Below, piece after piece: positions 1 to 33,060 of a stretch of 33,060 nt of DNA. The notes beneath the pieces were generated by a model. That model saw only the letters and a program-made list of their open reading frames with translations, ran no database searches and was not told the DNA's origin. The DNA is taken from the NCBI RefSeq assembly GCF_012912105.1, contig NZ_QMEA01000070.1, positions 1 to 33,060 of the forward strand, written 5' to 3'. The DNA comes from Brasilonema sp. UFV-L1 (GTDB lineage Bacteria; Cyanobacteriota; Cyanobacteriia; Cyanobacteriales; Nostocaceae). A program made the position numbers and the translations under genes. Numbering within the stretch: the first letter of the stretch is position 1; the number at the start of each line of letters is the position of its first letter.

Positions 1-1
1 C

Positions 2-238
2 CCTAATCCCCACTCCGTGGGGGCCCCGAGTTCCCCATCTCCCCACTTCCCGCTTTCCCAAGCAGAACAGGAACATTTACTGACTCGTGCTGGTATTCCT
101 TATCGCGATCCACAGTTGTGCGATGCTGCTGATTTGATTTTGAGACGGCGACAACAAGAGCAACAAAGTTCTTCTCTGGAGCCGACTTCTCGTTGGCGCA
201 AAAGATGGTTCTCGAAAACTCAACTAATAATTTTGTAG
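2..238 (+). CDS. C-terminal part of an unrecognised protein (5' end outside window)
   Basis: The frame is open to the left edge of the window and stops at TAG 236-238, so this is probably the tail of a longer gene. A GTG at 17 is the first possible start inside the window but has no good ribosome site. The first ~15 visible residues are Pro/Ser-rich, like a linker. They are followed by a charged helical stretch (SQAEQEHLLTRAG, then LILRRRQQEQQ) and a basic C-terminus. I do not recognise the family. The CCCC-rich first 50 bases could instead be spacer, in which case the whole thing may be a chance frame. Confidence 0.4.
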   Translation, partial: PNPHSVGAPSSPSPHFPLSQAEQEHLLTRAGIPYRDPQLCDAADLILRRRQQEQQSSSLEPTSRWRKRWFSKTQLIIL

Positions 239-822
239 CTTTTGTAACTGAAAATGATTTCTCTATACAATCTTACCTTATGATTTTTTGTGATTAATAT
301 CACATATAAAAAAAGTAGAATATCACTGTCAGTAAAAGGGAATTGCAGTTCGATGACTTAGATTAATAAAGCCGCAATCGTAAGTTACAGACTGCCTCAG
401 AAGCATAACATCTTATTTTGATAGAGATTACATCGACTAATCATCTTCTTTGAAGACTGAATGAAGAAATCTCAGTAAAAACCCGATTCAAAATTTGTAG
501 GAATTGTTTATACTGATAAAATATAAAGTAAAATCAAGCAGTTATACTTCCAACACTCACCAAACAAGATAGAATGTACTATGCAAATAAAAAAGATAGA
601 AAAAAGTACATTTTTGTGTCAAATAATTTCAAAATGTGAGCATTCAAAAAAAGCTTGATAATATGGTTTTTTGATAAAAGGATTAACGAAAATATACGAG
701 ATAGGAAAAAGAAAAGTTTACTATAAAAAAGCTTAAGGATCCAGCGAATAAGCAGAAAAATATTTCCTAGTTGTTCCAAGGAAAAAATGATGTAAAAACC
801 AACTAAAAAAAGCACATTTTTG
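239..822. other. AT-rich spacer without a convincing gene
   Basis: This 584-base stretch is AT-rich with many A and T runs. A reverse-strand open frame at 579-866 encodes only Leu/Phe/Ile-rich low-complexity sequence and overlaps the start of the response regulator, so I do not call it. I see no tRNA, strong hairpin terminator or clear sigma-70 promoter. The promoter of the response regulator presumably lies here. Confidence 0.6.
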
Positions 823-1881
823 ATGAGTACTTTTGTGAGAGCTATTGAAAATTTATCCGTCTCCAAGACGGTACAAAGCCAGGATTCGACAGTGAATAGC
901 TTTGATTCAGATGCGCCTAAAATTTTAGTAGTAGATGACCATGCTGCCAGTCGGATGACAGCTGTCGCTCTTTTAGAAATGGAAGGTTACCAAGTTATAG
1001 AAGCAGACAGTGGTTATACGGCTATAAAATTGGTAATACAAAAACAGCCTGACTTGGTTTTGTTGGATGTGATGATGCCAGAAATGGATGGATTTCAGGT
1101 GTGCGAGTTGCTTAAGCAGAATGAATATACCAGACTCATCCCAATCATTTTTATTACTGCTTTAAGTGACAGGCGATCGCGGATTCGAGGAATTGAAACA
1201 GGGGGAGATGACTTCCTCACCAAACCCTTTGATCGTGTAGAGTTGGCGGCGCGGGTAAAATCCTTAGTAACACAAAAGCGTCTGAATGAAGACTTAGATC
1301 ACGCCGAACAGGTTTTGTTTTCGATAGCAAGGGCTATTGAAAGTCGTGATCCAAATACTGGTGATCACTGCGAACGTCTGGTGTATATGGGGAGGAATTT
1401 TGGAGAGTATCTCAATCTCACACGCAACCAAATTCGAGATTTGATGTGGGGGGGATATCTTCATGACATTGGTAAAGTCGGGATTCCTGACGCAGTGCTG
1501 CTGAAAAAAGGCAAATTCAATGCCGAAGAGTGGGATCTTATGAAGCAACACGTTTTGATTGGCGAAAAAATTTGCCAGCCACTACGCAGTATGCGGGGTG
1601 TTATTCCGATTATCCGACATCACCACGAACGTTGGGACGGTTCAGGCTACCCTGATGGACTTGCAGGAGATGACATTCCTTATTTAGCGCAAGTCTTTCA
1701 AATGATAGATATTTTTGATGCTCTCGTTAGTGAAAGACCATATAAAAGAGCTTTTACCCAAGAAGAAGCTTTTGTTGTGATGGCGGAAGAAACAGCAAAA
1801 GGATGGCGTAATCCAAAACTCATGGACCAGTTTCTAGAATTTATGTCTTCTTTTAAAAATTGGCACTCAAGAGTTAACTAG
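823..1881 (+). CDS. Response regulator with receiver and HD-GYP phosphodiesterase domains
   Basis: A 352-residue two-domain signalling protein. The N-terminal receiver domain (about residues 33-150) has the acidic pair D38/D39, phospho-acceptor D82 in LLDVMMPEMDG, and the conserved Lys in LTKPFD. The C-terminal part (about 160-345) is an HD-GYP domain: HDIGK carries the HD metal pair, and HHHERWDGSGYP gives the additional His ligands and the GYP motif. Known proteins of this RpfG-like layout hydrolyse cyclic di-GMP when phosphorylated; that activity is inferred here. The start chosen is ATG 823, preceded in frame by a TTG. There is no clear Shine-Dalgarno. No sensor kinase gene is adjacent, so this is an orphan regulator in this window. 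Confidence 0.93.
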   Translation: MSTFVRAIENLSVSKTVQSQDSTVNSFDSDAPKILVVDDHAASRMTAVALLEMEGYQVIEADSGYTAIKLVIQKQPDLVLLDVMMPEMDGFQVCELLKQNEYTRLIPIIFITALSDRRSRIRGIETGGDDFLTKPFDRVELAARVKSLVTQKRLNEDLDHAEQVLFSIARAIESRDPNTGDHCERLVYMGRNFGEYLNLTRNQIRDLMWGGYLHDIGKVGIPDAVLLKKGKFNAEEWDLMKQHVLIGEKICQPLRSMRGVIPIIRHHHERWDGSGYPDGLAGDDIPYLAQVFQMIDIFDALVSERPYKRAFTQEEAFVVMAEETAKGWRNPKLMDQFLEFMSSFKNWHSRVN

Positions 1882-1982
1882 TACGTAACGACTCTCCAGA
1901 CTCCACGCAAGTTAAAATAGACAAAAAGCTTACGGTACAAGCATTTTTACCTTCTGCTCTTAGCTGCTGCTGCCTTCTCATA

Positions 1983-2123
1983 CTAGATTTTGAGTGCGAT
2001 CTGACGAATGAGTTTGACATTTTCCTGACGAGAAGTCAGGATATTCTTGGCTCCAGGAGTCCACTGAACTTGGACAAGCTTGTAGTATTGAAGCTTAGGG
2101 AGTGTCAAAAATTGCTCCCATAC
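1983..2123 (-). pseudogene. Possible gene-end remnant (about 46 codons)
   Basis: Reading the reverse strand between the response regulator and glmU gives an open frame with coding-like composition. It contains [20 protein letters not shown] and later ILTSRQENVKLIRQIALKI, then a TAG stop. There is no start codon in frame after the upstream stop, so if real it is a truncated gene end. The family is not recognised. It could equally be a chance frame. Confidence 0.2.
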
Positions 2124-2169
2124 TCAAATTCACAGACGTATTCAAAGCAATTCACTGATAACTAGAATT

Positions 2170-3528
2170 ATGGTAGTTGTAGCAATTCTGGCGGCGGGAC
2201 GTGGAACACGCATGAAATCAAACCTGCCTAAGGTTTTACATTCTTTGGGTGGGCGATCGCTCATCGAACGAGTGATCGACAGTGTAAAGCCGCTTTCGCC
2301 TACTCAGCAAATGGTGATTGTTGGCTATCAAGCACAAGAAGTGAAAGCAGCCACGCAATCAATTCCAAATTTGGAGTTTGTTGAACAGAGTGTGCAACTG
2401 GGGACAGGTCATGCTATCCAGCAATTACTCCCTCACCTTGAGGGCTACACAGGCGATTTACTTGTATTGTATGGTGATGTGCCTTTGCTTCGCACAGAAA
2501 CTCTCAAAAATCTGTTGCAAACTCACGCCCAACACCAAAATGCCGCAACTATCCTCACTGCATGCTTGGATAATCCTAAAGGCTACGGACGCGTTTTTTG
2601 TAATAGTGACAATATTGTGCAACAAATTATTGAAGACCGAGATTGTACACCCACTCAAAAACAAAATAACCGTATTAATGCTGGTATTTACTGCTTCCGT
2701 TGGCCGGATTTGGCAAAAGTTCTACCTGATTTACAGGCAAATAATTCTCAGAAAGAATACTATCTGACGGATGCTGTTAGCTCATTAGAACCAGTGATGG
2801 CGGTGGATTTGGAGGATGAACAGGAAATTTTAGGCATTAATGACCGCTTGCAACTGGCAACAGCATACGAGATTTTGCAAAAGCGAGTCAAAGAAAAATG
2901 GATGATCGCAGGTGTTACCCTCATTGACCCTGCCAGTATTACAATAGACGATACCGTAGAAATCGCTCCAGATGTGATTATCGAACCTCAAACTCATCTG
3001 CGAGGCAATACAGTTATTCAAACAGGAAGTCGCATCGGACCAGGAAGTTTAATTGAAAATAGCCAGATAGGTGAAAACGTCACGGTGCTGTATTCAGTGG
3101 TTATAAATAGCAATGTACAGGCAAAAACCTGTGTTGGACCTTATAGCCATTTGCGTGGTCAGGTAGAAGTCGGTACTGGCTGTCGTGTGGGGAATTTTGT
3201 GGAATTGAAAAATACGAAGTTGGGCGATCGCACTAACGTTGCCCACTTATCATACTTGGGCGATACTACCACTGGCAGTAAAGTAAATATTGGTGCGGGA
3301 ACAATTACAGCCAATTATGACGGTGTGAAAAAACATCCTACCAACATAGGCGATCGCACGAAAACAGGTTCCAACAGCGTTTTAGTTGCTCCTCTGACGC
3401 TAGGAAATGATGTTTATATAGCAGCTGGTTCAACTGTTATAGAAGATGTCCCTGATGATTGTCTGGTGATTGCCCGTGCTCGTCAAGTTGTGAAACCAGG
3501 GTGGCGCAACAAGAGTACTGAGTCCTGA
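2170..3528 (+). CDS. glmU: Bifunctional UDP-GlcNAc pyrophosphorylase / glucosamine-1-phosphate acetyltransferase
   Basis: GlmU acetylates glucosamine-1-phosphate and then uridylylates it to UDP-GlcNAc, the precursor of peptidoglycan and lipopolysaccharide, in the cytoplasm. The 452-residue protein opens with the nucleotidyltransferase signature [19 protein letters not shown] (from residue 5), followed by YGDVPLL and YGRVF. The C-terminal half is a left-handed beta-helix of hexapeptide repeats, with the acetyltransferase region around [18 protein letters not shown] and [11 protein letters not shown]. Length is normal for the family. The ATG at 2170 gives the expected N-terminus. Several HIP1 sites lie in the gene. 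It appears monocistronic, with a convergent gene downstream. Confidence 0.98.
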
Positions 3529-3552
3529 GTCAAATGACTCAAGACTCGTGAG

Positions 3553-4527
3553 TTAGCACTCACAACTCAATATATGGCCAACTTCTGTCCCCACAGGAAG
3601 TTCTAAGGTATCGCCGATTTTCTCCCCATTGTGGTAAGCAGCCAGGAGAGCATCACTAGTCTTCCCCCAAGCGATCGCCCCACTAGCATCTAGGGCGATC
3701 GCTCCAAAATCCCTTTTGTGTTCTTGTGCTTCTGTAAATGAGCGCTGCATCGCTTCTTTCAGGGATAGACCATCAGTGACACGTACTACAACTCGTGTTG
3801 CTAAGCACTCATCAATAATGTCTTCTCCAATACCAGTACAACTGACCGCTGCATATTTTGTCGCATAATTCCCTGCTGGCATTGCAGAATCACTCACGCG
3901 TCCAATTCGCTCAAATCCTTTACCACCAGTAGAAGTACCAGCAGCCAGCTTCCCATAAGTATCCAAAGCGACAACACCAATCGTACCGCGTCGGGCATTA
4001 CTATGACTAGTTTCCACTAGTTCTGCTTCTGCAACGACCCCAGCCATCGTTCTTTTAAAATTGTCCTGGCGCTCTTTTATCCACTCTTGCAAGCGTAACT
4101 CGGTTAAGCCGTTGTAGCTGGGTATTTGCAACTCCCGCGCCAGTTCTGCTGCACCGTAATCTGAGAGGACACGATCAGGAGAGTTTTGTAAGGCGATCGC
4201 TAAGTCAATAGGATTTTTGACCCGCGAGACATTAATCACTCCACTAAAGCTTTGGGATGTTCCATCCATCAAAGAAGCACTCATACGGATTTGACCATCC
4301 GACTGCAGAACTGAACCAGTGCCAGCATTAAAACGGGGGTCGTCTTCCAACAGTTGACACCCCCGTAAAACCGCCTCTTTTGCACTTGTTCCCGACTCCA
4401 GGAGAGAATAGATTTCCTCTATGACTTGGTAGAGAGAACGGCGTACCGTTTCTAATCCTCCTTTTCCCCTTAGAGAACTACCAGCCCCTCCATGAATAAT
4501 TAGCTTAGGTTGTACCTTTATCTCCAT
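3553..4527 (-). CDS. Isoaspartyl peptidase / L-asparaginase (plant-type, Ntn hydrolase)
   Basis: A 324-residue N-terminal-nucleophile hydrolase that cleaves beta-aspartyl dipeptides and asparagine. The N-terminal IHGGAGS motif is typical. The precursor is expected to self-cleave at NARRG|TIGVVALD, exposing Thr182 as nucleophile of the beta subunit. Further active-site motifs are GTSTGGKGFERIGRVSDS and SCTGIGEDII. Length and motif order match the IaaA/EcAIII family. ATG at 4527 is preceded on the reverse strand by AAAGAAA, a weak ribosome site. The DUF2256 gene ends 11 bp upstream in the same direction, so the two are probably cotranscribed. The family assignment is firm; substrate preference is not determined by sequence. 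Confidence 0.94.
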   Translation of the reverse strand: MEIKVQPKLIIHGGAGSSLRGKGGLETVRRSLYQVIEEIYSLLESGTSAKEAVLRGCQLLEDDPRFNAGTGSVLQSDGQIRMSASLMDGTSQSFSGVINVSRVKNPIDLAIALQNSPDRVLSDYGAAELARELQIPSYNGLTELRLQEWIKERQDNFKRTMAGVVAEAELVETSHSNARRGTIGVVALDTYGKLAAGTSTGGKGFERIGRVSDSAMPAGNYATKYAAVSCTGIGEDIIDECLATRVVVRVTDGLSLKEAMQRSFTEAQEHKRDFGAIALDASGAIAWGKTSDALLAAYHNGEKIGDTLELPVGTEVGHILSCEC

Positions 4528-4538
4528 TTCTTTCTTTA

Positions 4539-4724
4539 TTACTCCGTGTTTTCACGGAAATTAGTGGTTTCATTTTTAGTTTCAGAACGGTGACGACGGC
4601 AGCGTTCTGAGCAATATTTCACTTCATCCCAGCAATCTGCCCATTTTTTGCGCCAAGTAAAAGGGCGCTGACATACCGGACAAATTTTTGTGGGCAGGTC
4701 AGATTTAGAACGAGTGCGTCCCAT
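4539..4724 (-). CDS. DUF2256 small zinc-ribbon-like protein
   Basis: A 61-residue protein with the full DUF2256 pattern: CPVCQRPFTWRKKW, then CWDEVKYCSERCR. The Cys-x2-Cys and Cys-x3-Cys pairs suggest one bound zinc. Function is unknown. In many genomes the domain occurs near cryptochrome/photolyase genes, but none is seen here. It lies 11 bp upstream of the asparaginase gene and is probably the first gene of that pair. The basic N-terminus (MGRTRSKSDLP) and acidic tail flank the core. Confidence 0.9.
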   Translation of the reverse strand: MGRTRSKSDLPTKICPVCQRPFTWRKKWADCWDEVKYCSERCRRHRSETKNETTNFRENTE

Positions 4725-5080
4725 ATTATCGATCAGCAGATTGAGCTGGATTTGGTGATATTTGGAAATTAATTATAGCTACTTTGGTACAACACAAGAG
4801 TAAATTTTGTGACTTAATTCCAGAGTAGAAGCGTTCATGAGCAATCAAAACACAACATCCAAAGTTAAAAATTAAATAAAGCAATCATAGCAAACACTTA
4901 GGCTATTTAGATTACACTCCTGCGCCGTGCTCTCATTAGCTATTTGAAGGAAGCTAATTTGTCTATCACTTATGTACCCTTAAAGGTGACGAAGCTGCAT
5001 CAGATCCAAATGCTGGCATCTATTGATTTCATGTCGCTGGATGAATTTCCTGCAGCCAGACACCACAAGGAGTCCAAATC
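4725..5080. other. Spacer between divergent DUF2256 and P450-like genes
   Basis: This 356-base spacer must hold the promoters of two divergent units. The only site I can place with confidence is AAGGAG at 5067-5072, eight bases before the ATG at 5081, a good ribosome-binding site that fixes the start of the P450-like gene. Open frames crossing 4944-5217 are poor in coding character. Confidence 0.5.
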
Positions 5081-6616
5081 ATGTCTTTTTTTCCTATTTT
5101 TGATGTTTCGGAATTTTTCTCTACCCTTTCTGACGAAGTTAAGGAAGATGTAAATTCAAAGGTCCCTGAGAGAAAGGCGTCAGCCCTCAGTCGTCTACGA
5201 GAATCACTCCCGACCATTTTTGACCTTTCTTACATCAAGCATGTGATTGTACCTGCTTTCCTTACAAGTGTTTATCAAGGAGAGAAACTCTCCCTTCCCA
5301 TGATTGATGAGGAAAGACTCACCAAGGAGAACGCCCTACCGTATTACTTTTGGGGACTGTTATATGAGAACTGGGAACCAAATCAGGAAGAGGATGGACT
5401 TTCGGTATTTATTCAAGGTTACGAAAAACGTGGCGACGATAATCGTAGAAAAAGGATTTACTATTCGGCTGTTACTCCCGATCTATATCGTCCCATCTAT
5501 GGGGACAAGGTGGTTAAATTTTTCGACCAGCTATTTGACAAAAAAAATGCTGGTAAACCTTTGATGCGTCAGTATCTAGATAACTATTTCGACCTGTACT
5601 GGGATTTACACCTTGGTGTCAAGGGTGATGCTGTTCCGCCGGAGGTTCGGGAGATAGGTGAGAGTTTCAACACTGTCCTTGCCTATCGAGATCCAACACA
5701 GGAGATTGTCTATGAGAATTACATCAGGGTGCGCGATCGCCGCAAGTTTTTAAAAGAATGGATTGATCAAAGAGTCGAAGACGTGGTAAAGGCAAATGTA
5801 GCAGATCCAGAGAAGACGTTCGTGTACTACTGGATTAAGAATGGTGAAGAGGGAGAAGATTTCAGGCGCAAAGATGTTGTTTTCGAGTGCTTCCATAATT
5901 TCGTTGCTTTGAGTCAGTGGGGCAATACTATCTACAACATCATGTCTAAACTGAGCAAAAACACAGGAGACTCTGACGTCCGGGCATGGTTTAAAAAGAC
6001 GATGGAAAGTGATTATGACCAAGCGAACGATTCGTCGTTTACCCCCCTTGATCGGTTCGTGATGGAGTTATTCCGCACGATTTCGCCAAACACTGGAAGC
6101 ATTTCTGCTATGGGAGAAGTCAGAAAACCACCATACGATAGATATGGCTATATAATCAGTCCGCATAAACCGACCAGTGAATACCCACGACACTGGGAAA
6201 ACCCATCAAAATTCGATCCTGATCGCTACAAAGATGCGCCAACCAGCGACCAAATTGACGAAGCCAAATCTAAAGAAATCGGATTTGCTCAATGTCCTTT
6301 CCACAAAGCGACATTCGAGGTGAAGGATGGTAGAAAAGCAGAACTGACCAATAGTATATTTGGTACTGTTTATGGCATTGCTGATGACAAGGCATTTCCC
6401 GTCTGTGACTATGCTGGCTACGCGCCTTTCGGTTTTGGATACCGTCGCTGTCCTGGCGAGTTGCTCACGATTGAGGTATTCAAGGATTTCTTCAGAAAAG
6501 TGTGGAATGACAAAATCGAGTTCGAGAAACTCGACCTACCAGACCCGAAAAAACTTCCCGTAGGACCAACAACAGTCGTTGATGACAATATTGGGTTTAC
6601 TAAAACGATGTTGTAA
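5081..6616 (+). CDS. Cytochrome P450-like heme-thiolate protein (possibly not a monooxygenase)
   Basis: A 511-residue protein with P450 landmarks in the right order: E329/R332 of the K-helix ExxR (MELFRT), an aromatic/PERF-like region HWENPSKFDPDRY (371-383), and the heme-binding loop FGFGYRRCPGE with ligand Cys457. There is no N-terminal membrane anchor. The predicted I-helix (about 266-289, with ECFHNFVALSQWGNT) has no recognisable (A/G)Gx(D/E)T oxygen-activation motif. About 60 extra residues separate the PERF region from the heme loop, including CPFHKATFEV. Lack of the acid/alcohol pair is known in CYP74-type hydroperoxide-metabolising enzymes and peroxygenases, so a peroxide- or hydroperoxide-using enzyme is a reasonable inference. 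No redox partner gene is adjacent. The start is supported by AAGGAG at 5067. Confidence 0.85.
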   Translation: MSFFPIFDVSEFFSTLSDEVKEDVNSKVPERKASALSRLRESLPTIFDLSYIKHVIVPAFLTSVYQGEKLSLPMIDEERLTKENALPYYFWGLLYENWEPNQEEDGLSVFIQGYEKRGDDNRRKRIYYSAVTPDLYRPIYGDKVVKFFDQLFDKKNAGKPLMRQYLDNYFDLYWDLHLGVKGDAVPPEVREIGESFNTVLAYRDPTQEIVYENYIRVRDRRKFLKEWIDQRVEDVVKANVADPEKTFVYYWIKNGEEGEDFRRKDVVFECFHNFVALSQWGNTIYNIMSKLSKNTGDSDVRAWFKKTMESDYDQANDSSFTPLDRFVMELFRTISPNTGSISAMGEVRKPPYDRYGYIISPHKPTSEYPRHWENPSKFDPDRYKDAPTSDQIDEAKSKEIGFAQCPFHKATFEVKDGRKAELTNSIFGTVYGIADDKAFPVCDYAGYAPFGFGYRRCPGELLTIEVFKDFFRKVWNDKIEFEKLDLPDPKKLPVGPTTVVDDNIGFTKTML

Positions 6617-6680
6617 AAGCGATATGCAATTGCAAACCGCCAACATATAGCTATCCTACTAGATAATTCGTGAACAACAA

Positions 6681-6712
6681 GATTCCCGACAACTTTTGCG
6701 AAGTCGGGAATC
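6681..6712 (+). terminator. 10-bp perfect hairpin after the P450-like gene
   Basis: GATTCCCGAC at 6681-6690 pairs perfectly with GTCGGGAATC at 6703-6712 around a 12-nt loop, 64 bp after the P450-like stop codon. There is no T-run after it on either strand, so it may be a Rho-independent terminator of atypical type or a processing/stability hairpin. It lies upstream of pyrD. Confidence 0.45.
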
Positions 6713-6797
6713 TGAACATGCACGATTGTTAATATATGAGTTGTCCATAGCACTAACCAGACTGAGCAATTTTAGATTTTAGATTACGGATACTCAT

Positions 6798-7940
6798 TTG
6801 AATATTTATAAAAACGCACTTCGTCCCCTTTTGTTCACTTTGCTCAAAGCAGATCCAGAGTGGTTGCATTCCTCAACGATTCGCAGTTTAAGCTGGTTGG
6901 GAAAAACTGACCACCAAGCGCCTGCAAGCTGGATCAACCAATTTCTTGCACAGTCCTTTTGTCTATCTGATGCACGTCTAGAACAAAATCTGTTCGGGCT
7001 ACGCTTCCCCAACCCTCTGGGTTTAGCCGCTGGGTTTGATAAGGATGGCGTTGCAGTTCCCATGTGGTCAAAACTTGGTTTTGGCTTTGCAGAAGTGGGA
7101 ACCGTGACTTTTCATGCACAGCCAGGAAATCCCCGCCCTCGCTTGTTTCGCTTACCCTTGGACAAAGCCGCCCTCAACCGCATGGGCTTTAACAATCAAG
7201 GTGCAGCAGCTATGGCAGCACGGTTGACAGAAGTTAAGCAAGAGTTAAATATATCTATACCTATTGGTATTAATCTCGGAAAATCCAAAATAACTCCTCT
7301 CGAAGAAGCCGCAAAGGATTATCTCGATAGTTTTCGCTTACTCAAGAATTTTGGAGACTATTTTGTCGTCAATGTCTCTTCACCCAATACTCCAGGGTTG
7401 CGATCGCTCCAAGATGCTGCCATGCTCAGTTCTATCTTGGAGGTTTTACAACAGGAAAACAATACACAAAAACCTGTTTTTGTCAAGATAGCTCCTGATT
7501 TAGAATGGGAGGCGATCGCCGATATTATTTCCCTAGCAAAAACCTATCAATTAGCTGGAATTATTGCCACCAACACCACGATTCGTAGGGATGGACTCAA
7601 AACACAGGTGATTTCGCAAACTGGTAAATCACCTCAACAAGAAGCTGGTGGTCTTAGTGGTGCGCCAGTCAGGGAACGTTCCACAGAAGTCATTCGTTTT
7701 ATTTGGCAGCAAACAGCTGGTCAATTACCAATTATTGGCGTTGGTGGCATTTTTACACCTGAAGATGCTTGGGAGAAAATCACTGCTGGTGCTTGTCTTA
7801 TTCAAGTTTACACAGGCTGGATTTATGAGGGTCCAGCGATGATACGCCACGTTCTCCAGGGGTTACTATCTAAGTTAGAACAAAGCGGATTAAATACCAT
7901 CTCCGAAGCTGTCGGTTTACAAGGAAAAATCGAAAATTAA
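6798..7940 (+). CDS. pyrD: Dihydroorotate dehydrogenase (quinone), class 2
   Basis: PyrD oxidises dihydroorotate to orotate in pyrimidine synthesis, passing electrons via FMN to quinone at the membrane. The 380-residue protein has the class-2 N-terminal amphipathic region ([20 protein letters not shown]), then [26 protein letters not shown], the catalytic loop [11 protein letters not shown] with the class-2 Ser, [18 protein letters not shown] and GVGGIF for phosphate binding. The start is TTG at 6798. An in-frame TAG lies 18 bp upstream, no ATG precedes the conserved N-terminus, and the length fits the family, so TTG is the best choice. Confidence 0.96.
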
Positions 7941-7943
7941 GAA

Positions 7944-7971
7944 GAACGCAGAACACAGAACGCAGAACACA
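7944..7971. repeat. Heptad tandem repeat GAACGCA/GAACACA x4
   Basis: Four 7-bp units alternate GAACGCA and GAACACA immediately after the pyrD stop codon. Short tandem heptads of this kind are common in intergenic DNA of filamentous cyanobacteria. Confidence 0.85.
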
Positions 7972-7979
7972 GAATATAT

Positions 7980-8101
7980 CTATGAATTTAGGGGATTTAA
8001 TCAGGAAAAAAAGAAAAAATGTTTTTCTTTTCCATATATGAATTTAGGGGCTTTAAACCATAAATTAGGAACCAAAACCTCAAATCTTGACTTTAAGCCC
8101 C
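7980..8101. repeat. Direct repeats with one matching inverted copy
   Basis: TATGAATTTAGGGG(A/C)TTTAA occurs at 7981-8000 and 8037-8056. The second copy (GGGGCTTTAAA at 8047-8057) can pair with TTTAAGCCCC at 8092-8101. Between the direct copies, an A-rich/T-rich hairpin (from GGAAAAAAAG at 8004 to TTTTTCTTTTCC ending at 8033) could fold. This block may end pyrD transcription from one side and that of the reverse gene ending at 8164 from the other. Confidence 0.5.
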
Positions 8102-8163
8102 AGATCTATTCTGTACCTATCGTTCTGAGTTCTGAATACTTTTTTGTTTAAAAGAAATCTCTT

Positions 8164-8907
8164 TTAACTTTTATCTTCTTCAACCGGGAAAAACTCTTTA
8201 TTTTTTCGAGAGTATTTCCAGGCAATGCCATCAGGATCCTTACTGCGACTCCATTCTGCAAAGTCTGGATCATCTCGCCGCTTATAAACTGTACTGGAAT
8301 AAACATTGAGGCGCTTGGCAAGTTCTGATTGAATCAGAGAGCCAAACATCAATTGTTTTTCCAGAGGTTTTTGTACTTCCTCTTGGGAAGGCGGCGGTGG
8401 TAATTCCGTTTCTGGTTCTTCTAATTCTGGTTCTTCTAACTGTGCTTGGGGTGGTGGTGCTAGAAATGGTAGCGCATGCTGCTCAACTGGTTCACTTTCA
8501 AGTTCTTTTGGTGGTTCGCTATTGTCAAGTATGCTGCCTAAAGTACTTGCAGTTATAAACTGATACACTTTGCTTCCGTCTTCCGAATCAACGGTGCTAG
8601 CCGCAAATTCTGATGCTTTGGTATCTAGGTAGCGTTTTGCCTTTTCTCCAGAAAAATTTCCTTTGATAGCTAAATCCATTGGCGTAATCCTGCCTTGGTT
8701 TTCCCGAATGAGTTGATGGAAAACCGGATTTACTTTCTTACACCACTGTTGCCATGTATAAAGTTGCCAGAGATTGAAAATCAAGACTAGTAGGATAAAT
8801 CCTAGCCAAATTCGCCAAGTAGCAACCAGGAAAATAATCAAAAACGAGATAGGCAAAAGTAGAAGTAGAAAACCTTTGCCATAGCTTTCTATTGTTTTTT
8901 CACTCAT
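8164..8907 (-). CDS. Two-helix membrane protein with C-terminal helix-turn-helix-like domain, function unknown
   Basis: A 247-residue protein starting at the ATG 8907; a longer frame to 8958 lacks a better start. Two adjacent hydrophobic helices (about 13-30 and 34-50) anchor it. A following region (about 60-125, with QGRITPMDLAIKGNFSGEKA) resembles a small winged-helix-type fold. A linker rich in Pro and Glu (130-180) leads to a C-terminal segment, SELAKRLNVYSSTVYKRRDD, that reads like a helix-turn-helix. I recognise it only as a conserved cyanobacterial hypothetical type. It points away from the Ro60 locus, and its promoter region is shared with the promoter-like box upstream of the tRNA-like RNA. 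Confidence 0.75.
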   Translation of the reverse strand: MSEKTIESYGKGFLLLLLPISFLIIFLVATWRIWLGFILLVLIFNLWQLYTWQQWCKKVNPVFHQLIRENQGRITPMDLAIKGNFSGEKAKRYLDTKASEFAASTVDSEDGSKVYQFITASTLGSILDNSEPPKELESEPVEQHALPFLAPPPQAQLEEPELEEPETELPPPPSQEEVQKPLEKQLMFGSLIQSELAKRLNVYSSTVYKRRDDPDFAEWSRSKDPDGIAWKYSRKNKEFFPVEEDKS

Positions 8908-9091
8908 GCCGATAACTGCCAAGTGACTGTGTGTGGAAATAATAATACATCTTGGCAAAAATTGGGGACATTATTTGTAGTTTTTGTCTATTTGCCAAAA
9001 ATTTTCCTCGGCAAAATCTCACAGAGGCTTTACCTTCTCCTCGCAAAGCCCCTTGTGTAGTGTATCGGTAGATAAAAGCTAGAAGAAAATT

Positions 9092-9121
9092 TTTCACCTT
9101 AGACCCTTGACACTTTATAAT
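9092..9121 (+). promoter_or_regulatory. Possible promoter for the tRNA-like RNA / Ro60 unit
   Basis: A perfect TATAAT lies at 9116-9121. The -35 position holds only a weak TTTCAC-like hexamer near 9092-9097. A TTGACA at 9108-9113 overlaps the -10 region and is too close to serve as its -35. Transcription from here would run through the decayed tRNA-like half at 9160 and the intact RNA at 9334. No comparable box lies between 9200 and 9334. Confidence 0.35.
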
Positions 9122-9159
9122 ACACATACTACATTAGTGAGATGAGCAGATGTTCACAA

Positions 9160-9189
9160 AGCGGATAGCTAAATTGATAGAGCACCTAC
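9160..9189 (+). other. Decayed copy of the 5' half of the tRNA-like Y RNA
   Basis: These 30 bases match 9334-9363 at 24 positions, including TAGAGCACCTA of the D arm and the start of the anticodon stem. One D-stem pair is broken (GCTA against GAGC), and no T arm or matching 3' acceptor strand follows. The next 100 bases contain other hairpin-forming sequence, for example ACGTTATGCACATGACGT near 9236-9253. It is most likely a truncated duplicate of the RNA at 9334, although an old tRNA fragment is possible. Confidence 0.55.
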
Positions 9190-9289
9190 CTGGCCTCTCA
9201 GGGGTAATTCTCAAAAGTCTGTAACGACCAAATTACGTTATGCACATGACGTCCCTTTTGTACAGTGCGTAAGTCCTAGTTTCTTTTCA

Positions 9290-9329
9290 TTTTGAACTTT
9301 GAATTTTGAATTTTGAATTTTGAATTTTA
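9290..9329. repeat. Heptad repeat array of TTTTGAA type
   Basis: Four to five imperfect copies of TTTTGAA (phase TGAATTT) abut the 5' end of the tRNA-like RNA. Related arrays occur near 19451-19500 and 28138-28200. They leave no room for a conventional promoter just before the RNA. Confidence 0.85.
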
Positions 9330-9333
9330 CTTG

Positions 9334-9457
9334 TGGCGGGTAGCTCAGTTGGTAGAGCACCTATATCCTTATTCACCCCTTGCCTGAAAAGGACGAAGAA
9401 TGAGGGTTATCGTTTTCAGAACGGGATGTCGCAGGTTCAAATCCTGCTCCGCCACCT
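9334..9457 (+). ncRNA. tRNA-mimicking Y RNA candidate upstream of Ro60
   Basis: The RNA folds as a tRNA. The acceptor stem TGGCGGG (9334-9340) pairs with TCCGCCA (9448-9454). TA is followed by D stem GCTC/GAGC with loop AGTTGGTA (9343-9358). A 4-of-5 anticodon stem pairs 9360-9364 with 9421-9425. A 5-nt variable region follows, then T stem GCAGG/CCTGC with loop TTCAAAT (9431-9447). The anticodon loop is replaced by about 56 nt. Within it CTGAAAA (9384-9390) pairs with TTTTCAG (9413-9419), then a GGA bulge, then CGA/TCG (9394-9396 with 9410-9412). The resulting GGACGAAG resembles the Ro-binding motif of Y RNAs. The insert is far too short for a group I intron. The Ro60 start codon lies 35 nt after the 3' end. 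Exact ends, and whether the 5' end is made by RNase P, are inferred. Confidence 0.8.
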
Positions 9458-9491
9458 TTGATTTTTGCCTGCAAAGGCTGGGAGTAGACAA

Positions 9492-11093
9492 ATGAACTAT
9501 AAATTCTTCACTCAAAAAAAGACAGCCACACCCCAGACTCAACCGATTCCAGGAAGAGAATCGCAAATGATTCAAGGACGTTCTAGTGGTTGGATGTTTG
9601 ATGCTGGTCTTTGGAAGATGCTACAGCGTTGTTTACTCATTGGCACGGCAAAAAGCACTTACTATGCGCTTAAAAATGAATTGACAGAAGATTTTGTTGA
9701 GGTGACCAGACAGGCGATCGCTAAAAATCCTGAGCGAGTCGCACAAGCAATCCTTTATGCTAGCGATGGACGCGCCATTAACAACAGTGCGCCTATTCTT
9801 GCGCTGGTTCTACTGTCGATGGGTGAAGCGCCAGAAGCCAAAAAAGCATTTGCTGAAATCTTCCCGCAAGTTGTCCGCACAGGGAGTCATTTTTACGAAT
9901 GGCTGAACTACACCAAGTCTCTACGAGGATTTGGTAAAGTTGTGCGCGAAGCTGGAAAAAATTGGTTTTTACGGGAAGATGTGAAGGGTTTAGCTTACCA
10001 GTTGCTCAAGTACCAGCAACGTTATGACTTCTCCCACCGAGATGCTTTGCGGTTGTTCCACGTCAAACCACCGACACAAGAGCATCAACAACTGTTTGAG
10101 TGGGTTGTCAAAGGATGGGAAATCTTGCCAACAGAAATCCCCTCTGCGGCGTTAGCACAGATTTGGTGGTATGAGTGGCTCAAGCGCAACCCAGATCAAA
10201 CTCACGAAGCCATTGTCCAAGGACACTTAACCCATGAAATGGCTGCACCCGTGGGCAAGATGGATAAATCTGCTTGGCAGTTGCTGTTTAACGAAATGCC
10301 AATTGGTGCATTGTTGCGTAACTTAGGTTCACTGACTGAAATAGGAGTTTTAACATCTGATGAACTTGTCAACTTGCAGCGAGTTGAAGCGGTTCTCAAC
10401 AACAAAGAACATTTACGTAAAAGTCGCATTCACCCAATTGATGTTTTAAAAGCACTCAAAACATATCAATCTGGTGGCAAACTAGGACGCAGCAAAAAGA
10501 CTTGGAACCCAGTTCACAAAATAGTGGATATTCTCGAAAAGGCAGTTGAACTGTCTTTTGATGTCGTCGAACCCACAGGCAAAGTGTTCATGCACGCTGT
10601 TGACGTCTCTGGTTCTATGGGATGGCCAATTGCGGATATGGGACTAACTTGTTGTGAAGTCGCTGCAACAATGGCACTAGTCACAGCAAAAGCAGAGAAA
10701 AGCTATATGATTCGTGGTTTTTCTAGTCAATTTTACGACTTGGGTATCACCGCCAGAGATACTTTTCGCTCAGCGGTTCACAAAGCGAGTGACAAAAACT
10801 TTGGTGGAACAGATGCATCTGTTGCTTACGAGTGGATGATTAGGAAAAAGTATAAGGCAGATGTCATCTGCTTTTGGACTGACAGTGAATCGTGGGCAGG
10901 TTACAAGCATCCAAGTCAAGCATTAGCAGAGTATCGCAACAAGGTAAATCCCAATATTAAAGCAGTGTACATCACACTTGCACCTTACCAGATTACGTTG
11001 GTAGATCCGAATGATCCACTGTCTTGGGATTTAGGCGGTTTTGATCCAGGAACGCCTCGCATTATTCAGATGCTGGCTACAGGTGAGTTGTAA
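9492..11093 (+). CDS. rsr: Ro60/Rsr orthologue: TROVE domain plus vWA domain RNA-binding protein
   Basis: A 533-residue protein with the Ro60 layout. An alpha-helical HEAT-like TROVE domain (about 25-350) contains conserved segments such as ILYASDGRAINNSAPILAL, WLNYTKSLRGFGKVVREA and LRNLGSLTEIGVL. A von Willebrand A-like domain (about 363-533) follows, with an intact MIDAS: D371-x-S373-x-S375 (DVSGSMG), T440 (GGTDAS) and D464 (WTDSES). In animals and some bacteria Ro60 binds misfolded RNAs through its central pore and Y RNA on its outer rim; in Deinococcus Rsr works with PNPase and a Y RNA in RNA decay. Start ATG 9492 follows GGGAG at 9480-9484; an in-frame TTG at 9465 is less likely. A Y RNA-like gene immediately upstream supports the assignment. 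Cellular role here is inferred. Confidence 0.93.
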   Translation: MNYKFFTQKKTATPQTQPIPGRESQMIQGRSSGWMFDAGLWKMLQRCLLIGTAKSTYYALKNELTEDFVEVTRQAIAKNPERVAQAILYASDGRAINNSAPILALVLLSMGEAPEAKKAFAEIFPQVVRTGSHFYEWLNYTKSLRGFGKVVREAGKNWFLREDVKGLAYQLLKYQQRYDFSHRDALRLFHVKPPTQEHQQLFEWVVKGWEILPTEIPSAALAQIWWYEWLKRNPDQTHEAIVQGHLTHEMAAPVGKMDKSAWQLLFNEMPIGALLRNLGSLTEIGVLTSDELVNLQRVEAVLNNKEHLRKSRIHPIDVLKALKTYQSGGKLGRSKKTWNPVHKIVDILEKAVELSFDVVEPTGKVFMHAVDVSGSMGWPIADMGLTCCEVAATMALVTAKAEKSYMIRGFSSQFYDLGITARDTFRSAVHKASDKNFGGTDASVAYEWMIRKKYKADVICFWTDSESWAGYKHPSQALAEYRNKVNPNIKAVYITLAPYQITLVDPNDPLSWDLGGFDPGTPRIIQMLATGEL

Positions 11094-11156
11094 GTGGTAA
11101 CCTCCATCCACCACTCAAAAAATAATCTGCTCTTGCAAAGACCCAGAGGCGCTAAG

Positions 11157-11180
11157 CTCGACAAAATGGATTTTGTCGAG
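11157..11180 (+). terminator. 10-bp perfect hairpin after rsr
   Basis: CTCGACAAAA (11157-11166) pairs perfectly with TTTTGTCGAG (11171-11180) around the tetraloop TGGA. It sits 63 bp after the rsr stop and 80 bp after the convergent end at 11260. The T4 lies inside the stem and no T-run follows, so it is a terminator-like or bidirectional end hairpin. Confidence 0.45.
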
Positions 11181-11259
11181 TTCAGAGGATGTCTGAGAAA
11201 TTAAAAATGTCATGCTGTTTTGGCTGCAAGATGAACCACGCTGTCATTGTGGCAAATAG

Positions 11260-11772
11260 TTAATGAAACAATGTTCCTAAGAAATTGAGAATTGGTTTCC
11301 AAAAGATACCAGTTAATACGTAGGGAGCATATTGCAAGAGCGGTAAACTTGTCTGCCTCGAATGCTTCAGCGGTAAAGACTCTAACAAAAAAGGCACTAT
11401 ATAGGTGAGCCCATAGGCAGTTGCTAAGGCTGTATTCCATTTAGGAGGAGAGCCAGGTAGAGGGCTATGATAAACACCCAGTAAGATGCAAAAAATCATT
11501 AAAAATTGCTCACATAAGAACCAGGATTGAGGTGGTAGGAAATAAACTAACCTGGGAAAGCTTTTGTCTATTCTTTGTCTCATTCCCAACAACACAGCCC
11601 AAGTCGCAGCTCCAACGATACCATCGTCTTTCAATCCATAAATTCTTTGGAAGCGTTTAACGGCTCTTTCGGTTTCCCTGTCAAAATATCCATCCGGTTC
11701 TTTTTTGAAAAATTCTTCTTCGTACAGGATGTTTTGTAGTTCTTTAACTGCATCTTGTAATTCTGGGGGCAT
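11260..11772 (-). CDS. Peptidoglycan-binding-like domain protein with membrane helices
   Basis: A 170-residue protein. Residues 5-62 form a PG_binding_1-like domain: the spaced motifs DGYFDRETERAVKRFQ and LKDDGIVGAATW are diagnostic. The rest is hydrophobic, with likely membrane helices at about 86-102, 116-132 and 148-167. There is no signal peptide before the domain, so its orientation relative to the cell wall is uncertain. The start ATG at 11772 is only 6 bp from the divergent ATG at 11779 and has no clear ribosome site, but the domain begins so near the N-terminus that a later start would truncate it. Confidence 0.75.
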   Translation of the reverse strand: MPPELQDAVKELQNILYEEEFFKKEPDGYFDRETERAVKRFQRIYGLKDDGIVGAATWAVLLGMRQRIDKSFPRLVYFLPPQSWFLCEQFLMIFCILLGVYHSPLPGSPPKWNTALATAYGLTYIVPFLLESLPLKHSRQTSLPLLQYAPYVLTGIFWKPILNFLGTLFH

Positions 11773-11778
11773 ACTTTT

Positions 11779-12099
11779 ATGGCTGCGGGAAAGCCTTGGA
11801 AGGACTTTTCAGTCATAGAAGTATCTGGTAGTAAGGTACTTGCAGAATACATTGAACCAGATGAAAAAAGTCAAGTGAAGACAATTCGTTTTGCTGCTGA
11901 CACCAAAGAAGTGGAAGTTCACGAGTACAAGATACAAGACATTATCAACAGTAAAGATGCGATTTCAATAGAAAGCGAACTCGAAGAAATCATTCATCGC
12001 GCTCAACAAATTAAAATTAGTGACTTTAAGGCATTACGAAACCTCAACCAAATTCAGGAAGAGATTCGTACTAATTTACGTAGACAACTTTTTGCGTAA
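11779..12099 (+). CDS. Small acidic hypothetical protein
   Basis: A 106-residue protein of unrecognised family. The N-terminal half looks like beta strands (IEVSGSKVLAEYIEPDEK, then TIRFAADTKEVEVHEYKI). The C-terminal half is helical and charged (SELEEIIHRAQQIKI, then LNQIQEEIRTNLRRQLF). It has no signal peptide or membrane helix. A GGGGG at 11765-11769 could serve as a ribosome site but overlaps the start region of the divergent gene. Its promoter must lie inside that gene unless the true start is later. The methyltransferase begins 45 bp downstream and may be cotranscribed. Confidence 0.6.
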   Translation: MAAGKPWKDFSVIEVSGSKVLAEYIEPDEKSQVKTIRFAADTKEVEVHEYKIQDIINSKDAISIESELEEIIHRAQQIKISDFKALRNLNQIQEEIRTNLRRQLFA

Positions 12100-12143
12100 G
12101 ATGGTTGTAATCAGGTTTACAGAAAATTTAGCTATATTTTTGT

Positions 12144-12917
12144 ATGAACAATCAATTTTTGTCTAAGGAGAGTGTTACGGAAGCTACAGAAATGTCTAAC
12201 TATATAGATGTAGAAGAGTACGACCAACACGAAGAAAAGCACGCTTATTACGTGGATATGATGGCTGAAATGAGCCGTATCTTGTCGAAGCATCGAGGAG
12301 ACGATGCAAAACCTTGCCGAGTACTGGAACTAGGAGCAGGAACAGGAATATTTACTAAAAGACTCGCGAAAATTCCCAACATTCAAGTCGTTTCAGTTGA
12401 AATTGATGTGCAATGCTTCCAGATACTTAAATCCCACATGCGAAACCACCCCTCGGTAGAATTAGTCAGGGGTGACAGTTGCAGCTATTGCCAGGAAGCA
12501 CAATTTGACTATATTGTTTCATCATTTGCTGACCATCACATCAAGACTGAGGACAAACACAGATATTTGCAAAATGTTTGGCGAAATTTGCAGTCTGATG
12601 GTTTGTTTATAGTTGGTGATGAATTTCTAAGACTTCACGATTCTAATAACCATGATGATTGGGAAGCAGCACTTCAAGATTATCATAATCACATTATTGC
12701 AATCGCTCTTGAACAAGGAGAAGAGATCTTGGCAAACCTAGAACGAGATGCATTGAAGTCTGGTTTGGAACAAAATGGGGACTTTAAGATTTCTTGTAGT
12801 CAATATGAGGAGTTTTTAATACAAACTGGCTTTGCTTTTGAGCGCAAAAAAATTGGACCATTAAATAGAGACGATATAGGAGGGGTTTACGTTTATTGGT
12901 CTCGGCTTCCAAAATAA
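12144..12917 (+). CDS. Class I SAM-dependent methyltransferase
   Basis: A 257-residue protein with a Rossmann-like methyltransferase core. Motif I is RVLELGAGTGIF (about 59-70), followed by VVSVEIDVQCF for the acidic ribose-binding residue, then LVRGDSCSY and FDYIVSSFADHHI (motifs II and III region). The C-terminal region (about 165-257) is less typical and may define the substrate. No nearby pathway gene indicates the substrate, so only the general reaction can be given. It lies 45 bp downstream of the small hypothetical gene in the same direction. Confidence 0.85.
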   Translation: MNNQFLSKESVTEATEMSNYIDVEEYDQHEEKHAYYVDMMAEMSRILSKHRGDDAKPCRVLELGAGTGIFTKRLAKIPNIQVVSVEIDVQCFQILKSHMRNHPSVELVRGDSCSYCQEAQFDYIVSSFADHHIKTEDKHRYLQNVWRNLQSDGLFIVGDEFLRLHDSNNHDDWEAALQDYHNHIIAIALEQGEEILANLERDALKSGLEQNGDFKISCSQYEEFLIQTGFAFERKKIGPLNRDDIGGVYVYWSRLPK

Positions 12918-12994
12918 CACATAGCCTTCTTAGCTTACTAGTCTTTTGTAACCTACTGCTGTGAATGCAGCTCATTAGTATTTAGTAATAGAAG

Positions 12995-13044
12995 AACCAC
13001 GGATGAATATAGGTATTAATTTTGTCTATTAATCTGTGGTTTTA
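12995..13044 (+). terminator. Hairpin with T-run after the methyltransferase gene
   Basis: AACCACGGAT (12995-13004) pairs with ATCTGTGGTT (13032-13041) over 10 bp including one G-T pair, and is followed by TTAT (TTTT at 13040-13043 overlapping the stem). The loop is AT-rich and can pair further. Position 78 bp after the stop fits a terminator. Confidence 0.45.
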
Positions 13045-13202
13045 TCGTTATAATATATAAAGTCGTTCAGGCAGACTTCGTTTGTATAGCCGCGATTTAC
13101 AATCGTCAGGTATTTTTTATTATATTGTTTCTCGTACATTGGCACGGAGAACTTCAGGTTAAGATGGGCGTAGAGGGCGACTTGCACCTCATTTTCCACC
13201 AT
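13029..13202 (-). CDS. Possible 57-residue small protein or gene remnant overlapping a repeat
   Basis: On the reverse strand an ATG at 13202 opens 57 codons to TAA at 13029. The protein includes MVENEVQVALYAHLNLKF and later KKYLTIVNRGYTNEV. The frame continues open upstream of the ATG to about 13260, so it could also be the end of a longer decayed gene. Its last third coincides with a sequence (around TAGCCGCGATTTACAATCG at 13087-13105) that I know as a common cyanobacterial intergenic repeat, which argues for caution. The family is not recognised and there is no good ribosome site. The rest of the 12918-13330 spacer holds the terminator-like hairpin and the promoter region of the antiporter. 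Confidence 0.22.
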   Translation of the reverse strand: MVENEVQVALYAHLNLKFSVPMYEKQYNKKYLTIVNRGYTNEVCLNDFIYYNDKTTD

Positions 13203-13330
13203 AAAGACTAAAATATCTACCTCTGTAAATCTCTTTAATACAGCCCTGGGACAGAAGATAAATTTTTGTCAGCTTGATATTAATAATTCTTTAACCAAGC
13301 GATCAGTTGCAGCTACGTGAGGAGTTATTA

Positions 13331-15439
13331 ATGCATCTAGAACCCATTGTTTCTTTCGCGATTCTGTTAACGGTCATCTTAATTGTCCCTCTGTTGTTTG
13401 AACGATTAAAGCTACCAGGATTAATAGGGTTACTGATCGCAGGCGTAGCTTTGGGACCGCATGGATTGCGTCTGCTCACCACTGAGTCGGAAACCCTCAA
13501 GCTTCTCTCTGATATTGGGCTAGTGTACCTGATGTTTGTAGCAGGGCTGGAAATTGATATGGAGCAGTTTCAGCAAACGAAGCATCGTTCTGCTGGCTTT
13601 GGTACATTTACCTTCTTATTACCCTTAATTGCAGGAACTATTGTCGGGCGGATGTTTGGTTTTGGTTGGAATGCATCCGTTTTAATTGGTTCTTTGTTTG
13701 CTTCTCACACTCTGCTGGCATACCCAATCATCAGTCGCTTGGGAGTCATCAATAATGAAGCTGTAACTGTTACTATTGGTGCAACTATCTTTACAGATAT
13801 CGGCTCACTGCTGGTTTTGGCAGTCTGTGTTGGTATCCATCAAGGGGAATTCTCTACATTTAGTTTAGCTAGGCTACTGCTCGGGCTAGTTATCTACTCC
13901 GCTATTATCCTATTTGGCTTTAAGTGGTTGGGACATGAATTTTTCCGGCGAACGGGAGACGAACAAGGAAACCAATTTTTATTTGTTCTGCTGGTTGTTT
14001 TTATCTCGGCGCTGGGAGCAGAACTGATTGGGGTAGAAAAAATTGTTGGGGCATTTCTGGCAGGATTAGCGGTCAATGAGGTTATTGGTTCTGGACCAGT
14101 GAAAGAAAAGGTGGTCTTTGTTGGTAATGTCCTGTTTATCCCCATTTTCTTTGTTGACTTAGGCTTGTTGATTGATATTCCGGGATTTATAAAAAGCATA
14201 AGTTCTATTTGGTTGACCCTGGCTATCTTAGTGGGTTTAATTGGTAGTAAGTTTGCAGCAGCACTCTTGGCAAAAGTTGTTTACCGCTACAACTGGCGGG
14301 AAATGATTACGATGTGGTCGCTGTCTCTACCTCAAGTAGCGGCGACGCTGGCGGCGACTTTGGTGGCTTATCGAGCGAAGTTGGTATCTGAAGATGTGCT
14401 CAATGGTGTGATTGTTCTGATGATGGTGACGGCGACATTAGGACCACTGATCACCGCCCGAAGTGCTCCGGGGTTAACCACACCAGACACAACCCCTGAA
14501 CCATCTGGTGAATCAATACTGAGCTGGAAAAACAATGCATCTCAAGCGTTGACAGTGGTTGTACCTGTTCACAACCCGGAAACACAGAGGAATTTGATTG
14601 AAATGGCAGCACTATTGGTGCGTCGGAAATTTGGTAGAGTCGTCCCCTTAGCGGTTACAACTGCTCACATTCATATGGACTCACCAGAGTTGGAGAAAGG
14701 CATACAGCGAAGTCAGATTCTTCTATCTAAAGCAGTAGAACTTGGTCGGGAATTTGGGGTAGAAGTCGAACCACTGGCACGCATTGATCAGGGGATTGTT
14801 CAAGGTATTAGCCACGCCAGCCGGGAGCAAGATGCTAACTTGATTGTCATGGGCTGGGGGAAAACTACCGGAATACGTGCCCGCCTGTTTGGTAATGTGA
14901 TTGATAGTGTGCTTTGGGCATCTCACTGCCCTGTGGCTGTCACCCGCCTACTGGACTCACCTAGCAATATCCGCAGGATTTTAGTACCTGTTGAAAATCT
15001 AACCCAGGAAGCAGTGCGGGTTGTGCGATTTGCGGAGATTTTCGCAGATGCTAATCAGGCAGAGGTGACGCTGCTACATGTGTCCGCCCGCCGTACTTCC
15101 CCCGCCCGTGTGGCCTGGATGGAATCACAATTGGATCTCCTGATTTCCAAATACTTTCCTCAAAGCCATACAAACATCAAAGTTGTTCTATCTGATAATG
15201 TGGTAAGTAGCATCATTAAAGCATCTCAATCCTGTGATCTTGTGGTACTGCGATCGCGCCGTCGCCGCCTAAATATTGGTGAAGTTGCCGTTAGTGATGT
15301 GACAACTGAAATTGTACGGCAGATTCAGTGTTCAGTCGTGCTACTAGGGGAACCACAAGGTTACCAAGAGAATTTACGTAAAACTAGAGCACTTGTTAAA
15401 AAATTATCTTCAGAAAACTTGGCAAAAGAAGAGGTGTGA
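13331..15439 (+). CDS. CPA2-family cation/proton antiporter with C-terminal universal stress domains
   Basis: A 702-residue protein. The N-terminal ~390 residues are a Kef/NapA-type Na+(K+)/H+ antiporter with about 12 membrane helices, starting FAILLTVILIVPLLFERLKL and LPGLIGLLIAGVALGPHG. The cytoplasmic C-terminus carries two universal-stress-protein-like domains. One begins near ALTVVVPVHNP and contains LIVMGWGKTTGIRARLFGNV; the second begins near RRILVPVENL and ends with CSVVLLGEP. Such domains can bind ATP and may regulate transport, but the ion and ligand are not shown by sequence. Start ATG 13331 follows GAGGAG at 13318-13323; an in-frame TTG at 13307 is less likely. Confidence 0.92.
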   Translation: MHLEPIVSFAILLTVILIVPLLFERLKLPGLIGLLIAGVALGPHGLRLLTTESETLKLLSDIGLVYLMFVAGLEIDMEQFQQTKHRSAGFGTFTFLLPLIAGTIVGRMFGFGWNASVLIGSLFASHTLLAYPIISRLGVINNEAVTVTIGATIFTDIGSLLVLAVCVGIHQGEFSTFSLARLLLGLVIYSAIILFGFKWLGHEFFRRTGDEQGNQFLFVLLVVFISALGAELIGVEKIVGAFLAGLAVNEVIGSGPVKEKVVFVGNVLFIPIFFVDLGLLIDIPGFIKSISSIWLTLAILVGLIGSKFAAALLAKVVYRYNWREMITMWSLSLPQVAATLAATLVAYRAKLVSEDVLNGVIVLMMVTATLGPLITARSAPGLTTPDTTPEPSGESILSWKNNASQALTVVVPVHNPETQRNLIEMAALLVRRKFGRVVPLAVTTAHIHMDSPELEKGIQRSQILLSKAVELGREFGVEVEPLARIDQGIVQGISHASREQDANLIVMGWGKTTGIRARLFGNVIDSVLWASHCPVAVTRLLDSPSNIRRILVPVENLTQEAVRVVRFAEIFADANQAEVTLLHVSARRTSPARVAWMESQLDLLISKYFPQSHTNIKVVLSDNVVSSIIKASQSCDLVVLRSRRRRLNIGEVAVSDVTTEIVRQIQCSVVLLGEPQGYQENLRKTRALVKKLSSENLAKEEV

Positions 15440-15567
15440 AGTACAGCAGTATAAATTGCTGATAGCACAATTCAAAATCAAAATTAAGATAGATGTAGCG
15501 ACAACTAGAATTAGTTGAATATAGAAGCACGCAATGAGTTCTTTGCTCTTCATTCTTCCCGAAAGTC

Positions 15568-16917
15568 ATGACATTCGATTACTCACTGTTTGTGATTGGT
15601 GCCGGTCCGGGAGGACTGGCAGCAGCTAAGGCAGCAGCAAGCTATGGTGTGCGTGTTGCGATGACTGAACAAGAGGCCCTCGGTGGTACTTGTGTCAATC
15701 GCGGCTGTGTACCAAAAAAATTGATTGTCTATGCTGCTGATTTCGCTCTGCAAAATCAGATAGCACATAGCTACGGTTGGAGTGACTGCCAAAGGCACTT
15801 TGACTGGACACAATTTATCAAATCCGTACACCAGCACCTTGAAAGTATTCACCATTCCTATTCCCAGCAGTTGCAACAAGCTGGTATTGAATTGATTCGG
15901 GGTCATGCGACTTTTGTCAATTCTCACACTGTCGAGATTAACGAACGCAAATATACGGCTGACAAGATTTTAATTGCTGTAGGAGGGTACCCCATTAAAC
16001 CAAACATCCCAGGCATTGACTACGCCATTACTTCCCGCCAGATGTTTGACTTACCCTACTTACCCCAAAAGTTAGCAATTATTGGCGGCGGCTATATTGG
16101 GGTAGAATTTTCCAGCATAATGAACGCTTTTGGATGCAATGTGACGATCATTGATCGTGATGAGATGATTTTATCAGGGTTTGATGATGACATTCGCTTG
16201 GGTGTTCAAAAAGGTTTGAGCAAAAGGGGAATTCGTTTTATTGGCAACAGCACCGTCAAACAAATCAAGTACTCAGAAGAAAAATTGGTGTTAACCATCA
16301 CTGGTGATTCGCCAAAAACAATTGCGGCAGACACCATTTTAGTTGCTACAGGTCGTGCTCCAAATACCAAAAAGCTTGGTTTGGAAAAAGCTGGAGTTGA
16401 ACTTGAGGAAAAAGGCGCAATCAAAGTTGATGAATACAGCCGGACAACTGCGGAAAACATTTTTGCCGTAGGTGATTGCACAAATCGCTTGCAATTAACC
16501 CCAGCTGCCAAAGCAGAAGGTGTTGCTTTTGCCAACACAGTTTTTGGCAAAAAACCGCAAAAAGTCGATTATGAGCAAGTCCCCTCTGCTGTTTTTGCTC
16601 GTCCAGAAGCCGCAGGTGTGGGCTTGACTGAGGCAAAAGCACGGGAAAAATTTGGTGAGGGTGTAAAATGTTATTGCGATCGCTTTCAACCTTTGTTGTC
16701 TCAACTGACTAAAAAGGACGAACAAGCTACGATTAAAATAGTAGTGAATGGTGAATCTCAACGCGTTTTAGGCGCTCACATGGTTGGTGAACACGCCGCA
16801 GATATCATTCAAAGTCTTGCTGTTGCCATTCGCAAAGGTATTACCAAGCAAGACCTGGATGAGACAATTGGCATTCATCCCACAATCGGTGAAGAGTTTC
16901 TTTTTCATTCCTTGTAA
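15568..16917 (+). CDS. Glutathione reductase-like pyridine nucleotide-disulfide oxidoreductase (paralogue 1)
   Basis: A 449-residue FAD-dependent oxidoreductase. The FAD site is VIGAGPGGLAAAKAA (from residue 9). The redox pair is C42/C47 in GGTCVNRGCVPKK. The NAD(P)H fold is IIGGGYIGVEF followed by IIDRDEMILSGFDDD, keeping the Arg used for NADPH in glutathione reductases. FAD GD motif: NIFAVGDCTNR. The C-terminal dimer contribution GIHPTIGEEF has the catalytic His-Glu. It is clearly diverged from the canonical Nostoc-type enzyme encoded 294 bp downstream (CVNRGC versus CVIRGC, no SIEGPGYNTMN segment), so the substrate may differ from glutathione. ATG 15568 gives the expected N-terminus. Confidence 0.88.
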   Translation: MTFDYSLFVIGAGPGGLAAAKAAASYGVRVAMTEQEALGGTCVNRGCVPKKLIVYAADFALQNQIAHSYGWSDCQRHFDWTQFIKSVHQHLESIHHSYSQQLQQAGIELIRGHATFVNSHTVEINERKYTADKILIAVGGYPIKPNIPGIDYAITSRQMFDLPYLPQKLAIIGGGYIGVEFSSIMNAFGCNVTIIDRDEMILSGFDDDIRLGVQKGLSKRGIRFIGNSTVKQIKYSEEKLVLTITGDSPKTIAADTILVATGRAPNTKKLGLEKAGVELEEKGAIKVDEYSRTTAENIFAVGDCTNRLQLTPAAKAEGVAFANTVFGKKPQKVDYEQVPSAVFARPEAAGVGLTEAKAREKFGEGVKCYCDRFQPLLSQLTKKDEQATIKIVVNGESQRVLGAHMVGEHAADIIQSLAVAIRKGITKQDLDETIGIHPTIGEEFLFHSL

Positions 16918-17123
16918 GAGAATCACTCAATGGTATGCTTGCTTTTGTGGAATCTCTCATCAACAAAACCTACCATTACTTTATCTAAACTTTGCCAAAA
17001 TGAAGCTGTATCGTTCGCAGCTAGTTTATGGCAAAAACAAACAGAGCAGAACGAATTGAGTGAGGATTAGCAAGTGTATCATTGGGAAATCATTTCGTAG
17101 TGCTTTAAAAGCTTGTTGAAAGC

Positions 17124-17183
17124 GATACCATCTCACCTGAAGAGATGCTAGTTTCATTGGTGAAGTGGTATCAAATTTTTTTT
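17124..17183 (+). promoter_or_regulatory. Terminator-like hairpin with U8 run and competing hairpin in the gor leader
   Basis: GATACCA (17124-17130) pairs with TGGTATC (17166-17172), CACC (17134-17137) with GGTG (17159-17162), and TGAA (17138-17141) with TTCA (17153-17156). A T8 run follows at 17176-17183, after AAA. The gor start codon lies 28 bp further. An alternative hairpin CATCTC (17129-17134) with GAGATG (17142-17147) is mutually exclusive with the terminator stem. It could be the terminator of the upstream paralogue, or an attenuator of gor, since no promoter fits between it and the start codon. Confidence 0.6.
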
Positions 17184-17211
17184 GATGACTCTAAAGGGGA
17201 AGCTTGAAACT

Positions 17212-18591
17212 ATGACATATGATTACGACCTATTTGTCATTGGTGCTGGTTCTGGGGGTTTGGCTGCTTCCAAACGCGCTGCAAGCTACGGAGCAAAAGT
17301 AGCCATTGCCGAAAATGACTTGGTGGGTGGAACGTGTGTCATTCGTGGCTGCGTTCCCAAAAAACTCATGGTGTATGGTTCCCACTTTCCAGCTTTGTTT
17401 CATGACGCGGCTGGTTATGGTTGGAAGGTGGGTGAAGCACAACTAGACTGGGAACATTTCATCACAACAATAGATAAGGAAGTTCGACGACTCTCACAAC
17501 TACACATCAACTTCCTAGAAAAAGCAGGAGTCCAACTGATACAAAGTCGTGCTACGCTAGTAGATCAGCACACTGTAGAAGTAGATGGACGTAAAGTCAC
17601 AGCAGACAAAATTTTGATTGCAGTTGGAGGACGTCCTGTCAAACCAGATTTACCAGGAATGGAATATGGTATCACCTCCAACGAAATGTTTCATCTCAAG
17701 GAACAACCAAAACACATCGCCATCATCGGTTCGGGTTATATAGGCACGGAATTCGCTTGTATTATGCGCGGTAATGGTTCCCAAGTTACGCAAATTATCC
17801 GCAAAGACTTGATTTTGAAAGGTTTTGATGAAGATATCCAGCTTGAGATACAAGAAGGAATGACCAATCACGGAATACAGATTATCAAAAATTCTGTGGT
17901 AGAAGCTGTAGAACAAGTTCCAGAAGGCTTAAAGCTGACGTTCTCAGGAGAACATACAGAACCACTGGTTGCCGATGTCTTTTTAGTAGCAACAGGTCGC
18001 TCACCTAATATAGAAGGATTAGGTTTAGAAAATGCTGGTGTTGATGTCGCAGCTACTTCAATAGAAGGACCTGGATATAATACCATGAATGCTATAGCTG
18101 TCAACGAATACAGTCAAACTTCTCAATCGAATATATTTGCCGTAGGCGATGTCACTGACAGAATCAATCTGACTCCTGTAGCTATAGGCGAAGGACGTGC
18201 TTTTGCAGATAGTGAATTCGGTGGAAACCGCCGTGTGTTCAGTCACGAAAATGTTGCCACAGCCGTATTTTCCACACCCGAAGCCGCGACAGTCGGTTTG
18301 ACTGAAGCCGAAGCACGTTCTCAACTGGGAGACGACGCAGTGAAAATTTATCGCACTCGCTTCCGCCCGTTATTCCACAGTTTGACAGGTGCATCAGATA
18401 AGACAATGATGAAATTGGTCGTGGATGCAAACACAGACAAAGTGTTAGGTGCTCATATGGTAGGTGAAAACTCAGCTGAGATTATTCAAGGCGTGGCGAT
18501 CGCCGTGAAAATGGGCGCAACCAAAAAAGATTTTGATGCGACTGTTGGTATCCATCCCACATCAGCAGAAGAATTCGTTACCATGCGTTGA
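17212..18591 (+). CDS. gor: Glutathione reductase (NADPH)
   Basis: A 459-residue enzyme that regenerates reduced glutathione with NADPH. It matches the Anabaena/Nostoc glutathione reductase as I remember it over most of its length. FAD site: VIGAGSGGLAASKRAASYGA. Redox cysteines C42/C47: GGTCVIRGCVPKK. NADPH fold: IIGSGYIGTEF with Arg in QIIRKDLILKGFDED. The cyanobacterial segment SIEGPGYNTMNAIAVNEYSQ and the C-terminal GIHPTSAEEFVTMR are present. The start is placed at ATG 17212, 11 bases after AAAGGGG at 17194-17200, giving the family N-terminus MTYDYDLFVIG; the in-frame TTG/ATG at 17182/17185 would add about 10 non-homologous residues. The leader contains a terminator-like structure. Confidence 0.97.
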   Translation: MTYDYDLFVIGAGSGGLAASKRAASYGAKVAIAENDLVGGTCVIRGCVPKKLMVYGSHFPALFHDAAGYGWKVGEAQLDWEHFITTIDKEVRRLSQLHINFLEKAGVQLIQSRATLVDQHTVEVDGRKVTADKILIAVGGRPVKPDLPGMEYGITSNEMFHLKEQPKHIAIIGSGYIGTEFACIMRGNGSQVTQIIRKDLILKGFDEDIQLEIQEGMTNHGIQIIKNSVVEAVEQVPEGLKLTFSGEHTEPLVADVFLVATGRSPNIEGLGLENAGVDVAATSIEGPGYNTMNAIAVNEYSQTSQSNIFAVGDVTDRINLTPVAIGEGRAFADSEFGGNRRVFSHENVATAVFSTPEAATVGLTEAEARSQLGDDAVKIYRTRFRPLFHSLTGASDKTMMKLVVDANTDKVLGAHMVGENSAEIIQGVAIAVKMGATKKDFDATVGIHPTSAEEFVTMR

Positions 18592-18623
18592 ACAAGTCAC
18601 TGGCTTGGTTGAATTCAAACTTC

Positions 18624-19265
18624 ATGTCTACTGAATTTATCTATCTTCACGGCTTTGCATCAAGTCCCAATTCTGCAAAAGCAGAGTACATAAGCAGTTG
18701 CTTTGCACAAGCCAATATCAAGCTCAAAATTCCTGATTTGAATGCAGGGGATTTTTCTCACCTAACAATCACTCGCCTGATAACTCAAGTTGCGTCCGAA
18801 TTTAATCATGATTCTACACCAGTAACGTTCATTGGTTCCAGTTTGGGTGGTTTGAGCGCTACCCATCTTGGACAGCAATATCCACAAGTCCAACGCCTCG
18901 TTCTTTTAGCACCGGCTTTCGGGTTTTTATCCCACTGGTTACAGAGACTAGGAGATGAAGAGGTGCAGCGTTGGCAACAAGAAAAATATCTGATGGTTTA
19001 TCACTATGGGGAGGGGAAACAACTGCCTCTAAGTTATGATTTCGTCACAGACGCCAGTCAATACAAGGAGGAAGCGTTGCAACGTTCTATCCCCACCCTT
19101 ATCTTGCACGGACGACATGATGAGGTGATTCCTATTCAACAAGCCCGTGATTTTGCCCAAAAGCGTCCTTGGGTGGAGTTGATAGAACTTGACAGCGATC
19201 ACAGTTTAGGCAATGTGATGCCAGAAATATGGCAAGCAATTCGGCTCTTCTGCCAGTTACCTTAA
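18624..19265 (+). CDS. YqiA-like alpha/beta-hydrolase (esterase)
   Basis: A 213-residue small alpha/beta hydrolase of the YqiA/UPF0227 type. IYLHGFASSPNSAKA is the typical N-terminal oxyanion region. The nucleophile Ser73 lies in FIGSSLGGLSA, the acid in LILHGRHDEVIP, and the His in DSDHSL. YqiA of E. coli is an esterase for palmitoyl-CoA and p-nitrophenyl esters; the substrate here is unknown. The start ATG 18624 fits the family N-terminus. A longer frame from TTG 18588 overlaps the last codons of gor. The spacing of about 30 bp from gor suggests cotranscription with it. Confidence 0.88.
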   Translation: MSTEFIYLHGFASSPNSAKAEYISSCFAQANIKLKIPDLNAGDFSHLTITRLITQVASEFNHDSTPVTFIGSSLGGLSATHLGQQYPQVQRLVLLAPAFGFLSHWLQRLGDEEVQRWQQEKYLMVYHYGEGKQLPLSYDFVTDASQYKEEALQRSIPTLILHGRHDEVIPIQQARDFAQKRPWVELIELDSDHSLGNVMPEIWQAIRLFCQLP

Positions 19266-19277
19266 AGTTGTATAATT

Positions 19278-19326
19278 AACAGCTATTAGTCATATATTCT
19301 TTCTTATGACTAAGACTTGAGCTGTT
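19278..19326 (+). terminator. Long imperfect hairpin after the esterase gene
   Basis: AACAGCT (19278-19284) pairs with AGCTGTT (19320-19326), and TTAGTCATA (19286-19294) with TATGACTAA (19305-19313). It begins 13 bp after the stop codon. There is no T-run downstream. The inner motif (TTAGTCAT...ATGACTAA) recurs at 30332-30360 after bioY, so it may be a repeat that doubles as a transcript end. Confidence 0.45.
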
Positions 19327-19450
19327 GCGCTTTGAAGAATTTGCATACAGCAACAAGCAAGACGACTTGCCAGTAGTAAATTTCTTAATGAGTGTGAGTG
19401 CGTCCCTTGCGCGTGTCCCCTTGGGACTCAGCATACACATCGGGCTTACT

Positions 19451-19500
19451 TTGAATTTTGTTAGCGCAGCGGGACGCAGTCCATTTTGAATTTTGAATTG
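19451..19500. repeat. TTTTGAA heptads interrupted by a TAGCGCAGC module
   Basis: Imperfect TTTTGAA units flank TTAGCGCAGCGGGACGCAGTCC. The same arrangement occurs in the opposite orientation at 28138-28200, where GCTGCGCTA (28174-28182) is the reverse complement of TAGCGCAGC here. The array ends within 8 bp of the hisC start codon. Confidence 0.7.
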
Positions 19501-19507
19501 CTTAACT

Positions 19508-20662
19508 ATGTTGCCATTCATCAGATCAGACTTAGCTCAATTTAGTGCTTACAAACCTCACCCTAGTAGTCATACGAATCAAGCCGTCCAAGCATCAACT
19601 AAAATTGATCGCTTAGATACAAATGAAAGTCCCTACGATTTGCCAAGTGAGTTAAAAGAAAAACTTGCTTGGACATATCAGCAGTTCATTGAGACGAACC
19701 GTTATCCAGATGGCGGACATGAAACATTAAAAAGTGCGATCAAAGATTATGTCAATGAATCTGCTCATCTTTCGCCATCTGTTTTCACGGCTTCGCATAT
19801 TTCTCTTGGTAACGGTTCAGATGAACTCATACGCTCGATACTCATAGCTAGTTGCTTAGGAGGCGAGGGCAGCATTCTAGTGGCTCAACCCACTTTTTCC
19901 ATGTACGCTATTTTGGCACAAACTCTTGGTATTCCTGTTGTCACGGTAGGTAGAAACGAAGCGAATTTTGAAATTGACATACCAGCTGCCCAATTAGCCA
20001 TAGAACAAACTCAACATCCTCCCATCCGAGCAGTGTTTGTCGTTCATCCGAATTCACCTACTGCTAATTCCCTTAGTATAGCAGAACTAACATGGATCCG
20101 GAATCTACCGGAACATATTTTAGTCGTCATTGATGAGGCGTACTTTGAATTCAGTCAAGACACCCTTGCTGGTGAATTACAACAGCGTCCTAACTGGGCA
20201 GTATTACGTACATTTTCCAAAGCTTTCCGGTTAGCGGCGTTGCGCTTAGGGTATTGTCTTGCCCATCCTGAATTGATTGCCATCTTAGAAAAAGTTCGCT
20301 TACCTTACAATCTTCCCAGCTTTTCGTTAGCTGCAGCAACAGTTGCTTTGCAAAACCGCACACTCGTGTTAGAGTCAATCTCCGAAACACTGGCTGAACG
20401 AGCCAAACTAATTCAAGCTTTATCTCAACATTGCGCATTACAAGTGTGGGAAAGCGCGACAAACTTTGTTTATGTGCGTCTCAAACCAAATGGTTCTCAC
20501 TCACAAGACGCTACTGTAAAAAATCTTCACCAAAATTTGAAAGCTGCTGGTACTTTGGTGCGAGAAATCAACGGAGGATTGCGAATAACCGTGGGAACTC
20601 CAGATGAAAATGCTCGGACACTCAATAGACTACAAGCTGCCTTAATTCATTTGAGTAAATGA
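19508..20662 (+). CDS. hisC: Histidinol-phosphate aminotransferase
   Basis: A 384-residue fold-type-I PLP aminotransferase that converts imidazole acetol phosphate and glutamate to histidinol phosphate in histidine synthesis. Visible motifs are [12 protein letters not shown] near the N-terminus, [31 protein letters not shown] with the PLP-contacting Asp, and the PLP Lys238 in [17 protein letters not shown]-terminal Arg motif: [15 protein letters not shown]. Start ATG 19508; the frame extends back to a TTG inside the heptad repeat, which I reject. There is no Shine-Dalgarno because repeat DNA reaches almost to the start codon. Some HisC-like proteins use aromatic substrates; the HisC call is favoured by overall motif match. 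Confidence 0.93.
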
Positions 20663-20783
20663 ATTTTCGTTTTTGATTGGCATTAACAAAAAAAAAGCAC
20701 TCTGTTGTGACTTATAAAACTTTCGCAATTGTTCAACACTACGTAAAAGTTACTGACTCAAGTTGTGTTTTGCTCAAAGCTTG

Positions 20784-21338
20784 TTAGTCATCAAACCTGC
20801 CATCTATATCGCTACCTAGACGACGTAATATTGCTACAGTTTGTGGTAGGACACCGACTAAAAGAGCAAATGCTTCATCTGGTAACTTAGCAACTATTTC
20901 TAGTGGGAAGTATTGTTCAAATTGGTCTAATATCTTCTGAATTCGCTGTCCAGATACTGGATTTTCTGTAATTTGTTTGATTAGCCGAATCCACTGTCGC
21001 CTGATTAAGTAGGCTTTCTGGCGTTCCTCATGAGATTCTGGATTTAACAACGACAGGTTGCCTATTGGCAATACTCCTCGACAATCGCGGTCATAATCAC
21101 CACCCACAGCCGCACCAGGACCAGCAAATTCAGCATGGTAACCTTTGAACAGTATTAAACCATTTCGCCTGCGACTGTTGACAATGAAAACTTTTCCACT
21201 CAGAAGCATTGCTAGGAGATCCGAGCTATGTGATTGCTCAGTTCCATCTGGCATGACAAGATAGTCAAGGAAACTGGTGTTAGGACAATAAGTAGATACC
21301 ATAGCAGTCCGATAGCGTTGGTGCTTTTCGCTATCCAT
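20784..21338 (-). CDS. Conserved-looking hypothetical protein
   Basis: A 184-residue protein I do not recognise. The start chosen is ATG 21338 (MDSEKHQRYRTAMVSTY); the longer frame to a TTG at 21437 adds a low-quality N-terminus. The first half has a compact motif-rich stretch (FIVNSRRRNGLILFKGYHAE, FAGPGAAVGGDYDRDCRG). The second half is helical (YLIRRQWIRLIKQITENP, then LPDEAFALLVGVLPQTVAI). It has no signal peptide or membrane helix. It converges with hisC. Well-balanced amino-acid use suggests a real gene. Confidence 0.65.
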   Translation of the reverse strand: MDSEKHQRYRTAMVSTYCPNTSFLDYLVMPDGTEQSHSSDLLAMLLSGKVFIVNSRRRNGLILFKGYHAEFAGPGAAVGGDYDRDCRGVLPIGNLSLLNPESHEERQKAYLIRRQWIRLIKQITENPVSGQRIQKILDQFEQYFPLEIVAKLPDEAFALLVGVLPQTVAILRRLGSDIDGRFDD

Positions 21339-22365
21339 TTTTTCTCGAGATTGGAATGAAATTGGTAGGTGTTTGCACTTCAAGATAAACAAAGAATTTA
21401 TACTAGAACCCGAATTTGAAATTTTCCTTACTATCAAAAATTGCCCTGTTAGTTGGTGTGAAAGAATCAGCAGACTTTATCTATTAATTAAGTACTCATA
21501 TTCTATGAGATTTCACTCAGTTTGTCTTCCACTGAGGAAGCTTTTGTTTAAAGTTTATATAAAGATAGATATCTGAAATACAAAGTTCTTGTATTAAATT
21601 TTTCTCTATATCATTTTTTTGAAATCACAATAATCTCTTTGAGGAAGGAAGTATTTGCTATTTATTTTATTAATTCAATAGTCAATTAATTCTTGAGAGA
21701 TATGTCGAGTGAATACATAAAACTTCCAAAAAAGAAATATTATTTTTCTTTTGATAAATTCATCAAATTATTGACATAAACTTTGCATAGAAAATTTAAG
21801 TTATTTAAAATCCTAAGAAATATAAAATAAAAAACCTACATTTCATCTATGGCAAAACAATGTAAAATGTTAACTTTTTGTTAAAGTCGTCAATAGTTAG
21901 GGAGAGTGCGCCGTATACATCAACGATAGGATGAGCCTACAGGCACACTACGCGCTACAGTATGACAAAAGTTCAGATTTCACCCGTTGGCAGTACAAGC
22001 TTGGAGAGAGAACCCCTACAGCAAGCGAGCGGGTTTTATGAAGATTTATGAAAAACGATATCTTGATATATTAATAAATATATAAATAATAATCTTCTTT
22101 TACAAGAATGAGGCACGTGTGATTGTTTAAGATTATCTAAATTTTTCAAAAAATATTCTCTTCGACATCCCCCCTGTATTCTGTCAATATTCAGTAGAGA
22201 AACCGTAGTATTAGAAATCTTTGTTAGATATCTTGATTTTACTTATACAAATTTAGGATAGCGTTATACGCCTGTGGTATTACTGAATCTTGCAGCAACC
22301 GGAAGTATACATCCAACGACATAAGGCTCATTGAGGAAAGAATTGAGGAAAATTGAGGAAAGAGT
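21339..22365. other. Long AT-rich gap with a GC-richer island
   Basis: About 1 kb with no gene longer than 60 codons that looks real. The flanks are very AT-rich. A GC-richer island at about 21893-22045 contains three CTACAG words and a 29-codon frame, ATG 21962 to TGA 22051, encoding MTKVQISPVGSTSLEREPLQ and nine further residues. No ribosome site precedes it. A TTGACA at 21771-21776 could be a promoter -35 element, but no good -10 follows. Confidence 0.5.
21962..22051 (+). CDS. Possible 29-residue small protein
   Basis: ATG to TGA encodes MTKVQISPVGSTSLEREPLQ and then a short tail ending FYEDL. It lies in the only GC-richer part of a 1-kb AT-rich gap. It lacks a Shine-Dalgarno, and nothing is recognised in it (no RGSGR, no known peptide leader). 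It may equally be part of a noncoding RNA or a repeat. Confidence 0.18.
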   Translation: MTKVQISPVGSTSLEREPLQQASGFYEDL

Positions 22366-23010
22366 TCAGATGCCTAAGTCAGCATTTAGGCGCTTGCGCA
22401 AGAGAATCTGACGTGAGCGTTTTAGAAAAAAGATATTCAAATGGGATTCTACTCTATGCTCTTGATATCCCAACTTGAAATACAGCTGGCGTGCCTGATT
22501 ATTATTTTCCAAAACATGGAGATATAAATCTTGAAACCCCCAAGAGAGGGAAACTTTTTCACACGCTTTCAGTAACCCAGAAGCAGCGCCTTGTCTACGG
22601 TATTGTGGGTTGACGGCTAAGTTAGATAAATATGGAAAACTCTTACCGATTTGCATCCAAGAATCGCTGAAACGCATACCCAATTCTACAGTCCCGACTA
22701 TATTGCTTGTAGTATCAGCACTCATGTCAACGGCAACCAAACAGATATGATGAGGCACAGGAGATGTCAAACGATGCCTTAAGTCTTCGTATATACCCAG
22801 ACGTAATAATGGAAAAAGCCATCCGAATAAACCATTTTGGTGATGAAAGCTTTCGGCAATAATTTGAGCAACACTACTCAAATCGCCAGATGTAGCCGGA
22901 CGAATTTGGAATTGGCTAGGAGCTGCAAAGGCGGCTAGGGCGGATTCTTGAGGAAATGAGTGAAAAAACAAGGGTTTCAAAGTTAGTTCAGTTCTGATTA
23001 ATACTCTCAA
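22366..23010 (-). CDS. GNAT-family N-acetyltransferase
   Basis: A 214-residue protein with a GNAT fold. FQIRPATSGDLSSVAQII begins the domain. Motif A is YLSNLAVNPQYRRQGAASGL (127-146), with the acetyl-CoA pyrophosphate loop RRQGAA. Motif B is LYLHVLENNNQARQLYFKLG. The layout resembles RimI-like acetyltransferases, with an N-terminal extension of about 33 residues. The start is probably TTG at 23010, preceded by AGGA; no ATG is available before the conserved sequence. The substrate is unknown and there is no informative neighbour. Confidence 0.85.
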   Translation of the reverse strand: MRVLIRTELTLKPLFFHSFPQESALAAFAAPSQFQIRPATSGDLSSVAQIIAESFHHQNGLFGWLFPLLRLGIYEDLRHRLTSPVPHHICLVAVDMSADTTSNIVGTVELGMRFSDSWMQIGKSFPYLSNLAVNPQYRRQGAASGLLKACEKVSLSWGFQDLYLHVLENNNQARQLYFKLGYQEHRVESHLNIFFLKRSRQILLRKRLNADLGI

Positions 23011-23827
23011 ATATCCTAAAACACCATCAAATCTGTAGGAAAACTTTAAATTTGCTGGTACGCACTGAATACTATTCCTCTGTAGTCGTTACGCTTTCAA
23101 GCGTATGCGGCCACTAGCGACATATCTTGTATTGTTTCTTTTAGCATAATTTTTTGCAAAAAGCATTGCTGACAAAACTGTTTTGCAGACACATCAAGGC
23201 AAAATCTAGTCTTTCATCAAAACATTGCTAAGTTATGAGTACTCAGTGTCGAGTCGGATAAAAGCAATTAGGAAAAGTGGCTCAGGAGTTTTTAAAACTC
23301 AAAACTCAATACTGGTAAAGCCTCTGTTGTAAGCAAATGATTTAGCATAGCTTGCTAATGCTCCTGATTGCTAAATTGGAGGTGTGCATTTGTTCAATAG
23401 TATACTTTGCTATTCCATCTGAATTGTTGCCAGATCGCAAACTTTATTATGATGACTACCAAATAAAGCTTACCTGCATATGTTAATGCCAGTACTACAG
23501 CGCAAAAAGATCTGGCTCACTTTTGAGCCCAATCCTATCTCGCCACGGCTATGGCTGTTGCTACGCTACGCGCTTCAGCTCAAGAGCATGCTTTTGCTTT
23601 GTTGTACTAGAGCATCGGTACACTCATCCCACGCAACCCGGTTTCTTTAAGGTGGCTCAACTATTCGGGGTTTTTTATCGCTCATTTTGACACTTTGTAC
23701 CGGCGCAAAGAGTGCTTACTTCAAGAAATCACAACAAATAATAAGGCAATGCTACACTGGCTCAGGAACATTACTGACTACACAGCGGAAACTCCCTGCA
23801 GTGGCTCCTCAGAATACATGACTTAGC
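23011..23827. other. Long spacer without a convincing gene
   Basis: This 817-base spacer separates divergent genes. It contains a small perfect inverted repeat TACGCTT/AAGCGTA at 23090-23105 and a weak hairpin ending in GGGGTTTTTTAT near 23635-23680. A 56-codon frame at 23480-23650 has poor coding character. No RNA gene is recognised. Promoters of the GNAT and TonB-like genes must lie here. Confidence 0.5.
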
Positions 23828-25147
23828 ATGACACAATCAGTTGCTGACAAAACCCCTCTTCCAGATAAAGCCTGGAGGCGACACACCGATCCACCTGCTT
23901 TGTGGATTGCTGTAGCTACAATTTCTATTACCCTCCACTTGCTGCTCTTTTGGCTGCTGCGTTCGTATTCGCATAACCTCTTATCACGACAAAGTTCGTC
24001 AAATCCTATCCCAATAGATTTTGTGGAGATTTCTTCACAACCAAAAGCGTCGTCAAACACAAAACCAGTTTTGTCTAAAAGAGTCTCCACAACAGAAAAG
24101 TCGTCTGTCGTCAGATCACCAAAGTCAGCCACTCAAGAAAATTTAACACCAAAATCTACCTCTACTGTCGAAGATAGCAACGCGATTGCTTTGACAAACC
24201 CAAACGAAGCAAAAACTTCTCAACCTCCACAAAAAGATACAACTGAACAATCCTCAAAAAGACAGGTTATCCTCTCGCCAGAAGACACACAACCTTTACC
24301 TCAACCTGTTGAAACATTACAACCAACTCCAGAGCAAACCCAGCCAGAACCTCCGCCACAACCGACTCCAGAAGTTACTCCACAAGCACAACAACCACAA
24401 CCAACTCCAGAGCAAACTCAGCCGGAACTTCCACCCCAGCCGACTCCAGAAATCACTCCACAAGCACAACAACCACAGCCAACTCCAGAACCGACAACTG
24501 CTTCAGATAATCCAGAGCCACAAAATCAAGCAAATCAGGAGCTAGACGAGCAAAATCAGGCTTCAAATCCGCAGAATAACACTACAAATTCACCTCCTCC
24601 TGATTCCTCAGCCGAAACACCTGAGGAACCAAAGTTATCTAACGAGTCTACAGAATCTCCTAGTCCTCTTCCTGGACAACCTGATGAGCAGGTTATTGTT
24701 GGACAAGAAACACCATTACCACAGCTTGCTCCTCCTGTCAAACCAGAGCAGTCACCCTTGGATGAGCCAAAAGCGGGAGGAGTCGCGTTAGCAACTTGGG
24801 ACATAGAAGCTGATGCGGTTAAGAGAGATATACAAGATAATCCTCCTCAGATAGTGGGAGACATCAAAGAGAAAGAACTAGACTCGCTTGCACTCAATAC
24901 AGAACTCGGCGAGCAGCCCATAGAGTTTAAAGTTGTTTTGTTAATTGATTCTGATGGCAACTTCAATAGTCTCACTTTATATGATCTGAAAACTCCAGAA
25001 CCACAAGCAACACAATATCGTGAGTACGCCGAGAAAATTTTCAAAGATCAAAAATTTATTCCAGCAAGCAGTGACAATGGAAACAAGCCTCCTTTGGGCC
25101 AACTTGTTGTCAACATCAAAATACAGCGCACGTCCCCGAAGTCATAA
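23828..25147 (+). CDS. TonB-like energy-transducer protein with proline/glutamine-rich linker
   Basis: A 439-residue protein with one N-terminal transmembrane anchor (about 25-45, LWIAVATISITLHLLLFWLL) and no cleavage motif. A very long Pro/Gln/Glu/Thr-rich periplasmic linker (about 60-320) follows, then a C-terminal domain (about 325-439) with IEFKVVLLIDSDGNFNSLTL and YAEKIFKDQKFIPASSDNG. This is the TonB layout, and the C-terminal strand pattern resembles TonB-C, but the match is not strong enough to name tonB. No exbB/exbD or receptor gene is adjacent. The linker contains a 78-bp tandem DNA repeat. It might instead be a cyanobacterial envelope-spanning protein of other function. Confidence 0.7.
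   Translation: MTQSVADKTPLPDKAWRRHTDPPALWIAVATISITLHLLLFWLLRSYSHNLLSRQSSSNPIPIDFVEISSQPKASSNTKPVLSKRVSTTEKSSVVRSPKSATQENLTPKSTSTVEDSNAIALTNPNEAKTSQPPQKDTTEQSSKRQVILSPEDTQPLPQPVETLQPTPEQTQPEPPPQPTPEVTPQAQQPQPTPEQTQPELPPQPTPEITPQAQQPQPTPEPTTASDNPEPQNQANQELDEQNQASNPQNNTTNSPPPDSSAETPEEPKLSNESTESPSPLPGQPDEQVIVGQETPLPQLAPPVKPEQSPLDEPKAGGVALATWDIEADAVKRDIQDNPPQIVGDIKEKELDSLALNTELGEQPIEFKVVLLIDSDGNFNSLTLYDLKTPEPQATQYREYAEKIFKDQKFIPASSDNGNKPPLGQLVVNIKIQRTSPKS
24320..24493 (+). repeat. 78-bp tandem repeat in the TonB-like gene
   Basis: Two 78-bp units (24320-24397 and 24398-24475) and the start of a third encode 26-residue blocks beginning QPTPEQTQPE and ending TPQAQQP. The copies differ mainly at synonymous or conservative sites, so the duplication is in frame and not brand new. 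Confidence 0.9.
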
Positions 25148-25201
25148 CCAAGTACTTGGCATTTGACTAAGCTTGTGTTATACTCAAATAGTTGTGAAAT
25201 C

Positions 25202-25272
25202 GCGGGCGTAGTTTAGTGGTAAAACTATAGCCTTCCAAGCTATTAATGCGGGTTCGATTCCCGCCGCCCGCT
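25202..25272 (+). tRNA. tRNA-Gly (anticodon TCC)
   Basis: Complete cloverleaf: acceptor GCGGGCG (25202-25208) pairs with CGCCCGC (25265-25271). D arm GTTT/AAAC region, anticodon stem ATAGC/GCTAT with loop CTTCCAA, and T stem GCGGG/CCCGC with loop TTCGATT. The anticodon is TCC. The 3' CCA is not encoded. It is followed at once by a terminator. Confidence 0.97.
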
Positions 25273-25290
25273 TCTTGAGTGATAGTAAAA

Positions 25291-25329
25291 AGAGTTCTTG
25301 GGTTAATCCTAAGAACTCTAATCTTTTTA
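25291..25329 (+). terminator. Bidirectional terminator between tRNA-Gly and pstB
   Basis: AGAGTTCTT (25291-25299) pairs with AAGAACTCT (25311-25319); GG and CC near the loop can add pairs. T5 at 25325-25329 follows on the forward strand, and A5 at 25287-25291 gives a U-run for transcripts on the reverse strand. It therefore suits both the tRNA and the convergent pst operon. Confidence 0.8.
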
Positions 25330-25369
25330 TGACAGAGCATCATTGCCAAAAAACAGTAATATATTATTT

Positions 25370-26176
25370 TTAACCGAACTTACCGCTGACATATTCCCTA
25401 GTGGCTTCCTGTTTCGGGTCTTGGAAAATTGTCTCTGTGCGATCATATTCTACAAGGTAGCCGGTACGACTTCCTTTTTCGGAAGTTTGAACGTTGAAAA
25501 AGGCTGTCTTATCTGAAACCCGCGAAGCTTGTTGCATATTGTGAGTCACAATAATGATTGTGTACTGCTCCTTGAGTTCGTGCAGCAAGTCTTCAACCCG
25601 TAGGGTGGAGATGGGGTCAAGAGCAGAGCAAGGTTCATCCATTAAGATCACTTCAGGTTGAACTGCGATCGCACGGGCAATACACAAACGCTGTTGTTGT
25701 CCCCCAGATAAAGATAAACCACTTTGCCGCAGTTTATCTTTCACCTCATCCCATAAAGCCGCTTGTCTGAGCGATCGCTCTACTAACTCGTCCATATTAC
25801 CTTTGTAACCATTCAGTTTCGGTCCAAAGGTGATATTGTCATAAATTGACTTGGGAAAAGGATTTGGTCTTTGAAACACCATCCCAATTCGACGACGCAC
25901 CACAACAGGGTCAATGTGAGGTGCATACAAATTTTCACCTTGATAAAAGATATTACCTTCAGCTCGAAAACTATCAATTAGGTCATTCAGGCGATTGTAA
26001 CAGCGTAGCAAAGTACTCTTACCACATCCAGAAGGACCGATAAAGGCTACGACCTTATTTTTCGGGATATCGAGCCAAATATCACGTACAGCTAAGAATT
26101 TGCCGTAGTAGACGTTGAGTCCTTCTGTACGAAAAACGGTATCAGTTTGATTTGGGCTTCTAGTGTTAGTTGTCAT
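25370..26176 (-). CDS. pstB: Phosphate ABC transporter ATP-binding protein
   Basis: A 268-residue ATPase of the high-affinity phosphate importer, acting on the cytoplasmic side of PstA/PstC. Walker [10 protein letters not shown] (47-55), Q-loop [14 protein letters not shown] signature LSGGQQQR (156-163), Walker B ILMDEP (177-182) and switch His in [15 protein letters not shown] is typical of PstB. Start ATG 26176 gives the expected short N-terminus; a longer frame to 26254 overlaps the spacer after pstA. It is the last gene of the pst operon and ends next to a bidirectional terminator. Confidence 0.97.
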
Positions 26177-26226
26177 AAATTTGCAGATTTGATTTTGATG
26201 AGAGTGAAACTTGCAATTTGCTTGAC

Positions 26227-27117
26227 TTATTTGATTTGGCGACTTGTTGCCCACCGTGCAGTTATACTAGTCAGCAGAACTAAGAGAACCAATATCAAAG
26301 ACGCCGCCCAAGCCAATGACTGTAGGTTTTTAAACGGAGAAATTGCAAAATTGAAAACTAAAACTGCAAGAGATGCAGTCGGCTCGAATATACCACGAGG
26401 CCAAAATTGAGAGAATAAAGCGGTAAATAGCAAAGGTGCGGTTTCTCCGGAGGCGCGGGCGATCGCCAAAGTAGCCCCAGTTACAATTGACGGTACAGCT
26501 GCTGGTACAACCACCCAGGCTACAGTTTGAAAGTTAGTCGCACCTAATCCAACAGCGGCTTGTCGCAAATCTTGCGATACCAACTGCAATGCTTCATCAG
26601 TGGTTCTGACAATAATTGGCAGCATCAAAATAGACAAAGCAAATCCCCCAGCGACGGCTGAGAATCCGCCTGTTGTTGCAACTACAATACCATAGGCAAA
26701 TACACCAGCTATAATTGAAGGAACTCCGCTGAGAACGTTGGTCGCAAAACGAATCCAACGAGACAACTTCCCAGAGCTAAATTCCGTCAAATAGACTGCT
26801 GCTAAAACTCCTAAGGGAATGCTAATTAACGCTCCAATCCCTACCATCACGAGCGTTCCCAGTATGGCATTGCCAAAGCCTCCTCCTTTTACCAAAGGTG
26901 GTGGTGGCAATTTGGTAAATAAGTCTAAATTCAGACTACTTAAGCCTTGGATAAGAACGTAAGACAGCACTGCGATCAAAGGCACAAGAGCTATTATCCC
27001 GCACAAGAAAGCGACTACCGTCATGACTGTATCAAACAGCGTCCGGGGAGAGGTAGCAGAGCGAGATAAGTTACCGGTAGTTCCGGCAGAAAAATTGTTA
27101 CCAGAAGTAGAAGTCAT
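26227..27117 (-). CDS. pstA: Phosphate ABC transporter permease PstA
   Basis: A 296-residue inner-membrane permease with about six helices and the binding-protein-dependent transport motif around [20 protein letters not shown], which contacts PstB. The N-terminus (about 1-30) is Ser/Thr-rich and probably cytoplasmic. It follows pstC after 19 bp and precedes pstB by 50 bp in the same direction, consistent with one transcript. Length is normal for the family. Confidence 0.96.
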
Positions 27118-27136
27118 TCTTTAATACACCCAGATA

Positions 27137-28087
27137 CTACAGTCGCTTCACTCGCAGAACGATTAACTCTGCCAAAATGTTGACTATCAGGGTTAACACA
27201 AACAGAACTAACGCCGCATACATCAAAGCGCTAACTTGCAAACCGCTTGCTTCCGCAAACTGATTCGCCAACAAAGAAGAAATTGTGTTAGCTGGTGCAA
27301 AAATTGAGGCGTTAATGACGTTGGCGTTACCAATGATCATTGTGACAGCCATTGTTTCTCCCATTGCTCGACCCAGCCCCAACATCACAGCACTGACAAT
27401 ACCTGAAAAAGCAGCTGGAATGATCACTTTCAAAATCGTTTCCCAACGAGTTGCTCCTAATCCCATCGCCGCTTGACGCAAACTCGGGGGGACAGAAATC
27501 AGTGCATCACGGGAAATAGCTGTAATAATTGGCAAAGTCATAATTGCCAATATAACACCCGCTGGAAACATTCCTGGTCCTGTAGGAGGAGTACTAAAAA
27601 TTGGTAACCAGCCAAAGTAAGCGTTAAGCCATTTTCCAATACCTGTCACTATGGGAACCAAAACGAAAATTCCCCAAATCCCATAAACAACACTCGGAAT
27701 AGCTGCTAATAGTTCCACCAAAAAAACTAGGACTGTCTGTGCAGATGATGGTAGCAAATTTTCGCTAAGCAAAACAGCAGTTCCAATACCAATTGGTACT
27801 GCTATCAATAAACCAATAAATGCACTCACCAAAGTTCCATAGACTTGCGGTAGAACTCCGTAGTCATTATTGACTGGGTTCCAAGCGCTTTTTAGCAAAA
27901 AGCTAGCACCAAACTGTAGAATAGCAGGCATTGCCTGAATGGCAACTTGTATCGCAATCCATAATAAAATAGCTGCGACTGCTAGCGCAAAAATCCGAGT
28001 CAACAAAATGAAACCTTGATCCACTGATTTTTCGACTTCAGAGCGAGGTTTCACTCTCGGTTGACTATTCCCGGCTTGTATATTCAT
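27137..28087 (-). CDS. pstC: Phosphate ABC transporter permease PstC
   Basis: A 316-residue permease, partner of PstA. It has about six membrane helices, the EAA-like loop LRQAAMGLGATRWETILKVI, and the PstC-typical VYGIWGIFVLVP and LGRAMGETMAVTMIIGN stretches. The spacing of 142 bp from pstS upstream is filled by repeat DNA; downstream, pstA follows after 19 bp. Confidence 0.96.
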   Translation of the reverse strand: MNIQAGNSQPRVKPRSEVEKSVDQGFILLTRIFALAVAAILLWIAIQVAIQAMPAILQFGASFLLKSAWNPVNNDYGVLPQVYGTLVSAFIGLLIAVPIGIGTAVLLSENLLPSSAQTVLVFLVELLAAIPSVVYGIWGIFVLVPIVTGIGKWLNAYFGWLPIFSTPPTGPGMFPAGVILAIMTLPIITAISRDALISVPPSLRQAAMGLGATRWETILKVIIPAAFSGIVSAVMLGLGRAMGETMAVTMIIGNANVINASIFAPANTISSLLANQFAEASGLQVSALMYAALVLFVLTLIVNILAELIVLRVKRL

Positions 28088-28137
28088 GAACGACTTTACC
28101 CATCAACTTAAAACAATGTGGGAGCGAACCACATAGA

Positions 28138-28218
28138 AGAATTCAAAATTCAAAATATGGCACGAAGTGCCACGCTGCGCTATCAAAATTCAAAATTTGA
28201 CAAGCAAAATTTGACAAG
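28138..28218. repeat. TTCAAAA heptads, small palindrome and a 14-bp tandem duplication between pstS and pstC
   Basis: ATTCAAAATTCAAAAT, then palindrome TGGCAC-GAA-GTGCCA (28158-28172), then GCTGCGCTA (28174-28182, shared with 19462-19470 in reverse), then more heptads. CAAAATTTGACAAG is present twice in tandem (28191-28204, 28205-28218). This repeat lies inside the pst operon and ends 11 bp before the pstS stop. Confidence 0.75.
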
Positions 28219-28229
28219 CAATACTAGTG

Positions 28230-29411
28230 CTACTTGCTTGCGCTAGCACCACCACCATCACCACCAGCAATTTTGTAATCTGGGCTAATCGCATCAGCAG
28301 CCGCAGTCACTATTTTCACCACACTTGCAGGTAAAGGAACATATCCTAGTTGTGGAGCAGATTTTTGACCCTCTGTCAAACCGTATTCAATCATGGCTTC
28401 TACCGCTTTAGCTTTTGCCGCGTCAGGATACTTCTTGTAAACCAAAAGCCAAGTATACGTAACAATTGGATAAGAATCTTTTCCTTCTGGATCTGTAATG
28501 AAGGCGCGGAGATTTTCTGGCAATTCTACAGCATCCAAAGTTTTAGATGCCGATTCATCTGTTGGTAAGACAAATTCACCTGCTTTATTTTGCAAAGCAG
28601 CATAAGTCAGTTTGTTTTGTGCTGCGTAACCATACTCAACATATCCAATTGCACCTTGAGTTTGTTGTATTTGGGCAGTCACACCTTCATTACCCTTAGC
28701 ACCAACTCCTGTAGGCCAACTTACAGTTTTGCCTTCACCAACCTTGGATTTCCATGTTGGATTAATCGCGCTGAGGTGTTTTGTGAACACACCCGTAGTT
28801 CCACTACCATCAGAACGATACACAACCGTAATTGGTTGCTTAGGAAGTTTGGCACCAGAGTTCGCTGCAGCAATTTTTGGGTCATCCCAAGACTTGATAT
28901 TGCCTAATAAAATATTTGTATAAACGTCCCGTGGAAGTTTGAGTTCCTGTACTCCCGGTAAATTGTAAGCGAGCACAATACTACCAGCAGTCATAGGGAG
29001 CAGAAGGACACCGTTTTGCACCTTCTTAATTTCTTCATCAGTCATGCCAACATCGCTAGCACCAAAGTCCACAGTACCTTTGGTAAATTGCTCGACTCCA
29101 GCACCGCTGCCAACTGACTGATAATTGACTTGGAGATTGGGATATTTCTGGTTTAATGCTTGGAACCAAGTTTGATACAGAGGTGCTGGGAAAGAGGCTC
29201 CAGCACCAGTTAATCTCACTTGTCCACCCAAGTCTAGTTTTCCAGGAGCACTAGCAGTCGCATCCTTTGCAGCACCACCAGGAGCTTCGCCAGTAGTAGT
29301 ACCGTTTTCCGCTTGCGGTCCACCACAAGCAGCCAAACTCAGGCTCAGTGCTAATACTGAAAAAGCTCTTGTGATGCGAGAAGTATTGGTTACAGGGGAA
29401 TGAGAAAGCAT
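28230..29411 (-). CDS. pstS: Periplasmic phosphate-binding lipoprotein PstS
   Basis: A 393-residue solute-binding protein that delivers phosphate to PstCA. The N-terminus is a lipoprotein signal peptide with lipobox LSLAACG and acylated Cys29. A low-complexity Gly/Ala-rich linker (30-60) follows. Ligand-loop motifs are LTGAGASFPAPLY, SVGSGAGVEQF, FGASDVGMTDEE and VYRSDGSGTTGVFTKHLS, all typical of PstS. The tail is Gly/Ser-rich. Start ATG 29411. It is the first gene of the pst operon and has a Pho-box-like site upstream. Confidence 0.97.
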   Translation of the reverse strand: MLSHSPVTNTSRITRAFSVLALSLSLAACGGPQAENGTTTGEAPGGAAKDATASAPGKLDLGGQVRLTGAGASFPAPLYQTWFQALNQKYPNLQVNYQSVGSGAGVEQFTKGTVDFGASDVGMTDEEIKKVQNGVLLLPMTAGSIVLAYNLPGVQELKLPRDVYTNILLGNIKSWDDPKIAAANSGAKLPKQPITVVYRSDGSGTTGVFTKHLSAINPTWKSKVGEGKTVSWPTGVGAKGNEGVTAQIQQTQGAIGYVEYGYAAQNKLTYAALQNKAGEFVLPTDESASKTLDAVELPENLRAFITDPEGKDSYPIVTYTWLLVYKKYPDAAKAKAVEAMIEYGLTEGQKSAPQLGYVPLPASVVKIVTAAADAISPDYKIAGGDGGGASASK

Positions 29412-29464
29412 GGATAGATTCTTTTGGTGATTTTCCAGCTAAGCGCTTATACTATACAGCTGAA

Positions 29465-29483
29465 TAGTAAAGATAAGGTTAAC
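29465..29483 (-). promoter_or_regulatory. Pho-box-like direct repeats upstream of pstS
   Basis: On the reverse strand, GTTAACCT and CTTTACTA are separated by 3 bp, the 8+3+8 spacing of the cyanobacterial Pho box (consensus about CTTAACCT). The first unit matches 7 of 8 and the second 5 of 8. The site ends 54 bp before the start codon, with a TATAGT-like -10 between. Binding by a PhoB/SphR-type regulator is inferred. I see nothing else definite in the rest of 29412-29726. Confidence 0.5.
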
Positions 29484-29726
29484 GTAATCGGAATGACTAC
29501 TTTCTTTTCACTCCTGACATCGCAAAATTTAACATTTTTTCCTGGAGTAAATTTTGTAACTCCTATTCAGTCATGAGGAATATAAGTACTACTTTAGTAC
29601 ATGAGTTTTAGTCAAACACGTTATGTAGAAATAAAACAATTAAGACAGTACAGAAATCAAAGAATGAAATAATACTTAATGAATTGACACGTTTGTACCA
29701 GAGTTTTTTGCATGAGTGTTTTGTAA

Positions 29727-30314
29727 ATGCTAGCCGCATCCAATCAATTACTATGGTCTATGATTGGCTTATTGCTAACGATGGGTGGTACCTTTTTAGA
29801 AGCTTATGTCACCACCTCACCGTGGAGTTGGAGTCAATATGGGATTCATGCTTTTTCTCTAGGTGTCACCTATCAAATTGGCGGGGTGCTGCTAGCTGGT
29901 TGTTTAGGAGGCAAAAATGCTGGTGCGCTTTCGCAAATTGCGTATTTGGTAATGGGGTTAACATTGTTACCTGTATTCGCTGATGGTGGTGGCATTGGTT
30001 ATGTTAAGCTATCCCAGTTTGGTTATTTGCTCGGTTTTATTCCTGGAGCGTGGATTTGTGGGTTTTTCGCGTTTCAAGCTAGACCTCGACTAGAAACTCT
30101 CGCCTTTAGTTGCTTTTGTGGCTTGTTAACTGTCCACGTGTGCGGTATTTGTTATTTAGTGATGAGCTATATTTTTCAATGGAAAGGAACAGAAACTCTG
30201 TCTTTGATGCAAGCTATACTTAAATACTCCGCTTTAGCGCTCCCTGGACAACTAGCCGTGGTTTGTGCTGTCGTTGTGATAGCATACGTGCTGCGCCACC
30301 TGATGTTTTATTAG
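29727..30314 (+). CDS. bioY: Biotin transporter BioY
   Basis: A 195-residue integral membrane protein, the substrate-binding S component of an ECF-type biotin importer. Diagnostic stretches are IAYLVMGLTLLPVFADGGG and FGYLLGFIPGAWICGFF, with about six helices. ATG at 29727 starts just before the first helix. There is no adjacent ECF ATPase gene, so it would use shared energising modules or act alone. In cyanobacteria bioY is often next to lspA, as here, but about 360 bp of repeat sequence now separates them. Confidence 0.9.
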   Translation: MLAASNQLLWSMIGLLLTMGGTFLEAYVTTSPWSWSQYGIHAFSLGVTYQIGGVLLAGCLGGKNAGALSQIAYLVMGLTLLPVFADGGGIGYVKLSQFGYLLGFIPGAWICGFFAFQARPRLETLAFSCFCGLLTVHVCGICYLVMSYIFQWKGTETLSLMQAILKYSALALPGQLAVVCAVVVIAYVLRHLMFY

Positions 30315-30330
30315 TTAATAGTCTTTAATG

Positions 30331-30668
30331 ATTAGTCATGAGTTCTTTGCTGATGACTAATGAACGGCAGGTGACGCCAGGTGCTCCACTTGGCGTCACC
30401 TGCCGCGTGGGCGGGGATGCCGACTTGAGCGGTCTGGCACCAGACCCCAAGACGAGCCACTGCTGCTTTGAGGGTTTCCCGACAACAGGCATGTGGCGTC
30501 CGCACTGGCTCCTTTATGCCGGGAAACCCGTCCACCGCACTGCCTCCTAATGACTAATGAACGGCAGGTGACGCCAGGTGCTCCACTTGGGGAGACCCCA
30601 AGACCGCACTGGCTCCTTTATGCCGGGAAACCCGTCCACCGCACTGCCTCCTAATGACTAATGACTAA
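30331..30668. repeat. Modular palindromic repeat block between bioY and lspA
   Basis: The block starts with hairpin ATTAGTCAT/ATGACTAAT (30331-30361). Copy 1 (30353-30549) holds a 14-bp perfect stem GGCAGGTGACGCCA/TGGCGTCACCTGCC (30366-30404), GGTCTGG/CCAGACC near 30431-30446, and a 69-nt segment (30443-30511) almost identical to the 3' end of tnpB at 31379-31446. Copy 2 (30550-30652) repeats the ends of copy 1 but lacks the middle, with CTTGGGG-AGA-CCCCAAG instead. CTAATGA heptads join and close the copies. It reaches to 7 bp before the lspA start codon. Confidence 0.85.
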
Positions 30669-30674
30669 TTCACC

Positions 30675-31148
30675 ATGCGTGTAAAAAATCTCCTCTTTTG
30701 GATTGCTGCCTTTTTAGCTTTTTCGTTAGATCAACTGACAAAATACTGGGTGATGCAAACTTTTAGCTCAGGACAGACACAAGCACTGTTACCGGGAGTC
30801 TTTCACCTCACTTACGTTACCAACACTGGTGCAGCTTTTAGTTTGTTAACTGGGAAAGTAGAGTGGTTACGCTGGCTATCTTTAGGAGTGAGTTTGGCTT
30901 TGATAGCACTGGCATGGTTTGCAGCTTTGCATTTTTGGGATCAACTAGGCTATGGCTTGATTTTAGGCGGAGCTATCGGTAATGGCATCGACCGATTTGT
31001 TCTTGGCTACGTGGTTGATTTTCTTGATTTTCGACTGATTAACTTTCCAGTGTTTAACTTAGCAGATGTTTTCATTAACATCGGTATTATTTGCTTGCTG
31101 ATTGCTACCTTTCTCAAAACACCTACTTCACATCGTAGGTCACGTTGA
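30675..31148 (+). CDS. lspA: Lipoprotein signal peptidase (signal peptidase II)
   Basis: A 157-residue inner-membrane aspartyl protease that removes signal peptides from diacylglyceryl-modified prolipoproteins such as PstS in this window. It has four membrane helices. Conserved motifs are FSLDQLTKYWV, VTNTGAAFSLL, GGAIGNGIDR, and the catalytic pair Asp115 (VVDFLDF) and Asp131 (FNLADVFIN). The start ATG 30675 matches the family, but the preceding bases are CTAATGA heptads with no ribosome-binding site. Confidence 0.97.
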   Translation: MRVKNLLFWIAAFLAFSLDQLTKYWVMQTFSSGQTQALLPGVFHLTYVTNTGAAFSLLTGKVEWLRWLSLGVSLALIALAWFAALHFWDQLGYGLILGGAIGNGIDRFVLGYVVDFLDFRLINFPVFNLADVFINIGIICLLIATFLKTPTSHRRSR

Positions 31149-31150
31149 CC

Positions 31151-31196
31151 AACAACACTAAGGAGTGAAGGATAATTTCCCTCACTCCCTGTTGTT
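31151..31196 (+). terminator. Hairpin after lspA
   Basis: AACAAC (31151-31156) pairs with GTTGTT (31191-31196), and GGAGTGA (31162-31168) with TCACTCC (31182-31188). It begins 2 bp after the lspA stop. Only TTAC follows, so it is a terminator without a strong U-run. Confidence 0.5.
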
Positions 31197-31210
31197 ACGT
31201 TAGCGGCATT

Positions 31211-31446
31211 CGTGAACTACCCAACGCCGACCCTATAGGGTACGGCGTGGGCTTCTGTACTCATAGGCGAGTGCCGCAAATGAGACTTTCGTCCCATTTT
31301 TGGTCTTACCTCCCCTCCTACAGCAGAGACGGCTGAACCTTCCGCCCTTACGGGTTCGCCAGTTGCTCTACTTGGGGAGACCCCAAGACGAGCCACTGCT
31401 GCGGGAGGGTTTCCCGACAACAGGCATGTGGCGTCCGCACTGGCTC
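31211..31446 (-). ncRNA. Candidate omega RNA (reRNA) of the TnpB element
   Basis: TnpB nucleases use an RNA that overlaps the 3' end of tnpB and runs to the right end of the element, with the guide taken from the flanking DNA. By position this would cover the last ~25 codons of tnpB and the 150 bp to the right-end hairpin. It includes the stable hairpin CTTGGGG-TCT-CCCCAAG (31371-31387). The guide would begin after TAGTTCAC, reading GAATGCCGCTAACGTAAC. Placement follows from known elements, not from a conserved motif I can verify. Confidence 0.4.
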
Positions 31447-32660
31447 ACCTTTAGCATTCTGATTCCTTCTGCTCTAATATTGATGGCTGCATTTCCATCA
31501 CGATCATGATGAGCACCGCAGTTCGGACAAGTCCATTCCCTTACATCTAGCGGCATCTTGCCCATCTGATAGAAACAATTAGAACAAAGCTTGGAGCTAG
31601 GGAACCATCTATCTATTTCAATCAACCTCGCGCCTTTGCGTTCTAGCTTATAGGCTAAGAAGTTGGTGAATGTTCCCCATCCACAATCAGATATTGCTTT
31701 TGCCAGGTTATGATTACGAACCATGCCTTTGACATGAAGGTTTTCTACTATGACAGCTTGACTATCGCTGACCAACTTGTAACTAAGTTTATGTAGAAAA
31801 TCTTGCCGCGAATTGCTAACTCGTTCGTATACTTTGGCAACAAGTTTTCTATATTTGAACCGCGAAGAACTACCTTTTTGTTTACGCGCTAACTTCTGTT
31901 GTTTACGCTTCAGGTTTTTCTCGTGCTTAGCAAGATGTTTGGGATTGTCGTACTTTGAAACCTTTTCGCCATCAGTTACAACCGCAAAATGTTTCAATCC
32001 TAAATCGACACCATAAATCTTGCCCTCTGTTGTAGATGAATTTTCGCCCTCTACTTCAGTCACGGGGTCTTCCACGTAGGAAAAGGAGCCAGCCCTCGTT
32101 TTATTTATCTGTGAGACAAGACGCGTACTCGAAGTAATAGGGCTGGCTCCTTTTCCAGGGGACAAATGCGTCAGGATAGACGCAAAATATTTGCCTGATG
32201 GAGTCTTGCTAATGGTGACAGTCTTGATTTTTCCTTCAACTGGTCTATGTATTTTGGCTTTGACTATCCCGATGTTGCCAGGAAGTTTGACATTGCCATT
32301 CACGATTTTGACATTTTGAGGATATTGAATTGACTGTTTACCATGCTTAGACTTTACCCTTGGAAATCTTGCTCTACCATCAAAAAAGTTCTTATACGCT
32401 GTAGTTAGATTGAGTGTTGTAGCTTGCAAAACTTGGCTATAACAATCCGCTAACCATTCTGTATCTTTTTCTTTTTTGAGCTTAGGCAAAAGTGCATTGA
32501 GTGCTACTTGCCCAAGTCCTTTCCCGGTTTTTTTATAAACTTCAATACTCTTATTCAGCGCGTAGTTCCACCACCAACGAGCAGAACCAAATGTCTGAGC
32601 TAGCTGTATTTGTTGCTGTTTGGATGGGTATAACCGGACTTGTATGGCTTTATGTAGCAC
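31368..32660 (-). CDS. tnpB: TnpB, IS200/IS605-family RNA-guided nuclease
   Basis: A 430-residue TnpB with apparently intact RuvC residues: D219 (YGVDLGLKHF), E306 (IVENLHVKG) and D388 (HHDRDGNAAINI). The four-Cys zinc ribbon is C359/C362/C378/C381. The N-terminus has the usual VRLYPSKQQQ and WNYALN motifs. The start is GTG at 32660 with GGAGG nine bases upstream. Two oddities: codons 169-194 are exactly a 78-bp palindromic element, inserted between the wedge/REC region and RuvC-I; and the last 25 codons (from SQCGRHMPVVGKPSR) consist of an intergenic repeat sequence. Known TnpB proteins cut DNA guided by omega RNA; activity here is untested. Confidence 0.93.
   Translation of the reverse strand: MLHKAIQVRLYPSKQQQIQLAQTFGSARWWWNYALNKSIEVYKKTGKGLGQVALNALLPKLKKEKDTEWLADCYSQVLQATTLNLTTAYKNFFDGRARFPRVKSKHGKQSIQYPQNVKIVNGNVKLPGNIGIVKAKIHRPVEGKIKTVTISKTPSGKYFASILTHLSPGKGASPITSSTRLVSQINKTRAGSFSYVEDPVTEVEGENSSTTEGKIYGVDLGLKHFAVVTDGEKVSKYDNPKHLAKHEKNLKRKQQKLARKQKGSSSRFKYRKLVAKVYERVSNSRQDFLHKLSYKLVSDSQAVIVENLHVKGMVRNHNLAKAISDCGWGTFTNFLAYKLERKGARLIEIDRWFPSSKLCSNCFYQMGKMPLDVREWTCPNCGAHHDRDGNAAINIRAEGIRMLKVSQCGRHMPVVGKPSRSSGSSWGLPK
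32079..32156. repeat. 78-bp palindromic element inserted in frame in tnpB
   Basis: Perfect 18-bp arms, GGAAAAGGAGCCAGCCCT (32079-32096) and its reverse complement (32139-32156), enclose a 42-bp core containing CGTTTTATTT and CAAGACGCGTACTCG. The 78 bp equal 26 whole codons (169-194 of tnpB), are stop-free in that frame, and fall between conserved TnpB segments ASILTH and VEDPV. Confidence 0.9.
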
Positions 32661-33060
32661 TCAATATTACCTCCTTGATTTCTCTATCTTACTACTATTT
32701 ACACTTACTAGTAAAGTGATTCCGGAAAAAATAGCGGTTTCTCATACATCTTTTCCTTGTCTTTCCTGCGGAAAGAATTAGTCAAAGATGCAATCGTCAC
32801 CAATTTGTCCCCTAAAAAATGGGCAGGGCTCGTTTGCGCAGCGTCCCTCTTAGGGACTAGCCCCATGATTAATCGTGGGGTCAAGACGAGTACCCGTATT
32901 AGCCCTGCCCATTTTTTTCGTGTTAGACTCGGTCACCGCTCGCCTTATATCCCGACGCTAAACGGAGTACCGTTATAGCGCGGGACGAGGGTTGGGCAAA
33001 CCCAAGGGCAAAAATGGACAACCCTTGTATTTTTGTCTGCGACAGTCAACTCGTTTTACC
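32661..33060. other. Repeat-rich spacer at the right edge of the window
   Basis: Upstream of tnpB are its ribosome site and the palindrome near 32701-32717. The rest is dominated by the palindromic element at 32814-32917 and, near the edge, another inverted pair (CAAGGGTTG type, around 32970-33030). An open frame at 32757-32978 merely reads through the palindrome and I do not call it. Confidence 0.6.
32814..32917. repeat. 104-bp palindromic element, relative of the one inside tnpB
   Basis: Perfect 17-bp arms AAAAAATGGGCAGGGCT (32814-32830) and AGCCCTGCCCATTTTTT (32901-32917). The core contains nested hairpins GTCCCT-CTT-AGGGAC and CCCCATGAT-TA-ATCGTGGGG. It shares CTCGTTT after the left arm and CAAGACGAGTACCCG before the right arm with the tnpB insert, although the arms themselves differ. 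Because of the T7 at 32912-32918 it could also act as a terminator. Confidence 0.85.

Follow-up and report, generated by a model that had tools for sequence, protein, structure and literature searches.

Bacterial Y RNAs are tRNA mimics. In the Rfam model of YrlA (RF02553), the parts follow one another as 5′ strand of the Ro stem, T arm, closed acceptor hairpin, D arm and 3′ strand of the Ro stem; in a published benchmark, the YrlA crystal structure is reported to superpose with tRNAs in circular permutation (PMC11472068). In Salmonella, the rsr-yrlBA-rtcBA operon is switched on by broken tRNAs, with RtcR as its activator (Hughes et al. 2020, PMC7790460). Among cyanobacteria, Anabaena sp. PCC 7120 carries on a plasmid a trn array of 26 tRNA genes; TrcR binds 5′-ATACTACACTTGTATTAC-3′ over the −10 box and represses both this array and rtcB, a repression relieved by translation-targeting antibiotics, and the accessible text of that report mentions neither Y RNA nor rsr (PMC10272220). 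Our survey of the literature on Y RNA, YrlA and Ro60 in cyanobacteria found no paper on the form described below; an earlier notice in the main papers on bacterial Y RNAs is possible.

Here, we describe an RNA encoded next to the gene for Ro60, a protein of RNA quality control, in Brasilonema sp. UFV-L1. The window, that is, the whole stretch of DNA that we analyzed, comprises 33,060 nucleotides (contig G000:C305; genome of 8.3 Mb). The RNA, at positions 9333–9455 of its forward strand, is real and conserved; unlike YrlA, it is a whole, unpermuted tRNA mimic that keeps its anticodon arm.

A tRNA-Like Unit Upstream of rsr

The gene that follows the RNA (rsr, 9492–11093, + strand) codes for a Ro60 protein of 533 aa in which Pfam recognizes TROVE and vWA_Ro60 domains. 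The product aligns over nearly its full length with PDB chains 2nvo (E 4.7e-71), which we take to be the Rsr of Deinococcus, and 1yvp (E 7.8e-68), presumably the Ro60 of Xenopus; in the alignment to 1yvp, K170, R174 and H187, which we assume to be Y-RNA contacts of Ro60, are all kept, and the DxSxS motif, read from the structure-chain alignment, bears out the intact MIDAS of the initial annotation. The closest rsr is found in Brasilonema sp. CT11 (94% identity in the best segment). In the window, the rsr ATG (9492) lies 36 nt downstream of the end of the RNA, that is, shortly after it, as had been described.

The anatomy of the RNA was drawn from 47 aligned units of related rsr loci and is named here on the window sequence. 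As a complete unit, it scores 134.5 bits with R1, the covariance model that we built from these 47 units (window unit included), and 43.2 bits with the Rfam tRNA model, which matches 9334–9455 with a 62-nt unaligned stretch. The acceptor stem (5′ strand 9333–9340, partner 9448–9455; unit alignment, fold and covariation) runs from G-1 to nt 7 and has 8 bp because the G at 9333 pairs with the C at 9455 (G-1:C73); the cloverleaf is where the initial annotation had put it, with eight acceptor pairs instead of seven. The D arm (9343–9358) and the T arm (9431–9447) are likewise at the location claimed, as judged from the Rfam tRNA match, the fold and covariation. Between them come nt 27–28 (9360–9361, paired with 9424–9425; helix 3 of the covariation analysis), which make the outer part of the anticodon stem, a hairpin of 49 nt (9362–9410; fold energy, excision control and covariation), nt 29–31, a 7-nt loop, nt 39–43 and a 5-nt variable loop. 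Since the inserted hairpin separates nt 28 from nt 29, it splits the anticodon stem without abolishing it: the retained hairpin (9411–9425; fold, excision control and covariation) has the stem CC + CGU/ACGGG and the loop UUUCAGA (9414–9420), with the triplet UCA at 9416–9418. The anticodon loop is, thus, not replaced by some 56 nt, as first proposed; the bulged stem bearing GGACGAAG is present, and its tip, CUUGCC-loop-GGACGAAG (9379–9398), is the predicted Ro60-binding site, from strands that it has in common with the RF01656 consensus.

The minimum free energy of the unit is −41.2 kcal/mol, against −32.5 ± 3.6 kcal/mol for shuffled sequences (z −2.4; 3 of 200 shuffles fold equally well or better). 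No CCA is encoded. As foreseen, a tRNA finder misses the RNA: ARAGORN makes no call on it, its only call in the window being a distant tRNA-Gly. Upstream, at 9158–9259 on the same strand, lies a decayed second tRNA-like unit of which the D-arm half is recognizable (R1 8.4 bits with filters off; E 0.027 for 341 bases searched); it aligns with an upstream unit of Scytonema sp. RU_4_4 (L058), which belongs to the third isomer type described below.

Covariation across Related Loci

The comparison covers 81 loci, namely, the window and the best 80 of 157 relatives from a protein search. They hold 231 core matches, 190 of them with a parsed body and 172 within our length filters; the cores read GAGGGTTATC or TTAGGGTTATC, and a count of 0 obtained with a stricter pattern (TGGGTTATC or GGGGTTATC) was discounted. 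For the first alignment, we chose 47 of 78 representatives, mostly of standard length: 93.4% of cells pair, and both sides change in 22 of 38 pairs (13.9 in shuffles), among them 2 of 10 pairs of the insert outer stem and 3 of 6 of the tip. A larger alignment of 123 units from 39 sources, which is biased towards the model because it was fitted to it, gives 94.3% of pairing cells and both-side changes in 34 of 38 pairs (24.8 in shuffles), with 3 of 6 tip pairs and each of the 5 pairs in the anticodon stem; among relatives, covariation extends to the outer as well as the inner part of this stem. Covariation in the insert stem, which had been named beforehand as a refutation test, is present, with 9 of 10 outer-stem pairs changing on both sides in the 123 units. 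Two pairs of this alignment are weak: 29–41 fails to pair in 38 of 115 cells, and a pair of the insert does so in 41 of 112.

Linkage of the Units with rsr

In the window genome, the second-best place for R1 after the unit is a tRNA-sized match of 49.6 bits. At E ≤ 1e-7, the model finds 274 places, in the window and in 79 of the 80 other loci (those ranked best among 157 relatives), and each of these places shares its strand with rsr; one locus (L045) combines a full-size rsr with only a T-arm remnant of a unit. The loci include L006, from Chlorogloeopsis fritschii PCC 6912; in Picosynechococcus sp. PCC 7002, R1 has three matches upstream of the rsr on pAQ7. We searched whole genomes with stricter filters and a limited number of scored candidates per genome (17 for the relatives, 12 for the phylum-wide draw), so that weak units can be missed. 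Among 197 relatives, 71 are TROVE-positive, and R1 (E ≤ 5e-10) marks 68 of these 71 against 1 of the 126 TROVE-negative ones; this threshold was fixed after inspecting the result, and at 1e-9, TROVE-negative G029 would also count. The nominal Fisher P of 5e-48 is no true probability because the genomes are related.

In two of the three misses (G033 and G035), the rsr frames are fragments of 83 and 294 residues, with units lacking in the vicinity, and the third (G089) has a full-size rsr frame without a unit; the TROVE-negative genome marked by R1 (G109) carries a TrcR-type promoter and three units fused to a vWA-only rsr remnant. The rsr frames of G099 and G111 are split, yet units are kept next to them, and the loss of rsr and of units is, therefore, not always joint. 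In a phylum-wide draw of 292 genomes, which overlaps the first set, 31 have TROVE and 24 are R1-positive at 1e-9; all 24 are within the 31, and none of the 261 TROVE-negative genomes is marked. The TROVE genomes without R1 are G033, G283, G210, G212, G220, G226 and G228; rsr is full-size in G283, G210, G212, G226 and G228, and the frame of G220 is short. The link with rsr that the initial annotation had suggested looking for is, hence, seen in both samples, and like the genes of Y RNAs, the unit adjoins rsr or co-occurs with it. As for carriage by cyanophages, a scan of viral_contigs with the exact motif gave 0 matches; divergent copies would escape an exact motif.

The Insert as a Candidate Ro60-Docking Module

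The consensus of RF01656, the nematode Y-like family (metazoan Y RNA/nematode sRNA ceN72-3_ceN74-2), reads GGUCCGGaGucgaUGGGUUAUC ... CAACUUGACCG and holds the Ro-type strands GGUCCGGAG and CAACUUGACC together with a GGGUUAUC motif; human Y RNAs carry GGUCCGAAG/CUUGACC, in agreement with the strands of the insert. G228 has a divergent rsr, and two short RNAs located upstream of it match this family at 37.4 and 31.3 bits (gathering threshold 38) and read GGGCCGGAG-N5-GGGTTATC. In the cyanobacterial insert, the sequence is CTTGCC-loop-GGNCGAAG (or GACG)-GAGGGTTATC, that is, the same strands as RF01656 joined at the opposite end: in RF01656, the helix is at the RNA ends, whereas here it is internal and closed by a small loop, its other end opens into the tRNA, and the ends of the RNA form the acceptor stem. 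The strands GGCCGRAG-N5-GGGUUAUC are common to the insert and to the RF01656-like RNAs beside the G228 rsr, and the conserved Ro-type strands and the GGGUUAUC motif are found in the insert when it is set against the RF01656 consensus and the RNAs of locus L177. The pattern CGAAG-GGGTTATC occurs once in the window, where 0.01 is expected; the window has GGACGAAG in place of GGCCGAAG, and GACG stands for GAAG in many units.

From these strands, the insert is a probable Ro60-docking hairpin. The initial annotation proposed the RNA as the cognate Y RNA of the Rsr encoded beside it; covariation, close co-occurrence with rsr and shared Ro-type strands lend this strong support, and we regard the 9333–9455 RNA as very probably this partner.

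Comparison with YrlA and Outgroup Arrays

The window RNA resembles YrlA in that a Ro-type stem is joined to a T arm, an acceptor-like stem and a D arm, with rsr as a neighbor. It differs by an open acceptor and a closed Ro stem, which amounts to a circular permutation, and by keeping the anticodon arm; it looks like a circularly permuted isomer of YrlA. Membership in the family itself is rejected: the model (gathering threshold 69 bits) gives no match in the window (E up to 5) or in its genome (E up to 1e-3). The comparison with YrlA that had been suggested is, thus, borne out for the tRNA-like T and D arms on a Ro stem, in permuted order, and fails for the match to the family model.

When Rfam was run on five cyanobacterial loci, the four with several units gave YrlA matches of 31–40 bits, always across two neighboring units (best score 40.5 bits, in L075), and the single-unit locus L003 gave none; in an array, the same elements can, therefore, be read in two registers. 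A single unit is present in the window, L003, L071, L072 and L076 (R1 E ≤ 1e-7; one core each), and these have, therefore, no YrlA register across two intact units; in the window, the one intact unit offers the open-acceptor register only. At least 11 of the 81 loci also contain a third isomer, which begins with the tip strands and has its outer-stem strands exchanged; it is defined by strand order alone because the folds of two such units did not clearly form the expected tip hairpin.

In the outgroup genome G230, rsr is followed on the same strand by an array of 23 ARAGORN tRNAs, inside which are two R1-type units with inserts (63.2 and 47.7 bits); ordinary tRNAs also lie near rsr in G283 (13), G210 (5) and G226 (3). 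YrlA-type matches of 38–43 bits near rsr in G230 and G226 indicate that permuted forms occur there, too. In an outgroup array, partial YrlA matches of 28 bits span two ordinary tRNA genes, since a T arm followed by a D arm is half of the YrlA pattern, whereas the matches in Y arrays are full length. This organization suggests that Y-bearing tRNAs may have arisen within tRNA arrays.

Promoter and Leader of the Locus

Upstream of the units, a conserved promoter TTGACA-17-TACATT (9107–9135, + strand) contains at 9126–9133 the sequence ATACTACA, which is identical to the TrcR site as published (PMC10272220) over its first 8 bases; this predicted site overlaps the −10 box, as in the TrcR regulon. 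The 8-mer, in either orientation, is present in 56 of the 77 loci whose upstream sequence extends over 200 nt or more (window included) and absent from 21, and the −35 box plus the site with at most one mismatch is found in 55 of the 77. Its density is 64 in 35.0 kb of upstream sequence against 27 in 543.8 kb elsewhere (1.83 vs. 0.050 per kb). The window promoter keeps the 8-mer, the first half of the extended site, and lacks the second half. Across the window genome, the extended site has 7 matches in 6 places with up to 2 mismatches (1 for the reversed-pattern control); two of these sites, with one mismatch each, are just upstream of rtcB and, at the published footprint distance, before a small gene. 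We infer that this small gene is trcR; by eye, the product of the candidate is ribbon-helix-helix-like, and Pfam names no family for it.

The conservation of the site suggests that one promoter transcribes array and rsr, that TrcR would repress it and that translational stress would relieve the repression. The PCC 7120 trn array is similar in its tandem tRNA-like units and in its TrcR site over the −10 box, and differs in that it is described as plasmid-borne tRNA genes, neither Y RNA nor rsr appearing in the accessible account (PMC10272220). The Salmonella operon, similarly, ties the expression of Rsr and Y RNA to tRNA damage and RtcB, but RtcR activates there (PMC7790460), whereas here the candidate regulator is a repressor, TrcR, and rtcB lies elsewhere; in the window genome, rtcB is split.

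Between the unit and rsr, the leader forms a hairpin, UUUGCC-UGCAAA-GGCUGGGAG (9464–9484, + strand), with an RBS-like GGGAG, that resembles the Ro tip. The pattern TTG(C/T)(C/T)-loop-(G/A)G-N-N-G is present in 77 of 78 parsed leaders (78 of the 81 loci formed by the window and the best 80 of 157 relatives, which are related and not independent), NN being CC in 53, CT in 21 and AC in 3; the background is 707 of 16200 random 42-nt stretches from these loci and 453 of 8612 stretches preceding an ATG. From this likeness, we predict a feedback in which surplus, free Rsr would occupy the similar hairpin at the RBS of rsr and halt translation of rsr until Y RNA is present.

Alternative Readings

In our opinion, the best explanation, and a highly probable one, is that the partner Y RNA of Rsr is a complete tRNA cloverleaf with a Ro60-docking hairpin grafted at nt 28/29, forming a three-way junction. 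Compatible with this Y RNA identity and different in function, the units could be bait tRNAs whose exposed and varied anticodon loops occupy or absorb anticodon nucleases, Rsr delivering the cut units for decay, a role that we consider possible, though on the doubtful side, knowing of no cognate anticodon nuclease. A clean 7-nt loop is present in 134 of 172 units and missing in 38; among these 134 loops, U33 is found in 121 and a purine at 37 in 124, and positions 34–36 are near 2 bits of entropy, close to the maximum, with 28 triplets. Such loops suit a bait, as does the TrcR-type promoter element common with rtcB. YrlA has itself been proposed as a possible competitive inhibitor of anticodon nuclease (Hughes et al. 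2020, PMC7790460), and since the cyanobacterial form keeps the anticodon loop, it is a better candidate for this than YrlA. A change of the triplet faster than neutral, which would also fit, is not supported: among orthologous proximal same-stem pairs, position 33 is identical in all 219 binned pairs and position 34 varies most, and although all same-stem pairs taken together looked fast, 13 disjoint pairs show 9 triplet differences where the 4-fold sites of rsr would lead one to expect 5.7 (P 0.11; the test covers 46 of 58 proximal loci, the frames of 12 being unparsed). Positive selection on the triplet was, therefore, rejected, and we claim the triplet as unconstrained only.

A cis-acting, tRNA-like rsr leader, T-box-like or an attenuator, that never becomes a separate RNA would account for the position of the RNA, which lies 36 nt upstream of rsr and is oriented like it, and for the strand of the 274 model matches in the 81 loci, which is always that of rsr. 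It is quite improbable in view of the rest of the data. Indeed, many relatives have tandem arrays of units with different anticodon triplets, reaching up to about −2.9 kb, and some units are downstream of rsr; of the 106 units at a distance of more than 200 nt from rsr, 79 encode NCCA, against 1 of 66 units at most 200 nt upstream of it, and maturation of the acceptor ends by RNase P, as first suggested, is plausible. The separate and simpler leader hairpin and the two outgroup units inside an ordinary tRNA array also argue against it.

The units could also be intron-bearing tRNAs, from which the 49-nt hairpin would be excised, with ligation of the halves, by RtcB for instance, into a working tRNA. 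ARAGORN calls none of the 172 units intact, 145 after exact removal of the insert, 4 after a 6-nt mis-cut and 0 after shuffling, and the anticodon called after excision is the parsed triplet in 123 of 126; a complete tRNA cloverleaf is, thus, recognized after in silico removal only. Along with these results, the CCA encoded in distant units and the TrcR-type site upstream of rtcB in the same genome speak for splicing. Against it, the triplet (UCA here) is unconstrained among orthologous units, with 22 triplets in 58 rsr-proximal units and change at about the 4-fold-site rate, instead of conserved as in a functional tRNA; such change would not be expected of a decoding tRNA, and one body type occurs with differing anticodons. 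The 8-bp acceptor with G-1:C73 in 134 of 172 units, an insert that is highly conserved and tracks rsr, and the split rtcB of the window genome go in the same direction, and we rejected this very improbable reading because the anticodon is not conserved. A group I intron was set aside on size alone (49 nt). Finally, a decaying tRNA pseudogene or a chance insertion, for which one could invoke the decayed neighbor at 9158–9259 and the single intact unit left in the window genome, is dismissed as extremely improbable in the face of strong covariation and a structure conserved over many genera.

Proposed Mechanism and Significance

Under the partner Y RNA explanation, tRNA enzymes would release the transcribed unit at its acceptor ends, and Rsr would grip the hairpin at the helix CUUGCC/GGCCGAAG, as the motif and the linkage suggest. 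The tRNA body would then point away from Rsr as an effector or tRNA-mimic end, which may tie Rsr to a nuclease such as PNPase or occupy enzymes that bind tRNA, anticodon nucleases among them; binding to Ro and tethering to PNPase, which the initial annotation also invoked, are here proposed by analogy with other species.

More speculatively, cyanobacterial Ro60 loci may be a tRNA-guarding system, in which stress-induced arrays of Ro60-leashed tRNA mimics with varied anticodon loops would draw off anticodon nucleases or sort broken tRNAs, and classical YrlA would be a circularly permuted descendant of such tandem units. We put this forward as a tentative idea that could well prove wrong; it is consistent with the data since full-length YrlA matches span unit boundaries and since the G230 units sit inside a 23-tRNA array beside rsr.

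A covariance model is now at hand for an RNA class that ARAGORN does not call. The RNA and its arrays in relatives offer a new link between Ro60 and tRNA damage that can be put to the test; for the arrays, we predict co-regulation with genes for tRNA repair and spare tRNAs. The role of Ro60 towards tRNA, as well as the origin of the permuted YrlA, can be tested in culturable cyanobacteria.

Variant Units and Strand Orders at rsr Loci

In several Nostoc loci, an extra unit, i.e., a tRNA-bodied Y RNA with the Y hairpin inserted in its anticodon stem, lies directly 3′ of the Ro60 gene rsr, at about +1680 from the rsr start (for example, at 4627-4773 in locus L013). These downstream units seem to be devoid of a D arm, the acceptor strand GGCGGGT passing directly into the Y hairpin. 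Additional Y-insert units were seen apart from the main rsr in G080:C168 (L170) and G104:C17 (L171); in L171, they seem, by eye, to be followed by an rsr-like fragment.

In loci L005, L010, L011, L013, L015, L040, L051, L057, L058, L059, and L065, the Y module also occurs upstream of rsr in a third strand order, which begins with the tip strands and continues with GAGGGTTATC-loop-CCCTTG; the hairpins of this form were not clearly confirmed in two folds. Some Nostocales units near rsr (L014, L022, and L059) carry a small palindrome in the T loop (e.g., CCCTACGGGAAGCAAGCTACA), an insert that resembles a tiny mobile repeat.

In the window genome, rtcB (G000:C271:4548-6102, L157) is broken up into two frames, several hundred bases apart. 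A second match to TTGAC-N-ATACTACA, the promoter pattern found upstream of the window unit, lies on the minus strand at window positions 2081-2108, with no obvious gene directly downstream; it may have arisen by chance.

tRNA Arrays and Y-like RNAs beside Divergent rsr Genes

Ordinary tRNA gene arrays adjoin the divergent rsr of four outgroup loci, where ARAGORN called 23 tRNAs in L176 (G230), 13 in L179 (G283), 5 in L180 (G210), and 3 in L181 (G226). The 23-tRNA array contains two Y-insert units, and YrlA-type matches occur close to rsr in L176 and L181 (38.4 and 42.7 bits). In many array tRNAs of L181 (182-1488) and L180 (1800-2330), the T loop is enlarged by a recurring insert (GGTTGCTTCGCAATCCGC...GTGCTTCGA) about 25 nt long. 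Upstream of the divergent rsr of L177 (G228), two short metazoan-type Y-like RNAs lie on the minus strand (4031-4096 and 4171-4236), scoring 37.4 and 31.3 bits with RF01656, whose gathering threshold is 38.

Phage Ro60 Relatives and Putative Y RNAs

In Gordonia phage Cashline (L166), a tandem pair of permuted Y RNAs (1140-1415) is followed by a Ro-like gene, as judged by eye. One of the two scores 42.2 bits with the Rfam YrlA model. In each, GGTTA seems to be followed by a retained anticodon-like hairpin whose loop has 7 nt. Across the phage collection searched, a relative of the window Ro60 protein is encoded in 346 records, the majority of them, by record name, from phages of Mycobacterium (195/346) and Streptomyces (116/346).
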